This document shows positions 1 through 64,000 of a stretch of 64,000 nucleotides of DNA, piece after piece. The notes under the pieces are model-generated. The model was given only the letters and a program-made list of their open reading frames with translations. It was not told the origin of the DNA and did no database searches. The position numbers and the translations under genes are program-made. The DNA comes from Gaetbulibacter saemankumensis DSM 17032 (lineage in GTDB: Bacteria > Bacteroidota > Bacteroidia > Flavobacteriales > Flavobacteriaceae). The first letter of the stretch is position 1; every line of letters begins with the position of its first letter. The stretch covers positions 248,001 to 312,000 of the forward strand of contig NZ_AUDV01000005.1 in the NCBI RefSeq assembly GCF_000425645.1, given 5' to 3'.

Positions 1-460
1 CGAAGATGAAAAAGGAGATGAACTTCTACTATATTTCATTGAAAGAGGAGATACTTGTGCCATGACCTTATCCTGCTGTATGGGACAAAAGAAAAGTGAA
101 ATTATAGCAATTGCCGAAACCACAACGAAGCTTATCATGATTCCTGTTGAGAAAATGAGTGAATGGATGTGCAAATACAAAAGCTGGCAAAATTTTATTT
201 TACAAAGTTACCATGATAGAATGACTGAACTTTTGGAAGCTATTGATTCCATAGCTTTTTTAAAAATGAACGACCGCGTTTTTAAATACTTAAAGGACAA
301 AGCTATGGTCAATCACAATGATGTTATTACTGTAACGCATCAAGACATAGCCTTCGATTTGCATTCTTCAAGAGTTGTAATTTCCAGATTACTAAAAACT
401 TTAGAGAACGAAGGCAAAATAGAATTGCACAGAAACAGTATTAAAATATTAGACTTATAA
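1..460 (+). CDS. Crp/Fnr family transcriptional regulator, 3' part (5' end outside window)
   Basis: The frame is open from base 2, so the gene starts left of the window. About 152 residues are visible: the end of the cyclic-nucleotide-binding-like sensor fold, a long dimerisation helix and a C-terminal winged helix-turn-helix (HQDIAFDLHSSRVVISRLL). The sensor part carries a compact cysteine group, TCAMTLSCCMG, and no FNR-type N-terminal cysteines can be judged because that part is missing. It sits directly upstream of sulfur oxidation genes whose promoters carry Crp/Fnr-like palindromes, so it is the obvious candidate regulator. A thiol, sulfide or oxygen signal is inference. Confidence 0.88.
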   Translation, partial: EDEKGDELLLYFIERGDTCAMTLSCCMGQKKSEIIAIAETTTKLIMIPVEKMSEWMCKYKSWQNFILQSYHDRMTELLEAIDSIAFLKMNDRVFKYLKDKAMVNHNDVITVTHQDIAFDLHSSRVVISRLLKTLENEGKIELHRNSIKILDL

Positions 461-466
461 AACTAT

Positions 467-510
467 GTAACAATTGTTACTTAGTGCGATTTTTAAGAGC
501 CATAGTTTTG
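467..510 (+). promoter_or_regulatory. Crp/Fnr-like palindrome and -7 box of the tauE/safE-like gene
   Basis: GTAACAATTGTTAC (467-480) is a perfect 14-bp palindrome. A TAnnTTTG -7 box, TAGTTTTG, lies at 503-510. The palindrome centre is 29.5 bp before the first T of the box, which puts it near -42, the class II activator position. The identical geometry recurs at 1332, 2865 and 4471. Confidence 0.75.
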
Positions 511-529
511 TAACGAAAAAAAACGGACT

Positions 530-1327
530 ATGACTCTTTTAGATATATTAGGCTTTGTAAGTGCATTTATAATTGGTATCGTTCTCGGCCTTATGGGTGG
601 TGGCGGATCCATACTTACCGTACCTCTACTCGTTTATCTTTTAGGATTTAACCCCGTAGTTGCTACAGCTTACTCCTTATTTGTTGTAGGTTCTTCATCT
701 ATTGTTGGCGTATTACAAAAACACAAAAAAAAGCTGGTAGATTTTAAAACAGGGCTCGCTTTTTCTTTTCCTTCGTTTCTTGCTGTATATATCTCCAGAA
801 GATATTTAGTGCCTTACATGCCAGAGGATATTTTTAGCATTAATGGTTTTACCTTAACTAAAGATATGGCAATCATGATCTTTTTTGCGGTTGTTATGCT
901 TATTGCTGCAACATCAATGATAAAAAACAAGAAGGACATTGTAAACACCACAGAAGAACAACCATACTACAAGACATTTATTCAAGGGTTAGTTATTGGT
1001 GTCATAACAGGGTTAATTGGTGCTGGAGGTGGGTTTTTATATGTTCCCGCACTTGTACTTTGGGCCGGATTATCCATGAAAAAAGCTGTAGGAACTTCTT
1101 TAGTCATTGTCGCAATAAATTCACTTATAGGATTTTTAGGCGACTTACATAACCTAACCATAGATTGGAACTTTTTATTAGGGTTTTCATTCTTAACCAT
1201 TACTGGTATCCTCTTAGGAGGCTACCTTTCAAAATATATATCGAATAAAAAATTAAAAAAAGGATTTGGCTTTTTTATTTTAATAATGGCCATTTACATT
1301 ATGTTTAAAGAATTCTCAGGCCTATAG
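530..1327 (+). CDS. sulfite exporter TauE/SafE family membrane protein
   Basis: A 265-residue polytopic membrane protein with the two-fold repeat of the TauE/SafE family. The glycine-rich motifs GLMGGGGSILTVPLL near residue 20 and GLIGAGGGFLYVPAL near residue 163 open the two halves. Family members move sulfite, sulfoacetate or other sulfur anions out of the cell. It is followed after about 70 bp by a persulfide dioxygenase with its own matching promoter, so export of sulfite or thiosulfate formed from persulfide is a sensible role. The exact substrate is not readable from sequence. Confidence 0.85.
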   Translation: MTLLDILGFVSAFIIGIVLGLMGGGGSILTVPLLVYLLGFNPVVATAYSLFVVGSSSIVGVLQKHKKKLVDFKTGLAFSFPSFLAVYISRRYLVPYMPEDIFSINGFTLTKDMAIMIFFAVVMLIAATSMIKNKKDIVNTTEEQPYYKTFIQGLVIGVITGLIGAGGGFLYVPALVLWAGLSMKKAVGTSLVIVAINSLIGFLGDLHNLTIDWNFLLGFSFLTITGILLGGYLSKYISNKKLKKGFGFFILIMAIYIMFKEFSGL

Positions 1328-1331
1328 CATT

Positions 1332-1375
1332 GTAACCTATGTTACTGTTTAAGCCTTATTAATAATTTATTTTTG
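1332..1375 (+). promoter_or_regulatory. Crp/Fnr-like palindrome and -7 box of the persulfide dioxygenase gene
   Basis: GTAACCTATGTTAC (1332-1345) has perfect 5-bp arms around CTAT. TATTTTTG at 1368-1375 matches the TAnnTTTG -7 consensus. Centre-to-box distance is 29.5 bp, the same as at 467, 2865 and 4471. The ATG follows 20 bp after the box. Confidence 0.75.
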
Positions 1376-1395
1376 CAACTTAATACAATTTGAAT

Positions 1396-2808
1396 ATGAA
1401 AATAGAACAAATATATACCGGATGTTTAGCACAAGGCGCTTACTATATAGAAAGTAATGGCGAAGTTGCTATTATAGACCCTTTAAGAGAAGTTACACAG
1501 TACGTAAATAAAGCCGAAGCTGATGGCGCAAAAATTAAATATATTTTTGAAACGCACTTCCATGCCGATTTTGTTAGTGGTCACGTAACACTTTCAAAAC
1601 AAACAGGAGCTCCAATTATTTATGGACCAACAGCAAACCCTAGTTTTGATGCCATTGTTGCCGAAGATGGTCAGGTATTCAAATTAGGAAATATCACCAT
1701 TACGGCGCTTCACACACCTGGACATACTATGGAGAGTACCACTTATTTATTAAAAGATGAAAATGGCAAAGACTATGCGATATTTAGTGGAGATACCCTA
1801 TTCCTAGGCGATGTAGGTCGACCTGACTTAGCTCAAAAAGCGGCTAATATGACCCAGGAAGAATTAGCCGGTTTATTATACGAGAGTTTACGAACTAAAA
1901 TCATGACTCTAGCAGACGACGTTATAGTGTACCCTGCGCATGGAGCAGGCTCGGCTTGTGGTAAAAATTTAAGCAAACAAACTGTAGGAAGTATTGGTGA
2001 CCAAAAAGAAACCAATTACGCCTTAAGAGCCGATATGACTAAAGAAGAATTTATTCAGGAAGTTACAGATGGTTTATTACCACCACCACAATATTTCCCA
2101 CTTAACGTTAAAATGAATAAAGAAGGGTACGAAGATATCGATGATGTAATTGAGCGAGGCACAAAACCATTATCTCCAAAGGAATTTGAAATAGTAGCAA
2201 ACGAAACCGGAGCTATTGTTTTAGACGTTCGTCACCAGGATGACTTTGTTAAAGGACACATTCCGAGATCAATTTTCATTGGAATTGACGGTGGGTTTGC
2301 TCCATGGGTAGGAGCTTTAATTGCAGACGTAAAACAACCTATTCTTATCGTAGCTCCTGAAGGTCGTGAAGAAGAAACCATTATCCGTTTATCGCGCGTT
2401 GGTTTCGATAACACTTTAGGTTACTTAAAAGGCGGATTTGATGCTTGGAAAAATAATGGTTTTGAATATGACATCATTTCAACAATTACGGCAGAAGAAT
2501 TAAAAAATAAAATAGAAACTGAAAATGTTCCAGTATTCGATGTACGAAAAGAAGGCGAGTTTAAAGCAGAACATGTAGTAAATGCTCACCATACACCTTT
2601 AGATTACATAAATGATTATTTAACTGAATTCCCTGAAAAAGATACCTTCTACGTACACTGTGCTGGTGGATACAGATCGGTAATTGCTGCTTCCATATTA
2701 AAAAGCAGAGGCATACATAATCTAGTGGATGTTACCAGTGGATTTGCAGCTATTAAAGAAGCGCAACTACCAGTAACAAACTACGTATGCCCATCAACAC
2801 TTAAGTAA
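1396..2808 (+). CDS. persulfide dioxygenase (ETHE1-like MBL fold) fused to two rhodanese domains
   Basis: 470 residues. The N-terminal metallo-beta-lactamase domain has THFHADF at residues 53-59, TPGHT around 107-111 and SGDTLF at 131-136. His54, His110 and Asp133 are the expected single-iron ligands of ETHE1-like persulfide dioxygenases; the second-metal His of HxHxDH is Phe59. Two rhodanese domains follow. The first lacks a catalytic cysteine (VAPEGREEE in the active-site loop), the second keeps Cys422 in HCAGGYRS. The enzyme should oxidise glutathione-type or bacillithiol persulfide to sulfite and exchange sulfane sulfur. ATG at 1396 is preferred over the TTG two codons upstream. The C-terminal rhodanese may make thiosulfate. 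Confidence 0.9.
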   Translation: MKIEQIYTGCLAQGAYYIESNGEVAIIDPLREVTQYVNKAEADGAKIKYIFETHFHADFVSGHVTLSKQTGAPIIYGPTANPSFDAIVAEDGQVFKLGNITITALHTPGHTMESTTYLLKDENGKDYAIFSGDTLFLGDVGRPDLAQKAANMTQEELAGLLYESLRTKIMTLADDVIVYPAHGAGSACGKNLSKQTVGSIGDQKETNYALRADMTKEEFIQEVTDGLLPPPQYFPLNVKMNKEGYEDIDDVIERGTKPLSPKEFEIVANETGAIVLDVRHQDDFVKGHIPRSIFIGIDGGFAPWVGALIADVKQPILIVAPEGREEETIIRLSRVGFDNTLGYLKGGFDAWKNNGFEYDIISTITAEELKNKIETENVPVFDVRKEGEFKAEHVVNAHHTPLDYINDYLTEFPEKDTFYVHCAGGYRSVIAASILKSRGIHNLVDVTSGFAAIKEAQLPVTNYVCPSTLK

Positions 2809-2830
2809 AATCATTAGGAGATAAATCATT

Positions 2831-2864
2831 AAAAAAGAGAGGTATTAATACCTCTCTTTTTTTT
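2831..2864 (+). terminator. intrinsic terminator after persulfide dioxygenase gene
   Basis: A perfect self-complementary stem, AAAAAAGAGAGGTATT and its reverse complement, covers 2831-2862 and runs straight into a T-run. The next promoter palindrome begins at 2865 without a gap, so the units are insulated. Confidence 0.9.
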
Positions 2865-2908
2865 GTAACATACGTTACGCTATAACGACTAAAGGTATTG
2901 TATTTTTA
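2865..2908 (+). promoter_or_regulatory. Crp/Fnr-like palindrome and -7 box of the rhodanese-thioredoxin operon
   Basis: GTAACATACGTTAC (2865-2878) has 5-bp arms. The box TATTTTTA (2901-2908, TAnnTTTA) is again 29.5 bp from the palindrome centre. ATG of the rhodanese gene is 20 bp further on. Confidence 0.72.
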
Positions 2909-2928
2909 TCCTCAAAAAAATATAAATT

Positions 2929-3267
2929 ATGTCTATACTTTCTTTTCTTTTCGGAAACAGTTCAAAAAACAATAATATTGAAGTGCTTTCTCCTTCAGAT
3001 TTTAAATCTCACATTAATAAAAAGTCTATACAATTAATTGATGTTAGAACCCCTGGAGAATATCAATCTGGGCACATCAAAGGCGCTAAAAACATCGATA
3101 TTTTTTCACCTTCCTTTACCTCGCAAATAGAAAATTTAAATAAAGAAAAACCAGTATACGTATATTGCCGAAGCGGAGCCAGAAGCAGCAGAGCTTCAAA
3201 AAAATTGAATAAATTAGGTTTTACAGCTATTTACGACTTAAGTGGTGGATATTTAAACTGGAGATAA
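2929..3267 (+). CDS. single-domain rhodanese-like sulfurtransferase
   Basis: 112 residues forming one rhodanese domain: DVRTPGEYQSGHIKGAKNI, then the active-site loop YCRSGARSS with the persulfide-carrying cysteine, then GGYLNW at the end. A short hydrophobic N-terminus (MSILSFLFGNSSKN) is too weak to call as a signal peptide. It opens an operon with the HMA protein, thioredoxin and a TPMT-type methyltransferase. Likely role: moving sulfane sulfur between cytoplasmic thiols, with thioredoxin as possible acceptor (inference). Confidence 0.9.
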   Translation: MSILSFLFGNSSKNNNIEVLSPSDFKSHINKKSIQLIDVRTPGEYQSGHIKGAKNIDIFSPSFTSQIENLNKEKPVYVYCRSGARSSRASKKLNKLGFTAIYDLSGGYLNWR

Positions 3268-3277
3268 AATAAAAACA

Positions 3278-3556
3278 ATGACAACAAATATAACAGTAAA
3301 GAATTTAAAATGTGGCGGTTGTGCTAATACCATAAAAACTAAAATTTCTCAAATAGAAAACATCAGTAATATTGTGGTGGATATTGAAAATAGTAATGTT
3401 TATTTCGAAGCACACACAAATGACGATATAATGGCTGTAAAAGACAAACTTAAATCTCTTGGTTACCCATCGATTGATGAACCAAATTCTGTGCTTTCTA
3501 GAACAAAATCGTTCATTAGTTGTGCTACGGAAAAAGTAAACAGTAATAACAAATAA
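3278..3556 (+). CDS. heavy-metal-associated (HMA) domain protein
   Basis: 92 residues. The first 70 are an HMA/copper-chaperone fold with the CxxC loop KCGGCAN (Cys12, Cys15), and a short tail carries one further Cys (FISCAT). It starts 10 bp after the rhodanese gene and so is co-transcribed. HMA proteins carry Cu(I) and similar soft metals. In this sulfur setting the two thiols could equally carry sulfane sulfur, but that is inference. Confidence 0.82.
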   Translation: MTTNITVKNLKCGGCANTIKTKISQIENISNIVVDIENSNVYFEAHTNDDIMAVKDKLKSLGYPSIDEPNSVLSRTKSFISCATEKVNSNNK

Positions 3557-3577
3557 TTGGTTTAAAATTTAATTGTT

Positions 3578-3874
3578 ATGAGTAATTTTTCAAATATTAT
3601 TAATCAGAACAAACCAGTTTTAGTCGATTTCTTTGCTGAATGGTGTGGTCCATGCAAAATGATGAGCCCTATACTTAAGCAAGTTAAGGACTCTCTGGGC
3701 GATGATGTTTCCATTATTAAAATAGATGTAGACAAAAATCAATCTATTGCCGCTAAATTTCAAGTTAGAGGGGTACCTACTTTGGTTTTGTTTAAAAATG
3801 GAAATCAACTTTGGAGACAATCGGGTGTAGTTCAGGCAAATGATTTAGTATCACTTATCAATTCTCACAAATAA
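3578..3874 (+). CDS. trxA: thioredoxin
   Basis: 98 residues with the canonical active site WCGPCK (Cys23, Cys26) and the cis-proline loop GVPTLVLFK. Length and motifs are those of a normal cytoplasmic thioredoxin without signal peptide. Its place in a rhodanese-HMA operon under the shared Crp/Fnr-like promoter suggests it reduces persulfides or recharges the neighbouring rhodanese, rather than being the only housekeeping thioredoxin of the cell. Confidence 0.92.
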   Translation: MSNFSNIINQNKPVLVDFFAEWCGPCKMMSPILKQVKDSLGDDVSIIKIDVDKNQSIAAKFQVRGVPTLVLFKNGNQLWRQSGVVQANDLVSLINSHK

Positions 3875-3875
3875 T

Positions 3876-4457
3876 ATGCAGTTATCCGAAAATTATTGGG
3901 ATGACCGATACAAGCACAATGATATAGGTTGGGATATTGGGTATGTATCAAATCCGTTAAAAGCCTATTTCGATCAATTAAATGATAAAAATTTAAAGAT
4001 ATTAATTCCTGGCAGTGGGCATTCGCACGAAGCTGAATATTTATTTAATAAGGGCTTTAAAAATGTTTTTGTCGCAGACCTATCTGAAACAGCTTTAAAT
4101 CAATTTTCTAAGCGCGTTCCTAATTTTCCTAAAGAGCAATTGTTACATGCTAACTTCTTTAATTTAGAAGCAACATTCGATTTAATTATAGAACAAACCT
4201 TTTTCTGTGCTCTTCACCCAGAATTAAGATTGAATTATGCTAAAAAAGTCTATGAATTGTTGAAGCCTTCCGGTAAATTAGTTGGTGTACTGTTCAATAT
4301 TCCCTTAAATGAAACTCACCCTCCTTTCGGAGGCAATAAAGCTGAATATCACGGTTACTTTAAATCATTATTCAATATTAAAACAATGGAACCTTGTTAT
4401 AACTCAATCTCAAAAAGAGCAAATAACGAACTATTTTTTATTTGTATTAAATCTTAA
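3876..4457 (+). CDS. TPMT-family SAM-dependent methyltransferase
   Basis: 193 residues. The N-terminus YWDDRYKHNDIGWDIG and the SAM-binding stretch ILIPGSGHSHEAEYL are typical of the thiopurine S-methyltransferase superfamily, which also includes bacterial enzymes acting on thiols, selenium and tellurium compounds. The ATG lies 1 bp after the thioredoxin stop codon, so it ends the same operon. Methylation of sulfide, a thiol or a toxic chalcogen is the likely chemistry, but the substrate cannot be read from sequence. Confidence 0.85.
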   Translation: MQLSENYWDDRYKHNDIGWDIGYVSNPLKAYFDQLNDKNLKILIPGSGHSHEAEYLFNKGFKNVFVADLSETALNQFSKRVPNFPKEQLLHANFFNLEATFDLIIEQTFFCALHPELRLNYAKKVYELLKPSGKLVGVLFNIPLNETHPPFGGNKAEYHGYFKSLFNIKTMEPCYNSISKRANNELFFICIKS

Positions 4458-4470
4458 TTTGCTTTGCTAT

Positions 4471-4514
4471 GTATCAAATGTTACATAATAATTCATTTTT
4501 TATAAATATTTTTA
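4471..4514 (+). promoter_or_regulatory. orphan Crp/Fnr-like promoter with no gene behind it
   Basis: TATGTATCAAATGTTACATA (4468-4487) is a 20-bp near-perfect palindrome with core GTATC-AAAT-GTTAC at 4471-4484. TATTTTTA at 4507-4514 lies 29.5 bp from its centre, the same geometry as the three gene promoters upstream. No open reading frame above 7 codons follows before the terminator at 4562. Confidence 0.65.
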
Positions 4515-4520
4515 TCAAAA

Positions 4521-4592
4521 TTATGGGAATGATTATACCCATATGAAGATTAATAGCTAATAAAAGCATCTTTTAAAAAAGATGCTTTTTTT
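4521..4592 (+). ncRNA. candidate small RNA, about 70 nt, from the orphan Crp/Fnr-like promoter
   Basis: Transcription from the box at 4507-4514 should begin close to 4521. The RNA would hold a 5' hairpin (TATGGG at 4522-4527 with CCCATA at 4538-4543), a single-stranded AU-rich linker and the terminator hairpin at 4562-4592. The only reading frame is a 7-codon one (ATG at 4523, MGMIIPI), so a leader peptide is possible but a regulatory RNA is more likely. The exact 5' end is inferred and no family is recognised. Confidence 0.45.
4562..4592 (+). terminator. intrinsic terminator (candidate small RNA; also the TPMT operon)
   Basis: AAAAGCATCTTTT pairs with AAAAGATGCTTTT across a tiny loop and ends in a run of seven T. 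It overlaps the last codon of the convergent DUF4870 gene. Confidence 0.88.
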
Positions 4593-4929
4593 AATTTATA
4601 AAGTTAAAAGAAAATGGATACTTAGGAGTTTCTCCATTACTGGTCTTTATCGCATTAACAATAGGATAAACCATAGAGATAATACCTAGAATTATAAATC
4701 CGACTATTCCCAGACCTAACAATAAAATTAATGGAATACATATAATGCAATACACAATTAAACTTAATTGAAAGTTAATAATATTCTTTCCGTGATCATC
4801 CATTTTATAGACCTTATCTTTTTGTGTAATCCATATAATCAAAGGCACCAATAGACTTCCAAAGCCCGTAACCAATGTTATAAGCTGGCTTAAATGAGTA
4901 ATTACTAAAAGTTGATTATCCTGACGCAT
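4591..4929 (-). CDS. DUF4870 domain membrane protein
   Basis: 112 residues with three to four hydrophobic helices. The pattern HLSQLITLVTGFGSLLVPLIIW, then HGKNIINFQLSLIVY, is that of the DUF4870 family, small inner-membrane proteins of unknown function that are common in Bacteroidetes. It is transcribed against the sulfur operon and stands alone. No functional link to its neighbours can be argued from sequence. Confidence 0.85.
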   Translation of the reverse strand: MRQDNQLLVITHLSQLITLVTGFGSLLVPLIIWITQKDKVYKMDDHGKNIINFQLSLIVYCIICIPLILLLGLGIVGFIILGIISMVYPIVNAIKTSNGETPKYPFSFNFIN

Positions 4930-5253
4930 AACAGTTTATTTTTTGATTGATACCAATAAGACGTATTAAACGCCATAATGTTACATTTTTTTAAACTCAA
5001 AATATAAACTTCCTTATACCAATCACGCCTAACAAACACATATTAAACAACTTAAATAAAACCTAATTATCTTACATATAATTTAGACTAGATAAAAATA
5101 TTGGGGTAACAATTTATATTGATAAACGATTTTTTCGTAAATTTCAGATAAATACCACAGCTCCTTATCTACATTAACAATGTGATAATCATCACTTTCC
5201 TGCTTCACTTGCTCAGATTCTACTTGAACATCTACTAGTAAATATTATATATC
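4930..5253. other. intergenic region between DUF4870 and tsdA-like gene
   Basis: About 320 bp, AT-rich, with no protein-coding frame I trust. It carries a single GTAAC half-site (5106-5110) and the dyad GTGATAATCATCAC at 5182-5195. It must also hold the divergent promoters of both flanking genes. A clear TAnnTTTG box for the + strand gene was not found. Confidence 0.6.
5182..5195 (+). promoter_or_regulatory. possible Crp/Fnr-like site upstream of tsdA-like gene
   Basis: GTGATAATCATCAC has perfect GTGAT/ATCAC arms around AATC, and contains TGA-N6-TCA as do the sites at 13143 and 42531. Unlike those, no TAnnTTTR box stands 29.5 bp downstream (only TACTTG near 5221), so binding is plausible but unproven. 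Confidence 0.4.
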
Positions 5254-6282
5254 ATGCTGAAAAAGCCGGGAATTGACTTAAAAAGGCCTGTTGGTAGTAT
5301 CCTGGTATGTTCTGCATTAATTATGCTGCTTTTCATAATTATAGCGCTCTACTTATTGGGTATTATTCAGTTTAAGTCCTCCTCTCTTATGCCAGATATA
5401 TATTATATGAATTATAATCCCACTTCTTTAGATGATTCCGATACAAATACTCAAATAAAATATGGCTATGATTTATTTAACCAAACTCCAAAATATATAG
5501 GTCCAGATAACGGTAATCCTGAAATGACCTATCAAGGAAACCGATTGGCTTGTAAAAATTGTCATTTAAATTCAGGAACTAAACCATACTCTGCTCCTCT
5601 AATAGGTATTATTCAAAGATTCCCACAATTTAGAGGCCGTGAAAATAAAATTGGCACTATTGAAGAACGCATTAACGGCTGTATGGAACGTAGTATGAAT
5701 GGGAAAATGTTACCGGAAAATAGCAGTGAAATGAAGGCTCTTGTAAAATATCTGGAATTTTTAAGCCGGTATGCTCCTAAAGATGGTAAAATTGAAGGTC
5801 AAGGATTTGTAAAAATAAAAATACCAAATAGAGCTGTTGATTTAAATAATGGTAAACAGGTATTTATAAATAATTGTGTTATATGCCACACGAAAAACGG
5901 GGAAGGCTTAAAACGAGAAAATGCCTTTACCTACGACTACCCGCCATTATGGGGCAATGATTCTTATAATCACGGAGCTGGTATGTCAAGGGTTATTACT
6001 GCAGCCCAATTCATAAAAGCGAATATGCCTTTTGGAACTACTTTTGACAACCCCACACTTACCGATGAAGACGCCTACGACGTAGCAGGCTATATTAATT
6101 TTCAAGAACGACCTAAAAAATTAAATCCAGAGAAAGATTTCCCCGATTTAAAAAAGAAACCGGTATCGACACCATACCCTCCCTATGCCGATAATTTCTC
6201 GGTTGAGCAGCATCAACTTGGTCCATTTCAACCTATAATAAACTACTATAAACAAACGTATAACATCACTAAAACCAAATAA
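5254..6282 (+). CDS. tsdA: diheme c-type cytochrome, TsdA-like thiosulfate dehydrogenase
   Basis: 342 residues with an N-terminal membrane anchor or signal (residues 15-37) and two heme c sites, CKNCH (100-104) and CVICH (208-212). Between them INGCMERSMNG places Cys143 where TsdA enzymes have their unusual Cys heme ligand, and PPLWGNDS...GAGM matches the second half of TsdA. TsdA joins two thiosulfates to tetrathionate, or the reverse, in the periplasm. It leads a three-gene operon with exported DsrE-like proteins (3 bp and 13 bp gaps). SoxA-like diheme cytochromes are the main alternative. Heme supply would come from the CcsA-type system at 19.2-22.3 kb. Confidence 0.85.
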   Translation: MLKKPGIDLKRPVGSILVCSALIMLLFIIIALYLLGIIQFKSSSLMPDIYYMNYNPTSLDDSDTNTQIKYGYDLFNQTPKYIGPDNGNPEMTYQGNRLACKNCHLNSGTKPYSAPLIGIIQRFPQFRGRENKIGTIEERINGCMERSMNGKMLPENSSEMKALVKYLEFLSRYAPKDGKIEGQGFVKIKIPNRAVDLNNGKQVFINNCVICHTKNGEGLKRENAFTYDYPPLWGNDSYNHGAGMSRVITAAQFIKANMPFGTTFDNPTLTDEDAYDVAGYINFQERPKKLNPEKDFPDLKKKPVSTPYPPYADNFSVEQHQLGPFQPIINYYKQTYNITKTK

Positions 6283-6284
6283 TT

Positions 6285-6962
6285 ATGAAAACAACAATCA
6301 ACAACTCACGACGACAATTTTTAGGAGCCCTTGCTCTAGGCGCTACAGCAAGCAGCCTATCCGTTCTAACAAATCCTATGTATGCTGATGTACCGATTCC
6401 GGATTCATCAAAAATAAATATGGCCGATAACTGGTTTAAAAACATAAAGGGAAAACATCGCATAGTTTATGATGGTTCTACACCTCACAATGGCTTTCCG
6501 GTAATTTGGAACTGGGCCTTTTACCTTTCTAATAATGAAACAGGAACGCTGGATGACGATATGACTGCCATGACAGTATTAAGACACGAGGCCATACCTA
6601 TTGCTTACGAAGATAGATTATGGGAAAAATACCCATTGGGAGAAGTATTCCATATGCATGATAAAAACGATCAACCGTATAAACGCAATCCATTTTATGA
6701 ACCACAAGAAGGCGATTTTCCATTACCTCAAATTGAAGGTATAAAACGTATGCAAGAACGAGGTGCATTGTTTTGCGTATGTGATTTAGCTACAAAAGTT
6801 TATAGTAATGCCGTTGCAGGTCAGATGAATCTTGATCCTAAAGAAGTTTATGAAGATTGGGTAAGCGGTATTATTCCTGGCATACAATTAGTGCCATCAG
6901 GCGTTTGGGCCTTAGGACGTGCTCAAGAGCATGGATGTGGGTACATTTTTGCAGGCAAATAA
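6285..6962 (+). CDS. Tat-exported DsrE-like protein
   Basis: 225 residues. SRRQFLGALAL at the N-terminus is a good twin-arginine signal, followed by a hydrophobic stretch and cleavage near AD at residue 35. The C-terminal part (GALFCVCDLA with Cys164 and Cys166, then GIQLVPSGVWALGRAQEHGCGYI) resembles the DsrE/DsrF sulfur-carrier fold. It is set 2 bp after the TsdA-like gene and before a second exported DsrE protein. A periplasmic sulfur carrier or partner of TsdA is a reasonable inference; I know of no characterised function for this family. Confidence 0.7.
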   Translation: MKTTINNSRRQFLGALALGATASSLSVLTNPMYADVPIPDSSKINMADNWFKNIKGKHRIVYDGSTPHNGFPVIWNWAFYLSNNETGTLDDDMTAMTVLRHEAIPIAYEDRLWEKYPLGEVFHMHDKNDQPYKRNPFYEPQEGDFPLPQIEGIKRMQERGALFCVCDLATKVYSNAVAGQMNLDPKEVYEDWVSGIIPGIQLVPSGVWALGRAQEHGCGYIFAGK

Positions 6963-6974
6963 AAACGAGACACA

Positions 6975-7388
6975 ATGAAAAAAATAATTAATTTATTTTG
7001 GGCACTGTTATTTACTTCGGTAATTATTGCCCAGACAAAACCTGTGAAAATCGTATTTGATGTTACAAGCGATAATACCAAAGTACATCAATCTACGGTT
7101 AGACACGTGAAAGCTATGGCTAATGCTTATCCTGACTCACATTTTGAAGTAGTCATGTATAGTGGGGCTATGGATATGGTGTTAAAGAACAAATCGGTGG
7201 TGGAAAAAGATATTGCAGATCTTGTTCAAAAAGATAACATTGCTTTTGTTATTTGCGAAGGCACCATGAAACGCCATAAAACCACATCTTCTGATCTTAT
7301 TGAGGGCGTAACAACAGTTCCTGATGGTATTCTCGAAATCGTTTCTAAACAAAATGAAGGTTGGGGCTATATAAAGGAAGGACAGTAA
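6975..7388 (+). CDS. exported DsrE-family protein
   Basis: 137 residues: a Sec signal peptide (KKIINLFWALLFTSVIIAQ) and one DsrE-like domain with the conserved cysteine in FVICEGTMKRHK and the terminal GILEIVSKQNEGWGYIKEG. DsrE-fold proteins carry sulfane sulfur on that cysteine or act as scaffold. It ends the TsdA operon, 13 bp after the Tat-exported DsrE-like gene. Together with its neighbour it would place two sulfur-carrier-like domains in the periplasm beside the thiosulfate enzyme. Confidence 0.82.
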   Translation: MKKIINLFWALLFTSVIIAQTKPVKIVFDVTSDNTKVHQSTVRHVKAMANAYPDSHFEVVMYSGAMDMVLKNKSVVEKDIADLVQKDNIAFVICEGTMKRHKTTSSDLIEGVTTVPDGILEIVSKQNEGWGYIKEGQ

Positions 7389-7409
7389 CTATCTGACTAT
7401 TCAAACAAA

Positions 7410-7436
7410 AAAGGATTATCACTATGATAATCCTTT
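7410..7436. terminator. hairpin between convergent DsrE and universal stress genes
   Basis: AAAGGATTATCA (7410-7421) and TGATAATCCTTT (7425-7436) form a perfect 12-bp stem with a CTA loop. U-tracts are short on both sides, so it is probably a shared weak terminator for the two convergent genes. Confidence 0.65.
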
Positions 7437-7470
7437 GTTTGTCTAACAGCCCCAGTACTCCATCACTAAT

Positions 7471-8313
7471 TCAACTTTCTTTAGGAATTACCAAAAAGGG
7501 AATATCAATACTAAAAGCAAAGTTTTCAACAATATGTTTCATAAACAATCGCTCAAAAAATGAATATCTCTTGTTAGACATTGCTATTAAATTAATATTA
7601 TTCTTTGTCACATAATCTTGTACTGTGCTAAACACATCATTAATTGATGAATCGACATAATCAAACTTTACATTAGGAAAATGTGCTCTAAAAAAGTCTA
7701 TATCCGCATCTAATTCAGGTGAATAATCATCCTCACATACCACATGTAAAACATTTAATTCACTTTTATGTAATTTAATAACATCTTTAAGTATTTTAAG
7801 TTTACTTATTTTATAAGTACACTTATAACTGGTTGTAAAACTAATTTTATCTAATTCTGTAAACTTACATCCACTGGGAATTGCTAAAAGTGGTACCGGA
7901 CAATGTTGCATAATTCTTACCGTATTACTACCAAAAATAACCTTTTGTAAACCAGTAGCCCCTTTAGTACCCATGACAACCAAATCTATATTATACTTTT
8001 CGCAAACCTGATTTATGGAGTCTGAAAAATTATCATAATCAACTAACGATTCAAATTCATGCTTATCGTTATGGAATTTCTTTTGAATTTTATGTATAAC
8101 ATTACTAAGGGATTTTTTAGCGGCATCAACAATAGTCGTATATATTGTTGTTGAAGCATTTACTACTAACAAATCATCAGAAATAAAAGATGAAGCCTTT
8201 TGTACATTTAATAAATAAAATTTACAAGATTCATTTTTAAACAATTCCATCGCATAATTAATTGCGTTAATCGAATTTTTCGAAAAATCGGTAGGTAACA
8301 ATATCGCTTTCAT
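7471..8313 (-). CDS. universal stress protein, tandem UspA domains
   Basis: 280 residues with two UspA-type domains. The first has the ILLPTDFSKNSINAINYA start and the nucleotide loop GTKGATGLQKVIFGSNTVRIMQHCPVPLLAIP (G-2x-G-9x-G-S/N form); the second is degenerate, without a clear ATP loop. Such tandem Usps are widespread in Flavobacteria and act in stress or energy-limitation survival. Its promoter shows a TGA-N6-TCA site with the same spacing as other Crp/Fnr-like sites here, which fits redox control. Confidence 0.9.
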   Translation of the reverse strand: MKAILLPTDFSKNSINAINYAMELFKNESCKFYLLNVQKASSFISDDLLVVNASTTIYTTIVDAAKKSLSNVIHKIQKKFHNDKHEFESLVDYDNFSDSINQVCEKYNIDLVVMGTKGATGLQKVIFGSNTVRIMQHCPVPLLAIPSGCKFTELDKISFTTSYKCTYKISKLKILKDVIKLHKSELNVLHVVCEDDYSPELDADIDFFRAHFPNVKFDYVDSSINDVFSTVQDYVTKNNINLIAMSNKRYSFFERLFMKHIVENFAFSIDIPFLVIPKES

Positions 8314-8355
8314 GGGTGGTATATTTAATTTTTTGATTACAAAGTATCCATCACC

Positions 8356-8398
8356 TAAAATTAATCTGATTACAAGGGATAAACTATGACAAATATCA
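8356..8398 (-). promoter_or_regulatory. Crp/Fnr-like site and -7 box of the universal stress gene
   Basis: On the minus strand TGATATTTGTCA (8398-8387) is followed by TAATTTTA (8363-8356). The centre lies 29.5 bp from the first T of the box, as at six other promoters. The dyad has only TGA/TCA arms plus outer ACT/AGT, so it is weaker than the others. Confidence 0.5.
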
Positions 8399-8516
8399 GT
8401 TAGCCCATTACAAACGAATAAGGAAATAAAAAATTAGTAAAATAATTTAAAGCATTGTATTTTCGGCACAATAAATGTAACAAGTCAAACATTTATATTT
8501 TGAACCAAATTACCTT

Positions 8517-9284
8517 ATGATACGTACCTATTTATTGTTATTACTTTTTGTGGCTATTTCAGGACACGCTCAAAATACCGCAGTATCTTCCAACGAAAAA
8601 CTAGTCTATACGGCTTCCTATAATATGTCGGGTATTTTAAACGATATTGCCGAAGTTACTATGGAAACCAGTGCTGTAAAAACATCTAAAGCCACCTTGC
8701 TGCGACTAAAATGCACGGCAGCCACCTATAGCAAATGGGATAATTTTTTTAAGATTCGAGATTTATATGAAAGTTATGTAAATCCAAATAACCTAACACC
8801 GTATTTATATAAGCGTGATATTAACGAAGGCAATTATTACAAAAACATGAAATATACCTTCAGCCATAAAACTAAAACGGTAAAATCTATTCAGAAAAAG
8901 CGTAATAAACCTGAAGAAGCTAAAACTATAAGTATCAAACCAGGCACAAAAGATATTGTATCTACCATTTATTCCATACGCTTATTAGATTATAAAAATA
9001 TGTCTGTGGGATCACGCAAGTCATTTACCATTGTATTCGATCGCAAAGAACTAAAAGGACAAATTACTTACCTTGGTAAAGAAACCATTAGTACAGCAAT
9101 TGGAAAAAAAGAATGTTACAAATTAGCTGTTGGATCGAGCGATACGAATGTCCTACAAGGTAACAACAGTAATTTAATATGGCTTACAGCTGATAGTAAC
9201 AAAATTCTGGTTTACGGTAAGTTTAAAATCCCAGTAGGTAATGGTGAATTAAAAATAAAATCGGCAACCGGATTAAAAAATTAA
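8517..9284 (+). CDS. DUF3108 domain exported protein
   Basis: 255 residues with a Sec signal peptide ending near GHAQ. The body (EKLVYTASYNMSGI at the start, FFKIRDLYESYV in the middle, IWLTADSNKILVYGKFKIPVG near the end) matches DUF3108, a beta-rich periplasmic or outer-membrane-associated family of unknown function in Bacteroidetes and Proteobacteria. It is followed after 5 bp by a small membrane protein and probably shares its transcript. Confidence 0.85.
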   Translation: MIRTYLLLLLFVAISGHAQNTAVSSNEKLVYTASYNMSGILNDIAEVTMETSAVKTSKATLLRLKCTAATYSKWDNFFKIRDLYESYVNPNNLTPYLYKRDINEGNYYKNMKYTFSHKTKTVKSIQKKRNKPEEAKTISIKPGTKDIVSTIYSIRLLDYKNMSVGSRKSFTIVFDRKELKGQITYLGKETISTAIGKKECYKLAVGSSDTNVLQGNNSNLIWLTADSNKILVYGKFKIPVGNGELKIKSATGLKN

Positions 9285-9289
9285 TTTAA

Positions 9290-9661
9290 ATGAAAAAAAT
9301 TCTAACCATATTAGCTTTAATAACTTCCATATTAACTATTATTTTAGCCGTTCTACCCATTTCTAACTTAGCATTAATACCTGGAATTTTAGCTTTACTT
9401 TTTGGATTCATGGCTTATTATGTCTCCAAACAATCTGGTAAAATAAAAAAAATTGTTCCATTCACGCTATGGTTAACAGGTGTAGCCTTGGTTATCATTT
9501 CTTTTAAAGCTATATTTAACAAGTCGGAAGTTGAAAATACAGAGGCCTTAGAAGCCAAAGAAACTAAGTTTGAAGAAGAAGCTATAGAAGAGCTTGAAGA
9601 ATTAGATCTTGAAGAAATAGAGATTGATGACTCCGAATTAGAAAATTTAGATATAGAATAG
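9290..9661 (+). CDS. small membrane protein with acidic C-terminal tail
   Basis: 123 residues. Three hydrophobic helices fill residues 1-80 and a strongly acidic tail of about 40 residues, rich in Glu and Leu, ends the protein. I do not recognise a named domain. It begins 5 bp after the DUF3108 gene, so the two are likely translated from one mRNA. The tail may be a coiled-coil or a cytoplasmic docking segment, but no function can be assigned. Confidence 0.7.
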   Translation: MKKILTILALITSILTIILAVLPISNLALIPGILALLFGFMAYYVSKQSGKIKKIVPFTLWLTGVALVIISFKAIFNKSEVENTEALEAKETKFEEEAIEELEELDLEEIEIDDSELENLDIE

Positions 9662-9778
9662 TGAGTATTTTCTTATTATGTTGTTATATTTGTCCAACAA
9701 ATTAAACAAACTAACACACTAAGCATTTTCGGCCCCAGAAAATGGTTTATTGTAGGTTGCTTAAATAAAGTAAAATAC

Positions 9779-10831
9779 ATGAAAACCTTTTGCCTTCTCT
9801 CAGTATTAACACTTGTGGGTACTTGTGCTACACCTAAATATACAGCACGAATACAGTCTATAAAAGATAATATTAAGATAAATGACTCCGCTATTGTAAC
9901 AAAATACGCGAATACGATTACCTCTAAAGAATTAAAAAAACATTTATACCAATTTGCATCCGCCGAATTTGAAGGACGAAAAACAGGCGAACCAGGTCAG
10001 AGAAAAGCTTCTGAATTTTTAAAGACCTACTATACCAATCAAGATGTAAAATCCCCTCTACCCAATAACAGCTATTATCAAAGTATTCCTGAAAGTCATT
10101 TTTCAAATAACATCAAAGAATCAGAAAATGTACTGGCAATAATAGAGGGCACTGAAAAACCAGATGAAGTTATAATCATTTCGGCACACCTCGATCATTT
10201 AGGGGTTGAAAAAAATGGTTCCATAAATTATGGTGCCGATGATGACGGTAGTGGAACTGTAGCCTTAATGGAAATGGCAGAAGCATTTGAACAAGCCAAA
10301 AAAGATGGGATGGGTCCAAAAAGAAGCATTTTAATATTACATCTCACAGGTGAAGAAATAGGAAAAAAAGGATCTGATTATTACGTTACACATCCCATAT
10401 ATCCGCTGAAAAATACTGTTGCTAATTTAAATATTGATATGATTGGTCGTGTAGATAAAATTCATAATAACAATCCAAATTATATCTACCTTATTGGTTC
10501 TAACCGACTGAGTAAAGAGTTACATTATATTTCTGAAAAAGTAAATAATACCTTTTATAATATCGATTTAGATTACCGGTATAATGATGAACATGACCGA
10601 AACCAATACTACTCTCGATCAGATCACTATAATTTTGCATCTCACGGTATTCCGGTCATATTCTATTTTAATGGTGAACATGAAGACTATCATCAAACAA
10701 CCGATACACCCGACAAAATTGAATATGAGTTACTAGAAAAGCGTACCAAACTTATTTTCGCTACAGCTTGGCAAATTGCGAATCAAGATCATAGACTTTT
10801 GCTTGATGATAAAAATCAATTGTTAAATTAG
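9779..10831 (+). CDS. M28 family zinc metallopeptidase (first of tandem pair)
   Basis: 350 residues with an N-terminal export signal; LVGTC is a near-lipobox. The M28 zinc ligands are in place: SAHLDHLG (His), GADDDGSGT (Asp), LTGEEIG (Glu-Glu), NIDMIGR (Asp) and EHEDYHQTTDTPDK (His). It is an exported aminopeptidase or Q-type carboxypeptidase-like enzyme for peptides outside the cytoplasm. A TATATTTG -7 box lies at 9685-9692. The next gene is a close paralogue along its whole length. Confidence 0.9.
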   Translation: MKTFCLLSVLTLVGTCATPKYTARIQSIKDNIKINDSAIVTKYANTITSKELKKHLYQFASAEFEGRKTGEPGQRKASEFLKTYYTNQDVKSPLPNNSYYQSIPESHFSNNIKESENVLAIIEGTEKPDEVIIISAHLDHLGVEKNGSINYGADDDGSGTVALMEMAEAFEQAKKDGMGPKRSILILHLTGEEIGKKGSDYYVTHPIYPLKNTVANLNIDMIGRVDKIHNNNPNYIYLIGSNRLSKELHYISEKVNNTFYNIDLDYRYNDEHDRNQYYSRSDHYNFASHGIPVIFYFNGEHEDYHQTTDTPDKIEYELLEKRTKLIFATAWQIANQDHRLLLDDKNQLLN

Positions 10832-10890
10832 TTTAAAATTTATATTCAAAAGATTCATTTTTGTAATATCGTAACAAAATTACAACCTAA

Positions 10891-11886
10891 ATGAAGAGAT
10901 TATCTATTTTATTTTACGCTACGCTTTGTTTTGTATCGTGTAGCTCTTCGCAGAATAAAAACAAACCCAATGCGATTGAATATGCAAAAACTATAAAAGC
11001 TTCTGAATTAAAAGAAGCACTATTTATATATGCTTCCGACGATTTTGAAGGTAGAGAAACTGGTGAACCTGGACAAAAGAAAGCAGTAAATTATATTAAA
11101 AATGAATATCAAAAATTAGGTATTGAATCTCCACTGGGAGACGGAAATTATTTTCAAGAGATTCCTGAATCTTATTTTAACGGTAAAGCCAAAGCTTCTG
11201 AGAATGTTTTAGCTTATATTAAAGGCTCTGAAAAACCTGAGGAGATTATTGTAATTTCTGCCCATTTAGATCACATTGGTATTTCAAGTAATGGAGAAAT
11301 AAATAATGGTGCCGACGATGACGGCTCGGGAACAGTGGCTATTATTAAAATGGCGAAAGCTTTTAAAGAAGCTGAAAAAAATGGCCATGGTCCAAAACGT
11401 TCCATTCTATTTCTTCATGTTACCGGCGAAGAAATTGGATTATTCGGATCACGATATTATACCGACAACCCTGTTTTTCCTCTAGAAAATACAGTTGCAG
11501 ATTTGAACATCGATATGATTGGACGTATTGATGATAAGCACAAAGACAACAGCAATTATTTATATTTAATAGGATCAGATAAACTAAGTCAAGAATTACA
11601 TGATATTTCGGAAGCTGTAAATATTAAATATTTCAATATGGAATTTGATTATACTTTTAATGAGGACGATGATCCTAATCGTTTTTATTACCGCTCCGAT
11701 CACTATAATTTTGCAAAACACAATATCCCTGTTATATTCTATTTTAACGGCACCCATGACGATTACCACAGACCATCGGACACACCCGATAAAATAAACT
11801 ATGAACTATTAGAAACACGTGCGCGTTTAATTTTTCATACGGCCTGGGAACTTGCTAACCGAGACGAGCGCATTAAACTCAATTAA
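10891..11886 (+). CDS. M28 family zinc metallopeptidase lipoprotein (second of tandem pair)
   Basis: 331 residues. FVSCSSS is a good lipobox, so the mature protein is a lipoprotein from Cys19. All M28 ligands seen in the upstream paralogue are kept (SAHLDHIG, GADDDGSGT, VTGEEIG, NIDMIGR, HDDYHRPSDTPDK). The two genes share motif blocks such as DFEGRETGEPGQ and FYFNG, so they came from a tandem duplication. This copy has the cleaner lipoprotein signal; substrate preference is unknown. Confidence 0.9.
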   Translation: MKRLSILFYATLCFVSCSSSQNKNKPNAIEYAKTIKASELKEALFIYASDDFEGRETGEPGQKKAVNYIKNEYQKLGIESPLGDGNYFQEIPESYFNGKAKASENVLAYIKGSEKPEEIIVISAHLDHIGISSNGEINNGADDDGSGTVAIIKMAKAFKEAEKNGHGPKRSILFLHVTGEEIGLFGSRYYTDNPVFPLENTVADLNIDMIGRIDDKHKDNSNYLYLIGSDKLSQELHDISEAVNIKYFNMEFDYTFNEDDDPNRFYYRSDHYNFAKHNIPVIFYFNGTHDDYHRPSDTPDKINYELLETRARLIFHTAWELANRDERIKLN

Positions 11887-11911
11887 TACACCAAAATATA
11901 AAGCACAAAAA

Positions 11912-11938
11912 AAGCCTTTCAAAATATTTGAAAGGCTT
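11912..11938 (-). terminator. terminator of tRNA-His (minus strand)
   Basis: AAGCCTTTCAAA and TTTGAAAGGCTT pair over an ATA loop. On the minus strand the hairpin is followed by seven U, so it serves the tRNA gene. It may also stop the convergent peptidase transcript. Confidence 0.85.
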
Positions 11939-11948
11939 GGTCTTTTTG

Positions 11949-12022
11949 GGTGGAAGATCGGTCTCGAACCGACGACCTCCTGAACCACAATCAGGCGCTC
12001 TAACCAACTGAGCTACAACCAC
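11949..12022 (-). tRNA. tRNA-His (GTG)
   Basis: The minus strand folds as a cloverleaf: D-arm GCTCAGTTGGTTAGAGC, anticodon loop TTGTGGT with anticodon GTG, and T-arm GTCGGTTCGAGACCGAT. An encoded G at position -1 (12023) opposite C73 is the His identity element. Acceptor strands GTGGTTG and CTTCCAC leave two adjacent U-U oppositions at 5-68 and 6-67, which is odd. CCA is not encoded. Confidence 0.95.
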
Positions 12023-12049
12023 CGTGTATTGCATTGTTAAATGCGAGTG

Positions 12050-12081
12050 CAAATGTAACAGATTTCAACGTTATCTACAAA
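12050..12081 (-). promoter_or_regulatory. promoter of tRNA-His
   Basis: On the minus strand TTTG (12081-12078), a 20-bp spacer and TACATTTG (12057-12050) match the Bacteroidetes TTTG/TAnnTTTG promoter. Confidence 0.7.
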
Positions 12082-12206
12082 GACTTTTTTATAATATTTT
12101 TAAATATTTTTAATTTTGTTTGAGAGTTTCTTGTAACTGTTTCATATACAATTTTTTATTTTTTAAGTTAAAAAATTATGACACTCAAAAAATTCAACCA
12201 TTAAAA

Positions 12207-12926
12207 TTATTTAAGATCAAATACACTATCAACGGCTACATAGCGCTCTACATTAAAACCTTCCCCATACTCTACCCCCACTAATCGTCCTAAATCCCTA
12301 GCTCTGTAAATAACACTATCCGCAAAGTTTTTACTTGAAATAGGGGTTTGGGGTTCCTTACTATTTTCATCAAAGAACTGAGTCTTATAGGCTAATACCG
12401 ATTGCATCTTAACATCAATATACCCAGTAACATCTACCACAAAATCTGGTTGCAAATTCTTCCATTGTATATAATGATAGACATGTTTAGGTCTCCATGC
12501 CGGTTGTGTATTTCCAAATTCATCTTTGGTTTCTATTTTTACTAATCCACTTAAAAAACAGGCATCACTGGCAAGTTTACTCCCTTTTGAATGATCAATA
12601 TGCCTATCGTCTAAAGCATTGCAAAACACGACATCAGGTTGGTATTTCCTAATAACCTTTATTATTTCTAACTGATGCTTTTTATCATTAATAAAGAAAC
12701 CATCAGCAAATTTTAAATTTTCTCTCACAGCAACCTTCAATATAGCTGCCGCATCTTTAGCCTCTTCGTCTCTTGTTTGAGCGGTACCACGTGTACCAAG
12801 TTCGCCACGAGTTAAATCCAAAATTCCAACTTGCTTGCCTTGAGCCACTTCTTTGGCTATAGTCGCTCCACAACTTAATTCAACATCATCTGGATGTGCA
12901 CCAATAGCCAATATGTCTAATTTCAT
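12207..12926 (-). CDS. bshB1: bacillithiol biosynthesis deacetylase BshB1
   Basis: 239 residues of the LmbE/PIG-L zinc deacetylase fold: IGAHPDDVELSCG near the N-terminus, TRGELGTRGT, and DRHIDHSKGSKLASDA. These are the BshB1 signatures. The enzyme removes acetyl from GlcNAc-malate in bacillithiol synthesis. ATG at 12926 is chosen because family members start with MKLDILAIGAHPDD; a TTG 36 bp upstream adds residues without match. Its presence implies bacillithiol as a low-molecular thiol here, a likely persulfide substrate for the sulfur genes at 1-7 kb. Confidence 0.92.
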   Translation of the reverse strand: MKLDILAIGAHPDDVELSCGATIAKEVAQGKQVGILDLTRGELGTRGTAQTRDEEAKDAAAILKVAVRENLKFADGFFINDKKHQLEIIKVIRKYQPDVVFCNALDDRHIDHSKGSKLASDACFLSGLVKIETKDEFGNTQPAWRPKHVYHYIQWKNLQPDFVVDVTGYIDVKMQSVLAYKTQFFDENSKEPQTPISSKNFADSVIYRARDLGRLVGVEYGEGFNVERYVAVDSVFDLK

Positions 12927-13142
12927 ATGTTTTATATTATTTTTTAATACACTTAAAAACAACTAATTATACTAAATATACATTCTTAAATTCTATTTCT
13001 TGAAGTATCATCAATCTAATCTTAATCATTTTTTTATAATACCTCAAAATTCACAAATACGAAAGCGTTTTCGTTTAAATTTTTAGTATCAATTATGCTA
13101 AAAATTGTACAATATACTAAATCGACCATCCATATTAAAATC

Positions 13143-13186
13143 ATGACTTTCGTCATAATATTTCGCTACTAGTGTCTGTAATTTTA
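13143..13186 (+). promoter_or_regulatory. Crp/Fnr-like palindrome and -7 box of the SLC13 permease gene
   Basis: ATGACTTTCGTCAT (13143-13156) has perfect ATGAC/GTCAT arms. TAATTTTA (13179-13186) stands 29.5 bp from its centre. The site lies in a 340-bp gap between bshB1 and the permease that is otherwise AT-rich and without a coding frame. Confidence 0.68.
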
Positions 13187-13203
13187 ACATATAATTAAGG
13201 AAT

Positions 13204-13236
13204 GTTAAGCATGATAACTTCAACAAGATGCTTAAC
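13204..13236 (+). promoter_or_regulatory. 5' leader hairpin before the SLC13 permease
   Basis: GTTAAGCAT (13204-13212) and ATGCTTAAC (13228-13236) are perfect 9-bp inverted arms with a 15-nt loop. They fall between the expected transcript start (about 13193) and the ATG, so the mRNA leader would fold. No U-run follows, so it is not a terminator by itself. Confidence 0.5.
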
Positions 13237-13266
13237 GAATGTAAAATTACTAAAGAATCATAAAAA

Positions 13267-15108
13267 ATGATCTATTTAATGCTCCTCATTTTAGTTGTAA
13301 CAATTGGTCTTTTTGTCTGGGGAAAATTCACACCAGATATTGTTGCCCTTATTTCAATGTTAAGTTTGTTCCTTACGGGCATTTTGACGCCCACTGAAAC
13401 TTTAAGCGGATTTAGCAATCCTACCGTAATCATGATTGCCGCACTATTTATTATTGGTGAGGGTATTGCTCAAACCGGATGGACTGCTTTAGCAGGTAAA
13501 AAATTTGTAGAATGGGCAGGTAAAAGTGTTCCAAAACTCTTAGTCATTATCACCCTTGGGGCTGGTGTATTGTCAGGTTTTGTTAGTAATACCGGAACCG
13601 TTGCTACTTTAATGCCTTTAACCATATCATCAGCCTGGAGTATTGGTACGTTACCGTCTAAAATGCTTTTGCCAGTAGCATTTGGTTCAAACACTGGGGG
13701 TTTACTAACTCTTACAGGAACCCCACCTAACATTATTGCAAGTAATGCCTTAGTTGAAGCTGGATTTGATGGGTTTTCATTTTTTGAATTCTCTCTAATC
13801 GGTTTACCCCTTTTAATAATAGCCCTAGTATACTTTAGATATATAGGTTATAGATTATTACCAAACAACAAAACAAACAATAAACCCGTCAACATTGAAT
13901 CTACCCTCCATAAATGGATTGAAGCTTATAAAGTAGATGATAATTATTATCGTCTGCGTATTAGATCACTATCTCCTCTTATTAACACAAAAATTGGTGA
14001 ATGGAATTTAGAAAAAGAGTACAACGTAACATTAATTAGAATTAAAAGAAGACACCCTAATGTATTAAAGAAAATACATGCTTTTGAAGAATTTCCTGAT
14101 CCACAAACCGAACTATACTATCACGATATTATAACGGTTAAAGGAGAAACAGAAGCTATAAACCGTCTTATGATTACGTTTAGACTTGGCCTTCTCCCTT
14201 TGGAAGCAATTACAGATGAATTAAAACATAATCTTATAAACCAAGAGGTGGGAATGACAGAAATTATTGTAAACCCAAACTCTATGCTGGTAGGTAGAAA
14301 TTATAAAGTAGGAAACTTTTTTAAACGCTATGGAATACAATTATTAGCGGCTTCCAGAAATAATAAACCCTTATTAGATAAGGAAATTACCGTAAAAGCA
14401 GGTGACGCCTTTTTAATTCGTGGAACTTGGGAACATATCGACGACCTTAAAAAACAACATGAAAACCTTGTAATTATAGGAAGCCCGGAAGGTATGGCAA
14501 AAAATATAGAAAGCTTAAATTTAAAATCATACATAGCGTTAGGTACATTAATACTCATGATATTACTCATGGTGTTTAAAATTGTACCAGGCGCCATGGC
14601 TGCTCTTATATGTGCTGGTATTGTTCTACTTACAGGATGTGTACCTATATCTAAAGCCTATAAAGGTATTAGCTGGACTAGTGTCGTTATGATTGCAGCC
14701 ATGATTCCAATGGGGATAGCGCTTCAAAAAACAGGTACAGCACAGCTCATTGCTTCAAGTTTAGTAAATAGCTTAGGCTCAATACACCCTTTAGCGCTGC
14801 TAGGAGGTATCTTTTTGCTAACTACTACTTTTAGTCAGGTAATTAACAATTCAGCAACGGCCGTTCTTATGGCTCCAATAGCTATTCTGGCAGCCAACAC
14901 ATTAGACCTAAACCCAGCTCCATTTATGATTGTAATTGCTATCAGTGCCTCAACAGCATTTTTAACTCCTATAGGTACCACAACCAATGCGATGGTTATG
15001 ACAGCAGGTGGTTACAAATTTATGGACTATATGAAAGTTGGAGCTCCGCTCCTATTTCTGTTATTTATTACAACGTTAATACTCGTGCCAATAATATGGC
15101 CTTTTTAA
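13267..15108 (+). CDS. SLC13 family permease with two TrkA-C (RCK_C) domains
   Basis: 613 residues. Two blocks of membrane helices (residues 1-200 and 425-613) flank a soluble middle with two TrkA-C-like domains (about 215-300 and 315-400). The signature NTGTVATLMPL...TGTPPNIIASNALVEAG in the first half and INNSATAVLMAPIAI...TPIGTTTNAMV in the second are the paired SNT-like ion-site repeats of SLC13/DASS transporters. Substrates of this type include sulfate, dicarboxylates and other anions. Which one is moved here is not evident. It is under a Crp/Fnr-like site. Confidence 0.85.
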   Translation: MIYLMLLILVVTIGLFVWGKFTPDIVALISMLSLFLTGILTPTETLSGFSNPTVIMIAALFIIGEGIAQTGWTALAGKKFVEWAGKSVPKLLVIITLGAGVLSGFVSNTGTVATLMPLTISSAWSIGTLPSKMLLPVAFGSNTGGLLTLTGTPPNIIASNALVEAGFDGFSFFEFSLIGLPLLIIALVYFRYIGYRLLPNNKTNNKPVNIESTLHKWIEAYKVDDNYYRLRIRSLSPLINTKIGEWNLEKEYNVTLIRIKRRHPNVLKKIHAFEEFPDPQTELYYHDIITVKGETEAINRLMITFRLGLLPLEAITDELKHNLINQEVGMTEIIVNPNSMLVGRNYKVGNFFKRYGIQLLAASRNNKPLLDKEITVKAGDAFLIRGTWEHIDDLKKQHENLVIIGSPEGMAKNIESLNLKSYIALGTLILMILLMVFKIVPGAMAALICAGIVLLTGCVPISKAYKGISWTSVVMIAAMIPMGIALQKTGTAQLIASSLVNSLGSIHPLALLGGIFLLTTTFSQVINNSATAVLMAPIAILAANTLDLNPAPFMIVIAISASTAFLTPIGTTTNAMVMTAGGYKFMDYMKVGAPLLFLLFITTLILVPIIWPF

Positions 15109-15147
15109 AATATTAATCATTATTAAGAACTTTAAAATTTAATCAAA

Positions 15148-16779
15148 ATGAAAGATTCAGCAACCTTAATTGAAAACTCCGGTTTAGAACAGTATGGACT
15201 GGAAAATGTTACTGTGAATTGGAATTTAACCCCTGAAGAACTTCAAAAAATCACGGTTGAACAAGGAATGGGTAAAGAAACCGTGAATGGAACACTTGCT
15301 ATCAACACAGGAAAATTTACCGGACGTTCTCCCCAAGACAGATTTATTGTAAAAGATGAATATACCGAAGAAAAAGTATGGTGGGGGAAAACAAACAAAG
15401 GCATTTCTCCTGAAAATTTCGAGAAACTTGAAATAGAAGTAAAAAAATATCTTTCTAATAAAGAAATATATGCCAGAGATGGTTACGTTTGTGCGGAGCC
15501 TGAATTTAGAACGAATATTAGAACAGTAACAGAATTACCTTGGTCGAACCTATTTGTTTACAACATGTTCTTAAGACCTACAGAAAAAGAATTAGAAAAC
15601 TTTAAGGAAGACTGGCTTATTTTATGTGCTCCCGGATATGTATGTCCAGATCCTAAAGCTTATGGTATCCGTCAGGGAAATTTCTCTATCATTAATTTTA
15701 CAAAAAAAATAGCTTTAATTGGTGGCTCTGCCTACACTGGAGAAATGAAAAAAGGCATTTTCTCTGCCCTTAATTTAATTTTACCTGTAGAACGAAATGT
15801 ATTACCAATGCACTGTTCTGCAAATGTTGGTAAAAAAGGGGATACTGCTATTTTCTTTGGATTATCTGGCACAGGAAAAACAACGCTTTCTGCAGATCCT
15901 GATAGAAAATTAATTGGTGACGACGAACATGGTTGGACTGCCGATAACACCATTTTCAATTTTGAAGGCGGATGCTATGCAAAAGTAATTGACCTAACAG
16001 AAGACAAAGAACCAGATATTTTCAGAGCAATAAAACCAGGCGCTTTACTTGAGAACGTGGTATTTAAAGATAATGGGGAACCTGATTATGAAGATAGTAG
16101 CATTACCCAAAATACTCGTGTGAGTTACCCTATTTACCATATCGATAATATTCAGGAAACACTATATGCAAACAACCCAAAAAACATTTTCTTTTTAACT
16201 TGTGATGCTTTCGGTGTTTTACCTCCTGTATCTAAATTAACTCCTGGCCAGGCAGCTTACCACTTTATTTCTGGATACACAGCAAAAGTAGCTGGAACTG
16301 AAGCTGGTATTACCGAACCAGTACCATCTTTCTCGGCATGTTTTGGTGAGCCATTTATGCCTTTACACCCAACAGTTTACGGGGAAATGCTTAGTAAGAA
16401 AATGACTGAAGCAGGCGTTAACGTTTGGTTAATTAATACTGGATGGAGTGCTGGTCCTTACGGTGTAGGATCTCGTATTAAATTAAAATACACCAGAGCT
16501 ATGATTACAGCAATTCTTAACGGTGAATTAGACCATGTAGACTATGAACAAAACTTTATTTTTGGATTATACATGCCTAAATACTGTCCAGGTGTACCAA
16601 CAGAAATATTAGACCCGATGAATACTTGGTTACAAAAAGGAGCTTACATTGGAAAAGCCATTCAATTAGCGCACTCATTCCACTTAAACTTTGAGAAATT
16701 TGCACAACAAGCCTCAGAGCAAATCATAGAAGGTGGACCTCTTATTGATGAACACCACCATCTGCATGAACATATTTAA
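15148..16779 (+). CDS. pckA: phosphoenolpyruvate carboxykinase (ATP)
   Basis: 543 residues, full length. Key motifs are the kinase-1a P-loop FGLSGTGKTTLS, the adjacent LIGDDEHGW metal loop, and INTGKFTGRSPQDRF in the N-terminal domain. The enzyme converts oxaloacetate and ATP to PEP, CO2 and ADP, opening gluconeogenesis. It follows the permease by 39 bp and may be partly read from that transcript, and ends at a strong terminator. A His-rich end (DEHHHLHEHI) is seen in many relatives. Confidence 0.97.
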   Translation: MKDSATLIENSGLEQYGLENVTVNWNLTPEELQKITVEQGMGKETVNGTLAINTGKFTGRSPQDRFIVKDEYTEEKVWWGKTNKGISPENFEKLEIEVKKYLSNKEIYARDGYVCAEPEFRTNIRTVTELPWSNLFVYNMFLRPTEKELENFKEDWLILCAPGYVCPDPKAYGIRQGNFSIINFTKKIALIGGSAYTGEMKKGIFSALNLILPVERNVLPMHCSANVGKKGDTAIFFGLSGTGKTTLSADPDRKLIGDDEHGWTADNTIFNFEGGCYAKVIDLTEDKEPDIFRAIKPGALLENVVFKDNGEPDYEDSSITQNTRVSYPIYHIDNIQETLYANNPKNIFFLTCDAFGVLPPVSKLTPGQAAYHFISGYTAKVAGTEAGITEPVPSFSACFGEPFMPLHPTVYGEMLSKKMTEAGVNVWLINTGWSAGPYGVGSRIKLKYTRAMITAILNGELDHVDYEQNFIFGLYMPKYCPGVPTEILDPMNTWLQKGAYIGKAIQLAHSFHLNFEKFAQQASEQIIEGGPLIDEHHHLHEHI

Positions 16780-16797
16780 TAAGTTTTTAATATCAAT

Positions 16798-16825
16798 AAA
16801 AGGAGCTCTTAAAGGAGCTCCTTTT
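16798..16825 (+). terminator. intrinsic terminator of pckA
   Basis: AAAAGGAGCTC and GAGCTCCTTTT form an 11-bp stem with a 6-nt loop. A/T runs on both sides make it usable for the convergent rlmF gene as well. Confidence 0.88.
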
Positions 16826-16842
16826 ATATTTTAAAGCATGTA

Positions 16843-17721
16843 TTACAAAAAGGACCAGGCTAAAACCCTGGATGTTTTATTACCCTGCTCCATATTAATC
16901 ACCTGTACTTTAGTAGCCCCCAATTTCTTTAAATAAACTTTCAATCCTCGAATTAAATCCTTTTTTGACACTAAACTTGTAAACCAAATACTCTGATTCT
17001 TGAACAAAGAACTTTCGTATAAATAATTATGCAGAAAGGCCTTTTCCCCTCCCTTATACCACAATTCATTCTGTGTACCAGCAAAATTTCTGATTAATTG
17101 AGTCGTATCTTTATTTAATCCTTTTAATTTTTTCATTGTTGCCGCCTTAGCTTCTTCTTCCGATTTATAAAATGGCGGATTACACATGGTTGCTGTAAAC
17201 TGCTCTCCCTCAAGCACAACTCCTTTTAATATGTTAGACACCTGCTGCTGAAATCTAAAGCTAATTTTATCGGCCAACCCATTCTTTATCACAATTTGTT
17301 TAGCATTATTCAAGGAATCTTCATCTACATCGACACCCACAAATTCCCAGCCATATTCCGCTTGCCCTAATAGCGGATAAATACACGTAGCTCCTGTGCC
17401 AATATCAAGAATCTTGACTCCTTTAATTATTTCTGAAGCTTCTATTAAATCAGCTAAATAATGAATATAATCTACCCTTCCAGGAATAGGCGGACATAAG
17501 TTATAATCTGAGAAGTCCCAATAATCAATGTCATAATACGCTCTTAACAAACTCCGATTTAAACATTTTACTGCTTTTGGGTTGGCAAAATCAATAGTCT
17601 TAGCGTTGAACTTGTTAACATATATAAAGTCATTCAAATCAGAATTTTCATGGCATAAAAAATCGAAATCGTATTCCTGAGCATGTTTGTTTTTGGGATG
17701 AAGATGTTCTTTTGTTTTAAT
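16843..17721 (-). CDS. rlmF: 23S rRNA (adenine(1618)-N6)-methyltransferase RlmF
   Basis: Matches RlmF along its length: DFANPKAVKCLNRSLL, CPPIPGRVDYIHYLADL, ILDIGTGATCIYPLLG (SAM site), NPPFYKSEEEA (catalytic NPPF) and WFTSLVSKK. It methylates A1618 of 23S rRNA. The family's conserved N-terminus (LHPKNKHAQEYDFDFLC, compare LHPRNRH in E. coli) is encoded in frame upstream of the first usual start, a TTG at 17637. No ATG, GTG or TTG exists between it and the in-frame stop at 17742-17740. I therefore place the start at the ATT codon 17721, with low certainty about the exact codon. Confidence 0.88.
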   Translation of the reverse strand: MKTKEHLHPKNKHAQEYDFDFLCHENSDLNDFIYVNKFNAKTIDFANPKAVKCLNRSLLRAYYDIDYWDFSDYNLCPPIPGRVDYIHYLADLIEASEIIKGVKILDIGTGATCIYPLLGQAEYGWEFVGVDVDEDSLNNAKQIVIKNGLADKISFRFQQQVSNILKGVVLEGEQFTATMCNPPFYKSEEEAKAATMKKLKGLNKDTTQLIRNFAGTQNELWYKGGEKAFLHNYLYESSLFKNQSIWFTSLVSKKDLIRGLKVYLKKLGATKVQVINMEQGNKTSRVLAWSFL

Positions 17722-17844
17722 AGTAGTCTCGGTTATTGCTTAAAAATTCAAAGGTAAAATAAATCTGAATACGAATACAGTAACTCTTGTTCCCTTTAGG
17801 CTAATTAATTCATTTAAAGTATCTTTGCACAAAATTTTTAATAC

Positions 17845-18501
17845 ATGCTAAAAGCTGTTTTATTTGATATGGACGGAGTCATCGTTGATAGCGAGCCACT
17901 TCATCATAAAGCATATCACAACATGTTTGAAGACGTAAATATTGATGTTTCTAACGAACTTTACGAATCTTTTACGGGTCAGGCTACTTTACCAATTTGC
18001 GAACGACTTTGTAGCGAATTTAACCTGAAACAAAGCCCTCAAACATTGATAAACTTAAAAAGGAAACATTTTAAATACCTTTTTGATAACGATCCTGAAT
18101 TCAAATTAATCGATGGTGTTTTAGACCTTATTAAAAACTATTACGAAAACGATTTGACTTTAGTATTGGCTTCATCTGCGTCTATGCCTAATATCGACCG
18201 TATTTTTGAACGCTTTGAACTAAACCAATACTTTAAAGCAAAATTAAGTGGAGCCGATTTAAAAGCATCTAAACCACATCCTGAAATTTTTATTAACGCT
18301 ACCAAAGCATCAGGATTTGAAGCACAGGAATGTATGGTTATTGAAGATTCAACTAATGGCATTGAAGCCGCTCATGGTGCCGGTGTATTTTGTGTTGCTT
18401 TTGATAGTTTTAATTCTAAAAATCAGGATTATACTAAAGCCAATCTAGTTATTAAAAATTTTGAAGAAATTCACTACCATAAAGCCAAGGAACTATTTTA
18501 G
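17845..18501 (+). CDS. HAD family hydrolase, beta-phosphoglucomutase/phosphatase type
   Basis: 218 residues with all HAD motifs: DMDGVIVDSEPLH (nucleophile Asp, motif I), LASSAS (motif II), Lys in KASKPHPEIF (motif III) and VIEDSTNGIEAA (motif IV). The alpha-helical C1 cap places it with beta-phosphoglucomutase-like sugar phosphatases. A TATCTTTG -7 box is at 17820-17827, giving a short leader. It overlaps the convergent DM13 gene by 9 bp. Substrate unknown. Confidence 0.88.
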   Translation: MLKAVLFDMDGVIVDSEPLHHKAYHNMFEDVNIDVSNELYESFTGQATLPICERLCSEFNLKQSPQTLINLKRKHFKYLFDNDPEFKLIDGVLDLIKNYYENDLTLVLASSASMPNIDRIFERFELNQYFKAKLSGADLKASKPHPEIFINATKASGFEAQECMVIEDSTNGIEAAHGAGVFCVAFDSFNSKNQDYTKANLVIKNFEEIHYHKAKELF

Positions 18502-18927
18502 CACTGCATAACCAAAATTTACTGAAAATTCCACACACCAAATAATAACGTGATTATACTTGGTAAAATCGATATTCTCTGGTAAAGCATATGTATAATT
18601 ACCCTCAATACCTTTTAATTCTCCCAAGGAAATATAACTTTCTGCTGTATTATTTGTAGCTAAATAAACTTCCAATACCGGACCATTATCTGTTTTAAAA
18701 TCTGTAAAACTTAAAATAGTACGCTCCGAATTTATAGTGGCCTTCCCAGATGTTGGATGTGCACTTGAAACAAAATCACCTGAATAGGTTTTATTTCCAC
18801 TCATGTCTTCATCCTTAGGTATATCTTCCTGCATAGGTATATCACCAGCATTAGTTTCAGACATAGATGAAGAGGTACAAGAAATTACTACTATTGATAA
18901 TAAATAAACAAAGGCAAGAGATTTCAT
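18493..18927 (-). CDS. DM13 domain lipoprotein
   Basis: 144 residues. VVISCTSSS is a lipobox, giving a lipid-anchored protein from Cys17. Residues 45-144 form a DM13 domain: TYSGDFVSSAHPTSGKATI, the central GPVLEVYLATN and the terminal HVIIWCVEFSVNFGYAVL with the conserved Cys. DM13 domains are thought to have a redox or cytochrome-like role, but this is not established. It stands alone and converges on the HAD gene. Confidence 0.88.
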   Translation of the reverse strand: MKSLAFVYLLSIVVISCTSSSMSETNAGDIPMQEDIPKDEDMSGNKTYSGDFVSSAHPTSGKATINSERTILSFTDFKTDNGPVLEVYLATNNTAESYISLGELKGIEGNYTYALPENIDFTKYNHVIIWCVEFSVNFGYAVLK

Positions 18928-19008
18928 ATCGTTGGTTTAGATAAACTTTTGGTCGACATGAAATCGAAACCTTACACCTATCTGAATAAAACGATAATAA
19001 TCTTGAAG

Positions 19009-19158
19009 TTATTCTTCTTCCCTAGATTTTTGAACGATAGCACGAAGACGCTCCTTCCGAAGCATATCTTCTTCACGCTTTTTATTCTTTTTTTGAGCCA
19101 CTAAGCGTGCATGCTTGGCTTTATTCTTAGTATTCTTTTCTCTTCCCGTTTTAGCCAT
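19009..19158 (-). CDS. short, highly basic protein of unknown function
   Basis: 49 residues from the ATG at 19158 (MAKTGREKNTKN), more than one third Lys and Arg plus Glu-rich C-terminus. It starts 4 bp after the stop of the cytochrome c biogenesis gene, so translation is probably coupled. The composition suggests RNA or ribosome binding, or a helical coiled-coil tail. An extended frame from a TTG upstream overlaps the preceding gene and is less likely. No family is recognised. Confidence 0.55.
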   Translation of the reverse strand: MAKTGREKNTKNKAKHARLVAQKKNKKREEDMLRKERLRAIVQKSREEE

Positions 19159-19162
19159 GTTA

Positions 19163-22100
19163 TTACTTTTTATAATACTTGACGTAACCCCTGTACGCGA
19201 ACGTTCCAATAACAGCTACAATTACGCAGGCAATACCTATAAATTTCACACTTACAATCTGATCACCACTGGCATAACTATGCAATCCAGACAAATAAAA
19301 ATTCACTCCAAAATAGGTCATCATAATACTTGAAAACGCAATAATTGACATAAGATTAAAGAACCATCTACTACGCAAACCAGGTATTAATCTCATATGA
19401 ATTACAAAGGCATATACCATGATACTGATAAGCGCCCACGTTTCTTTAGGATCCCAGCCCCAGTAACGCCCCCAACTTTCGTTAGCCCACATTCCACCCA
19501 AAAAGTTTCCTATGGTTAACATAACCAAACCAACTGTTAAGGACATTTCATTAATAACTGTAAGCTCCTGGATATTTAAATCCATTTTTAACTTATTCTT
19601 TTTTGTAGTAAAAATCATTAAGAATAAGGCAACAACTCCCAATATCATGCCTAAAGTGAATGGTCCATAGCTCGCTACAATTACTGCCACGTGAATCATT
19701 AACCAATAACTATTTAAAACAGGTTGCAAATTAGCAATAGCTGGATCCATCCAATTCCAGTGCGCAACCATTAATATCATAGCGGTTACAAATGCCGTAG
19801 AAGCCAGTGTTAAATCACTTTTTCTCCCAAATGCTAAACCAAAAAACATGGTTGCCCAGGCAACATAAATCATCGATTCATAAGCATCACTCCAAGGAGC
19901 ATGTCCTGATATATACCAACGTACAATTAAGCCGGCCGTATGTAAAATAAACAGTCCAAGAATAATAAATTTAAAAACAGAAATGGAAATAGTTAATCCT
20001 TTACTTTTTTCTTTGAATATTTGAATGATAAGCAAAACAAACAATAAGGTACCTGCGTACATATACCAACTAAAAAGCTTCTTGAAGATATCATACTTAT
20101 TGTATAATATTTCTGTTTTTATCTTATCATCACTCAGCATAACATCACTACCAAACTGATGTTGCGTTTTCTTGAATGCTTCTAAAAGTTTAGTTGCTTC
20201 AGAGAAATCTCCAGACTGCTTTGCCTTATTTAAAGATATTAAATAGGCTCTAAAACCATTTTTTATGAAGTTTGCATAAAGCGAATCTTGTATTGTATGA
20301 TGTTCGTATTTGTAATCGTAATTTGAAATCCACTTATTATTAGCGTCATCAGGAATTGGAAATATTTTTAGAGACATGCCCTCTACCGCATTGTAAAGCA
20401 AATTAACACGCTGATCGGCTTCCTTGAATTCCTTTTGAAATGCATTTGGAGCTAAGGTTTTATAAGCCTCATCTAAATACGGTGCTAATTTATACTGGCC
20501 TCTGTCATTAAAAAATTCTGCTAAAGTGGCATATTTCCTTTCTTTTTCAATACCTATAAGTGTACGAATGGAATCGGCTTTTTTAGGTTTTAAATAAATA
20601 ATGGGTATATTATACCAAAGCATCGGACTTTCCTGAATGGATAAAAACACCTGATTAGCATCAAAACCTTCGTAAGTATCATGCTTACTTAACTTACGAA
20701 GCATTTCAGAAGCATAAGTATTAACCGGCATCATACGACCACTTAGATCTTGAATTACCAAATGTCCGAATTTATCGGCTTCCTTTTCAGGAACTATATT
20801 GGCCGCTAAAATGGAATCTATCTGTGTTTTACTCGGTTTTCTGTGATTATGACCATCATTTTCTGAATGAGTTTGCCCAAAACCATGTAATCCCACTAAC
20901 AGCAAGATTAAGGACATATATTTTGCCTTTTTAGATTTTATAGTTTCCAACATTTCTTTTAAATGGCCAAACCTAGAACCTTTAACAAACAAAATTAACA
21001 TTAACCCTAAGTACAACATAAAATACCCAATGTAAGTTAACATGGTTCCCCAGTAATCATGGTTTACAGATAAAATAGTACCTTTTTCATCAGGATCGAA
21101 ACTCGATTGAAAAAAGCGATAACCGCGATGATCTAATATATTGTTCATAAAGATTTTATAATCAAAATCTCCTTCCTCGCTATCCAACACCGTCACCTTA
21201 CTTGAATAGGCCGAATATCCCTTTTCAGTACCCGGATAACGTTCTGCTTCAAAATCGTTTAATTTTATTGAAAATGGTAATTGTAGTACTTTAGAACCAT
21301 ATTTAAAGGCAAAATCCAGACCACCAATACTAACTTGTTTAAAGGCATTATTCATACCTTTCCCTCCTAGCAACCCTACTTTTTTAGTTTCTCCATTGGT
21401 TGTAACCTTGAGTAAAACACCATCTTCTGAATTTCTAAGCATCTCAGATTTTGCAACAATATCAAATACTCCTTTCACCACTGGTTTAGGAATTACCATT
21501 TGCATATTTCCAATTACATAACGAGACCGAAGCATTAATGGCTGTACACTATCTTTAACTAATTTACCCTGAGCCATGGTTGCCATAGTCATGTACTCAC
21601 CTTCAAAAGGTGACTCGATGGTTAAGACACCTTCTTTATTGGTTATATTTATTGCGCCTGGCGTAGGTTTGTTTAGTGCAAACAAAACATTATGAATACT
21701 TTGCACCTGACCAGCCTTTAAAAAATGATTATGCGGCCCGCTACTTCCTGCTTCAACAATTTTTAAATATTCTTCGCCATTGTCATCGGGAACAATATCT
21801 TCTTCGGCACCTTTGATGAATTTTTCCAGTTCAATCGTTACTGGTTGTTGATCGTATCGCGTTTCGATCTTAAATGTATTTTGTAATCGGGCAGAAAAAT
21901 CGACCTCACGCTCTATTGGTAATCGCTGCGGCACCCCATTAATTTCATAATCTCCATCTATATAGGTTGTAATATATGTTTTTTGTGAAAGAAAGGTGTT
22001 TTCGGTTTCGCCTTCACGTATAGCCATCATACCTTCATAACTAATATATCGTGTAATAAACGCCCCTATTAAAATAAATATAAAGGCTAAATGTAAGATC

Positions 22101-22348
22101 AAACTTGGCCATTTGTCTCTTTTATGTAATCTGTATCGAAATATGTTACCTGTAAAATTTACAACAAACAGCACTAAAATGCCTTCGAACCACCAGGCGT
22201 TATATATTAAATTTCGAGTATATGGAGTTGGAGAAGTGTCTTGACCGGCATCTAGAAAAGTTCCGATGGCCATAGCGGCAGCAAATACAATAAATAAAAC
22301 ACCTGTTAATCGCGTTGAAAATAAAATTTTCGCTAGTCTATTTTGCAT
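19163..22348 (-). CDS. ccsA: cytochrome c biogenesis protein, ResB-CcsA fusion
   Basis: 1061 residues. The N-terminal half has ResB-like helices and a large periplasmic part; the C-terminal third is CcsA/ResC with the heme-handling WWD-type motif WGRYWGWDPKETWALI. A second export-like segment (LILLLVGLHGFGQ, near residue 490) begins the long central periplasmic region. The protein delivers heme to apocytochromes CXXCH in the System II route. Bacteroidetes use this one-piece version. It would mature the TsdA-like cytochrome at 5.3 kb. A TAAATTTG -7 box lies upstream. Confidence 0.93.
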   Translation of the reverse strand: MQNRLAKILFSTRLTGVLFIVFAAAMAIGTFLDAGQDTSPTPYTRNLIYNAWWFEGILVLFVVNFTGNIFRYRLHKRDKWPSLILHLAFIFILIGAFITRYISYEGMMAIREGETENTFLSQKTYITTYIDGDYEINGVPQRLPIEREVDFSARLQNTFKIETRYDQQPVTIELEKFIKGAEEDIVPDDNGEEYLKIVEAGSSGPHNHFLKAGQVQSIHNVLFALNKPTPGAINITNKEGVLTIESPFEGEYMTMATMAQGKLVKDSVQPLMLRSRYVIGNMQMVIPKPVVKGVFDIVAKSEMLRNSEDGVLLKVTTNGETKKVGLLGGKGMNNAFKQVSIGGLDFAFKYGSKVLQLPFSIKLNDFEAERYPGTEKGYSAYSSKVTVLDSEEGDFDYKIFMNNILDHRGYRFFQSSFDPDEKGTILSVNHDYWGTMLTYIGYFMLYLGLMLILFVKGSRFGHLKEMLETIKSKKAKYMSLILLLVGLHGFGQTHSENDGHNHRKPSKTQIDSILAANIVPEKEADKFGHLVIQDLSGRMMPVNTYASEMLRKLSKHDTYEGFDANQVFLSIQESPMLWYNIPIIYLKPKKADSIRTLIGIEKERKYATLAEFFNDRGQYKLAPYLDEAYKTLAPNAFQKEFKEADQRVNLLYNAVEGMSLKIFPIPDDANNKWISNYDYKYEHHTIQDSLYANFIKNGFRAYLISLNKAKQSGDFSEATKLLEAFKKTQHQFGSDVMLSDDKIKTEILYNKYDIFKKLFSWYMYAGTLLFVLLIIQIFKEKSKGLTISISVFKFIILGLFILHTAGLIVRWYISGHAPWSDAYESMIYVAWATMFFGLAFGRKSDLTLASTAFVTAMILMVAHWNWMDPAIANLQPVLNSYWLMIHVAVIVASYGPFTLGMILGVVALFLMIFTTKKNKLKMDLNIQELTVINEMSLTVGLVMLTIGNFLGGMWANESWGRYWGWDPKETWALISIMVYAFVIHMRLIPGLRSRWFFNLMSIIAFSSIMMTYFGVNFYLSGLHSYASGDQIVSVKFIGIACVIVAVIGTFAYRGYVKYYKK

Positions 22349-22443
22349 AATATGAGGCCTGTTTAAGGTCGTGCAAATTTAAGTATTAAAGTTGATTTAG
22401 GGAGTGAAATAGCCTTTAAAATTACTAATACTCAATACAACTT

Positions 22444-22836
22444 TTACTCATTATTTCTTGATTCAAAAATTTTCAGATACAAAAATGTACTCATTTTACG
22501 TGCACGCTGTTTAGCATTTTGAGCATAATCCCCTTCGAAAAGTTCATCAATCGTTTCAAACCATAAATTAAGCCATAAACCAAAATGAAGCTCCGTAATA
22601 CTGTTATCAAACTGTCGATCTACTTTTACATGTGCTTCCAATGGATTCCCTAAGTACTTGGTTTTTAAAAACAAACTGGATTCCCAAAACGATGTTAAAC
22701 GCTCTAAATGAGTATCCCAATCACTAATAACATCATTAAAAAATGGCCCTAAAACAGCATCTTTTCTTATTTTAGAATAAAAAGTACTTACCAACAAAGA
22801 AACATCTGCACGTGATTTTATATCTTCTTTTTTCAT
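22444..22836 (-). CDS. group III truncated hemoglobin
   Basis: 130 residues of the 2-on-2 globin fold, group III type: VSTFYSKIRKDAVLGPFF, FWESSLFLKTKYLGNPLEAH (with the proximal-His region after it) and HFGLWLNLWFETIDELF. Such proteins bind O2, NO or sulfide-related ligands. The ATG at 22836 lies only 6 nt after a TATCTTTG -7 box, so the mRNA is probably leaderless. An alternative TTG start 9 bp upstream would fall inside the promoter. Confidence 0.9.
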   Translation of the reverse strand: MKKEDIKSRADVSLLVSTFYSKIRKDAVLGPFFNDVISDWDTHLERLTSFWESSLFLKTKYLGNPLEAHVKVDRQFDNSITELHFGLWLNLWFETIDELFEGDYAQNAKQRARKMSTFLYLKIFESRNNE

Positions 22837-22842
22837 AGTAAA

Positions 22843-22890
22843 CAAAGATACTTTATTAACTGTTTATATCCATCAATATTGTTATTTTTG
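22843..22890. promoter_or_regulatory. divergent promoter pair of truncated hemoglobin and DUF2520 genes
   Basis: Minus strand: TATCTTTG at 22850-22843, 6 nt before the hemoglobin ATG. Plus strand: TATTTTTG at 22883-22890, 4 nt before the DUF2520 ATG. Both -7 boxes are so close to the starts that the transcripts should be leaderless. Confidence 0.6.
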
Positions 22891-22894
22891 CGAT

Positions 22895-23662
22895 ATGATT
22901 TCAGTAGTAATTCTTGGTGCTGGTAATGTAGCCACACACTTGTTTCAAGCCATTCAAAAAACGGAAAATACGCGTGTTTTACAATGGTATAACAGACATA
23001 TCGATGCCATAAAAACGTATGGTCAGGATGTGGATATTACAGATAACCTGTATGATATAAAAGAGGCCGATCTTTATATTTTAGCAATAAGTGATGATGC
23101 CATAAAAAGTTTTTCATCGAGCTTACCTTTCGAAAACCGATTAGTCGTTCACACTTCCGGATGCGTTAATATTCATGATTTAGACAAAAAACACAAGCGT
23201 GGTGTATTTTATCCGCTGCAATCGTTTAGTAAAAAAGCTAAAATGGATTTCGCTCATGTACCAATTTGTATAGAAGCTTTAGAAAGTGAAGATTATCATT
23301 TCTTAAAAAAATTAGCAAGATCCTTTGGAAGCCCTACGAAAAAAGTAAATAGTGACCAACGTAAGGTTTTACATTTGGCAGCTGTTTATGTGAATAATTT
23401 CACTAACCAACTTTATCGTTTAGCACACGAAATTACCGAAAGCCAAAGTGCCGAATTCGACCTTTTAAAACCTCTAATTCTTGAAACAGCTAAAAAAGTT
23501 CAAGACATTTCGCCTTACATGGCACAGACGGGACCAGCAAAAAGAGGCGATAAAAAAACCATCAATAATCACTTAGAATTATTACAAAGCGAACATCATA
23601 AAGACGTTTATAACCTACTCACAAAATCAATACAAATTACCCATGGAAGAAAAAAGCTATAA
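22895..23662 (+). CDS. Rossmann-fold protein with DUF2520 C-terminal domain
   Basis: 255 residues. VVILGAGNVATHLFQAI is a Rossmann NAD(P)-binding loop, and the C-terminal helical domain (KVLHLAAVYVNNFTNQLYRLA ... GPAKRGDKKTINNHLELL) is DUF2520, related to the dimerisation domains of ketopantoate reductase and pyrroline-carboxylate reductase. Substrate unknown. It overlaps the next gene by 20 bp and opens a four-gene run seen widely in Bacteroidetes (DUF2520, KdsC-like, UbiA-like, Maf). Confidence 0.88.
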   Translation: MISVVILGAGNVATHLFQAIQKTENTRVLQWYNRHIDAIKTYGQDVDITDNLYDIKEADLYILAISDDAIKSFSSSLPFENRLVVHTSGCVNIHDLDKKHKRGVFYPLQSFSKKAKMDFAHVPICIEALESEDYHFLKKLARSFGSPTKKVNSDQRKVLHLAAVYVNNFTNQLYRLAHEITESQSAEFDLLKPLILETAKKVQDISPYMAQTGPAKRGDKKTINNHLELLQSEHHKDVYNLLTKSIQITHGRKKL

Positions 23663-24152
23663 AGAATACCTAGAACATATTACAACGTTTATTTTTGATG
23701 TTGACGGTGTTTTTACCGATGGCACCATCATGGTTACTAGTGATGGCGAATTGCTTAGAACTATGGATATGAAAGACGGCTATGCCTTACGCACAGCTAT
23801 TAATGCCGGTTATAATGTTTGTATTATATCGGGAGGCACTAATGAAGGAGTTAGAATTCGTTTAGAGCGCTTAGGTGTAAAACATGTTTACTTAGGTGTT
23901 GGTGATAAAATAGAACAGTTTAATAAGTATATTTCTGAAAATAATATAAAATCTGAAAACGTACTTTACATGGGTGATGATATCCCGGATCGTGCGGTAA
24001 TGAAACTGGTAGGATTACCAAGCTGCCCACAGGATGCTGTACCTGAAGTAAAAAGCGTATCAAAATATATTTCTCATAAAAAAGGTGGCAAAGGTGCCGT
24101 TCGTGATGTCTTAGAACAAGTAATGAAAGTTCAGGGTAAATGGATTGTTTAA
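23643..24152 (+). CDS. kdsC: KdsC-like HAD phosphatase (KDO-8-phosphate phosphatase family)
   Basis: 169 residues, a cap-less C0 HAD protein. Motif I is FDVDGVFTDGTI, motif II IISGGTN and motif IV YMGDDIPDRAVM. These match 3-deoxy-D-manno-octulosonate 8-phosphate phosphatase, which makes KDO for lipopolysaccharide. Translation starts inside the end of the upstream gene, so the two are coupled. Related enzymes act on other acidic sugar phosphates, so the exact substrate is a family-based call. Confidence 0.88.
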   Translation: MEEKSYKEYLEHITTFIFDVDGVFTDGTIMVTSDGELLRTMDMKDGYALRTAINAGYNVCIISGGTNEGVRIRLERLGVKHVYLGVGDKIEQFNKYISENNIKSENVLYMGDDIPDRAVMKLVGLPSCPQDAVPEVKSVSKYISHKKGGKGAVRDVLEQVMKVQGKWIV

Positions 24153-24234
24153 AATCATATATTTTTAAACAATTAAAAAACTACATTAATCTCTGTAATA
24201 AATATACTTACTTTAACAATTTTAAAATTTAAAA

Positions 24235-25146
24235 TTGGAGATACTCAATTTAATTCGTTGGAAAAACCTGCTCATGATTGCCGTAATGCAATGGCTAGTT
24301 AAATTTAGTTTATTAACTCCCATGGGCATAACAGGTAGCCTGACTCCATTTGAATTCATCCTATTAATGTTAGCTACAGTTAGCATTGCTGCAGCAGGTA
24401 ATATTATTAATGACGTTTATGATGTTGAAACAGATGTTATTAATAAACCTAATATCTTAATAATTGGCAAATCCATTTCTGAAAAGACGGCCTACAACTT
24501 ATTTATTATATGCAATGTTTTTGGTGTTGGTTTGGGGTATTATCTATCTCATACAATTAACAGAAGTGGGTTTTTTACCATTTTTGTTTTCACATCTGCC
24601 CTATTATATATCTATTCTACTTTTTTAAAGCGACTGCCTCTGATTGGTAATATTATAATCTCGGCTTTAGTAGCTCTCAGCATTCTTATAGTTGGGGTTT
24701 TTGAATTATTACCATTAGTCGACTCATACAACCAGTCTGTACTTCTTGCTGTATTTAAAATCATTTTGAACTTTAGTGTTTTTGCCTTTTCCATAAATTT
24801 AATTCGGGAGATTTCAAAAGATTTAGAAGATATTCAAGGCGACCAAAAAACAAACATGAACACCTTACCTATTGCTATTGGGGTTAAAAAAACAAAAGTT
24901 ATATTAATTTTAATTTCAGCAATTGTATGCATAGGCATTTCAAATTTCGTAATTGAAGCACTTTACAAATATTTAGAAGTTGTCCTTTATTTTTTATTAT
25001 TGATTATCGGTCCCTTATTACTAATCATTATAAAAATGATTTATGCCCAAAATAAAGAAGATTATAGCCTAATTAGTAAGTATTTAAAATGGGTTATGCT
25101 ATTAGGGATGCTTTCATTACTTTTATACAAGTACTACATTTTATAA
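24235..25146 (+). CDS. UbiA-family prenyltransferase, geranylgeranylglycerol-phosphate geranylgeranyltransferase type
   Basis: 303 residues with about nine membrane helices. The first Asp-rich prenyl-diphosphate motif reads NIINDVYDVETDVINKPN, and the second, REISKDLEDIQGDQKTN, lies after it. The N-terminus LNLIRWKNLLMIAVMQWLV fits the subgroup annotated in Bacteroidetes as geranylgeranylglycerol-phosphate geranylgeranyltransferase, related to archaeal ether-lipid enzymes. The TTG start at 24235 is chosen because it restores the conserved RWKNLL segment. Real product in Flavobacteria is not known to me. Confidence 0.82.
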   Translation: MEILNLIRWKNLLMIAVMQWLVKFSLLTPMGITGSLTPFEFILLMLATVSIAAAGNIINDVYDVETDVINKPNILIIGKSISEKTAYNLFIICNVFGVGLGYYLSHTINRSGFFTIFVFTSALLYIYSTFLKRLPLIGNIIISALVALSILIVGVFELLPLVDSYNQSVLLAVFKIILNFSVFAFSINLIREISKDLEDIQGDQKTNMNTLPIAIGVKKTKVILILISAIVCIGISNFVIEALYKYLEVVLYFLLLIIGPLLLIIIKMIYAQNKEDYSLISKYLKWVMLLGMLSLLLYKYYIL

Positions 25147-25149
25147 TTC

Positions 25150-25740
25150 ATGCTGAAAGAAAAATTAAAAAATCACCATATTATATTAGCCTCAGGCTCA
25201 CCTAGAAGACAGGACTTCTTTAAAAACCTAGATTTAGACTTCGAAATCAGACTGAAACCAGTAAAAGAAGAATATCCTTCGCGTTTAACGCATTTCGAAA
25301 TAAGCAATTATCTGGCGCAGCTAAAAGCACTTCCTTACATAAAAGAATTAAAGGATAACGACTTACTTATTACAAGTGATACCATTGTCTGGCATAATAA
25401 TGAAGCATTAGGAAAACCTACTGATGCACAGGAGGCTTTTGAGATGATTAAATCGTTAAGTCATACCACTCATGAAGTAATTACATCGGTATGCTTTACC
25501 TCCACTAATTTCAAAAAAACGATTCATGACATAACACAAGTGACGTTTAAAGCGTTGAGTGATGAGGAAATTAACTACTATGTAGAAACGGCAAAGCCCT
25601 TCGATAAAGCCGGTGCTTATGGCGTACAAGAATGGATTGGTCAAATTGGTGTTACCAAACTGGAAGGATCATATTTTAATGTTATGGGACTACCAACTCA
25701 CAAGGTCTATCAAACATTGATTGAAATCGCTTCAATATAA
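25150..25740 (+). CDS. Maf family nucleotide pyrophosphatase
   Basis: 196 residues. ASGSPRRQDFFKNL is the Maf N-terminal phosphate-binding motif, SDTIVWHNNEALGKPTD carries the catalytic Asp, and DKAGAYGVQEWIG closes the site. Maf proteins hydrolyse non-canonical or canonical nucleoside triphosphates (dTTP/UTP type) and act in cell-division or house-cleaning roles. It follows the UbiA-like gene by 3 bp and ends the cluster. Confidence 0.93.
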   Translation: MLKEKLKNHHIILASGSPRRQDFFKNLDLDFEIRLKPVKEEYPSRLTHFEISNYLAQLKALPYIKELKDNDLLITSDTIVWHNNEALGKPTDAQEAFEMIKSLSHTTHEVITSVCFTSTNFKKTIHDITQVTFKALSDEEINYYVETAKPFDKAGAYGVQEWIGQIGVTKLEGSYFNVMGLPTHKVYQTLIEIASI

Positions 25741-25857
25741 CCGATACAAATTACTAATATACAAACACAATAGTCCTCATATTATTACATACTTAAAATT
25801 TAAAGAGCTTTCGTTTTTTTACTTTTTGTAATTTATCTTTGTTATAAACCCATTTAT

Positions 25858-26397
25858 ATGCTAATAGAATTTTTTGACACTTACAAAACCAAGCTAATAT
25901 TTTCAGCTATTGTTTTAATTATCCTATTTATTTTCAGATATACATCTAATTTTGCTATAACTAAAATTGCAAAAAAGAGCGGCTTTAACGATGCCAGAAT
26001 TCGACTAATACGTAAATACGTTAATGTAGCTTTATTTTTTATTGCTGTTATTTCATTAGCATCCATTTTTGGCACCGACTTTAAAGATCTAGCGGTAATA
26101 TTCTCCTCAGTGTTTGCGGTTATTGGCATAGGCTTCGTAGCTGTATGGTCCATATTAAGTAATGTTACCTCCGGAGTAATTATGTTTTTCAATTTCCCCC
26201 ATAAGGTAGGTGATAAAATTAAAATTCATGATCATGATTTTCCAGTTACTGGCATCATTGAAGACATTGCCGCTTTTCAACTACATTTAAGACTGGATAA
26301 TGGCGATCTTGTAACCTATCCTAATAATCTTATGCTTCAAAAGGCTGTTACATTGGTGAAAAAAGATGCCATTGAAGATGATGGTGAAGCTGTATAA
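25858..26397 (+). CDS. short MscS-family mechanosensitive channel protein
   Basis: 179 residues. Two or three transmembrane helices are followed by the pore-helix-like GIGFVAVWSILSNVTSGVIMFF and the MscS beta domain (FNFPHKVGDKIKIHDHDFPVTGIIEDI). It is shorter than E. coli MscS and lacks most of the C-terminal alpha-beta vestibule. TATCTTTG at 25834-25841 is its -7 box. It is 20 bp upstream of corA. Confidence 0.88.
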   Translation: MLIEFFDTYKTKLIFSAIVLIILFIFRYTSNFAITKIAKKSGFNDARIRLIRKYVNVALFFIAVISLASIFGTDFKDLAVIFSSVFAVIGIGFVAVWSILSNVTSGVIMFFNFPHKVGDKIKIHDHDFPVTGIIEDIAAFQLHLRLDNGDLVTYPNNLMLQKAVTLVKKDAIEDDGEAV

Positions 26398-26417
26398 AAT
26401 ATTGCTATATTTATATT

Positions 26418-27485
26418 ATGGCAAAATCACGTAGTAAAAAGTATCAGAATAAAATTGGTCAAATTCCCGGAAGTATAATTTATACCGGAGAAAAAGAGTA
26501 TTCTGAATTGTTTATCGAAACCTTTAACTACAATAAAGATCAATTTACCGAAAAAGAACTTAAGAATGTAGAAGAAACTTTTGAATTTAAAACTTCAGAA
26601 TCTGTAACCTGGATAAATCTTAACGGTTTAAATCAAGTAGGCGCCATTGAAGCACTAGGGAATCATTATGAACTTCATCCCTTGGTTTTAGAAGATATCG
26701 TTAACACCAATCACCGTCCAAAAATTGATGAGTATGATGATTATCTCTTTGTTGTTTTAAAAATGCTACATAACGACAAAGATGAAAACATAATTTCTGA
26801 ACAAGTTAGTTTTATTCTCGGTAAAAATTATGTCTTATCCTTTCAAGAAGCAGAGGGCGATGTTTTCGATTCCGTAAGAGATCGTATTAGACATGCTAAA
26901 GGTCGTGTTCGTGAAATGAAAGCCGATTATTTATTATATATTTTAATGGATGCTGTAATTGACCATTATTTTAGTGTAGTAGAGCTTTTAGGTGATAAAA
27001 TTGAAGACCTGGAAACCTTAATTTTTCTAGGAAATGCAGACAAAAGCATTAATAAAGATATCCGTGATTTAAAAAAGGACATATTGCGCATCCGCAGAGC
27101 CATTTCTCCCCTTCGTGAAGTTATTAATCGCATAGAAAAACACGACAGTCCACTTATATTAAAAAAAACAAAAACTTTCTACAGAGACATATACGATCAC
27201 CAAATTCAAGTTTCTGAGAATATTGATATTTACCGAGAAATGGTTTGGAGTTTAATGGATATGTACATGACCACCATTAGTAATAAAATGAACGAAGTCA
27301 TGAAAGTACTAACCATTATGGCCTCCATATTCATTCCTCTAACTTTCATAGCTGGTATATATGGTATGAATTTCGAATACATCCCCGAACTTCATTACAA
27401 GTATTCTTATTTTATTCTATGGGGTGTAATGATTGTGCTTTTTTTACTCATGCTCCGTTATTTTAAACGCAAAAAGTGGCTCTAA
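26418..27485 (+). CDS. corA: CorA family magnesium/cobalt transporter
   Basis: 355 residues. A large N-terminal cytoplasmic domain, a long helix and two C-terminal membrane helices are seen, with the diagnostic YGMNF loop between them (GIYGMNFEYIPELHYKY). CorA forms a pentameric Mg2+ channel. The C-terminal tail is basic (RYFKRKKWL), as usual. It is likely co-transcribed with the MscS-like gene. Confidence 0.95.
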   Translation: MAKSRSKKYQNKIGQIPGSIIYTGEKEYSELFIETFNYNKDQFTEKELKNVEETFEFKTSESVTWINLNGLNQVGAIEALGNHYELHPLVLEDIVNTNHRPKIDEYDDYLFVVLKMLHNDKDENIISEQVSFILGKNYVLSFQEAEGDVFDSVRDRIRHAKGRVREMKADYLLYILMDAVIDHYFSVVELLGDKIEDLETLIFLGNADKSINKDIRDLKKDILRIRRAISPLREVINRIEKHDSPLILKKTKTFYRDIYDHQIQVSENIDIYREMVWSLMDMYMTTISNKMNEVMKVLTIMASIFIPLTFIAGIYGMNFEYIPELHYKYSYFILWGVMIVLFLLMLRYFKRKKWL

Positions 27486-27607
27486 TCAAACAATTCATTT
27501 TTCTTAATCCGCTTCAACTTTAGCTTTTAACGCCACGTTAAATAAAAATTAAAACCTGCAGGAATGCGAGTTTCTTTTATATATTTGAGGATAAGCTATT
27601 CCAAACT

Positions 27608-30136
27608 ATGTTTCAAAAATCTGCACTATTCTCATTATTAATTTGCTTATTTACCGTTTTAGGACAAGCTCAAAAACCTAAATCCCCGGCATCTTCTATA
27701 ATTTATCAAGCCATTGAAAAACTTAATTTTTTAGGCTCAGTTTTATACATTGCCGCACATCCGGATGATGAAAACACCAGACTTATTTCATACATGTCCA
27801 ATGAAATTAAAGCCCGAACTGCTTATCTATCCTTAACCCGAGGTGATGGAGGACAAAATTTAATTGGTCCCGAAATTAGAGAATTATTGGGCGTTATTCG
27901 AACTCAGGAATTGCTGGCTGCTCGACGTATCGATGGTGGCGAACAACTATTTACCCGAGCAAACGATTTTGGCTATTCTAAACACCCGGAAGAAACACTA
28001 GCCATTTGGAATAAAGACGCGGTTTTAAGCGATGTCGTTTTAGCTATTCGGAAATTTAAACCAGATATTATTATTAACCGATTCGACCACCGAAGTCCTG
28101 GAACTACTCACGGTCATCATACTAGTTCGGCCATGTTAAGTTACGAAGCCTTCGATCTTGCTGCCGATAAAAATGCTTATCCAGAGTTACTAGACAACTA
28201 TAGTACCTGGCAACCAAAACGTTTGTTCTTTAATACCAGCTGGTGGTTCTACGGGAGTGAAGAAAAATTTAATCAAGCTGATAAATCGAATATGATGCGT
28301 TTTGATATAGGAGTATACTACCCTCTTAAAGGCTTGTCTAATAACGAAGTTGCTGCAATTGCCAGCAGTCAACACTTATGTCAAGGATTTGGCCGTTTAT
28401 CCCAACGTGGTACTCAGAATGAATATATAGAATTTCTAAAAGGAGAACCTTTAACTGATAATAACAACATTTTTGCAGGAATAAACACGACCTGGAGTCG
28501 TATTAAGGGTGGTCAAGAAATTGGAAATATTTTATATCATGTTGAAGAAAATTTCAATTTTATAAATCCTTCGGTGCATCTTCCGGAATTAATGACAGCT
28601 TATAAATTACTTCAAAATATTGAGGACAAACATTGGAAAACACAAAAAACCAAAGAATTAAAACATATCATTGAAATGTGTGCTGGTTTATATTTGGAGG
28701 CTTCAGCTGAACATCCATCAGCGAACCCTAATGAAGATATCACCATCAATATTGAAGCCTTAAACAGAAGTGCGAATTCGATAATCCTTCAAAGCATCTC
28801 TAAAAGTGACGGAATGTCTATACCCAAAAATGAACGGCTTGAGAACAACCTATCAAACAAGTTTAAAATTCCATATCATATCTCTTCAAATTCCCATTTC
28901 ACATCTCCTTATTGGCTTAGTAACAAGGGGTCCTTAGGTATGTATAAGGTAAAAGATGTTCATTTAATTGGAGAACCAGAATCACCAAGAGAAGTTAAAA
29001 TTGATTTTAATTTAATAATCGAAGATACGCCGATAACATTTACTAAAAATGTAATTCATCGGTACTCAAAACCAGACAAAGGTGAATTATATCGCCCTTT
29101 TGAAATCATACCCGAAGTTTCGGCAAAAATCACCGAAAAGGTTGTCATTTTCAACAATAACAACGAACATAACATAAAGGTTGTTGTTAAAGCAGGACGA
29201 GACAATATAGAGGGCAGCATAGAAATAGACCATCCGGATAACTGGAATATATATCCAAAGCAACAAAAAATTAATATTGCGCATAAAAATGAAGAACAAA
29301 CCTTTAGCTTTACTATTATTCCTCCAAAAAATCAAAGTGAAGGTTTTATTAGCCCTATAGTACATATTGCAGATAATACATATTCTAAAGAGCTTATAGA
29401 GATTAACTATAATCATATTCCTTACCAAACCGTATTATTGCCCAGTGAAAGCAAAGTTGTTCGGTTAGACATCAAGAAAAAAGGAGAGAATATTGCATAC
29501 GTAGCAGGGGCCGGCGATGTTGTTCCTGAAAGTTTATCACAAATAGGTTATAAGGTTCATACTTTAAAACCGGAAGAGATAACCGCCGATACCTTATATC
29601 AATTCGATGCGGTGGTAATAGGTATTCGTGCCTACAACACTATTGATGAATTAAATTTTAAACAACAAATATTATTCGATTTTGTAAATCAGGGCGGTAA
29701 TATGATTGTACAATACAATACCAGTCGTGGCTTAAAAGTTGATGAGTTAGCACCGTATCCATTACAATTATCACACGATCGTGTAACCGATGAATTAGCC
29801 TATGTTACTTTTTTACACCCCGAACACCCAGTTCTAAATTACCCCAACAAAATAACTCAGGAAGATTTTAAAAATTGGACTCAAGAGCGCGGACTGTATT
29901 TCCCTAACCAATGGTCTGATAAATTCACGCCTATCCTATCAATGCATGATAAAAATGAAGCCCCTAAGACAGGAAGCTTATTAATTGCTCCATATGGAAA
30001 AGGATTTTACATATACACGGGACTAAGCTTTTTTAGAGAATTTCCCGCGGGTGTTTCTGGTGCCTATAGATTATTTGCCAATATGCTCTCATTGGGCAAA
30101 GAAGATGATACGGACACAGCTAAACTAAACGATTAA
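27608..30136 (+). CDS. exported PIG-L/LmbE family deacetylase with large C-terminal extension
   Basis: 842 residues. After a signal peptide (ending near GQAQ) comes a PIG-L zinc deacetylase domain with AAHPDDEN near residue 55 and the second metal site THGHHTSSAML near residue 170. About 550 further residues form beta-sandwich-like domains and a C-terminal GATase-like part (VVIGIRAYNTIDEL ... GGNMIVQYNTSRG). It is an exported enzyme, probably acting on acylated sugars or glycoconjugates. A TATATTTG box is at 27580-27587. It is followed by a 36-residue membrane protein and a symporter. Confidence 0.88.
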   Translation: MFQKSALFSLLICLFTVLGQAQKPKSPASSIIYQAIEKLNFLGSVLYIAAHPDDENTRLISYMSNEIKARTAYLSLTRGDGGQNLIGPEIRELLGVIRTQELLAARRIDGGEQLFTRANDFGYSKHPEETLAIWNKDAVLSDVVLAIRKFKPDIIINRFDHRSPGTTHGHHTSSAMLSYEAFDLAADKNAYPELLDNYSTWQPKRLFFNTSWWFYGSEEKFNQADKSNMMRFDIGVYYPLKGLSNNEVAAIASSQHLCQGFGRLSQRGTQNEYIEFLKGEPLTDNNNIFAGINTTWSRIKGGQEIGNILYHVEENFNFINPSVHLPELMTAYKLLQNIEDKHWKTQKTKELKHIIEMCAGLYLEASAEHPSANPNEDITINIEALNRSANSIILQSISKSDGMSIPKNERLENNLSNKFKIPYHISSNSHFTSPYWLSNKGSLGMYKVKDVHLIGEPESPREVKIDFNLIIEDTPITFTKNVIHRYSKPDKGELYRPFEIIPEVSAKITEKVVIFNNNNEHNIKVVVKAGRDNIEGSIEIDHPDNWNIYPKQQKINIAHKNEEQTFSFTIIPPKNQSEGFISPIVHIADNTYSKELIEINYNHIPYQTVLLPSESKVVRLDIKKKGENIAYVAGAGDVVPESLSQIGYKVHTLKPEEITADTLYQFDAVVIGIRAYNTIDELNFKQQILFDFVNQGGNMIVQYNTSRGLKVDELAPYPLQLSHDRVTDELAYVTFLHPEHPVLNYPNKITQEDFKNWTQERGLYFPNQWSDKFTPILSMHDKNEAPKTGSLLIAPYGKGFYIYTGLSFFREFPAGVSGAYRLFANMLSLGKEDDTDTAKLND

Positions 30137-30138
30137 TT

Positions 30139-30249
30139 ATGAATACCAATGACCAGCCAAAACAAAAATGGTTAAAACTTTATTCGCTAGTTTTAATCGC
30201 TAATGCTATTTATATTTTCATGTTTTACCTAATCATGCAAATATTTTAA
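30139..30249 (+). CDS. 36-residue single-helix membrane protein
   Basis: ATG at 30139, 2 bp after the deacetylase stop, and stop TAA 1 bp before the symporter ATG. The peptide begins MNTNDQPKQKWLKLYS and then has one hydrophobic helix (about residues 15-36). Perfect packing between two co-directional genes, the basic patch before the helix and the lack of any other frame support a real gene. Some solute symporters have small accessory membrane subunits, so a partner of the next protein is plausible. Confidence 0.7.
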   Translation: MNTNDQPKQKWLKLYSLVLIANAIYIFMFYLIMQIF

Positions 30250-30250
30250 T

Positions 30251-32017
30251 ATGCAGACAATAAGTTTTATCGACTGGATTGTATTAAGCATAACGCTTTT
30301 AGCTATAGTGGCTTATGGTACCTGGCAAACACGAGGCAGTAAAAATGTAAAAGATTATTTAAAAGGAGGTAGTTCTTCTAAATGGTGGACTATTGGACTA
30401 TCTGTAATGGCAACGCAAGCCAGCGCCATTACATTTCTATCGACTCCTGGGCAAGCATTTAATGACGGTATGGGATTTGTCCAGTTTTATTTCGGCCTGC
30501 CTTTAGCTATGGTTATTATTTGTATGGTGTTTATTCCTCTGTATTATAAACTTAATGTATATACTGCTTATGAATTTCTTGAAAACCGATTCGACCTAAA
30601 AACCAGAACGCTTACCGCTTTATTATTTTTAATACAACGCGGATTAGCGGCTGGAATAACAATTTTCGCACCGGCTATAATATTATCTGTAGTTTTAGGA
30701 TGGGATTTATTAACTCTTAATATCATTATTGGTATACTCGTTATTATATACACAGTTTCTGGAGGAACACGAGCCGTAAATGTTACCCAAAAACATCAAA
30801 TGGTAGTGATATTTATCGGTATGCTTGTGGCCTTTTTCATTATCGTAAATAAACTCCCCCAAGATATCACATTTACTAAAGCCCTAAATATTGCAAGTAC
30901 AAGTGGTAAAATGGATATCCTCGATTTTTCTTTCGATTTAAATAATCGCTATACGTTCTGGAGTGGTATTATTGGTGGTACCTTCTTAATGTTGTCTTAT
31001 TTTGGTACCGACCAAAGCCAGGTACAACGGTATTTATCTGGCAAATCTGTTAAGGAGATGCAGCTTGGTCTCATTTTTAACGGGCTACTAAAAGTACCTA
31101 TGCAGTTTTTTATACTCTTAGTAGGTGTCATGGTTTTTGTTTTTTATCAGTTTAATAAATCACCCGTAAATTTCAATCCAACGGGAACTGAATTCGTTCT
31201 TAACTCAAAATATGCTGAAGATTACAAAACTTTAGAATCTGATCATCAAAAGCTTTTCGAAAGAAAAAAAGTTTTGATTTCAGACTACATTAATTCTGAT
31301 GACCAAGAAACTCATGAAGCACTTATAAAGGCTCATGCAGAACAAAACAACATTCGACAAGAAGCACGTTTATTAATTAATAAATCAGCTGAAAATCAAG
31401 AAACAAAAATTGAAAGTAATGACAAAGATTATGTCTTTATTTATTTCATTTTAAACAACTTACCCAGAGGGTTAATAGGCTTATTATTAGCTGTAATTTT
31501 AAGCGCTGCTATGTCTAGCACATCCAGTGAATTAAATGCTTTGGGGTCTACAACCACCATCGACCTCTACAAACGAAATGTTTCTGAAAAATCTGAAGAC
31601 GCCATGGTAAAAGCCTCAAAATGGTTCACTTTTGGCTGGGGCATTATTGCCATTGGTGTCGCTTGTGTTGCCAATTTAGCAGAAAATTTAATTCAATTGG
31701 TAAACATAATAGGTTCTATATTTTACGGTAATGTTTTAGGTGTTTTTTTACTAGCCTTTTTCTTTAAAAAGGTGAAAGGAAATGCGGTATTTTTAAGCGC
31801 ATTAATTACTCAAGCATTAATTATTGCCCTCTATTTTATGGATTTATATCACTATATTAATCTACCTTTTTTATGGCTTAATTTTGTAGGCTGTATTTTG
31901 GTAATTATAATTAGCCTCCTTTTGGAAATTAAGAATATTTTAAAGCGAGATAAAGGTATTCTAATTATATTGATTAGTATATTATCCTATTTTAGCTACT
32001 TGGTTTTAGATATTTAA
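30251..32017 (+). CDS. sodium:solute symporter (SSS family)
   Basis: 588 residues with about 14 membrane helices. GYGTWQTRGSKNVKDYLKGG-like start, ATQASAITFLSTPGQAF in helix 2 and GLLLAVILSAAMSSTSSELNALGSTTTIDLYKR in helix 8-9 are typical of the SSS family with the sodium-site serines. A hydrophilic insert of about 70 residues (res 310-385) is unusual. Its neighbours, an exported deacetylase and a Gfo/Idh/MocA dehydrogenase, suggest uptake of a sugar or sugar-like compound (inference). Confidence 0.92.
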   Translation: MQTISFIDWIVLSITLLAIVAYGTWQTRGSKNVKDYLKGGSSSKWWTIGLSVMATQASAITFLSTPGQAFNDGMGFVQFYFGLPLAMVIICMVFIPLYYKLNVYTAYEFLENRFDLKTRTLTALLFLIQRGLAAGITIFAPAIILSVVLGWDLLTLNIIIGILVIIYTVSGGTRAVNVTQKHQMVVIFIGMLVAFFIIVNKLPQDITFTKALNIASTSGKMDILDFSFDLNNRYTFWSGIIGGTFLMLSYFGTDQSQVQRYLSGKSVKEMQLGLIFNGLLKVPMQFFILLVGVMVFVFYQFNKSPVNFNPTGTEFVLNSKYAEDYKTLESDHQKLFERKKVLISDYINSDDQETHEALIKAHAEQNNIRQEARLLINKSAENQETKIESNDKDYVFIYFILNNLPRGLIGLLLAVILSAAMSSTSSELNALGSTTTIDLYKRNVSEKSEDAMVKASKWFTFGWGIIAIGVACVANLAENLIQLVNIIGSIFYGNVLGVFLLAFFFKKVKGNAVFLSALITQALIIALYFMDLYHYINLPFLWLNFVGCILVIIISLLLEIKNILKRDKGILIILISILSYFSYLVLDI

Positions 32018-33000
32018 TGACAAAAGATCATAAAAATAGGAGGATAAAATGGGGGATTATCGGATTGGGTAACATAGCCCATAAGTTCGCTACCGATTTG
32101 TTAACTATCGAAGATGCCGAATTATACGCCGTAGCTTCGCGTTCTGCAAAAAAGGCTTCAGAATTCGCCAACCAATACGAGGCAAAAAAATATTATAACA
32201 ATTATTCTGAATTCGCAAAAGACTCTGGTATTGATGCCGTTTATATTGCCACACCACACGCCATGCATAAGGAGAACACCCTAATGTGTTTGAAAAATGG
32301 CATAGCCGTTTTATGCGAGAAGCCTTTTGCCATGAATAGGGAAGAAGTAAACGAAATGATCACTATAGCAAAACAGAATAACGTTTTACTCATGGAGGCT
32401 CTATGGACCTACTTTTTACCTCACTATCAATATATTTTAAACCTCCTTAAGAACGAGATTTATGGCAAAGTAACAACGTTAAATGCTAATTTTGGATTTT
32501 TCCGAGAATACGATACCTCCAGTCGGTTATTTAATAAATCTTTAGGAGGTGGAAGTTTACTAGACATTGGTATTTATCCAATTTTTGCTGCGCTTTCCAC
32601 ACTTGGACTACCAAAACATATTGAAGCCGATGCTACCTATTTTGAAAATGGCACTGATGCGTCCTGCGACATGATTTTCACTTCTAATAATTCCACAGCA
32701 CATTTAAGAAGTTCTTTACTTGAAGATCTGTCTACCGAAGCCATATTTCAATGTGATTCTGCTACCCTAAAAATAAACACCCAGTTCCATGCACCTACAA
32801 CGGTATCAATAATTCAAAATGGAAAAGAGGAAAACATTGATTTCAACTACAATACTATAGGGTACAATTTTGAAGTAATTCATTTTAATAAACTCTTACG
32901 TGATGGACATACTGAAAGTGATATAATGACCTTTAAATTCAGCCAAAATCTTATAAACACTTTAGACACCGTGAGAGAAATAATCAATCTTAAATATTAA
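32017..33000 (+). CDS. Gfo/Idh/MocA family NAD(P)-dependent oxidoreductase
   Basis: 327 residues. The N-terminal Rossmann domain has IIGLGNIAHKFATDL, and the catalytic dinucleotide-domain motif is CEKPFAMN, with a C-terminal substrate domain (GGGSLLDIGIYPI). Its ATG overlaps the symporter stop by 1 bp (TAATGA type), which indicates translational coupling. The family oxidises or reduces sugars, polyols and trans-dihydrodiols. Exact substrate unknown. Confidence 0.92.
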   Translation: MTKDHKNRRIKWGIIGLGNIAHKFATDLLTIEDAELYAVASRSAKKASEFANQYEAKKYYNNYSEFAKDSGIDAVYIATPHAMHKENTLMCLKNGIAVLCEKPFAMNREEVNEMITIAKQNNVLLMEALWTYFLPHYQYILNLLKNEIYGKVTTLNANFGFFREYDTSSRLFNKSLGGGSLLDIGIYPIFAALSTLGLPKHIEADATYFENGTDASCDMIFTSNNSTAHLRSSLLEDLSTEAIFQCDSATLKINTQFHAPTTVSIIQNGKEENIDFNYNTIGYNFEVIHFNKLLRDGHTESDIMTFKFSQNLINTLDTVREIINLKY

Positions 33001-33057
33001 GATTTTGAAAGGTCTCATCTTATCCGGCGTCTAATGCCAGAATTATAAATAAATAAT

Positions 33058-33750
33058 ATGCACATAAAAATATGGTCCGATATACGTTGTCCTTTTTGTT
33101 ATATCGGAAAGAAAAGGTTTGAAGCTGCTCTAAATAGCTTTCCTTACAAAGACAATATTACAATAGAATGGAAAAGTTTTGAACTAGACCCGAATTTACA
33201 AACAACAAACACAGATGCCCTAACTCATTTTATAGAAAATAAAGGAATTGATAGAGATCGAGCCTTAAGCATGTTTAACAATGTAACCGCAATGGCTGAT
33301 GGAGCAGGTCTTGATTTCAACTTAGAAGCATCCATTCCAGCTAATTCATTCAAAGCACATCGTTTAATACATTACTCAAAGCAATATGGGCGATCTAATG
33401 ATATGAAAGAAGCGCTTCTAAAAGCACATATATCCGAAGGAAAAAACATTGACAACATTGATATACTATTAAACATAGCCGGAAATCTCGGTATGAATAC
33501 CTCCGAAGTAAAAGCTACACTAGAGTCCGATGCTTACGCTTATGATGTAAGACAGGATGAATTGGAGGCGAGAAACTTAGGCATTAATTCCGTACCGTTT
33601 TTTGCTATAAACAATAAATATGGTATTTCTGGAGCTCAGCCTTCAGAGGTTTTCTTAGAAGTCCTATCTAATGCCTGGGAGGAATTTGAAAATAAAAATT
33701 CCATGAACGTTGCTGCAAACACTTGCGATGTTGAAGGGAATTGTAACTAA
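33058..33750 (+). CDS. DsbA family oxidoreductase (FrnE-like)
   Basis: 230 residues, cytoplasmic. The thioredoxin-fold active site is CPFCYIGKKRFE at the N-terminus, the helical insert is long, and GINSVPFFAINNKYGISGAQ holds the cis-Pro loop, as in FrnE-like disulfide isomerases. Two cysteines close the protein in CDVEGNC, which could be a resolving pair. It ends at a strong terminator. FrnE-type proteins are linked to oxidative-stress disulfide handling. Confidence 0.9.
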   Translation: MHIKIWSDIRCPFCYIGKKRFEAALNSFPYKDNITIEWKSFELDPNLQTTNTDALTHFIENKGIDRDRALSMFNNVTAMADGAGLDFNLEASIPANSFKAHRLIHYSKQYGRSNDMKEALLKAHISEGKNIDNIDILLNIAGNLGMNTSEVKATLESDAYAYDVRQDELEARNLGINSVPFFAINNKYGISGAQPSEVFLEVLSNAWEEFENKNSMNVAANTCDVEGNCN

Positions 33751-33754
33751 TAAA

Positions 33755-33787
33755 AAAAAATGCACTTTCTAAGAAAGTGCATTTTTT
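33755..33787. terminator. bidirectional terminator between dsbA-like and DUF2911 genes
   Basis: AAAAAATGCACTTTC and GAAAGTGCATTTTTT pair over TAA. A-run and T-run on either side let it work for both convergent genes. Confidence 0.9.
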
Positions 33788-33807
33788 CATAATATTCTCT
33801 TAAGCTA

Positions 33808-34656
33808 TTAAATAGCGCCCCATTCTTTTAAAGAATCTTTATTCATCTTTACATAGTCTGCATTACCCGCTTTTTCTGCAGCTGATAAAGATTTTTTAGC
33901 TGCTGCAATAGCACCTTGTTTATCACCTGCTTTTGCATAGATTAAAGATTGCTGTCTTAACTGCCAAAATGGAGCCTTATCCCCTGCCATGGTTATTGCC
34001 TTATCAATCCATTCTTTGGCTTGATTAATATCTTTTCCTGCTTGTAAATAATACACAGCAGCTGAAAAATAATCGTTCGCCCCCGGTCCATTCATTATTT
34101 TATTAATAGATGCCGTAACAGCTTTATCTGTTGGCACCTCAAAAGGAACACCTAAATATGTTTTTTCCCAAATAACATCAATAGTAGCTCCATCATTCGA
34201 TAAATTATTAATATCTAAGGTAAACGTTTCAACATCAAATGGAATATCATGTGTTTTAGCTGTAACACGTGCAGCCACTTTAGCATCATCCCAGTTCGCT
34301 GGTGTACCCCAATTTTGAGTATCAGAATAAAAAATTATCTCCCATGACTCTGCATTTGGTATGGCAAAAATAGCATAAGAACCAGCTTTTACATCATAAC
34401 CATCGATAACCACATCTTCACTAAAACTTATTACAGTATTTTTATTTGCACCAAATCGCCATAGTTTACCATAAGGCACCAAATCGCCAAAAATAGTCCG
34501 ACCACGCATGGATGGTCTTGAATATTCAATAGTAACATCGGTTAAGCCTACTTTCTGTTCAAGTTTACTCGAAGGACTTGGTTGTGGCGTTTCCACTTGA
34601 GCACTACCAACAAAGGATAGTACCAAAATTAAAATAGAAGAGATAATAGTTTTCAT
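33808..34656 (-). CDS. DUF2911 domain exported protein
   Basis: 282 residues with a Sec signal (ILVLSFVGSAQ). The DUF2911 domain covers about residues 25-180: PSPSSKLEQKVGLTDVTIEYSRPSMRGRTIFG, then RFGANKNTVISFSEDV. A helical tetratricopeptide-like tail follows (QAGKDINQAKEWIDKAI ... AIAAAKKSLSAAEKAGN). Function of the family is unknown; it is very frequent in Bacteroidetes. It stands alone on the minus strand. Confidence 0.9.
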   Translation of the reverse strand: MKTIISSILILVLSFVGSAQVETPQPSPSSKLEQKVGLTDVTIEYSRPSMRGRTIFGDLVPYGKLWRFGANKNTVISFSEDVVIDGYDVKAGSYAIFAIPNAESWEIIFYSDTQNWGTPANWDDAKVAARVTAKTHDIPFDVETFTLDINNLSNDGATIDVIWEKTYLGVPFEVPTDKAVTASINKIMNGPGANDYFSAAVYYLQAGKDINQAKEWIDKAITMAGDKAPFWQLRQQSLIYAKAGDKQGAIAAAKKSLSAAEKAGNADYVKMNKDSLKEWGAI

Positions 34657-34795
34657 AAATAAATTGATTTGATTAATAGATTCTTAAAAATATACAAAGA
34701 ATGAAGGAAATGATGTTAAGGAAAGCTTAAATAAATAATACGCCTCAACAAAATCAACCTAACTGATTGGTCATTAACAAAGCCGTAATTATTTT

Positions 34796-34840
34796 TTGTT
34801 TAACTTTTTTATATTAATCTTAAACATTTTTGTATATTTA
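34796..34840 (+). promoter_or_regulatory. inverted repeat TTGTTTAA-N16-TTAAACAT and -7 box of the TetR-ubiB operon
   Basis: TTGTTTAA at 34796-34803 and TTAAACAT at 34820-34827 (7 of 8 complementary) flank a 16-nt T/A-rich spacer. TATATTTA (34833-34840) is the -7 box, and the ATG is 15 bp on. A second copy with the same N16 spacing lies at 38914. Confidence 0.6.
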
Positions 34841-34855
34841 CTTAAAATTTAAATT

Positions 34856-35512
34856 ATGACTAATAGAACAGCTGTAAATAAAAATGATATCATGGCTTTG
34901 TACATGGAGTATTTGCTCAATCATGGCAGCAAACCAAAATCCGTATTTTCATTTACCAAATTGAATAATTTTAAAGATTCTGAGTTCTATCGTTATTTTG
35001 GCTCCTTCAAATCTTTAGAAATAAGTATTTATGAGTCATTTTTTGAAAACACATTAGCTTTATTAGAAAAGAATAAGGATTACACTAAATTTAATCCACG
35101 GAATAAACTGCTAAGTTTTTATTACACCTTTTTTGAAATTCTTAGCGCGAACAGAAGCTATATATTAGTAAGTCTGACAAATGAAACATTAAATCTTAAA
35201 GATTTAAATGTACTATCAGGCTTAAAGAAACATTTTAAAGATTACATACAGTCTTTAAATATTCATATACTAGAATTAAAACATAAAGAACTTGATCAAA
35301 TTCAAGAAAAATCTCTAACCGAATCGGCCTGGATTCAATTACTATTCACCTTAAAATTTTGGTTAAATGACAATTCACCAAGTTTCGAAAAAACCGATAT
35401 CTTTATTGAAAAATCGGTGAATGCAACCTTCGACATTCTCGATGTTACTCCACTAAAAAGCCTCGTTGACTTAGGGAAATTTTTGTTCAAAGAAAAAATA
35501 TCATCATTATAA
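34856..35512 (+). CDS. TetR-like transcriptional regulator
   Basis: 218 residues. The N-terminal 50 residues carry a TetR-type HTH in diverged form (VFSFTKLNNFKDSEFYRYFGSFKSLEISIYESFF, the YRYFGSFKSLE part equalling the usual YxxFxsKexL helix). The rest is an all-helical ligand/dimer domain. It lies 7 bp before a UbiB-like kinase gene and below an inverted repeat shared with a second promoter, so it is the likely local regulator. Ligand unknown. Confidence 0.82.
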   Translation: MTNRTAVNKNDIMALYMEYLLNHGSKPKSVFSFTKLNNFKDSEFYRYFGSFKSLEISIYESFFENTLALLEKNKDYTKFNPRNKLLSFYYTFFEILSANRSYILVSLTNETLNLKDLNVLSGLKKHFKDYIQSLNIHILELKHKELDQIQEKSLTESAWIQLLFTLKFWLNDNSPSFEKTDIFIEKSVNATFDILDVTPLKSLVDLGKFLFKEKISSL

Positions 35513-35519
35513 TCAACTT

Positions 35520-36833
35520 ATGAATACTATTGATAACATACCCACTAGTAAAATTCAACGTGCTACAAAATTGGTCCAAACTGGAGCAAAAGTTGGTGTT
35601 AATTATTTAAAATACTACGGAGATAAAATTATTAACTCTGATACAGACGCTAAAAATAAACTAAACAAAAATAATGCTGATGACATTTATAATGGTTTAA
35701 AACAACTAAAAGGTAGTGCTCTGAAGGTTGCACAAATGTTAAGTATGGAAAAAAGTATACTTCCTCAAGCTTATGTTGAGAAATTCTCCTTAGCCCAGTT
35801 TTCCGTACCACCATTGTCACCACCTCTTGTTTTAAAAACATTCAAAACATATTTTGGTAAACACCCTAATGAACTGTTTGATACTTTTAATGCAACTTCT
35901 GTAAACGCTGCTAGTATAGGTCAAGTCCATATTGCAGAAAAAAATGGGAAAAAACTTGCTGTGAAAATCCAATACCCAGGAGTTGCAGAAAGTATCAGTT
36001 CAGATTTAGCTATGGTTAAGCCCATTGCTATAAGTATGTTTAACATTAAAGGAAAAGATTCGGATAAATATTTTAAGGAAGTAGAGGATAAATTAATAGA
36101 AGAGACCAATTACTTATTGGAATTAAAACAAAGTGAAGAAATTGCTCATGCCTGTTCACACATTCCAAACTTAAAATTCCCTAACTATTTTAAAGAACTT
36201 TCTTCTGAAAGGATTATTACCATGGATTATATGGAAGGGAAGCACTTATCTGAATTTACACGTGAGAATACCAACCAGAAGGCAGCGAACCAAATAGGAC
36301 AGGCTTTATGGGATTTTTACATGTATCAAATACACCATTTGAAAAAAGTTCATGCTGACCCACACCCCGGAAACTTTTTAATTTCAAATACACACCAATT
36401 AATAGCGTTAGATTTTGGGTGTATGAAATCCATACCCATGGCATTTTATACACCCTATTTTGAATTGGCAAAAAAAGAAAACATTAATAATAAGGATATT
36501 TTCACCAACAAACTTTACGAATTAGAAATTTTACGTCATGACGATTCTAAGGAGGAAATAGCCTTCTTTACTTCTATGTTTCATAACATGCTAAGCATCT
36601 TCACCGAACCTTTTCATAATGAATTCTTTGACTTTTCGGATGCTGATTTCTTTAATAAAATAGCAGCTTTAGGTGAACAATATTCTAAAAGTACCGATTT
36701 AAAAAAAATGAATGGTAACCGCGGATCAAAACATTTCATATATATCAATCGGACGTTTTTTGGCTTGTATAATTTAATGTTCGACCTCAAGGCACAAAAC
36801 ATAAAAATTAACAACTACATAGCAGCCTTATGA
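35520..36833 (+). CDS. ABC1/UbiB (AarF) family atypical kinase
   Basis: 437 residues. Motifs in order: the KxGQ-type segment LKGSALKVAQMLSME near 58, the Ala-rich loop NAASIGQVHIAEKNG, the catalytic Lys in LAVKIQYPGV, HADPHPGNFLI and the metal-binding IALDFGCMKS. UbiB-type kinases act in quinone or lipid homeostasis by ATPase activity. It overlaps the flavin reductase gene by 4 bp. In this cluster, with photolyase and peroxidase, a role in membrane or quinone protection against oxidative or light stress is inferred. Confidence 0.9.
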   Translation: MNTIDNIPTSKIQRATKLVQTGAKVGVNYLKYYGDKIINSDTDAKNKLNKNNADDIYNGLKQLKGSALKVAQMLSMEKSILPQAYVEKFSLAQFSVPPLSPPLVLKTFKTYFGKHPNELFDTFNATSVNAASIGQVHIAEKNGKKLAVKIQYPGVAESISSDLAMVKPIAISMFNIKGKDSDKYFKEVEDKLIEETNYLLELKQSEEIAHACSHIPNLKFPNYFKELSSERIITMDYMEGKHLSEFTRENTNQKAANQIGQALWDFYMYQIHHLKKVHADPHPGNFLISNTHQLIALDFGCMKSIPMAFYTPYFELAKKENINNKDIFTNKLYELEILRHDDSKEEIAFFTSMFHNMLSIFTEPFHNEFFDFSDADFFNKIAALGEQYSKSTDLKKMNGNRGSKHFIYINRTFFGLYNLMFDLKAQNIKINNYIAAL

Positions 36834-37444
36834 CCCACTACAGTGAACAAGATATACAAGAGCTAAATCATATATTTAAAATTAATTTAATCAATAGTTG
36901 CTCAGGTTATAAATCCGCCAACCTTATTGGTACAAAATCCAAATCAGGCATAGAAAATGTCGCTGTTTTTAGCTCAATAACTCATATTGGATCAAGTCCT
37001 GCTATGTTAGGTTTCTTTTTAAGACCTACTACCGTACTCAGAAATACCTACAACAACATTAAAGAAACGGGATTATACACTATTAACCACATACATGAAT
37101 CTATTTTAGAAGATGCTCATCATACCTCAGCAAAATATGATGCTTCTATTTCAGAATTCGATGTCACTAATCTTAAGTCCGAATACAAAAACGATTTTCT
37201 AGTGCCATTTGTTAAAGATGCCCCACTACAACTAGCTATGGAATATGTTGAAGAATACCATATAAATGCAAATAATACCATATTATTAATTGGGAAAATT
37301 AAAGGCATTTATATCAATAACAACTTAATAGAAAAAGATGGCTTTATTAACCTATCGAAAGGAAAAATTGCCACTATTAATGGACTAGACGGATACGCTA
37401 TTCCTAAATTACAAACTCGATTTGGGTATCAAAGACCTAAATAG
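36830..37444 (+). CDS. flavin reductase family protein
   Basis: 204 residues of the FMN-binding split-barrel flavin reductase type: GYKSANLIGTKSKSGIENVAVFSSITHIGSSPAMLGFFLRP is the typical flavin-binding start, and YHINANNTILLIGKIKGIYI follows. It takes electrons from NAD(P)H to flavin for a partner enzyme. The ATGA overlap with the UbiB-like gene shows coupling. Free reduced flavin could serve a monooxygenase, or keep photolyase flavin reduced (inference). Confidence 0.88.
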   Translation: MTHYSEQDIQELNHIFKINLINSCSGYKSANLIGTKSKSGIENVAVFSSITHIGSSPAMLGFFLRPTTVLRNTYNNIKETGLYTINHIHESILEDAHHTSAKYDASISEFDVTNLKSEYKNDFLVPFVKDAPLQLAMEYVEEYHINANNTILLIGKIKGIYINNNLIEKDGFINLSKGKIATINGLDGYAIPKLQTRFGYQRPK

Positions 37445-37470
37445 TTTGTAAAAATTATTATCTTTTCATC

Positions 37471-38895
37471 ATGAAAATTCTTATTACAGGTGCAACAGGA
37501 TATATAGGTAAACGCATTATTCCTATGCTTACAAACCAAGGGCATCATGTAATTTGTGCCGTAAGAGATAAACTCCGGGCCGATATAAGCTACGAGGGAG
37601 ATGATTTAATAGAAGTCATTGAAGTTGATTTTTTAAAACCGGAAACTCTTCAAAATATACCATTGGATATTGATATTGTATATTATCTTATTCATTCCAT
37701 GACGACTTCTTCTGAAGATTTCGAAAGTCTTGAGAAACAATGTGCCACAAATTTTAAAAATGCTTTAGAAAAAACGAATGCTGATCAGGTTATCTACTTA
37801 AGTGGTATAACCAACGATAATAAGCTCTCTAAACATTTACGCTCCAGATTACAAGTAGAACATATATTAAAATCAGACCACTACAACTTAAGTGTTTTTA
37901 AAGCTGGTATTATTGTAGGTTCTGGAAGTTCTTCATTCGAAATTATTAGAGATCTCGTTGAAAAATTACCATTTATGATTGCTCCAAAATGGTTAAATAC
38001 AAAAACACAACCCATTGCTATTAGAGATGTACTTTCAATTCTTACAGCAGCAGCAGGAAATAAATTAGTTTATAACAAAACTTTCGATATTTATGGACCG
38101 GAAATCATTACCTATAAAGATATGCTTCTGCAATTTGCTGAGGTACGTCAATTAAAACGCTACATCTTAACGGTACCGGTTATGACTCCAAAATTATCCT
38201 CCTATTGGCTGTATTTTGTCACTTCAACCTCCTATAAATTAGCCACAGCCCTTGTAGATAGCATGGGTGTTGAAATTATAGGTAAACCAAGTAACATCAA
38301 TAAAATTTTAAATGTTAATCCTATTACCTATAAACAGGCAGTTACTCTGGCATTCGAAAAAATTGAACAAAACAGTATTATTTCCAGTTGGAAGGATTCT
38401 ATGATAAGTAGCGACCGATTACGAAATCAACTACATAAATATATTAATGTACCTAAATATGGGTGTTATAAAGATTATAAAGAACGAGAAGTAAAAAATT
38501 TAGAATCTACACTTGATAAAATTTGGTGTATCGGCGGTAAAACAGGATGGTATTATGGTAATATCTTGTGGCGTATTAGAGGTTATTTAGATAAATTGGT
38601 TGGAGGTATTGGACTAAGGCGCGGTAGAACAAATGACAAAGATCTCAATGCTGGTGATTCTTTGGATTTTTGGCGCGTTATTTTTGCGGATAAAAAGCAA
38701 CAAAAATTACTATTATATGCAGAAATGAAATTACCTGGAGAAGCTTGGTTAGAATTTAAAATTGAACAAAACATACTTAAACAAACTGCTACTTTTAGAC
38801 CACGTGGTTTATGGGGACGACTTTATTGGTTTGCGGTACTTCCGCTACATGGGTTCATTTTTAATGGCATGATAAAAAAACTAACCGATGTATAA
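37471..38895 (+). CDS. NAD(P)-binding SDR-like protein with DUF2867 C-terminal domain
   Basis: 474 residues. ILITGATGYIGKRIIPML is an extended/atypical SDR Rossmann loop, and residues about 330-474 are DUF2867 (CIGGKTGWYYGNILWRIRGYLDKLVGG, ending in WGRLYWFAVLPLHGFIFNGM). This fusion is common in Bacteroidetes light-stress or carotenoid-type clusters, from memory of such neighbourhoods. Reaction unknown. It starts 26 bp after the flavin reductase gene. Confidence 0.87.
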   Translation: MKILITGATGYIGKRIIPMLTNQGHHVICAVRDKLRADISYEGDDLIEVIEVDFLKPETLQNIPLDIDIVYYLIHSMTTSSEDFESLEKQCATNFKNALEKTNADQVIYLSGITNDNKLSKHLRSRLQVEHILKSDHYNLSVFKAGIIVGSGSSSFEIIRDLVEKLPFMIAPKWLNTKTQPIAIRDVLSILTAAAGNKLVYNKTFDIYGPEIITYKDMLLQFAEVRQLKRYILTVPVMTPKLSSYWLYFVTSTSYKLATALVDSMGVEIIGKPSNINKILNVNPITYKQAVTLAFEKIEQNSIISSWKDSMISSDRLRNQLHKYINVPKYGCYKDYKEREVKNLESTLDKIWCIGGKTGWYYGNILWRIRGYLDKLVGGIGLRRGRTNDKDLNAGDSLDFWRVIFADKKQQKLLLYAEMKLPGEAWLEFKIEQNILKQTATFRPRGLWGRLYWFAVLPLHGFIFNGMIKKLTDV

Positions 38896-38913
38896 ATTTC
38901 AAAAAATAAAATT

Positions 38914-38969
38914 TTGTTTAATTTTTTTTAATATTAATTAAACAATTTAAATTAAATTTTGTATTTTTA
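38914..38969 (+). promoter_or_regulatory. inverted repeat TTGTTTAA-N16-TTAAACAA and -7 box
   Basis: TTGTTTAA (38914-38921) and TTAAACAA (38938-38945) are perfectly complementary with a 16-nt spacer; extending inward gives 10-bp arms. TATTTTTA at 38962-38969 is a -7 box. The centre-to-box distance is 32.5 bp here and 21.5 bp at 34796, exactly 11 bp or one helical turn apart. The rest of the gap to 39195 is AT-rich and holds no gene I can see. Confidence 0.6.
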
Positions 38970-39194
38970 TACCGTCAAGTAAAGAAAATAGAAATCTAAA
39001 GTATTTATTTCTAACATTTAACAAAGCTTTACAATGCTTTATATGGCTAGTTTCAAATTAAAATATAGTTTTACTAAATATTTATTAAAAAAACCTAAAA
39101 GGTTATAAATCACGTAAATATATAAAACATACATACTTTCAAAGCGAAAGAATGTGATTATGAAATAAATTAAAATTATATAAATTTTTAAATT

Positions 39195-39413
39195 ATGAGT
39201 ACCATAGAAAAGGCTTTAGAATTTGAACAAACATCTTTTAAATCGCTTTCTACAAGTGATAGAGTTAAAATTTCAAGAAAAGCGAAATCATTAATTCTGG
39301 AGTTAAATGAAATTTACAAAGAGAAAAAAGATCAAAAAATAATGGACATCATGAAGCGTCTTACAGCTATAAAACAAAAAGTTGATAAGCGCTTAAAGGG
39401 TCGCTTAGCATAG
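39195..39413 (+). CDS. small conserved-looking protein, 72 residues
   Basis: A 72-residue, mostly helical and basic protein (TIEKALEFEQTSFKSLS ... KQKVDKRLKGRLA). It begins after the second inverted repeat and stops 3 bp before the SDR gene, so it is the first gene of that operon. I do not recognise a named family. No cysteine, membrane segment or signal is present. Confidence 0.7.
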   Translation: MSTIEKALEFEQTSFKSLSTSDRVKISRKAKSLILELNEIYKEKKDQKIMDIMKRLTAIKQKVDKRLKGRLA

Positions 39414-39416
39414 AAA

Positions 39417-40100
39417 ATGAAAACAGTTGTTATAATAGGTGGAAGTAAAGGTATTGGTAATGCCATTTTATCAAAACTTGTTAATACAACAAAGGTTATA
39501 AACATTAGTCGTACCAAACCAAAACTATCACATAATAATCTAACTCATTATTCCTGTGATATTTTAAAGGACGACTTACCTGTAATAAGTACTGCCGATA
39601 CATTAATTTACTGCCCGGGGAGCATTAATTTAAAACCCATTTCAAGATTATCTCTTGACGACTTTAGAGTTGATTTTGAAATAAATGTGCTAGGCGCGGT
39701 CAAAACAATACAGCAGTATCTTCCTATATTAAAAAATAGTTTAAATCCTTCAATACTTTTATTTAGTACGGTTGCAACAAAGTTAGGCATGCCCTTTCAT
39801 GCAAGCGTAGCTGCTTCTAAATCAAGTATTGAAGGATTGGTTAAAACTTTAGGTGCAGAATTAGCTCCTAATATCAGAATTAATGCCATCGCTCCAACAA
39901 TTACAGACACCGATTTAGCCTCAAAATTACTTCGTAACGATCAGTTAAAGCAATCAATTTCCGATCGTCATCCTTTAAAAAAATTCTTAAACCCCGAAGA
40001 AGTTGCCGAAATGGCTCTTTTCCTAATTTCCGATAACGCCTTATCCATTTCCGGTCAAATTTTCGAAATGGATTGTGGCATAGTCTCTTTTAAAATTTAA
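39417..40100 (+). CDS. short-chain dehydrogenase/reductase
   Basis: 227 residues. The cofactor loop is GGSKGIGNAI; the catalytic region reads STVATKLGMPFHASVAASKSSIEGL, where the usual Tyr of YxxxK is replaced by Val-Ala (SVAASK), so the classical Tyr is missing. The C-terminus EMDCG is SDR-like. Loss of Tyr suggests altered or lost dehydrogenase activity, as seen in some SDRs of stress clusters. It overlaps nothing and is 2 bp from the glutathione peroxidase gene. Confidence 0.85.
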   Translation: MKTVVIIGGSKGIGNAILSKLVNTTKVINISRTKPKLSHNNLTHYSCDILKDDLPVISTADTLIYCPGSINLKPISRLSLDDFRVDFEINVLGAVKTIQQYLPILKNSLNPSILLFSTVATKLGMPFHASVAASKSSIEGLVKTLGAELAPNIRINAIAPTITDTDLASKLLRNDQLKQSISDRHPLKKFLNPEEVAEMALFLISDNALSISGQIFEMDCGIVSFKI

Positions 40101-40102
40101 TT

Positions 40103-40645
40103 ATGAAAAAACTAATACTTATTTTTACTATGATGTCATTTTTCTCTAAAACTACAGCTCAATCTGTACCTTCAGAATCTATTTATAATATTGAAATTAA
40201 TAGTCTTACAGGTGAACCTATTCAATTAGCCAATTTTAAAGGAAAATATATATTATTTGTAAATGTAGCTTCAAAATGTGGTTTTACGAAACAGTACGAA
40301 GATTTACAAACACTTTATACCAACTACCAAGATAAACTTATGATTATTGGGGTGCCCTGTAATCAATTTGGCAATCAGGAACCAGGTACGGTTCAGGAAA
40401 TTCAAAATTTTTGTCAGGCTAATTATGGCGTAACCTTTCTAATGACAGAAAAAATTGAGGTTAAAGGTGATAACCAACACCCCCTATATCAATGGCTTAC
40501 TCAAAAGGACAAAAACGGTAAAACAAATTCTACAGTTAAATGGAATTTTCAAAAATATCTAATCAATCCTGATGGCAAATTTGTAGACTACTATTTCTCC
40601 ATGACTAAGCCTCTTAGTGATAAAATAACCCAATATTTACAGTAG
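40103..40645 (+). CDS. glutathione peroxidase family protein, exported
   Basis: 180 residues with an N-terminal signal-like segment ending at TTAQ. The peroxidase motif VNVASKCGFTKQYEDLQ has Cys59 as the peroxidatic residue (no selenocysteine), GVPCNQFGNQEPG holds the Gln and resolving region, and VKWNFQKYLI the Trp. Such Cys-GPx enzymes usually use thioredoxin rather than glutathione. Export suggests protection of periplasm or outer membrane lipids. It is part of the SDR operon. Confidence 0.92.
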   Translation: MKKLILIFTMMSFFSKTTAQSVPSESIYNIEINSLTGEPIQLANFKGKYILFVNVASKCGFTKQYEDLQTLYTNYQDKLMIIGVPCNQFGNQEPGTVQEIQNFCQANYGVTFLMTEKIEVKGDNQHPLYQWLTQKDKNGKTNSTVKWNFQKYLINPDGKFVDYYFSMTKPLSDKITQYLQ

Positions 40646-40745
40646 AAAGTCTTTTAAATACACTTATTAATTTTATAAAGCAAGCTATTTAAAATTACAT
40701 CACATAGCTAACCCTGTTTTAATTTTAAAATAAAGTATTGGGTAA

Positions 40746-41210
40746 ATGAAAATATACAGACTTCATAAAAAACAGAAACTTCCCATATCTATACAAGAAT
40801 CTTGGGAATTCCTTTCAGACCCTAAAAACCTAAAAACCATTACTCCTGATTATATGGGATTTAATATTTTGTCTGGTGCAGATAAGCCCATGTATCCAGG
40901 TCAAATCATCCAATATATTGTTACACCTGTAATGGGTATTAAGACCAAATGGGTCACAGAAATAACCCATGTTCAGAATCTGAAGTATTTTGTAGACGAA
41001 CAACGTTTCGGACCTTACTCACTTTGGCATCACAAGCATTTTATTTCAGAAATAGACGGAGGTATAGAGATGGAAGACATTATTGACTATAAACTTCCCT
41101 TCGGTATTCTTGGGCAACTCTTTCACCCTATAATAGTAAAACCTAAACTGGAAGAAATTTTTAATTATAGAAAAAAGAAACTAGAAGAACTATTCGGCAC
41201 ATATAAATAA
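40746..41210 (+). CDS. SRPBCC (START-like) ligand-binding protein
   Basis: 154 residues with the SRPBCC fold: ISIQESWEFLSDPKNLKTITPDYMGFNIL at the start and GGIEMEDIIDYKLPFGILG near the end. This subgroup is often found next to photolyase or cryptochrome genes, as here; the start codon of photolyase overlaps its stop by 1 bp (TAATGA). It probably binds a hydrophobic or flavin-type ligand, but no substrate is known. Confidence 0.85.
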   Translation: MKIYRLHKKQKLPISIQESWEFLSDPKNLKTITPDYMGFNILSGADKPMYPGQIIQYIVTPVMGIKTKWVTEITHVQNLKYFVDEQRFGPYSLWHHKHFISEIDGGIEMEDIIDYKLPFGILGQLFHPIIVKPKLEEIFNYRKKKLEELFGTYK

Positions 41211-42517
41211 TGAACTCGGCTATAAATTTATTTTGGTTTCGTAGAGATTTAAGATTACACGATAATCATGGCCTTTATGAAGCTTTATCAGGTAATTTTC
41301 CTGTATTGCCTATTTTCATTTTCGACACTGAAATTTTAAATGACCTTCCAAAAGATGATGCACGAGTATCCTTTATTTTTAAAAATATTCAGAATATTAA
41401 TACCACACTTAATAAAAATCACAAAAGTGGTATAGCATTATATTTTGGGAATCCTTTAAGCATCTACAAAAAGCTAATCAAGACATATCAGATAAACACG
41501 GTATATACAAATCACGATTACGAACCATACGCCACAAATAGAGATCAGGAAATACAATCTTTTCTGACTAAAAATAATATTGAATTTAAGACATTTAAAG
41601 ATCAGGTTATTTTTGAAAAAGACGAGATTCTGAAACAAGATGGCACGCCTTATGTGGTTTACACCCCCTATATGAAAACCTGGAAAAACACGTTTAATAA
41701 AGAACTTATTTCAGGTTATAATAGTGAGTCCTTATTAAATAATCTCGTTCAAAACGCCAAGATTCCAAATCTAAATCTAGAGGACATAGGATTCAAAAAA
41801 TCTAATCAACAGATAGCTCCTTATAATATCTCTACTTCTCTTATTAAAACTTATGAAGCTACAAGAAATTTTCCTGCGCAGGATGCCACATCAAGATTAG
41901 GTCCCCACTTACGTTTTGGAACGATAAGCATACGTGAAATTATAACGAAAGCTATCCAATCAAAAAATGAAACATTTTGGCAAGAACTAATTTGGCGTGA
42001 GTTTTTTATGCACATATTATGGCATTACCCTCATACCACCACAAAAAGTTTCAAACCTAAATACGACCATATTCCATGGCGAAATAATGAAACTGAATTT
42101 AAACTCTGGTGCGAGGGGAACACAGGTTACCCCTTAGTTGATGCGGGGATGCGTCAATTAAACAATACAGGGTTTATGCATAATCGCGTACGCATGCTGG
42201 TTGGTAGTTTTTTATGCAAACATCTTTTAATCGACTGGCGCTGGGGTGAAGCGTATTTTGCTGAAAAGCTGCATGATTATGAACTAGCCAGTAATGTTGG
42301 AAATTGGCAATGGGTAGCCGGGTGCGGGGTTGATGCGGCTCCATATTTTCGAATTTTTAATCCTACTACGCAAATTGAAAAATTCGACAAAAACTTAGAA
42401 TTCATAAAAACTTGGGTACCAGAATTCCAAGAGCTCACCTACCCACTTCCTATAGTAGATCATAAATTTGCAAGAGAACGTTGCTTAAACACCTATAAAA
42501 AGGCATTAAACAAATAA
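41210..42517 (+). CDS. phrB: deoxyribodipyrimidine photolyase/cryptochrome family protein
   Basis: 435 residues. The N-terminal antenna domain starts LFWFRRDLRLHDNHGL; the FAD-binding domain has DATSRLGPHLRFGTISIRE, WQELIWREFFMHILWHYP and DWRWGEAYFAEKLHDYELASNVGNWQWVAGCGVDAAPYFRIFNP. The tryptophans of the electron-transfer chain region are kept. It repairs pyrimidine dimers with blue light; cryptochrome function is an alternative. It ends the stress cluster. Confidence 0.93.
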   Translation: MNSAINLFWFRRDLRLHDNHGLYEALSGNFPVLPIFIFDTEILNDLPKDDARVSFIFKNIQNINTTLNKNHKSGIALYFGNPLSIYKKLIKTYQINTVYTNHDYEPYATNRDQEIQSFLTKNNIEFKTFKDQVIFEKDEILKQDGTPYVVYTPYMKTWKNTFNKELISGYNSESLLNNLVQNAKIPNLNLEDIGFKKSNQQIAPYNISTSLIKTYEATRNFPAQDATSRLGPHLRFGTISIREIITKAIQSKNETFWQELIWREFFMHILWHYPHTTTKSFKPKYDHIPWRNNETEFKLWCEGNTGYPLVDAGMRQLNNTGFMHNRVRMLVGSFLCKHLLIDWRWGEAYFAEKLHDYELASNVGNWQWVAGCGVDAAPYFRIFNPTTQIEKFDKNLEFIKTWVPEFQELTYPLPIVDHKFARERCLNTYKKALNK

Positions 42518-42530
42518 TTTTTCAATCAAC

Positions 42531-42576
42531 TAGTGACAATTATCACTATTAGTTAATACAAATTTTAATAAATTTA
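42531..42576 (+). promoter_or_regulatory. Crp/Fnr-like dyad and -7 box of fhs
   Basis: TAGTGA (42531-42536) and TCACTA (42543-42548) flank CAATTA. TAAATTTA (42569-42576) is 29.5 bp from the centre, the same geometry as six other promoters. The core GTGA-N6-TCAC resembles a CRP half-site pattern. Confidence 0.62.
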
Positions 42577-42599
42577 AACAGACTAATTTAAATGTGACT

Positions 42600-44267
42600 A
42601 TGACTGATTTACAAATAGCAAAGACCATAACATTAAAGCCCATATCATCAATTGCCGAAAAATTTGGTATCGCTCCAGATGACATTGAAATGTACGGCAA
42701 ATACAAAGCTAAACTCCCCCTTAAAGCTATTAATTCTGAAAAACTAAACGAAAGCCATTTAATTTTAGTATCGGCTATCTCGCCAACCCCTGCAGGAGAA
42801 GGCAAAACAACCATGTCCATAGGTTTATCTGAAGCCTTAAATCAATTACAAAAGAAAACAACAGTTGTTTTACGTGAACCTTCATTGGGTCCCGTATTCG
42901 GTATTAAAGGTGGTGCTACAGGTGGCGGCTATGCTCAGGTATTACCAATGGAAGATATTAACCTTCATTTCACTGGAGATTTTGCAGCTATAGAAAAAGC
43001 ACATAATTTACTGGCAGCTATTATTGACAATAATATTCAAAGTAAATCCAATTCCTTACAGCTAGATCCTAGAACAATAGGATGGAAACGTGTGGTCGAT
43101 TTAAACGATCGCGCTTTACGGCATGTTATTGTAGGTTTGGGTGGAACAACCTCGGGTGTTCCTAGAGAAACTGGTTTCGATATCACTGCTGCTTCCGAAA
43201 TTATGGCCATTCTCTGTTTAGCAGAAAATCTTATGGATTTAAAAAAACGACTGGGAAACATCTTTATTGGCTATACTTACAACAAACAACCCATTTATGC
43301 GAAAGACTTAAAAGCGGAAGGTGCCATGACCGCGTTATTAAAAGATGCTATTAAACCCAATCTCGTTCAAACCATTGAAGGTAATCCAGCTATCATTCAC
43401 GGTGGGCCCTTTGCCAATATTGCCCAAGGAACGAATTCGGTTATAGCTACTAAAATGGCTATGTCGTTCTCTGAATATACAGTTACAGAAGCTGGCTTTG
43501 GATTTGATTTAGGAGCTGAAAAATTCTTTGATATAAAATGCCAAAGTGCCAATCTTAATCCTAAAGCAGTAGTTTTAACCACCACAATTAGAGCATTAAA
43601 ATATCATGGGGGTGCCGAATTAAATAACCTTACTACGCCCGATTTGATTGCCCTTAAACAAGGATTACCAAACTTAGAAAAGCACTTGGAAAACATAGCA
43701 AAATTCAATGTACCCCCTATTATCGCTATTAATAAATTCAGCAGTGATAGTGAAGAAGAAATTCAGTTTATAATTGATTTTGCTAATTCTAATAATATAA
43801 AAATCGCTATTGCAGATATTTGGGCTCATGGCGGTAAAGGCGCGATCGATCTCGCTCAAAAAGTCATTCAATCTGCAGAAGCAAACACGACACATTTTAC
43901 ATCGCTTTATAATTGGAACGAAGATGTAAAAGCTAAAATAGAAACCATAGCAAAAGAGATCTATGGTGCAGAATATGTCGATTACACTTCACGAGCAAAA
44001 ACTCAATTAAATAAGATTTCAGACTTAGGTTTGGAACAACTTCCCGTTTGTATTGCAAAAACTCAAAAATCGTTGTCTGACAACCCTAAATTATTAGGAC
44101 GTCCTAAAGATTTTATTATTACAGTTAGAGATATAGAAATTGCCGCTGGAGCTGGATTTCTGATTCCTATCACAGGCGATATTATGCGCATGCCTGGCTT
44201 ACCAGCTCATCCGTCTTCTGAAGGCATTGATATAAACGAAGAAGGAGAAATTACAGGACTATTTTAA
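42600..44267 (+). CDS. fhs: formate--tetrahydrofolate ligase
   Basis: 555 residues. The P-loop-like SPTPAGEGKTTMSIGLSEAL, FGIKGGATGGGYAQV and the C-terminal GDIMRMPGLPAHPSSEGIDI are full-length FTHFS signatures. It makes 10-formyl-THF from formate, ATP and THF. ATG at 42600 is used; a GTG 2 codons upstream is equally in frame. Control by a Crp/Fnr-like site would tie one-carbon supply to oxygen or redox state, which is inference. Confidence 0.95.
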   Translation: MTDLQIAKTITLKPISSIAEKFGIAPDDIEMYGKYKAKLPLKAINSEKLNESHLILVSAISPTPAGEGKTTMSIGLSEALNQLQKKTTVVLREPSLGPVFGIKGGATGGGYAQVLPMEDINLHFTGDFAAIEKAHNLLAAIIDNNIQSKSNSLQLDPRTIGWKRVVDLNDRALRHVIVGLGGTTSGVPRETGFDITAASEIMAILCLAENLMDLKKRLGNIFIGYTYNKQPIYAKDLKAEGAMTALLKDAIKPNLVQTIEGNPAIIHGGPFANIAQGTNSVIATKMAMSFSEYTVTEAGFGFDLGAEKFFDIKCQSANLNPKAVVLTTTIRALKYHGGAELNNLTTPDLIALKQGLPNLEKHLENIAKFNVPPIIAINKFSSDSEEEIQFIIDFANSNNIKIAIADIWAHGGKGAIDLAQKVIQSAEANTTHFTSLYNWNEDVKAKIETIAKEIYGAEYVDYTSRAKTQLNKISDLGLEQLPVCIAKTQKSLSDNPKLLGRPKDFIITVRDIEIAAGAGFLIPITGDIMRMPGLPAHPSSEGIDINEEGEITGLF

Positions 44268-44282
44268 CCCTGTAATTTCTCC
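44244..44282 (+). terminator. terminator of fhs, stem inside the coding end
   Basis: GGAGAAATTACAGG (44244-44257) pairs perfectly over 14 bp with CCTGTAATTTCTCC (44269-44282). The loop includes the fhs stop codon. A CTCTTTTATTT tail follows, so the last codons of fhs also serve as terminator stem. Confidence 0.75.
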
Positions 44283-44303
44283 CTCTTTTATTTCAAATAA
44301 ATT

Positions 44304-45614
44304 TTACTCTACACGCTCGATTTTTGCCCCAATAGCTCGTAAGCGTTCGTCGATACGTTCGTAACCTCTATCAATTTGTTCTATATTCTGAATTATAGAT
44401 GTCCCTTTTGCGGATAATGCCGCAATTAATAAAGATACCCCTGCACGAATATCCGGCGAAGTCATAGTCATTGCCTTTAATGTCGATTTAAAATCATGCC
44501 CAATTACGGTAGCTCTATGTGGATCACAAAGAATAATTTTAGCCCCCATATCAATGAGCTTATCTACAAAAAACAAACGGCTTTCAAACATTTTTTGATG
44601 CACAAGAACACTACCTCTAGCTTGTGTTGCTACAACTAATATAATACTCAACAAATCTGGGGTAAAACCAGGCCAAGGCGCATCCGAAATGGTTAAAATA
44701 GAACCATCAATAAAACTTTGTATTTCGTAACCATTAGTATGTGCCGGAATATGAATATCATCACCTTGCTTTTCAACTGTAATTCCTAGTTTTCTAAACA
44801 CATTAGGAATAATTCCCAAATCATCCCAGGACACATTCTTGATTGTTAATTCACTTTTGGTCATGGCCGCTAGACCTATCCAGCTACCTATTTCAATCAT
44901 ATCAGGCAGCATGGTATGTTCGGTTCCCACTAAACTATCAACTCCATCAATGATTAACATATTAGAGCCTACGCCACTAATTTTAGCTCCCATTCTATTC
45001 AGCATCTTACACAATTGCTGTAAATAAGGTTCACAAGCAGCATTATAAATAGTAGTACGTCCTTCAGCTAAAACGGCTGCCATAACAATATTAGCGGTTC
45101 CTGTTACCGACGCCTCTTCGAGAAGCATATAGGCCCCCTTAAGTTTATCGGCCTCAACACCGTAAAATTGTTCTTCCTTACTGTATCGAAATTTAGCTCC
45201 TAAATTAATTAAACCTTCAAAGTGCGTATCTAATCGACGACGGCCAATTTTATCACCTCCAGGCTTTGGAATATACCCTTTACCAAAACGTGCTAATAAT
45301 GGTCCGACAATCATAATCGAGCCACGTAAACCTCGACCATCGACCTTAAATTCATCAGATTCTAAATATTCCAGATTTACTTCATTAGCCTGAAACGTAA
45401 AAGATCCCGAGCCAATCTTTTCAATTTTAACACCTAATTTTTTAAGTAACCCAATAAGCTTGTTTACATCAACAATATCAGGAATATTATTGATAGTTAC
45501 TTTTTCGGGAGTTAATAATACGGCACATAAAATTTGTAATGCTTCATTTTTGGCTCCTTGAGGTTGTATACTTCCTTTTAACTGGTGGCCACCTTCAATT
45601 TTAAATGTTCCCAT
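44304..45614 (-). CDS. murA: UDP-N-acetylglucosamine 1-carboxyvinyltransferase MurA, Cys to Asp active site
   Basis: 436 residues, complete. KGSIQPQGAKNEALQIL is the N-terminal substrate site. In the active loop GPLLARFGKGYIPKPGGDKIGRRRLDTH, the residue equal to E. coli Cys115 is Asp121. MurA joins PEP to UDP-GlcNAc, first step of peptidoglycan synthesis. The Cys to Asp change keeps activity and blocks fosfomycin adduct formation, as known in mycobacteria and chlamydia. It is downstream of the DUF4290 gene, 5 bp apart, in one operon. Confidence 0.95.
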   Translation of the reverse strand: MGTFKIEGGHQLKGSIQPQGAKNEALQILCAVLLTPEKVTINNIPDIVDVNKLIGLLKKLGVKIEKIGSGSFTFQANEVNLEYLESDEFKVDGRGLRGSIMIVGPLLARFGKGYIPKPGGDKIGRRRLDTHFEGLINLGAKFRYSKEEQFYGVEADKLKGAYMLLEEASVTGTANIVMAAVLAEGRTTIYNAACEPYLQQLCKMLNRMGAKISGVGSNMLIIDGVDSLVGTEHTMLPDMIEIGSWIGLAAMTKSELTIKNVSWDDLGIIPNVFRKLGITVEKQGDDIHIPAHTNGYEIQSFIDGSILTISDAPWPGFTPDLLSIILVVATQARGSVLVHQKMFESRLFFVDKLIDMGAKIILCDPHRATVIGHDFKSTLKAMTMTSPDIRAGVSLLIAALSAKGTSIIQNIEQIDRGYERIDERLRAIGAKIERVE

Positions 45615-45619
45615 AAATA

Positions 45620-46264
45620 CTAGAAGCGTTTTCTTTGGCGGTTAGAATTCTTTTTATGATGGCCTTTTTTATTACTTGAATATTTAGTTTTTGAGCGCAT
45701 TAAGCTAGTTGCATCAGATAAATCTTCTTCCGAATTTTTAAGATTTATTTTACCGCCAGATAATTCAAATAAATGATCGTAAATAACATCATCCTCAACC
45801 GTATCCTTGTTCCAATTTAGGAAACACTTTTTCATGTGATTGGCAATGGTATAGGTCAGCGCTTCTTTAAGTTCACCATCTTCCCATGTATTTGCCACAT
45901 CTATCATGGTTTTTATATTATTACCGTAAAAACGATACTTCGGAAAATTTTGCGGATACTTTAATGGTTCTGGACGTTCCTCCAACAATTCCTTGGTAGG
46001 CTTTTCATACGGCGAATCAACATCTAATTCAAAATTAGACATGATAAATAGCTGATCCCAAAGCTTATGCTGAAAATCTGGTACATCACGCAAGTGCGGT
46101 TGCATATTCCCCATTACCGCAATAATAGCTTTTGCTACTTTGTTGCGTTCTTCCTTTGATTCAAGCGTTTTAGCATGATTAATCATTTTTTGCATATGAC
46201 GCCCGTATTCAGGAATAATTAAATGCTCTCGCTCTGTATTATATTCTAAAGTATCTATTGTCAA
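45620..46264 (-). CDS. DUF4290 domain protein
   Basis: 214 residues. LEYNTEREHLIIPEYGRHMQKMI and the central KLWDQLFIMSNFELDVDSPYE are DUF4290 signatures. The tail is strongly basic (KKGHHKKNSNRQRKRF), suggesting nucleic acid or ribosome contact. It pairs with murA in many Bacteroidetes, and here is 5 bp upstream of it. Function unknown. Confidence 0.9.
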   Translation of the reverse strand: MTIDTLEYNTEREHLIIPEYGRHMQKMINHAKTLESKEERNKVAKAIIAVMGNMQPHLRDVPDFQHKLWDQLFIMSNFELDVDSPYEKPTKELLEERPEPLKYPQNFPKYRFYGNNIKTMIDVANTWEDGELKEALTYTIANHMKKCFLNWNKDTVEDDVIYDHLFELSGGKINLKNSEEDLSDATSLMRSKTKYSSNKKGHHKKNSNRQRKRF

Positions 46265-46330
46265 AACTTAATGTGTAGAGTTAATATAAATGCATGTAGT
46301 TGTTATGCATGTGCAAAATACAAAAAAAAA

Positions 46331-46630
46331 CTATAGGCTTATGACTCCTTCAATTTTTTCTGCAACTTCTTTATACTTTTCAATAACCAACTCGGGACTT
46401 TTCATTACTAAATTCACTGAAATACTGGTATACTTACCACTTTTAGATTCTTTAGTATCAATAACAGCTCCCATATTATCGAAAATATTTTCTAACGATT
46501 CCAGCTTATCTCTATTTGAAGGAATAATGAACTTATACAAATATTCGGTAGGCCATGACGACGTATCGTATAATTGGTCTCTTAGTTTCTTGTAAAATTC
46601 CTCAGAATTAGGTGTTGTACTCATAGTCAA
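46331..46630 (-). CDS. DUF493 family protein
   Basis: 99 residues of the YbeD/DUF493 type, a ferredoxin-like ACT-like fold: WPTEYLYKFIIPSNRDKLESLENIF then SKSGKYTSISVNLVMKSPELVIEKYKEVAEKIEGVISL. Role unknown; the family is linked to lipoate or RNA metabolism only by context in other bacteria. It lies upstream of DUF4290-murA on the same strand and may share the transcript. Confidence 0.9.
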   Translation of the reverse strand: MTMSTTPNSEEFYKKLRDQLYDTSSWPTEYLYKFIIPSNRDKLESLENIFDNMGAVIDTKESKSGKYTSISVNLVMKSPELVIEKYKEVAEKIEGVISL

Positions 46631-46803
46631 TTTTTAAAGTGCAAATATACATTTTCATATGGTTAAATACAGAATTTTAAAATTTTGATCTTTATGTAAA
46701 AAGCAATACCTGACCTTGATAAGTTCCAAGGTTTTTATTTATTGAGATTTGAATTTTTTTTATAACTGTTAAATTCCGAATTTTACATATAAATTGCAAT
46801 GAT

Positions 46804-47343
46804 TTGAGTTCAAAAAAAGTTGTTATTACGGGAGGTCCAGGCTCTGGAAAATCGACCTTAATAAATGAATTATTAAAACGTGGTTACCATTGTTTAGAAG
46901 AAATTTCCAGACAAGTAACTCTTGATGCCAAAAAACAAGGAATTGACCAACTATTTTTATCTCAACCATTACTTTTTAGCGAATTACTTTTAAAAGGCCG
47001 CCTAGAACAATTCGAATCGATTAATAAACTGCAGAATACGATCACATTCTTTGATCGTGGGATCCATGATGTATTAGCTTACATGGACTATATTGGTGAT
47101 ACATATCCCGACCATTTTAAACATACATGCCAAAACACGCAGTACGATGCGGTTTATATATTAAAACCTTGGAAAGCGATTTACAAACAAGATAACGAAC
47201 GTTACGAAACCTTTGATCAAGCTTTAAAAATTCATAATTCGCTTTTATCCACTTATCAGAATTATAACTATCGGTTAATTGATGTGCCTTTTGATTCTGT
47301 TGAAAACAGGGCTAATTTCATTTTAAAAACCATAAATAATTAG
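46804..47343 (+). CDS. small P-loop ATPase (AAA family)
   Basis: 179 residues. VVITGGPGSGKSTLINELLKRGYHCLEEISRQV carries the Walker A motif GGPGSGKS at residues 8-15, and TFFDRGIHDVLAYMDY the lid region with a Walker B-like Asp. It resembles small nucleoside-kinase-like AAA proteins; the substrate is unknown. Start TTG at 46804: the ATG five bases upstream leads at once to a stop. Its stop codon TAG overlaps the GTG start of recQ. Confidence 0.85.
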   Translation: MSSKKVVITGGPGSGKSTLINELLKRGYHCLEEISRQVTLDAKKQGIDQLFLSQPLLFSELLLKGRLEQFESINKLQNTITFFDRGIHDVLAYMDYIGDTYPDHFKHTCQNTQYDAVYILKPWKAIYKQDNERYETFDQALKIHNSLLSTYQNYNYRLIDVPFDSVENRANFILKTINN

Positions 47344-49244
47344 TGGAACACCCTATAAACATACTGGAACGTTACTGGCATCACACGGAATTCAGACCAA
47401 ATCAGGAAGCTATTATAGAGGCCGTGATTGAAGGTGAAGACACTTTTGTATTACTTCCTACAGGTGGAGGAAAATCTATATGCTTTCAAATTCCGGCATT
47501 AGTAAAACCAGGTATCTGTATTGTGGTTTCTCCCCTAATCGCTTTAATGAAAGATCAGGTACAGCAATTAAATAACAAGGGCATTAAAGCCATGGCTATC
47601 ACCAGTGGTTTAGGGTATAATCAGCTTGATAAACTTCTTGACAATTGTGTTTATGGTAATTACAAATTCTTATACCTGTCGCCCGAACGTTTGCAACAGG
47701 AACTCGTTCAGGATCGCATACGCTTAATGAATGTGAATTTAATTGCCGTAGATGAAGCTCATTGTATTTCACAATGGGGCAGCGATTTTAGACCTGCTTA
47801 TAAAAACATTCGCATATTACGCCAGTTACAACCGTCTGTTAATGTGGTTGCGCTGACCGCATCGGCCAAACCTGACGTTATAGATGATATTTTGAAAGAA
47901 CTGGATTTTATTCATCCTAAAATATTCAAACAATCGTTTTATCGTGAAAATTTAGCATATATGGTTTTCCATCAAGAAGACAAATATTATCGCTTGGAAA
48001 CTATATTAAAGAAAAACACGGCTTCCTCGATTATATATGTTAGAAATCGAAAATCGACTATAGATATATCAACCTTCCTTACCTCTAGAAATATTACTGC
48101 TACATTTTATCATGGAGGATTAAACAATGATCAAAAAGAGGCCAATATGCAGGCCTGGATTAACAACCAAAAACAAGTCATGGTAGCAACAAATGCTTTT
48201 GGAATGGGCATTGACAAACCAGATGTTAAAACAGTTATTCATTTAAATTTGCCCGAAAGCATAGAAAGTTATTTTCAGGAGGCTGGTCGTGCAGGTAGAA
48301 ATGGTAAAAAAGCGTTTGCTATAATTATTAAAAACAACAGTGATGAGTTATTGGTAAAAAACCAATTTCTGGATGTATTACCTACGGTTGATTTAGTGAA
48401 ACAAGTTTATAGAAAATTATGTAATTACTTTCAAATATCTTATGGTGAAGGTGCTTACCAAACTTTCGATTTCAACTTTAATACTTTTTGTAAGTCTTAC
48501 GATTTTAATCCCGTATTATCTTATAATGCTCTGTTACTTTTAGATAGAAATAGTGTTATTACGCTCTCCAAGCAATTTAAAAACAAAGTAACGGTTCAAT
48601 TTATTATTTCCACCCCTGCTCTATTTAATTATTTAGAAAGACATCAACATATTAATATTATTGTAAAATCAATTTTAAGGATGTATGGTGGTATTTTTGA
48701 CCACAGTACTAAGGTAGATTTAGGGAAAATCTCAGATAAATCTTCGGCTTCAGAAGCAAAAATTAAACAGGTGCTAATTCAATTGGAAAAAGACGAAATT
48801 ATATCATTAAATTTATCAAAAACAGATGCTCAGGTTACATTTATAGAGCCTCGAGAGGATGATAAAACAATTAACAGAATTGCATCTATTATAAAACAAC
48901 AAAATACTTTAAAGCAAGGGCAGGTTAAAGCTATGTTAGATTACATTAAAAATGACCAAGTTTGCAAAAGTGTGCAATTGTTGAGTTACTTTGGTGAAGA
49001 AAACTTAGAAGATTGTGGTATTTGCTCAGTTTGTATTAGTGATAAATTAAACAAATCACAACAAATAAATAGCTCTTTAAAAGAAGCGATTATGAATAAA
49101 CTTCAGGACAAAGATTTATCTTCACGCGAATTAATACAATCAATACGATGTTCAGATGAAGACCTAAAAGCCACTTTAAAACTATTATTAGAACACGACC
49201 TAATTAACATAACAGAAAAAAACACATATAAAATTAAGTCATAA
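47343..49244 (+). CDS. recQ: ATP-dependent DNA helicase RecQ
   Basis: 633 residues. Helicase motifs: FRPNQEAII (motif 0), LPTGGGKSICFQIPAL (I), DEAHCISQWGSDFRPAY (II and the RecQ aromatic loop) and QEAGRAGRNGKKA (VI). The RQC zinc site follows as Cys-x-...-CGICSVC (about residues 540-565). No HRDC domain is evident at the end. Start is GTG at 47343 within the stop of the previous gene. Confidence 0.94.
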   Translation: MEHPINILERYWHHTEFRPNQEAIIEAVIEGEDTFVLLPTGGGKSICFQIPALVKPGICIVVSPLIALMKDQVQQLNNKGIKAMAITSGLGYNQLDKLLDNCVYGNYKFLYLSPERLQQELVQDRIRLMNVNLIAVDEAHCISQWGSDFRPAYKNIRILRQLQPSVNVVALTASAKPDVIDDILKELDFIHPKIFKQSFYRENLAYMVFHQEDKYYRLETILKKNTASSIIYVRNRKSTIDISTFLTSRNITATFYHGGLNNDQKEANMQAWINNQKQVMVATNAFGMGIDKPDVKTVIHLNLPESIESYFQEAGRAGRNGKKAFAIIIKNNSDELLVKNQFLDVLPTVDLVKQVYRKLCNYFQISYGEGAYQTFDFNFNTFCKSYDFNPVLSYNALLLLDRNSVITLSKQFKNKVTVQFIISTPALFNYLERHQHINIIVKSILRMYGGIFDHSTKVDLGKISDKSSASEAKIKQVLIQLEKDEIISLNLSKTDAQVTFIEPREDDKTINRIASIIKQQNTLKQGQVKAMLDYIKNDQVCKSVQLLSYFGEENLEDCGICSVCISDKLNKSQQINSSLKEAIMNKLQDKDLSSRELIQSIRCSDEDLKATLKLLLEHDLINITEKNTYKIKS

Positions 49245-50192
49245 ATGAAAGATTTAAGAATCGTATTTATGGGTACCCCTGATTTTGCGGTTACCATATT
49301 ACAATCACTCGTAGAAAACAACTATAATATAGTGGGAGTAATTACAGCTCCAGACAAACCTGCTGGCCGCGGAAGGAAATTACACGAAAGTGCCGTTAAA
49401 CAATATGCTGCCTCACAGAAATTAAATATCCTACAACCAACCAATTTAAAAGACGAAACTTTTATTTCAGAATTAAAGGCTCTTCATGCTAATCTTCAAA
49501 TTGTGGTCGCTTTTAGAATGCTTCCTAAAGTAGTTTGGCAACTTCCCGAATACGGCACTTTTAATCTCCATGCCTCTTTATTACCTAATTACCGTGGTGC
49601 GGCACCTATCAATTGGGCTATTATAAATGGTGAACATAAAACAGGAGTATCTACTTTCTTCATCGATGACAAGATTGACACCGGAGATATGATATTACAA
49701 GAGGAAATAAACATTGACCCAAAAGAAAATGCCGGAAGCTTACATGACAAACTGATGCACTTAGGAAGCGAACTTGTGTTAAAAACGGTAAAATTAATTG
49801 AATCCGGAACGGTTAAAACAGTTCCCCAAATTGAAACTGCCGATATTAAAACCGCATACAAACTTAACAGAGATAATTGCAAAATAGATTGGAATGCTTC
49901 CATTGATACTATTTACAATTTAATTAGAGGCTTGAGCCCATATCCTGCCGCCTGGTGTTCTTTAATTAATGGAAATGATACTTTAGATATAAAAATTTAT
50001 AGCACTGAAAAAGAAATTGCAAATCATAATCTAGAAACAGGCACCGTTGTTACATCTAAAAAGGAATTAAAAGTTGCTATCAAGGAAGGTTACATTAATA
50101 TTATTCAAATAAAACTACCAGGCAAAAAATTAATGGACATACCAGCTCTTTTAAATGGATATTCTTTTAAAACCGATGCTAAAATGCTATAA
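49245..50192 (+). CDS. fmt: methionyl-tRNA formyltransferase
   Basis: 315 residues. FMGTPDFAV at the N-terminus, the catalytic loop HASLLPNYRGAAPINWAI with Asn-His-Asp geometry, and GLSPYPAAWC in the C-terminal tRNA-binding domain. It formylates initiator Met-tRNA using 10-formyl-THF, the product of Fhs at 42.6 kb. It begins 1 bp after recQ, so it is co-transcribed. Confidence 0.97.
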   Translation: MKDLRIVFMGTPDFAVTILQSLVENNYNIVGVITAPDKPAGRGRKLHESAVKQYAASQKLNILQPTNLKDETFISELKALHANLQIVVAFRMLPKVVWQLPEYGTFNLHASLLPNYRGAAPINWAIINGEHKTGVSTFFIDDKIDTGDMILQEEINIDPKENAGSLHDKLMHLGSELVLKTVKLIESGTVKTVPQIETADIKTAYKLNRDNCKIDWNASIDTIYNLIRGLSPYPAAWCSLINGNDTLDIKIYSTEKEIANHNLETGTVVTSKKELKVAIKEGYINIIQIKLPGKKLMDIPALLNGYSFKTDAKML

Positions 50193-50301
50193 ACCCTTAT
50201 TGATATTGGCATTAGCTATTAATCGACAAAAACAACACGCTTTATCAACAAAATAGATAAGTTATTAACAATACACGGCATTTCCCTTGCTATTACTTGC
50301 A

Positions 50302-50326
50302 TTATACGATAATCCGTATAAATTTG
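50302..50326 (+). promoter_or_regulatory. operator-like inverted repeat overlapping the -7 box of the HU gene
   Basis: TTATACG (50302-50308) and CGTATAA (50315-50321) are perfect 7-bp arms around ATAATC. The -7 box TAAATTTG (50319-50326) shares its first bases with the right arm, so binding there would repress. Confidence 0.5.
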
Positions 50327-50380
50327 TAGTAGTAATAAACAAAACGTTTAACCAATTAATTAATAATTAAATTTTATATT

Positions 50381-50653
50381 ATGAACAAAACAGATTTAAT
50401 CGACGCAATGGCAGAACATGCTGGAATTACTAAAGCAGCTGCCAAAAAAGCCTTAGAATGTGCACTAATCGAAATTGAAGGTGCATTACAAAAAGGAAAC
50501 AGAGTTTCTTTAGTAGGTTTTGGATCTTGGTCAGTTTCTAAAAGAGCTGCAAGAGAAGGTAGAAACCCACAAACAGGAGAAACTATCAAAATTAAAGCTA
50601 AAAAAGTTGTTAAGTTTAAAGCTGGTGCAGATTTATCTAATGCAATAAACTAA
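50381..50653 (+). CDS. HU family DNA-binding protein
   Basis: 90 residues of the bacterial HU fold: MNKTDLIDAMAEHAGITKAAAKKALECAL, FGSWSVSKRAAREGRNPQTGETI with the beta-arm and the minor-groove Pro in RNPQTG. It is a nucleoid protein. It stands alone between a dyad-bearing promoter and a strong terminator, in agreement with high and regulated expression. Confidence 0.95.
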   Translation: MNKTDLIDAMAEHAGITKAAAKKALECALIEIEGALQKGNRVSLVGFGSWSVSKRAAREGRNPQTGETIKIKAKKVVKFKAGADLSNAIN

Positions 50654-50676
50654 TATAACTTCCTTATTAATATTAG

Positions 50677-50710
50677 AAATACCTTCAGAATTCTGAAGGT
50701 ATTTTTTTTT
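50677..50710 (+). terminator. intrinsic terminator of the HU gene
   Basis: AAATACCTTCAGAA and TTCTGAAGGTATTT form a perfect 14-bp self-complementary stem, followed by a run of ten T. Confidence 0.9.
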
Positions 50711-50778
50711 ATAAATTGCTTAAACTATTGTTTATTTAATAAATAAATATTAGATTTAGTTAATAATTCCTCTAAAGT

Positions 50779-51339
50779 ATGATTACAATACAACCAAAAA
50801 AGGGAAATTTGTTAATCGCTGAACCGGCTATTATTGGCGATATATCTTTCAACAGATCTATTGTACTGCTTGCAGACCATTCTTCAGAAGGTTCTGTAGG
50901 ATTCATACTGAATAAACCATTAGAATATAATATAAACGATCTGGTTCCCGAAGTTGAAGCTTCATTTAGAGTATACAATGGAGGTCCTGTAGAACAGGAT
51001 AACTTATACTTTATTCATAAAGTACCTGATTTAATTCCTGATAGCGTAGAAATTTCATTAGGCGTTTATTGGGGAGGCGATTTTAATAAAGTGGCCGAAC
51101 TTATTGCAACCGGCAACATAAAAGAACACGATATTCGTTTCTTTTTAGGTTACTCTGGATGGGAATCGAATCAACTTGAGGATGAGTTAAAATCTAATTC
51201 CTGGGTGGTAACAGAAAACATCTATAAAAATCAAATTATAGAAAAAGATTACGAGTCTTTTTGGAAAGAAAAAATGCTTGAATTCGGTGACGAATACAGT
51301 ATTTGGTCTAATGCCCCTGAAAACCCAAATTACAATTAA
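50779..51339 (+). CDS. YqgE/AlgH family protein
   Basis: 186 residues of the UPF0301 fold: KGNLLIAEPAIIGDISFNRSIVLLADHSSEGSVGFILNKPL at the start, the GGPVEQDNLYFIHK loop, and GYSGWESNQLEDELKSNSWVV. Function is poorly known; AlgH is named from alginate regulation in Pseudomonas, which does not apply here. It overlaps the convergent aminotransferase gene by 4 bp. Confidence 0.93.
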   Translation: MITIQPKKGNLLIAEPAIIGDISFNRSIVLLADHSSEGSVGFILNKPLEYNINDLVPEVEASFRVYNGGPVEQDNLYFIHKVPDLIPDSVEISLGVYWGGDFNKVAELIATGNIKEHDIRFFLGYSGWESNQLEDELKSNSWVVTENIYKNQIIEKDYESFWKEKMLEFGDEYSIWSNAPENPNYN

Positions 51340-52178
51340 TTCAAACGTATTTTAATATTTATTTTCTGAAGTAGAATTTTAGAAATATCTGTTTTAAATG
51401 TTTTCTTTCTGTATTTGGTAACAGGAATTATTCCAGAAATAACATTAGTAATAAAAATTTCGTCAGCTTTCTGTAACTCAAAAGGAGAAATGGATGCTTC
51501 AACAAATTCATATTCAGGTAAACTTTTTACTAAATCTAAAATTTGTTTACGCATAACACCTTTTAAACAACCGTCACTCAAAGGCGCTGTTTTAATGATA
51601 TTGCCTTTTACCACAAACACATTTCCGTTTAAAGCTTCAACAACCTGCTTGTTCGTATTTAAAATAAGGCAATTGTTTAAATCGTTCTCTTTCGCATAAA
51701 TACTACCAACTACATTTAAGGCCTTATTGTTAGTCTTTAAAGTAGATAATAAACTTGGGGAAACATAAAAATCTTTAAACAAATCAATTTCATAAAAACC
51801 TTCATTAAAAAAATACAAATCGTCATCAATAGGTTTCACAGAAATATTATAGCCTACATCGTTACTATTTGGCAAATATAATCCACCTTCGTTTCTATGA
51901 ACCATTAGTTTTACTCGAGCCGAAGCACCGTTCAAATTATTTGCTTCTAAAGTATTCATTATCTGCTGCTCTAAAAACTCCATGGTAAAGAACATAGGAA
52001 TTTCCATTCGCATAATACGCATTGATGCCATTAATCTAAAATAGTGATCTTCCCAAAAAAGCAACTTACCATTCGTTACTTTAATAGTTTCAAAAAGTGC
52101 ATCACCATAGGCATACCCTCTATTTTTCGTTGATAATATATTGGTTTCAGCTAAGATATTTCCGTTATAATTTGTCAT
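51336..52178 (-). CDS. PLP-dependent aminotransferase class IV
   Basis: 280 residues. GYAYGDALFETIKVTNGKLLFWEDHYFRL is the class IV N-terminus, the PLP lysine lies in STLKTNNKALNVVGSIYAKE, and SISPFELQKADEIFITNVISGIIPV is the cofactor phosphate loop. The group includes branched-chain aminotransferases, D-amino acid transaminases and aminodeoxychorismate lyase (PabC). The length and short linker fit a PabC-like enzyme, but I do not call it firmly. Confidence 0.88.
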   Translation of the reverse strand: MTNYNGNILAETNILSTKNRGYAYGDALFETIKVTNGKLLFWEDHYFRLMASMRIMRMEIPMFFTMEFLEQQIMNTLEANNLNGASARVKLMVHRNEGGLYLPNSNDVGYNISVKPIDDDLYFFNEGFYEIDLFKDFYVSPSLLSTLKTNNKALNVVGSIYAKENDLNNCLILNTNKQVVEALNGNVFVVKGNIIKTAPLSDGCLKGVMRKQILDLVKSLPEYEFVEASISPFELQKADEIFITNVISGIIPVTKYRKKTFKTDISKILLQKINIKIRLN

Positions 52179-52186
52179 AAAAAAAT

Positions 52187-52216
52187 GTCCCGTTCTCTTT
52201 TTTTAGAAAACGGGAC
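52187..52216 (-). terminator. terminator of the START-like gene
   Basis: GTCCCGTT and AACGGGAC pair across a 14-nt loop; on the minus strand the hairpin is followed by ATTTTTTT, which reaches the ATG of the aminotransferase gene. The two minus-strand genes are thus separate units. Confidence 0.8.
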
Positions 52217-52244
52217 AAATATAATTCATTTCTACGATTTAGGC

Positions 52245-52634
52245 TTAAGCAGATCCTAATACTTGTTTTAAACTTCCAATTTGATTTTCCCAAAGCATTT
52301 TTACTTCATCAATTTCGTCTTCCTCCGCAAAATCGGTTACAATTAAAGATACATCTTTCGTGATTTCATCTACCTGAATTTTTATTTCAAAATAAGATGT
52401 TGTGTCTTCTTCATCATTAAGCCATCTAAATTTAACTCTTTCCCCACTTTTTTTACTTAATAATTTTGCTTGCTCTTCGCTATCGTCCCATATAAAAGTA
52501 AACAATTCGCCGCGAGAATTTACATTATCTGAAAACCACTCTGACAATCCAGAAGGTGTTGATATATATTGATATAATAGTTGAGGTGATGCATGGATTG
52601 TAAATTCCATATCAAATTTAATTTTATCTTCCAT
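52245..52634 (-). CDS. START-like (AHSA1-type) domain protein
   Basis: About 129 residues from ATG at 52634 (MEDKIKFDMEFTIHASPQLLYQYISTPSGLSEWF). SPQLLYQYISTPSGLSEWFSDNV and the WDDSEEQAKLL region are typical of the Bacteroidetes START-like family. Possible starts further upstream at 52643 and 52670 add residues with no family match. Likely a ligand-binding or chaperone-type helix-grip protein; function unknown. Confidence 0.9.
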   Translation of the reverse strand: MEDKIKFDMEFTIHASPQLLYQYISTPSGLSEWFSDNVNSRGELFTFIWDDSEEQAKLLSKKSGERVKFRWLNDEEDTTSYFEIKIQVDEITKDVSLIVTDFAEEDEIDEVKMLWENQIGSLKQVLGSA

Positions 52635-52721
52635 AAGTTCCATTAAAATTACACTGCCCAATATATACATTAATTAAGAAGTATGACAATAATTTTTAAT
52701 AATATTTTTTTCAAAAATATG

Positions 52722-52752
52722 TTTGTGCAGATGAATATTGTTTCTATATTTG
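52722..52752 (+). promoter_or_regulatory. promoter of tRNA-Met
   Basis: TTTG (52722-52725), a 19-bp spacer and TATATTTG (52745-52752) match the Bacteroidetes consensus closely, 12 bp before the tRNA. Confidence 0.8.
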
Positions 52753-52764
52753 CAGCCACAAAAC

Positions 52765-52838
52765 GGCGAGGTAGCTCAGCTGGTTAGAGCGTCGGATTCA
52801 TAACCCGGAGGTCGCGGGATCGTGCCCCGCTCTCGCTA
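52765..52838 (+). tRNA. tRNA-Met (CAT)
   Basis: Cloverleaf with D-arm GCTCAGCTGGTTAGAGC and anticodon loop TTCATAA (CAT). The acceptor pair is G1-U72, not the C1xA72 mismatch of bacterial initiators, so this is elongator Met (or a lysidine-type Ile-2, less likely). The T-loop reads ATCGTGC, with A54 and T58 where most tRNAs have T54 and A58. Confidence 0.93.
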
Positions 52839-52862
52839 CAAAATGCAATCATTTTAAAACTA

Positions 52863-52892
52863 ACGGTTTAACCTTTGTTAAACCGTTTTTTT
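52863..52892 (+). terminator. terminator of tRNA-Met
   Basis: ACGGTTTAAC (52863-52872) and GTTAAACCGT (52877-52886) form a 10-bp stem with CTTT loop and a T-run. Confidence 0.9.
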
Positions 52893-52923
52893 ATGTTTAC
52901 ATCTAAACAAATCCTTACATTTG

Positions 52924-52959
52924 CATACGAAAGTGAATACGAAACTGCATACGATTTGT
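52924..52959 (+). repeat. three tandem 12-bp direct repeats after tRNA-Met
   Basis: CATACGAAAGTG, AATACGAAACTG and CATACGATTTGT stand head to tail (12-bp period). The shared core is ATACGA. They lie 86 bp beyond the tRNA. Arm-type binding sites of a tyrosine recombinase look like this, but no integrase gene is in the window. The rest of the gap to 53079 has no visible gene. Confidence 0.5.
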
Positions 52960-53078
52960 CCCAAAAAAAGAATTACATTTATCTTTAGACTTTAAAACAC
53001 CAAATATGAGATATAAATTATCAGCGTAAATTCAATATTAACCTGTAACCATATTTCAGGAAGTGACAACATAACTAA

Positions 53079-54137
53079 ATGAAATCAATTTATTTTTCCA
53101 TAATAGTAGTTTTATTTTCACTGGTAATAATATCCTGTAAAAATAAGACCGAAAAAGAACTTACTTTTTTAACATTTAATGTCTGGCAAGAGGGAACCTC
53201 TGTACCTAATGGATTAAAAAAAATTCATGATGTTATAGTAAAAACAAACGCAGATATTGTGTGTTTTGTGGAAGTACGTAACTATAAAAATCAAGATTGG
53301 ACTACCAAAATAGTAAAGGCCTTGGCAAAAACTGGCAAAAATTATTACAGAGGATATGTTGGAGGTGATGTGTCATTTATCAGTAAATTCCCTTTAGAGA
53401 ATGGCAAACAAATATTTGGAAATAAAGACAAAGGCACTATAGTAAAATTCGATGTAAATGTTGAGGGAAATATAATTGGAGTTGCTGGATCTCATTTAGA
53501 TTATACGTATTACGCTTCTAACTTACCAAGAGGTTATAACGGAGGTGATCCGAACTGGAAAATAAGGGATGACGGTAAAGGTAACCCAACACCAAATACA
53601 AACATAGATTCCATTCAAACCTATAATTTAAAATCTACCAGAGACGAAGCTATTTCTTTATTTATAAGTTCTATAAAGTCAGAATCTCAACCAGTGATAT
53701 TGATGGGAGATTTTAATGAACCTTCCTTTTTGGACTGGACAGAGAATACCAAAAATATGTTTAACCACAATGGAGCGGTTGTTCCTTGGCATAATACTAA
53801 AAAATTGCATGATGAAGGTTTTGTCGATGTCTTTAGAACGTTCTACCCAAATGAAGTAATCAATCCAGGTTTTACTTGGCCTTCTTATGTCGACGAAAAT
53901 AAATCTACAAGCTGGACACCATTGGCTGACGAAAGAGATAGAGTAGATTATATATTTTTTAAAGGAAGTGGCATAAAAATAAAAGATGCATCAATAGTTG
54001 GCCCAAAGGGGTCCTACGTATATAATAAGTTGGAAACTTTAAATACAAATGAAGAAAAATTTATAGCGAGTGACCTCCCTTGGCCTAGTGACCATAAAGC
54101 GGTATATACAAAGCTTTTATTTACATTCAAGCAATAG
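53079..54137 (+). CDS. endonuclease/exonuclease/phosphatase family lipoprotein
   Basis: 352 residues. A lipobox IISCKNK puts Cys20 at the mature N-terminus. The EEP fold shows LTFLTFNVWQEGT, ADIVCFVEVRN (metal Glu), GSHLDY, MGDFNEPS (Asp-Asn) and PWPSDHKAVYTKL (terminal Asp-His). It is an exported phosphodiesterase of the DNase I/sphingomyelinase/inositol phosphatase type; which substrate cannot be said. It stands alone, flanked by the tRNA region and a repeat block. Confidence 0.88.
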   Translation: MKSIYFSIIVVLFSLVIISCKNKTEKELTFLTFNVWQEGTSVPNGLKKIHDVIVKTNADIVCFVEVRNYKNQDWTTKIVKALAKTGKNYYRGYVGGDVSFISKFPLENGKQIFGNKDKGTIVKFDVNVEGNIIGVAGSHLDYTYYASNLPRGYNGGDPNWKIRDDGKGNPTPNTNIDSIQTYNLKSTRDEAISLFISSIKSESQPVILMGDFNEPSFLDWTENTKNMFNHNGAVVPWHNTKKLHDEGFVDVFRTFYPNEVINPGFTWPSYVDENKSTSWTPLADERDRVDYIFFKGSGIKIKDASIVGPKGSYVYNKLETLNTNEEKFIASDLPWPSDHKAVYTKLLFTFKQ

Positions 54138-54228
54138 AGTGATTAACCATTAAATGAAATCAGTCTAAAAAATGTAATACTGTTGCCAAAACATGTATAA
54201 TTAATTTGCTTAGCTCTAGATTACTTAC

Positions 54229-54307
54229 GAAAATCCTCGAGGATTTTCTATTCGGTTTGTATTTGCTAAATCAGGTGCTTAAAACACGCAACAAACCATA
54301 TACAAAC
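54229..54307. repeat. inverted-repeat block with 20-bp palindrome, recombination-site-like
   Basis: GAAAATCCTCGAGGATTTTC (54229-54248) is a perfect palindrome. It is followed by GGTTTGT (54254-54260) facing ACAAACC (54291-54297), and GTTTGTAT (54255-54262) facing ATACAAAC (54300-54307). The block could fold into a long imperfect hairpin. It sits in a 305-bp gap between the lipoprotein and the TetR gene. I recall similar blocks in Bacteroidetes intergenic regions, possibly attC-like, but cannot prove it. Confidence 0.5.
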
Positions 54308-54394
54308 AAGTTGTGTACAATATTGCCCCGTCCTAAATAAAGGCTACATAATTTTAAATTCAATGAAATCATTAATGTTTTATCAAAAAAAAAG

Positions 54395-54422
54395 AATGAA
54401 CATTCATTTTTTTTATATCTTT
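54395..54422 (+). promoter_or_regulatory. TetR-type operator and -7 box of the 54.4-58.8 kb operon
   Basis: AATGAACATTCATT (54395-54408) has perfect AATGAA/TTCATT arms. The -7 box TATCTTTG (54415-54422) follows after 6 bp. A repressor bound here would cover the core promoter, which fits autoregulation by the TetR protein encoded 20 bp on. Confidence 0.68.
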
Positions 54423-54442
54423 GTACTCTAAAACAAAACACC

Positions 54443-55021
54443 ATGGCTAAACTTCAAAAAAGCATAGATAAACGAAACGCTCTTATAAAAGCAACCATCG
54501 AATTAGTAAATAACAATGGTTTCCATGCAACTCCTATGAGTAAAATTGCAAAAATGGCAAATGTCTCACCTGCAACTATCTATTTATATTTTGAAAATAA
54601 ACAAGACTTGGTTAATCAAACGTATTTAGAAGTAAAAACGAAATACACAGATTTTGTTTTTAATACCTATGATGAGAATACATCAGTTAAAACAGGTTTT
54701 GAACTCATCTGGAAACGAATTGCGGAATTTAATATTAATGAATGTGAATATTCATTTTTTTTAACCCAATGTAATAACACGCCAATAATTGACGAACCTA
54801 GTAGACAAGAAGGCATAAGACATCTACAACCCTTACTCGATCTATGGGAACGTGGAAAGGATGAGGGCGTTATTAAGCCCATTTCAGATTATATATTATA
54901 TGCCTATTCAATAAATCCCATATCAAGTTTAATGATGGCTCAAAAACTAGGTCAATTTCAATTGACCAAAGCAAATACCGAAGAAGCATTTCTAACAGCT
55001 TGGGACAGCATAAAACTCTAA
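54443..55021 (+). CDS. TetR/AcrR family transcriptional regulator
   Basis: 192 residues. The N-terminal HTH is classical: NALIKATIELVNNNGFHATPMSKIAKMANVSPATIYLYFENKQDLVNQTY. The C-terminal helical domain binds an unknown ligand. It is first in an operon of detoxification-type oxidoreductases and sits under its own likely operator, so it should sense an electrophile or aldehyde (inference). Confidence 0.93.
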   Translation: MAKLQKSIDKRNALIKATIELVNNNGFHATPMSKIAKMANVSPATIYLYFENKQDLVNQTYLEVKTKYTDFVFNTYDENTSVKTGFELIWKRIAEFNINECEYSFFLTQCNNTPIIDEPSRQEGIRHLQPLLDLWERGKDEGVIKPISDYILYAYSINPISSLMMAQKLGQFQLTKANTEEAFLTAWDSIKL

Positions 55022-55023
55022 AA

Positions 55024-55698
55024 ATGAAAAAAACAGCAATTATATTAGGTGCGACTGGTTTAACAGGTTCTATACTTTTAGAAAAACTACTAAAAGATGA
55101 TAGGTATAACACTATCAAATTGTTCTCCAGAAAAGAAATTGATGGGCTGCCCTCCAAAGTAAAACAGTTTGTTGGTGATATTTTAGAGTTAGATAGTTTT
55201 AAAAAGGATTTCACTGCAGATGAAGTATACTGTTGCATTGGTACAACAGCCAAGAAAACACCAGACAAACAACTATACAAAAAGATAGATTTTGGAATTC
55301 CGGTTACTGCCGCAAAACTTGCAAAGGCAAACGCAATACCTGCGTTTTTAGTCATTTCTGCACTAGGCGCAAATGCAAAAAGCTCTATTTTTTATAGCAA
55401 AACAAAAGGTGAAATGGAACAAGCTGTTCTTTCAGAAAAAATTGAAAAGACACACATTTTACAGCCTTCTATTATTGGTGGTGACAGACAAGAGAAACGT
55501 ATTGGAGAAAAAATAGGGTTGGCTTTAATTAAACTGCTACAACCTTTATTCTTCGGAAGATTAAAGAAGTATAGAATTACAGAAGCTGAAGATATTGCAC
55601 AAGCTATGATCAACTTGGCAAATTCAAATTCAACAAAAACAATAATTATATCTGCTAGTATCAATTTACTTGCAAAAGGAAAACCTACTCAAAAATAA
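55024..55698 (+). CDS. NAD(P)H-binding atypical SDR protein
   Basis: 224 residues from ATG at 55024 (MKKTAIILGATGLTGSILLEKL). The GATGLTG Rossmann loop, DEVYCCIGTTAKKTPDKQLYKKID and the C-terminal HILQPSIIGGDR match the NAD(P)-binding proteins of the HTATIP2/Tip30-like group. Reductase activity on small carbonyls is possible. It begins 2 bp after the TetR gene. Confidence 0.86.
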   Translation: MKKTAIILGATGLTGSILLEKLLKDDRYNTIKLFSRKEIDGLPSKVKQFVGDILELDSFKKDFTADEVYCCIGTTAKKTPDKQLYKKIDFGIPVTAAKLAKANAIPAFLVISALGANAKSSIFYSKTKGEMEQAVLSEKIEKTHILQPSIIGGDRQEKRIGEKIGLALIKLLQPLFFGRLKKYRITEAEDIAQAMINLANSNSTKTIIISASINLLAKGKPTQK

Positions 55699-55704
55699 AA
55701 CCTT

Positions 55705-56151
55705 ATGGAAAAAAAATTCAATAAAACGAGTACCATTCAAAACATATTGAGAATTGTGTTAGGTGCTTTTATGCTCTATGCAGGAATAGGACATCTAACG
55801 TTCCTTAGGACAGAATTTCAGGCACAAGTTCCCACTTGGATCACAACAGATGAAGCGTTTATGGATTTTATAGTGTTAGCGTCTGGTGTAGTAGAAATTA
55901 TTTTCGGAGTACTAATGATTTACGGAGGTAGATTAAAAATAAAAACAGGTATTGTATTGGCAATATTCTATATCCTCATTTTCCCTGGAAACATCAATCA
56001 ATATGTAAATGAAATAGATTCTTTTGGCTTAAATACAGATAAGCAAAGGTTAATAAGATTGGCTTTTCAACCCGTTTTAATTATCTGGGCTTTGTGGTCA
56101 ACAGGAGCACTTAAATATTTAATATCAAAGAAAAAAAATAGCAATAAATAA
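55705..56151 (+). CDS. DoxX-like membrane protein
   Basis: 148 residues with four membrane helices. ILRIVLGAFMLYAGIGHLTFLRTEF, VEIIFGVLMIYGG and FPGNINQYVNEID fit the DoxX-like family. In other bacteria these proteins accompany redox or thiol-stress enzymes. It is set 6 bp after the SDR gene, inside the TetR operon. Confidence 0.82.
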   Translation: MEKKFNKTSTIQNILRIVLGAFMLYAGIGHLTFLRTEFQAQVPTWITTDEAFMDFIVLASGVVEIIFGVLMIYGGRLKIKTGIVLAIFYILIFPGNINQYVNEIDSFGLNTDKQRLIRLAFQPVLIIWALWSTGALKYLISKKKNSNK

Positions 56152-56163
56152 AAAATTAAAAAA

Positions 56164-56796
56164 ATGGAATTATTAGAAAAATTAAAATGGAGATATGCTG
56201 CTAAAGCAATGAATAAAGAAAAAGTATCTCAAGATAAAATTGACAATATTATTGAGGCTGCACGTTTAGCTCCAACATCAAGTGGTCTACAACCTTTTGA
56301 AATAATTGTAGTAACAAATCAAGAGATTAAAGAACAAATTAGACCAATAGCTTGGAATCAATCTGTAATAACCGACTGCTCTCACCTACTCGTTTTTGCT
56401 GCTTGGGACACCTATACAGAAGATAGAATAAACTATATGTTCGATTTAACAAACGAGATTAGAGGATTTAAAAACGAAGGTTGGGAAAACTACCGTCAAA
56501 AGTTATTACAAATGTATCCGCAACAAGATGCAGAAGTAAACTTTAATCATGCCGCTAAACAAGCATACATCGCATTTTCACAAGCTATTACAGCTGCTGC
56601 CTACGAAGGCGTAGATGCAACACCTTTAGAAGGTTTTGACGCTGATAAGTTAGATGAAATATTAGACTTGAGAGCAAAAGGTTTGCGTAGTGCAGTAATG
56701 TTACCCATTGGTTACAGAGATGTTGATAGCGATTGGTTGGTAAATCTTGTAAAGGTTAGAAAAAGTACAGAAGATTTAGTAACAGTCATTGAATAA
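56164..56796 (+). CDS. NAD(P)H-dependent nitroreductase family oxidoreductase
   Basis: 210 residues of the NfsB/NTR type. KWRYAAKAMNKEKVSQDKIDNIIEAARLAPTSSGLQPFEIIVV holds the FMN phosphate region, and GLRSAVMLPIGYRDVDSDW the C-terminal loop. It reduces quinones or nitro compounds by two-electron steps with FMN. Its place in a TetR operon suits detoxification of electrophiles. Confidence 0.9.
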   Translation: MELLEKLKWRYAAKAMNKEKVSQDKIDNIIEAARLAPTSSGLQPFEIIVVTNQEIKEQIRPIAWNQSVITDCSHLLVFAAWDTYTEDRINYMFDLTNEIRGFKNEGWENYRQKLLQMYPQQDAEVNFNHAAKQAYIAFSQAITAAAYEGVDATPLEGFDADKLDEILDLRAKGLRSAVMLPIGYRDVDSDWLVNLVKVRKSTEDLVTVIE

Positions 56797-56827
56797 CCAA
56801 TATACTTTAAAAAATTAATAAAACGAG

Positions 56828-57988
56828 ATGAACAATTTTGAATTTAAAAACCCAACCAAAATTATTTTTGGAAAGGACACAATAAAGAAACTAAAGGAAG
56901 AAATTCCTACAGATGCTAAAGTATTATTACTTTATGGTGGAGGTAGTATTAAAAAGAATGGCATTTACGATCAAGTAAAAATGGCATTAGCAAATGTTGA
57001 TATAACTGAGTTTGGAGGTATCCCTGCAAATCCAGAATATGAAACATTAATGGAGGCTTTAAAAGTAATTAAAGCCAAAAATATCAACTATTTATTAGCT
57101 GTTGGTGGTGGTTCTGTAATTGATGGAACTAAATTTTTATCTGCAGCAGCAATATACGCTGGAGACACGCCTTGGGATATTTTAACTAAAAACATTAGAA
57201 CCGAAAAAGGAATGCCTTTTGGAACTGTTCTAACATTGCCAGCAACAGGCTCTGAAATGAATTCTGGAGCTGTAATTACACGTAAAGAAACCAAAGAAAA
57301 GCTAGCTATGGGTGGACCTGGTTTGTTTCCGCAATTTTCAATTCTAGATCCTGAAGTCGTAAAATCAATTCCGCAGCGTCAATTGGCAAATGGTTTAGCC
57401 GATGCTTTTACACATGTTTTAGAGCAATATATGACCTATTCGGTGGATGCTAAACTTCAAGATCGTTTTGCTGAAAGCATCTTACAGACTTTAGTTGAAA
57501 TTGCACCAAGTGTATTGAAAGATGAGTTTGACTATAAAGCGGCTTCTAATTTTATGTGGAGTTGTACCATGGCTTTAAACGGATTAATTCAAAAAGGAGT
57601 GGCTACAGATTGGGCTATTCATGCAATGGGACACGAATTAACGGCTTTATATGGTATAGATCATGCAAGAACATTAGCTATCATAACAGAAAGTCATTAC
57701 AAATATAATTTTGAAGCTAAAAAAGAAAAATTAGCACAATATGGTGAACGCGTATGGAATATTACTGAAGGTAGTATTGACGATAAAGCCTATGCAGCTA
57801 TTGAAAAAACAACTGAATTTTTCAAATCATTAGGAATCGACACCAAACTGTCTGATTATACAAACGAATACGAGGGTACAGCAGAAGAAATTCAAAAGCG
57901 TTTTACAGATCGTGGTTGGACAGGACTTGGAGAACATCAGTCATTATCACCAGAAAAAGTTGAGAAAATTGTAAAAATGGCTTACTAA
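56828..57988 (+). CDS. iron-containing alcohol dehydrogenase (YqhD/BDH type)
   Basis: 386 residues, complete. NAD(P) site GGGSVIDGTKF, Fe ligands in DAFTHVLEQYM and HAMGHELTALYGIDHARTLAI (Asp plus three His). YqhD-like members reduce many short aldehydes, including glyoxal-type, with NADPH. In this operon it is best read as an aldehyde scavenger. The metal could be Zn in some relatives. Confidence 0.92.
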   Translation: MNNFEFKNPTKIIFGKDTIKKLKEEIPTDAKVLLLYGGGSIKKNGIYDQVKMALANVDITEFGGIPANPEYETLMEALKVIKAKNINYLLAVGGGSVIDGTKFLSAAAIYAGDTPWDILTKNIRTEKGMPFGTVLTLPATGSEMNSGAVITRKETKEKLAMGGPGLFPQFSILDPEVVKSIPQRQLANGLADAFTHVLEQYMTYSVDAKLQDRFAESILQTLVEIAPSVLKDEFDYKAASNFMWSCTMALNGLIQKGVATDWAIHAMGHELTALYGIDHARTLAIITESHYKYNFEAKKEKLAQYGERVWNITEGSIDDKAYAAIEKTTEFFKSLGIDTKLSDYTNEYEGTAEEIQKRFTDRGWTGLGEHQSLSPEKVEKIVKMAY

Positions 57989-57996
57989 CGTTAATT

Positions 57997-58815
57997 ATGA
58001 AACCATTAAAAATAATAGCATTACTGCTAACGGTTGTTTCAGCATCAAGTTGTAAAGACAATAAAGTAGAAACACCTTCTGAAAACGTTTCAGAAGAAAA
58101 AGTTGAATTACAAAAACAAAAAGAAATGAAAATATTATTCGTACTTACATCTCACGATAAATTAGGAGATACAGGAAAAAAAACAGGATTTTGGGTTGAA
58201 GAATTCGCAAATCCTTATTACACATTATTAGATAAAGGAGCAGATATTACGATTGCTACTCCAAAAGGAGGCGCTGCACCAATAGATCCTAGTAGTGATG
58301 GGCCAGACGCTGCAACTGAAGATACAGAACGTTTTAATAAAGACGCTGAAGCAAAAGAAAAAATTGCAAATACAAAAGTATTGGCAGATATGAATCCGGA
58401 CGATTTTGATGCTGTCTTTTATCCAGGAGGACATGGTCCATTATGGGATTTAGCGAACGACCAAACATCTATTGCATTAATTGAAAAATTCAATAGTCAG
58501 GAAAAACCTGTTGCCTTCGTATGTCACGCACCAGCAGCATTAAAACGTGTAAAAAATACAGATGGCACACCTTTAGTAAAAGGTAAAAAAGTAACAGGAT
58601 TTACAAATACTGAAGAAGAAGCAGTGGGACTAACTAATGTTGTACCATTTTTAGTAGAAGATATGTTAATAAAAAACGGTGGAATCTACTCTAAAAAAGA
58701 AGATTGGCAGCCATATGCTATTCAAGATGGAAATTTAATTACTGGTCAAAACCCAGCTTCATCAGAATTGGTAGCAGAATTATTATTAAAAAGAACAGAC
58801 AATATAATTGAATAA
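57997..58815 (+). CDS. DJ-1/PfpI family protein, Hsp31-like, exported lipoprotein
   Basis: 272 residues. ASSCKDNK is a lipobox (Cys19). The glutamine-amidotransferase-like fold carries FYPGGHGPLWDLAND and the nucleophile elbow AFVCHAPAAL (Cys with following His), as in Hsp31-type glyoxalase III enzymes. Export of such a protein is less usual. It ends the TetR operon, 8 bp after the alcohol dehydrogenase gene. Confidence 0.88.
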   Translation: MKPLKIIALLLTVVSASSCKDNKVETPSENVSEEKVELQKQKEMKILFVLTSHDKLGDTGKKTGFWVEEFANPYYTLLDKGADITIATPKGGAAPIDPSSDGPDAATEDTERFNKDAEAKEKIANTKVLADMNPDDFDAVFYPGGHGPLWDLANDQTSIALIEKFNSQEKPVAFVCHAPAALKRVKNTDGTPLVKGKKVTGFTNTEEEAVGLTNVVPFLVEDMLIKNGGIYSKKEDWQPYAIQDGNLITGQNPASSELVAELLLKRTDNIIE

Positions 58816-59161
58816 TAATTATAAAAAAATAGTAGCTAACACAGTGTCCCCTTAAAAGCTCTAGCCCGGTTTCTGAAAATTAATATTTATTATTTTGACT
58901 AGCTTATTTTAATATTCTAACGCTATATAACTTGCTCCTCATCCTATTTGTGATACACCCTTATTAATACGTAAACCTTCATCTGTATGATTATAAGTTG
59001 TTATAAGCCCAGCCACTTGCTAAAAATATGTGATACTGATTTGTCTAGTTTTTTATTGCAAGTTCAATAGCAATATTTCAGGACAAGACAGTTTTAATAT
59101 GTCCCTAATAAAGTAAATTTATTTGTTTCACCTGATTCAGTTTTATTTACATTAAAACTAA
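58816..59161. other. gene-free region, AT-rich, possible remnant
   Basis: About 345 bp without a reading frame I can support. On the minus strand around 58905-59010 a stretch reads HTDEGLRINKGVSQIG, one in-frame stop, then GASYIALEY, which resembles part of a dead gene but I recognise no family. Confidence 0.4.
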
Positions 59162-59191
59162 AAAGACCCTTGGCGCGTCAGGGGTCTTTTG
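59162..59191 (-). terminator. intrinsic terminator of the CsbD-like gene
   Basis: AAAAGACCCTTG and CAGGGGTCTTTT pair over GCGCGT with one G-U. It lies 16 bp past the CsbD stop on the minus strand, with a U-run on that side. Confidence 0.82.
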
Positions 59192-59207
59192 ATTAATTGA
59201 AAACTAA

Positions 59208-59393
59208 CTACCAATTTTGAATTTCTTCAAGTATATCTTCTTTTTTCTTTCCAGTTTTCTCTTGAAGTTTACCTAACATTTCATCGAATTTACCTTCTGC
59301 AAAAGAGATGTCATCATCAGTAACTTTTCCATATTTTTGTTTAAATTTTCCTTTAATCTGTTTCCACTTACCTTCTAATTGATCTTTATTCAT
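59208..59393 (-). CDS. CsbD family stress protein
   Basis: 61 residues: MNKDQLEGKWKQIKGKFKQKYGKVTDDDISFAEGKFDEMLGKLQEKTGKKKEDI is a textbook CsbD sequence. CsbD-like proteins are small, hydrophilic general-stress proteins without known biochemical role. It sits in a group with AI-2E and YtxH genes that often share stress control in this phylum. Confidence 0.95.
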   Translation of the reverse strand: MNKDQLEGKWKQIKGKFKQKYGKVTDDDISFAEGKFDEMLGKLQEKTGKKKEDILEEIQNW

Positions 59394-59605
59394 GTTTTAT
59401 TTTTATAGTTATACAATGACACTAATTTATTCAAAAGAGGTGATACAAAATGCCTTGATAGAATAATTTATTGACTCAATAAAAACAGCATTTGTATAAA
59501 ATTCTTCAGCGTTAATAATTTTAGTAAATTGGTTAAGTAGTTTTGATTTATTTTAAAAATATTTGTGTCAACTTAAGTAAGCTTTAAATATTGTAATTTA
59601 ATCTC

Positions 59606-59846
59606 TTGGATGTTTCATCTATTAAAAACGAAGATCAATATAAAGCGCTTCGTGAAAAAGGATATAGAAAATAAAAATCGGCAAGATTAGCAATACGCCT
59701 GATTTATATAAAAAGGAGGTGAAGTTAATCCTCATTATGATCAATGGACAAAAGATGAATTATATGAACAGGCAATACGTTTTGATATAACTGGGTGTTG
59801 TAAAATGGGTAAAGCCTCATTTATAGATCCTTTTAGAAATAATTAG
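59606..59846 (+). pseudogene. broken small Rho-N/DUF7218-like protein gene
   Basis: The first frame reads DVSSIKNEDQYKALREKGYRK then TAA (expected Glu codon). Continuing past it gives KSARLA; a +1 shift yields NTPDLYKK and a further shift GGEVNPHYDQWTKDELY...RNN and a stop at 59844. Together the pieces match a short helical family in which KxKxARIAN...YDxWTxxELYxxA is typical. At least one nonsense codon and two frameshifts break it. Confidence 0.72.
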
Positions 59847-59868
59847 ATAATAACTTTGATAAAATAAG

Positions 59869-60885
59869 ATGATAGATCCTAAAATTATTCGGCAAATTTT
59901 CATTCTCCTTTTAATTATTTCTATTGGAGGTCTCATTTTTAGTGAAATAACCCCTTACTTATCCGGAGTTCTGGGCGCTATCACTATCTATGAATTATTA
60001 AAAAAGACGATGAGAAAGCTTTTAGCAAGAGGCTGGCATCCTAATCTAGCTGCTGGTTTTTTAATGCTAATTTCTTTTTTTATCATTTTAATTCCTGTAA
60101 GTGGCGCAATTCTTATGTTAGGTAATAGAATAGGAAAAGCAGTGAAAAATTATGAAAGGGTTGTAAATGCATTCAAAACTCAAGTAAGTAATTTAGAAAC
60201 CCGTTTTGACTATGATTTTACCTCACAAATTGATGTCTCTGCAATTTCAGGTTGGCTATCAAACAACTTACAAAAATTTGCTGGAGGCACCTTTACTGTT
60301 TTTATTGCTATTAGTATCATGTATTTTCTATTATTTTATATGTTTACTAATCGTAATAAAGTTCGTGAATCTTTATTTGAGTATATACCAATAAATAAAG
60401 AAAATTTTAAAATCTTGGGTAAAGAAATACACGGGATGGTTCGGGCAAATGCTTTAGGAATACCTCTAGTGGCTATTGCGCAAGGATTTGTTGCTCTAAT
60501 AGGTTTTTTTATTTTTGGAATTGAAAACCCTTTTTTTTGGGCGGTTATAGTAGCTATTGGATCTATGGTCCCGTTTGTAGGTAGTTTATTGGGAACCGTC
60601 CCTGTTTTTATATTAACTCTATCAAATGGAGATACTTTTCAAGCTTGGGGAATTTTGATGTATGGGATTACTATTATTGCTGCTACAGATAATCTCATAA
60701 GGCTATTTGTGATAAAAAAACTAGATAATGTACACCCCTTAATAACGCTTATTGGTGTAATTGTTGGGGTTCCACTTTTTGGATTTATTGGTTTGATATT
60801 TGGCCCCTTACTTGTTAGTCTATTCATAGTAATAATTCGTATTTATAAAAAAGAATACGGAAGAAAGGAAGGTCAAATACTATAA
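59869..60885 (+). CDS. AI-2E family transporter
   Basis: 338 residues with seven to eight membrane helices. PYLSGVLGAITIYELL near the N-terminus and the C-terminal FGIENPFFWAVIVAIGSMVPFVGSLLGTVP ... FGLIGLIFGPLLVSLF are family signatures. The group includes TqsA and sodium/proton antiporters, so AI-2 transport is not implied. A TAACTTTG box at 59851-59858 is only 10 bp before the ATG. Confidence 0.93.
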   Translation: MIDPKIIRQIFILLLIISIGGLIFSEITPYLSGVLGAITIYELLKKTMRKLLARGWHPNLAAGFLMLISFFIILIPVSGAILMLGNRIGKAVKNYERVVNAFKTQVSNLETRFDYDFTSQIDVSAISGWLSNNLQKFAGGTFTVFIAISIMYFLLFYMFTNRNKVRESLFEYIPINKENFKILGKEIHGMVRANALGIPLVAIAQGFVALIGFFIFGIENPFFWAVIVAIGSMVPFVGSLLGTVPVFILTLSNGDTFQAWGILMYGITIIAATDNLIRLFVIKKLDNVHPLITLIGVIVGVPLFGFIGLIFGPLLVSLFIVIIRIYKKEYGRKEGQIL

Positions 60886-61095
60886 AAATCTCTTCTAAAT
60901 AAAATGAGTCTAAACATTATGAATATTTTGTTTAATATAGCCAATAGCGTTAAAATGTAAATTTATTGTGTTAACCTAAAATCTATTTTTTAGGAAATTT
61001 GTATAACGAATTAAGTTTATCTAAAGGACAAGCATTTTAATTCTTGCTCTTGCTTAATTTAAATAATACATAATAAAATTTTAAACATAAACATA

Positions 61096-61431
61096 ATGGA
61101 CAATAAATTCACGAAGCACGAAAAAGATTACATAAAGATCTATAAAGAAAAGGGGTATGTTTCAAGTTTCCATATGGAAAAAGGTAAGCTTGTTAATAAC
61201 AAAACAAAAAAAGAATACACCCCGGAAGATATATATATAGTAGCAGAAAACAGATATGAGGGTATGAGCAACCCATCTGATATGTCAATACTTTATGTTA
61301 TTGAAACAAACAAGAATGAAAAAGGTACATTTTTGATGGGATATGGCCCGACAGCTGATTTAGATACAGCTAATTTCTTCGGTAATATTACTAAAAAAAA
61401 TATTTCAAATAAAGAAAATATTTATAATTAA
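61096..61431 (+). CDS. hypothetical protein, 111 residues
   Basis: A soluble protein, charged, without signal or membrane segment (KHEKDYIKIYKEKGYVSSFHMEKGKLVNNKTKKEYTPEDIYI). It seems intact, with an ATG in a plausible setting between AI-2E and a broken gene. Helix then strand pattern; I do not recognise the family. Position among stress genes is the only hint of role. Confidence 0.68.
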   Translation: MDNKFTKHEKDYIKIYKEKGYVSSFHMEKGKLVNNKTKKEYTPEDIYIVAENRYEGMSNPSDMSILYVIETNKNEKGTFLMGYGPTADLDTANFFGNITKKNISNKENIYN

Positions 61432-61548
61432 AACTAGAAATGCTAAGATTATTCCGTTAGGGCTTTTTTTAACATTGAAAACCGGATAACATGGTTTTTA
61501 TTAAAAAATTATAGTCAAACCTTCAAATTTAAAGTACCATGGAATTAT

Positions 61549-61991
61549 TTATAAATAATCTTCATCTTTTGTTGTTGAAGATGTAATGGGTGGCTCATGA
61601 CTAAATCCTTTTTTAAGTCCTGCAGAATCAACACCAAAGAACTTTAATATTTCAGACCTATGAGAGACCAACATAATTCTATTACCATTTATGACTATCG
61701 GCTTTTTTAATAGGGCTGGATTTTTTTTAATGATTTTAAGCCAATCATTGGTACTAAAGTTATCTTTATTTTTATTAGATATTGTTTTAGTTTCGAAGAT
61801 TTTTTCAAAGGGTAAATTAAGATCATTAGCTATTTCTACCCAAACAGAATCACTTATTTTTTCTTGAGCAATATCTATTATCTCTATTTTTTCTTTGATA
61901 TGGGCAAATACCCTAAAACCTGTTTTCCTAATTGAGAGAGTGAGCTATAAATATAAGTAAGTTGTCTTTTATCTCGTGCTAATATGTTCAT
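61549..61991 (-). pseudogene. frameshifted ArsC/Spx-like protein gene
   Basis: From ATG 61991 the frame reads MNILARDKRQLTYIYSSLSQLGKQVLGYL and then shifts; the next frame continues HIKEKIEIIDIAQEKISDSVW ... KPIVINGNRIMLVSHRSEILKFFGVDSAGLKK and stops at 61549. One indel near 61906 separates them. The composite has the thioredoxin-like architecture of the ArsC family (LLKKPIVI cis-Pro region) but no cysteine, so it was not an arsenate reductase in the usual sense. Confidence 0.7.
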
Positions 61992-62171
61992 GTTATTATT
62001 ATATTAAAATTAATCTGTTTTAAATTATTCCCTATACTATGACAGCGGCAATACAAAGGATTAAAACAATGATTATTATATTTGATTCAGTTTTAGTGAT
62101 TTTGTCTTTCTGTAACTCATAATTTTTTCCTTTTTCATGTTCATATTTTAATTAAGCTCATTCTTTTGATT

Positions 62172-63537
62172 TTATTTATTAATGTATACTGTTTTTATAT
62201 TTACAAATTCGTGAATACCTTCTACAGATAATTCTCTGCCAAAACCAGATGCTTTTGTACCCCCAAAGGGCAACCTAGGATCTGACTTTACCATCTCATT
62301 AATAAAAAAAGCACCATCTGGTATTTTAGAAATAATATGCATAGCTTCTTCTGTATTCTCTGTAAATAACATTGTTCCCAATCCGAATTTGGAATTTGTT
62401 GTGAGTTTCAAAGCTTCTTCTAAATTGTTAACTTTAAGAATGGGAGCCACAGGACCAAAAGTTTCTTCTTTAAAAACAGCCATATCTTCAGTTACTTTAG
62501 CTAAAATGGTTGGTGCAAAATAGGCTTTATCTCTTTTGTTACCCATAATAACTTTAGCTCCTTTTGTGATGGCATCATTAACTTGTTTATCTAAATCCAA
62601 AGCAAGATCTACACGAGCCATCGTTGCTATTTCTGTATCTGTTTTTATTGGATTTCCAAATTTTAAATCTTTTACTCTTTTTGTGAATTTGCCTATAAAT
62701 TCGTCATAAATGCCTATAGTAACTATAAATCGCTTTGCAGCAATACAACTTTGACCAGTATTTTGCATTCTGGCATTAACCATAGTATCTAAGTATTTAT
62801 CCAAATTAGCATCATCTAGAATAATACAAGCATTATTTTCTCCAAGTTCAAGCACAGATTTTTTAAGATTTTCACCAGCTATTTTCGCAATATGTCTTCC
62901 GGCTTTTTCACTACCGGTTAATGAGACTGCTTTAATGATGTCGTCCTTTATAAGATTTTCTATTTTTTTATGATTGGTAAGTAGTGTTTGAAAGCACCCT
63001 TTTGGATAGCCAGCATCTTCAAAAATTTCCTGAATAACTAATGCACAACCACTTACATTAGAAGCATGCTTTAATAATGCTGTGTTACCAGACGTTAAGG
63101 TAGGTACTGCAAACCTAAAAACTTGCCAAAAAGGAAAGTTCCAAGGCATAATGGCTAAAATAACACTTAAGGGATCATAGCAAATAAAACTTTCTTGAGC
63201 ATCGGTTTCTATAATTTGATCAGCTAAAAAAGTTTCAGCATTTATTGCGTAAAAGTCACAAAAAAAAAATACATTTATTTATTTCGGCAATACTTTCATT
63301 GATAGGTTTTCCCATCTCTATTGTTATAAGTTCACTTAAATAATCAATACGTTCTTCTAATATGTTACTTACTTCAGATAATAATGCTATTCTTTCACTA
63401 ATCTCTTGATCTTTCCATATTTTAAACACATCATCTGCTAATTTCAGTTTAGATTCTATTTTTGTTGGAGTATCCAAATCATAAACTTTAATGACTTTCT
63501 CATTATACGGGTTTATGGATATTAGATTTTTAGTCAT
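62172..63537 (-). pseudogene. aldehyde dehydrogenase (succinate-semialdehyde type) gene split by one frameshift
   Basis: The N-terminal frame (93 codons from ATG 63537) reads ISINPYNEKVIKVYDL and ends in a run of 10 T (63269-63260 on the minus strand). With 9 T it continues CDFYAINAETF into the catalytic frame: PWNFPFWQVFRF, ELGENN (Glu), NTGQSCIAAKRF (Cys) and GRELSVEGIHEFVN. A single base in the homopolymer would restore about 455 residues. It could be a pseudogene, slipped-strand phase switch or base-calling error. Confidence 0.85.
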
Positions 63538-63722
63538 TTCATTGCGCTTTTATTTTAAGAATAAATAGTATTTGAAGCTTATAACTTAACTATATAGAAA
63601 GAAATATTAACGCAATCAAAATTAATTTTTTAGCGATAATAATTTAGGCAAAAGAGTTAATCGAAATTCATAATTAATCACATCTTTCGATTATAGGTTT
63701 AACATAAAAAATTAAATAATTT

Positions 63723-64000
63723 ATGAGTAAAAGTGAAAATACATTAATTGGAATAATTATAGGAACGGCAATTGGGGCCACGCTTGGTGTTTTATTTGCT
63801 CCTGACAAAGGAACGAATACAAGACAAAGAATTGCTGATGAAGCAATAGCCGCTAAAGATAAAATAGCTGATACCGCTCATGATTTAAAAGATAATGTTG
63901 TAAATACAGTAAGTAATAAAAAACAAACACTAGATGAAGAGGTGGAAACATTGATGTCTAATGCTAGTTACAAAGCTGAAGATGTTATTGAAATACTAGA
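63723..64000 (+). CDS. YtxH domain protein, 5' part (3' end outside window)
   Basis: 92 codons visible. NTLIGIIIGTAIGATLGVLFAPDKGTNTRQRI is the YtxH signature: one membrane helix with GxxxG spacing, then a charged helical tail (EAIAAKDKIADTAHDLKDNV). YtxH proteins are general-stress membrane proteins of unknown function. It runs off the right edge. With CsbD and AI-2E it completes the stress group. Confidence 0.9.
   Translation, partial: MSKSENTLIGIIIGTAIGATLGVLFAPDKGTNTRQRIADEAIAAKDKIADTAHDLKDNVVNTVSNKKQTLDEEVETLMSNASYKAEDVIEIL

Follow-up and report, generated by a model that had tools for sequence, protein, structure and literature searches.

A predicted Crp/Fnr-controlled small RNA in a sulfur gene cluster of Gaetbulibacter saemankumensis and its possible RNA partners in the Flavobacteriaceae

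What is made from a Crp/Fnr-type promoter that is followed by a terminator and leads to no gene? The question is raised by a locus in the genome of Gaetbulibacter saemankumensis DSM 17032 (assembly GCF_000425645.1, contig NZ_AUDV01000005.1). The window, by which we mean the whole stretch of 64,000 nucleotides that was analysed (positions 248,001-312,000, forward strand), opens with the end of a Crp/Fnr-family regulator gene and a cluster of sulfur genes. Its features are listed in Table 1. Pfam was run on ten proteins, and the genes of relatives were named by their similarity to the window proteins or by eye. The metallo-beta-lactamase/rhodanese protein of the cluster is the enzyme which we take to be a persulfide dioxygenase. 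The signal, related to persulfide and sulfite handling, is inferred from the gene neighbourhood only.

Table 1. Features of the sulfur gene cluster and of the predicted RNA locus, in window coordinates.
Feature	Position	Strand	Basis or remark
Crp/Fnr-family regulator gene, 3' part (HTH_Crp_2)	1-460	+	Pfam
Operator 1, before tauE	467-480	+	motif scan, 22-nt spacing
tauE	530-1327	+	ORF and Pfam
Operator 2, before the persulfide dioxygenase-type gene	1332-1345	+	motif scan, 22-nt spacing
Metallo-beta-lactamase/rhodanese protein, persulfide dioxygenase type	1390-2808	+	domains by Pfam
Operator 3, before the rhodanese/HMA/thioredoxin/methyltransferase genes	2865-2878	+	motif scan, 22-nt spacing
Rhodanese	start 2929	+	ORF and Pfam
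Heavy-metal-associated (HMA) domain protein	start 3278	+	ORF and Pfam
Thioredoxin	start 3578	+	ORF and Pfam
TPMT-type (TPMT-like) methyltransferase	3876-4457	+	ORF and Pfam
Extended palindrome ATGTATCAAATGTTACAT around the fourth operator	4469-4486	+	sequence
Fourth Crp/Fnr-type operator GTATCAAATGTTAC, one change from GTAACN4GTTAC	4471-4484	+	motif scan
-7 box TATTTTTA (TAnnTTT), 22 nt past the operator	4507-4514	+	read from sequence
Predicted small RNA, about 74 nt	4519-4592	+	start inferred from the -7 box, uncertain by a few nt
6-bp 5' hairpin, TATGGG / CCCATA	4522-4543	+	folding
Conserved unpaired 10-nt core GATTAATAGC (GAUUAAUAGC), seed	4548-4557	+	conservation and folding
Intrinsic terminator, stem 4562-4589 and U tract to 4592	4562-4592	+	terminator scan
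DUF4870 gene	4591-4929	-	convergent, downstream of the predicted RNA

The fourth promoter and the RNA predicted behind it

The fourth operator starts 13 nt past the stop codon of the methyltransferase gene, and the distance from operator to TAnnTTT box is exactly 22 nt at all four sites of the cluster. The sequence-only reading had described this site as a fourth sulfur-type promoter without a gene, and the description holds: the spacing is that of the sister sites, and the first plus-strand ORF of at least 60 aa past the methyltransferase starts at 5254, the DUF4870 gene in between being convergent. A riboswitch or leader attenuator is ruled out because no co-oriented gene stands directly downstream. 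DUF4870 genes were also observed near the persulfide dioxygenase gene in four relatives (L064, L073, L115 and L135), where they are co-oriented with it, and the gene is inverted in the window.

In the 3.09-Mb genome, the perfect palindrome with the spacing and the box occurs in three places, all in the sulfur cluster, and when one mismatch is allowed the 4471-4484 site is one of three places genome-wide. With two mismatches allowed, the reversed pattern occurs at least as often (39 versus 29 in all), and a pattern permitting GTATC picks up sites 1, 3 and 4 only. Within the window, GTAACN4GTTAC with at most one mismatch was found 11 times against a shuffle mean of 1.6; the count for a longer palindrome, with as many as three mismatches allowed (10 versus 5.55), is less telling. 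The genome-wide pattern, the window shuffles and the six gene-free relatives described below rule out a chance operator site. The genome also has a perfect GTAACAATTGTTAC at G000:C1:1306353 (L155), where no proper -7 box follows at the 22-nt distance.

Motif and box were also counted in 80 related persulfide dioxygenase loci (L064-L143; named records, mostly Flavobacteriaceae), with at most two mismatches in all and a box spacing of 21-23 nt. There were 207 sites, compared with 11 in the reversed sequence, and at 176 of the 205 sites tested an ORF of at least 80 aa starts no more than 120 nt downstream; some of the remaining 29 precede smaller ORFs, which were seen by eye and not counted. The 207 places where GTAACN4GTTAC and TAnnTTT occur together outline a family-wide sulfur regulon, with small DUF2892-like genes (named by eye) as recurrent extra members. 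The Crp/Fnr-family regulator of the cluster is presumed to bind all four operators of the window. The control of the window RNA is inferred from a motif and a spacing that match those of three cluster genes.

A 5' hairpin, a linker and a strong terminator within about 70 nt had been read from the sequence behind the fourth promoter. These parts were recovered (4522-4543, the core, and 4562-4592) in a predicted RNA of about 74 nt. The fold of the whole RNA has a z-score of -4.06 (0 of 200 shuffles as good), mostly due to the terminator, and the isolated 5' segment folds only slightly better than its shuffles (fraction 0.116 of 500). The core is open, with an unpaired probability of 0.94 and per-base values of 0.95-0.99 in the pairing analysis. 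The same terminator probably serves the methyltransferase operon as well and, read from the opposite strand, the DUF4870 gene. By its sequence the locus thus has what is generally asked of a base-pairing small RNA, namely a promoter and a terminator of its own, no conserved reading frame, and a conserved, unpaired pairing region. At the gathering threshold Rfam found only two tRNAs in the window and nothing in 20 related loci, and a known Rfam family at the locus is ruled out for want of a match.

The same element in other Flavobacteriaceae

The motif, the spacing, the box and TAATAG 20-50 nt further on were searched for in 397 genomes, sampled from the larger family Flavobacteriaceae, in which the genus of the window holds one genome. 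There were 23 matches, spread over 21 genomes; the reversed pattern had none. At 16 of the matches an ORF of at least 60 aa begins 1-29 nt past the predicted start, and at one more it begins at 93 nt. The other six (L206, L207, L212, L213, L214 and L219) are gene-free within 120 nt, with the next starts 126-825 nt away, and all six read ATTAATAGC and then a terminator. Among the 17 gene-linked matches, ATTAATAGC is present in one (L204, inside the gene and without a terminator) and ATTAATAGC with a terminator in none. The window included, the element is found in seven genomes of six genera, G190 and G367 sharing one genus. The small-RNA reading proposed from the sequence is supported by these six other genomes, which share promoter, core ATTAATAGC and terminator with no gene inside 120 nt.

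In three of the seven, including the window, the RNA is directly behind the same methyltransferase; in G094 and G367, as in the window, it follows the thioredoxin-methyltransferase pair. In G190 a small gene separates methyltransferase and RNA. The RNA lies behind rhodanese and thioredoxin in G345, behind two rhodaneses in G314 (whose match is identical to L073, Flavobacteriaceae bacterium PRS1) and behind an unrelated gene in G248. Genes resembling cydA (by eye) were noticed downstream of the RNA in G094 and G345, which is compatible with respiratory stress and proves nothing.

Folding predicts RNA lengths of 66-92 nt across the seven genomes. A 5' hairpin is formed by minimum energy in six of them (not in G248), and the hairpin sequences differ and do not align. 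The shuffle fractions of the 5' segments (of 500) were 0.21 in G094, 0.016 in G367, 0.052 in G190, 0.064 in G345, 0 in G314 and 0.396 in G248, and the core was unpaired with probabilities of 0.79, 0.89, 0.91, 0.93, 0.83 and 0.51 in the same order. The first base of the core is T, not G, in G345. A DNA similarity search with a 161-bp stretch returned mainly AT-rich sequence and terminators, and was useful only for finding the core before other terminators.

The small-RNA reading had been made to depend on conservation in close relatives, and the absence of promoter and hairpins that would have refuted it was not observed. Promoter, core and terminator recur in six genomes, but the 5' hairpins cannot be aligned, and most relatives with the same methyltransferase are without the element, so that its distribution is patchy (six relatives among 397 genomes). 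Sequence and conservation support a promoter, a non-coding build and a conserved core, as well as the exact complementarity of this core to the predicted RNA 5' ends described in the next section. We regard the locus as very probably a real Crp/Fnr-controlled non-coding RNA, with transcription and regulator binding inferred.

RNAs with the core and RNAs with its complement

A broader search pattern (GTTA, the box and ATTAATAGCT) gave 20 matches in 18 of the 397 genomes and 6 for the reversed pattern, as read from the table; this control contains a CG and is weak. Three matches, those of the window, G314 and G345, belong to the class described above. Twelve (L181-L184, L187-L189, L192-L195 and L197) stand, judged by ORF ends, directly behind another Crp/Fnr-type gene and are followed by a terminator. 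One of these second-class loci is in the window's own genome (C2:105207), with a cNMP-binding domain protein and a fumarase as its neighbours by Pfam, and a 465-aa ORF with a fumarase-like start faces the RNA in 7 of the 12. The exact GATTAATAGC is present in 10 of the 12, L181 and L197 differing in the first base. Second-class cores are less open (unpaired 0.25-0.96), and their promoters have a TTAACNNNNGTTAA-like palindrome at the same 22-nt spacing. The five matches left (L185, L186, L190, L196 and L198) were dropped: judged by eye, the word is inside a gene or just ahead of one, and a terminator is lacking.

The window core is exactly complementary to the 5' end predicted for a second, multicopy family of putative short RNAs, the A-type RNAs, defined by the strict pattern TAnnTTT-N5-GCTATTAATC. 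This pattern was present in 134 of the 397 family genomes and in 89 of 237 genera, and the reversed pattern in 6 genomes (table reading); outside the family only 2 of 142 genomes had it, in an order sample of 167. Across 82 contexts of the bare word the box stood at spacing 5 in 12, and each remaining spacing between 0 and 39 accounted for two at most; four of the 12 came from the L271 array, which was fetched because its copies are clustered. A box lay 1-9 nt before the complement in 18 of 103 contexts; for the core the figure was 6 of 103. When the sequence up to 150 nt on was inspected, a terminator lay behind 32 of 53 strict A-type sites, compared with 37 of 480 TAnnTTT sites without the word, and behind 12 of 29 sites with another final base, half of these 12 more than 100 nt on. 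Another script found a terminator within 150 nt of 18 of 33 box-plus-complement sites. In the 80 related loci the bare word shows no enrichment over permuted words (4 versus a mean of 3.8). The reversed-word controls of four word or pattern searches hold a CG and are hence weak; raw counts of GATTAATAGC in eight genomes look enriched relative to the reversed word, but here too the control holds CG, and no weight is placed on these counts.

The own genome contains 27 copies of the core or the complement, each of which was inspected. Five were read as cores followed by a terminator: those of the window and the fumarase locus, C1:1214599, C3:147423 and C5:103807, the last behind a YceI-like gene (named by eye). 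Four were read as complements that stand behind a box, or a sequence resembling one, and run into a hairpin with U's (C1:410876, C1:1202880, C1:1203212 and C2:123145), of which C1:1202880 and C1:1203212 are in tandem. Only two of these four meet the strict box and spacing, and C1:1202880 is without a proper box.

Several arrangements were seen in the wider set. The A-type family reads TAnnTTT-N5-GCTATTAAT[C/T] and then a hairpin, and is sometimes in tandem (L294-L343, L241/L249, L271, and the tandem pair of the own genome); it has recurring subfamilies, for example ...AGTTCTTAGGGAGAATTAT..., in which the hairpin is often without a clear U run. L271 of G190 (C1:1617600-1619700) is a tandem array of four complement-type copies with the box. 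L270 of G345 (C23:97500-100900) contains five tandem core-type copies at distances of 380-750 nt; every copy has GATTAATAGC and a stretch resembling a hairpin with a T run. One of their terminators was called by script and the others by eye. In G190 the core was also found upstream of start codons (L324-L326).

The genomes with core RNAs behind Crp/Fnr-type promoters, 17 from the two core-RNA searches, contain the strict complement pattern in 16 cases (p = 1.8e-7), or 13 of 14 when counted by genus (p = 1.6e-5), with A-type counts read from the table of the pattern search. These values are uncorrected for shared ancestry, which could explain the co-occurrence. The window RNA is predicted to form duplexes with the four A-type RNAs encoded in the same genome, at energies of -14.5 to -18.4 kcal/mol. 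When the 5' part of the partner was put through single-base shuffles, 0-3 of 500 did as well. The A-type seeds are mostly unpaired too (mean 0.82-0.96). A perfect match of at least 10 bp to the predicted 5' ends of these four RNAs, themselves predictions, is what would be required of an RNA sponge. In G071 the core begins with A instead of G, and one A-type copy there ends in T (L358, with a terminator), as pairing predicts; this is consistent and not decisive, because T copies occur in other genomes too.

Proposed mechanism, alternatives and known systems

The best explanation of the whole, to which we give a probability of roughly 0.6, is a Crp/Fnr-controlled RNA that serves as sponge or antisense partner of the A-type RNAs. 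The cluster's Crp/Fnr-type regulator would turn on the small-RNA gene along with sulfane-sulfur detoxification, and the exposed core GAUUAAUAGC would pair with the exposed A-type 5' end NGCUAUUAAUC. The window RNA would act in this way as an inducible sponge or antisense partner, and a sulfur or redox signal may thereby release the mRNAs that are under A-type control. Since the A-type RNAs are built like classical 5'-seed small RNAs, the window RNA is best seen as the partner of these. That it works through pairing of its core with them is probable, the pairing being untested. Sponging as the net effect has somewhat less than an even chance, its direction and the final target mRNAs being inferred, and the reverse direction of control between the two is possible.

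The core of a Crp/Fnr-controlled RNA might instead pair with mRNAs containing GCUAUUAAUC or bind a protein, in which case the A-type sequences would be targets or decoys and not neutralised partners. A single-stranded and conserved core suits this as well, perfect complements do occur in coding regions, and there are a few gene leaders with box plus complement (L294, L312 and L315, by eye). The complements at spacing 5, however, in many cases have a terminator not more than 150 nt on, at the frequencies given above, as expected of short RNAs, and we consider such a mode of action unlikely.

It is improbable that the site is a relic, that is, the promoter of a lost sulfur gene behind the methyltransferase with the operon terminator now standing behind it. 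A same-strand site not more than 900 nt behind the methyltransferase does precede a protein gene in 5 of 35 loci (L004, L007, L092, L105 and L132), and the inversion of DUF4870, co-oriented with the dioxygenase in four relatives, would also fit. Independent loss would not, however, leave the same core and terminator in six genomes with partly different flanks. Core and terminator could also be merely a 3'-UTR element of the methyltransferase operon, acting in RNA stability or as an A-type target site, to which the promoter is additional. The terminator scan found no other plus-strand terminator between 4457 and 4562, and the same core precedes terminators at the ends of ordinary genes (L036, L042 and C5:103807), so that it may be a general 3'-end element. 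This proposal is improbable. The promoter stands directly before the RNA in every one of the seven genomes, also in G248, G314 and G345, where another gene than the methyltransferase lies upstream, although the search by which the six relatives were found required it. A leaderless micro-peptide under the sulfur promoter, either MGMIIPI (seven codons from the ATG at 4523-4525), which the sequence-only reading had offered as an alternative, or MKINS (five codons from the ATG at 4543-4545), can hardly be upheld, as neither frame is conserved, frames and start codons differ among relatives, and G094 and G248, two of the seven genomes, have no ATG between start and core.

FnrS is an FNR-controlled small RNA of enterobacteria, and SroC and ChiX-chb are RNA sponges complementary to a small-RNA seed. 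The likeness to enterobacterial FNR-controlled RNAs suggested earlier stands as regards logic, with a Crp/Fnr-family promoter, exposed pairing regions and an intrinsic terminator in common, and does not extend to kinship as judged by Rfam, in which the FnrS family had no sequence or structure match at the window locus. Unlike FnrS, the predicted RNA has a Bacteroidota TAnnTTT promoter, is located in a sulfur cluster, and has as best partner a small-RNA family, not mRNAs. From SroC and ChiX-chb it differs in being a gene on its own, under a Crp/Fnr-type promoter and in the Bacteroidota, its effect being untested.

The multicopy small RNAs FopS and GibS of Bacteroides have a 5' seed and many paralogues (PMC11697453), and the A-type RNAs, also of Bacteroidota, resemble them in their many paralogues and in a seed in the 5' part. 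In the parts of that article covered, no complementary partner family is mentioned, unlike for the A-type RNAs, and the 70% consensus of FopS given there, GTGTTTTTCATAGTATTAGATTTAAGGTTAACAAA, contains by eye neither GCTATTAATC nor GATTAATAGC. A transcriptome study of Flavobacterium psychrophilum names many Rfp small RNAs, with Rfp18 conserved in the genus (PMC9723704); these and the window RNA are alike as small RNAs of Flavobacteriaceae, with sequences uncompared, and the words Crp and Fnr are absent from the main text of that study. SnoA is described in the covered parts of a preprint as a regulatory RNA of Bacteroides beside the Crp-family HcpR and opposite the hcp promoter; its level is HcpR-independent, and the authors suggest that it works together with HcpR on the DNA of promoters (PMC13370916). 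It shares with the window RNA, as predicted here, a regulatory role, a neighbouring Crp-family stress regulator and the phylum Bacteroidota, and differs in mode of action from what is proposed here. Neither of our two RNA families was found described in Rfam or in the literature searched, outside the scope of which most subscription journals fell, and among the matches listed for the core in four spellings no title concerned flavobacterial small RNAs.

Post-transcriptional control is little known in the flavobacteria, a major marine and soil group. As a tentative picture, to which we give slightly less than even odds, the Flavobacteriaceae may have a two-sided network of A-type RNAs starting with GCUAUUAAUC and RNAs with the complementary GAUUAAUAGC, in which several core RNAs are driven by different Crp/Fnr regulators, sulfur-linked and fumarase-adjacent, and the window RNA is the sulfur-controlled sponge. 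If this is true, the core sequence, the predicted partner family and the two Crp/Fnr inputs are open to testing, and there would be a route from the sensing of sulfur or redox state to an RNA network that spans the family.
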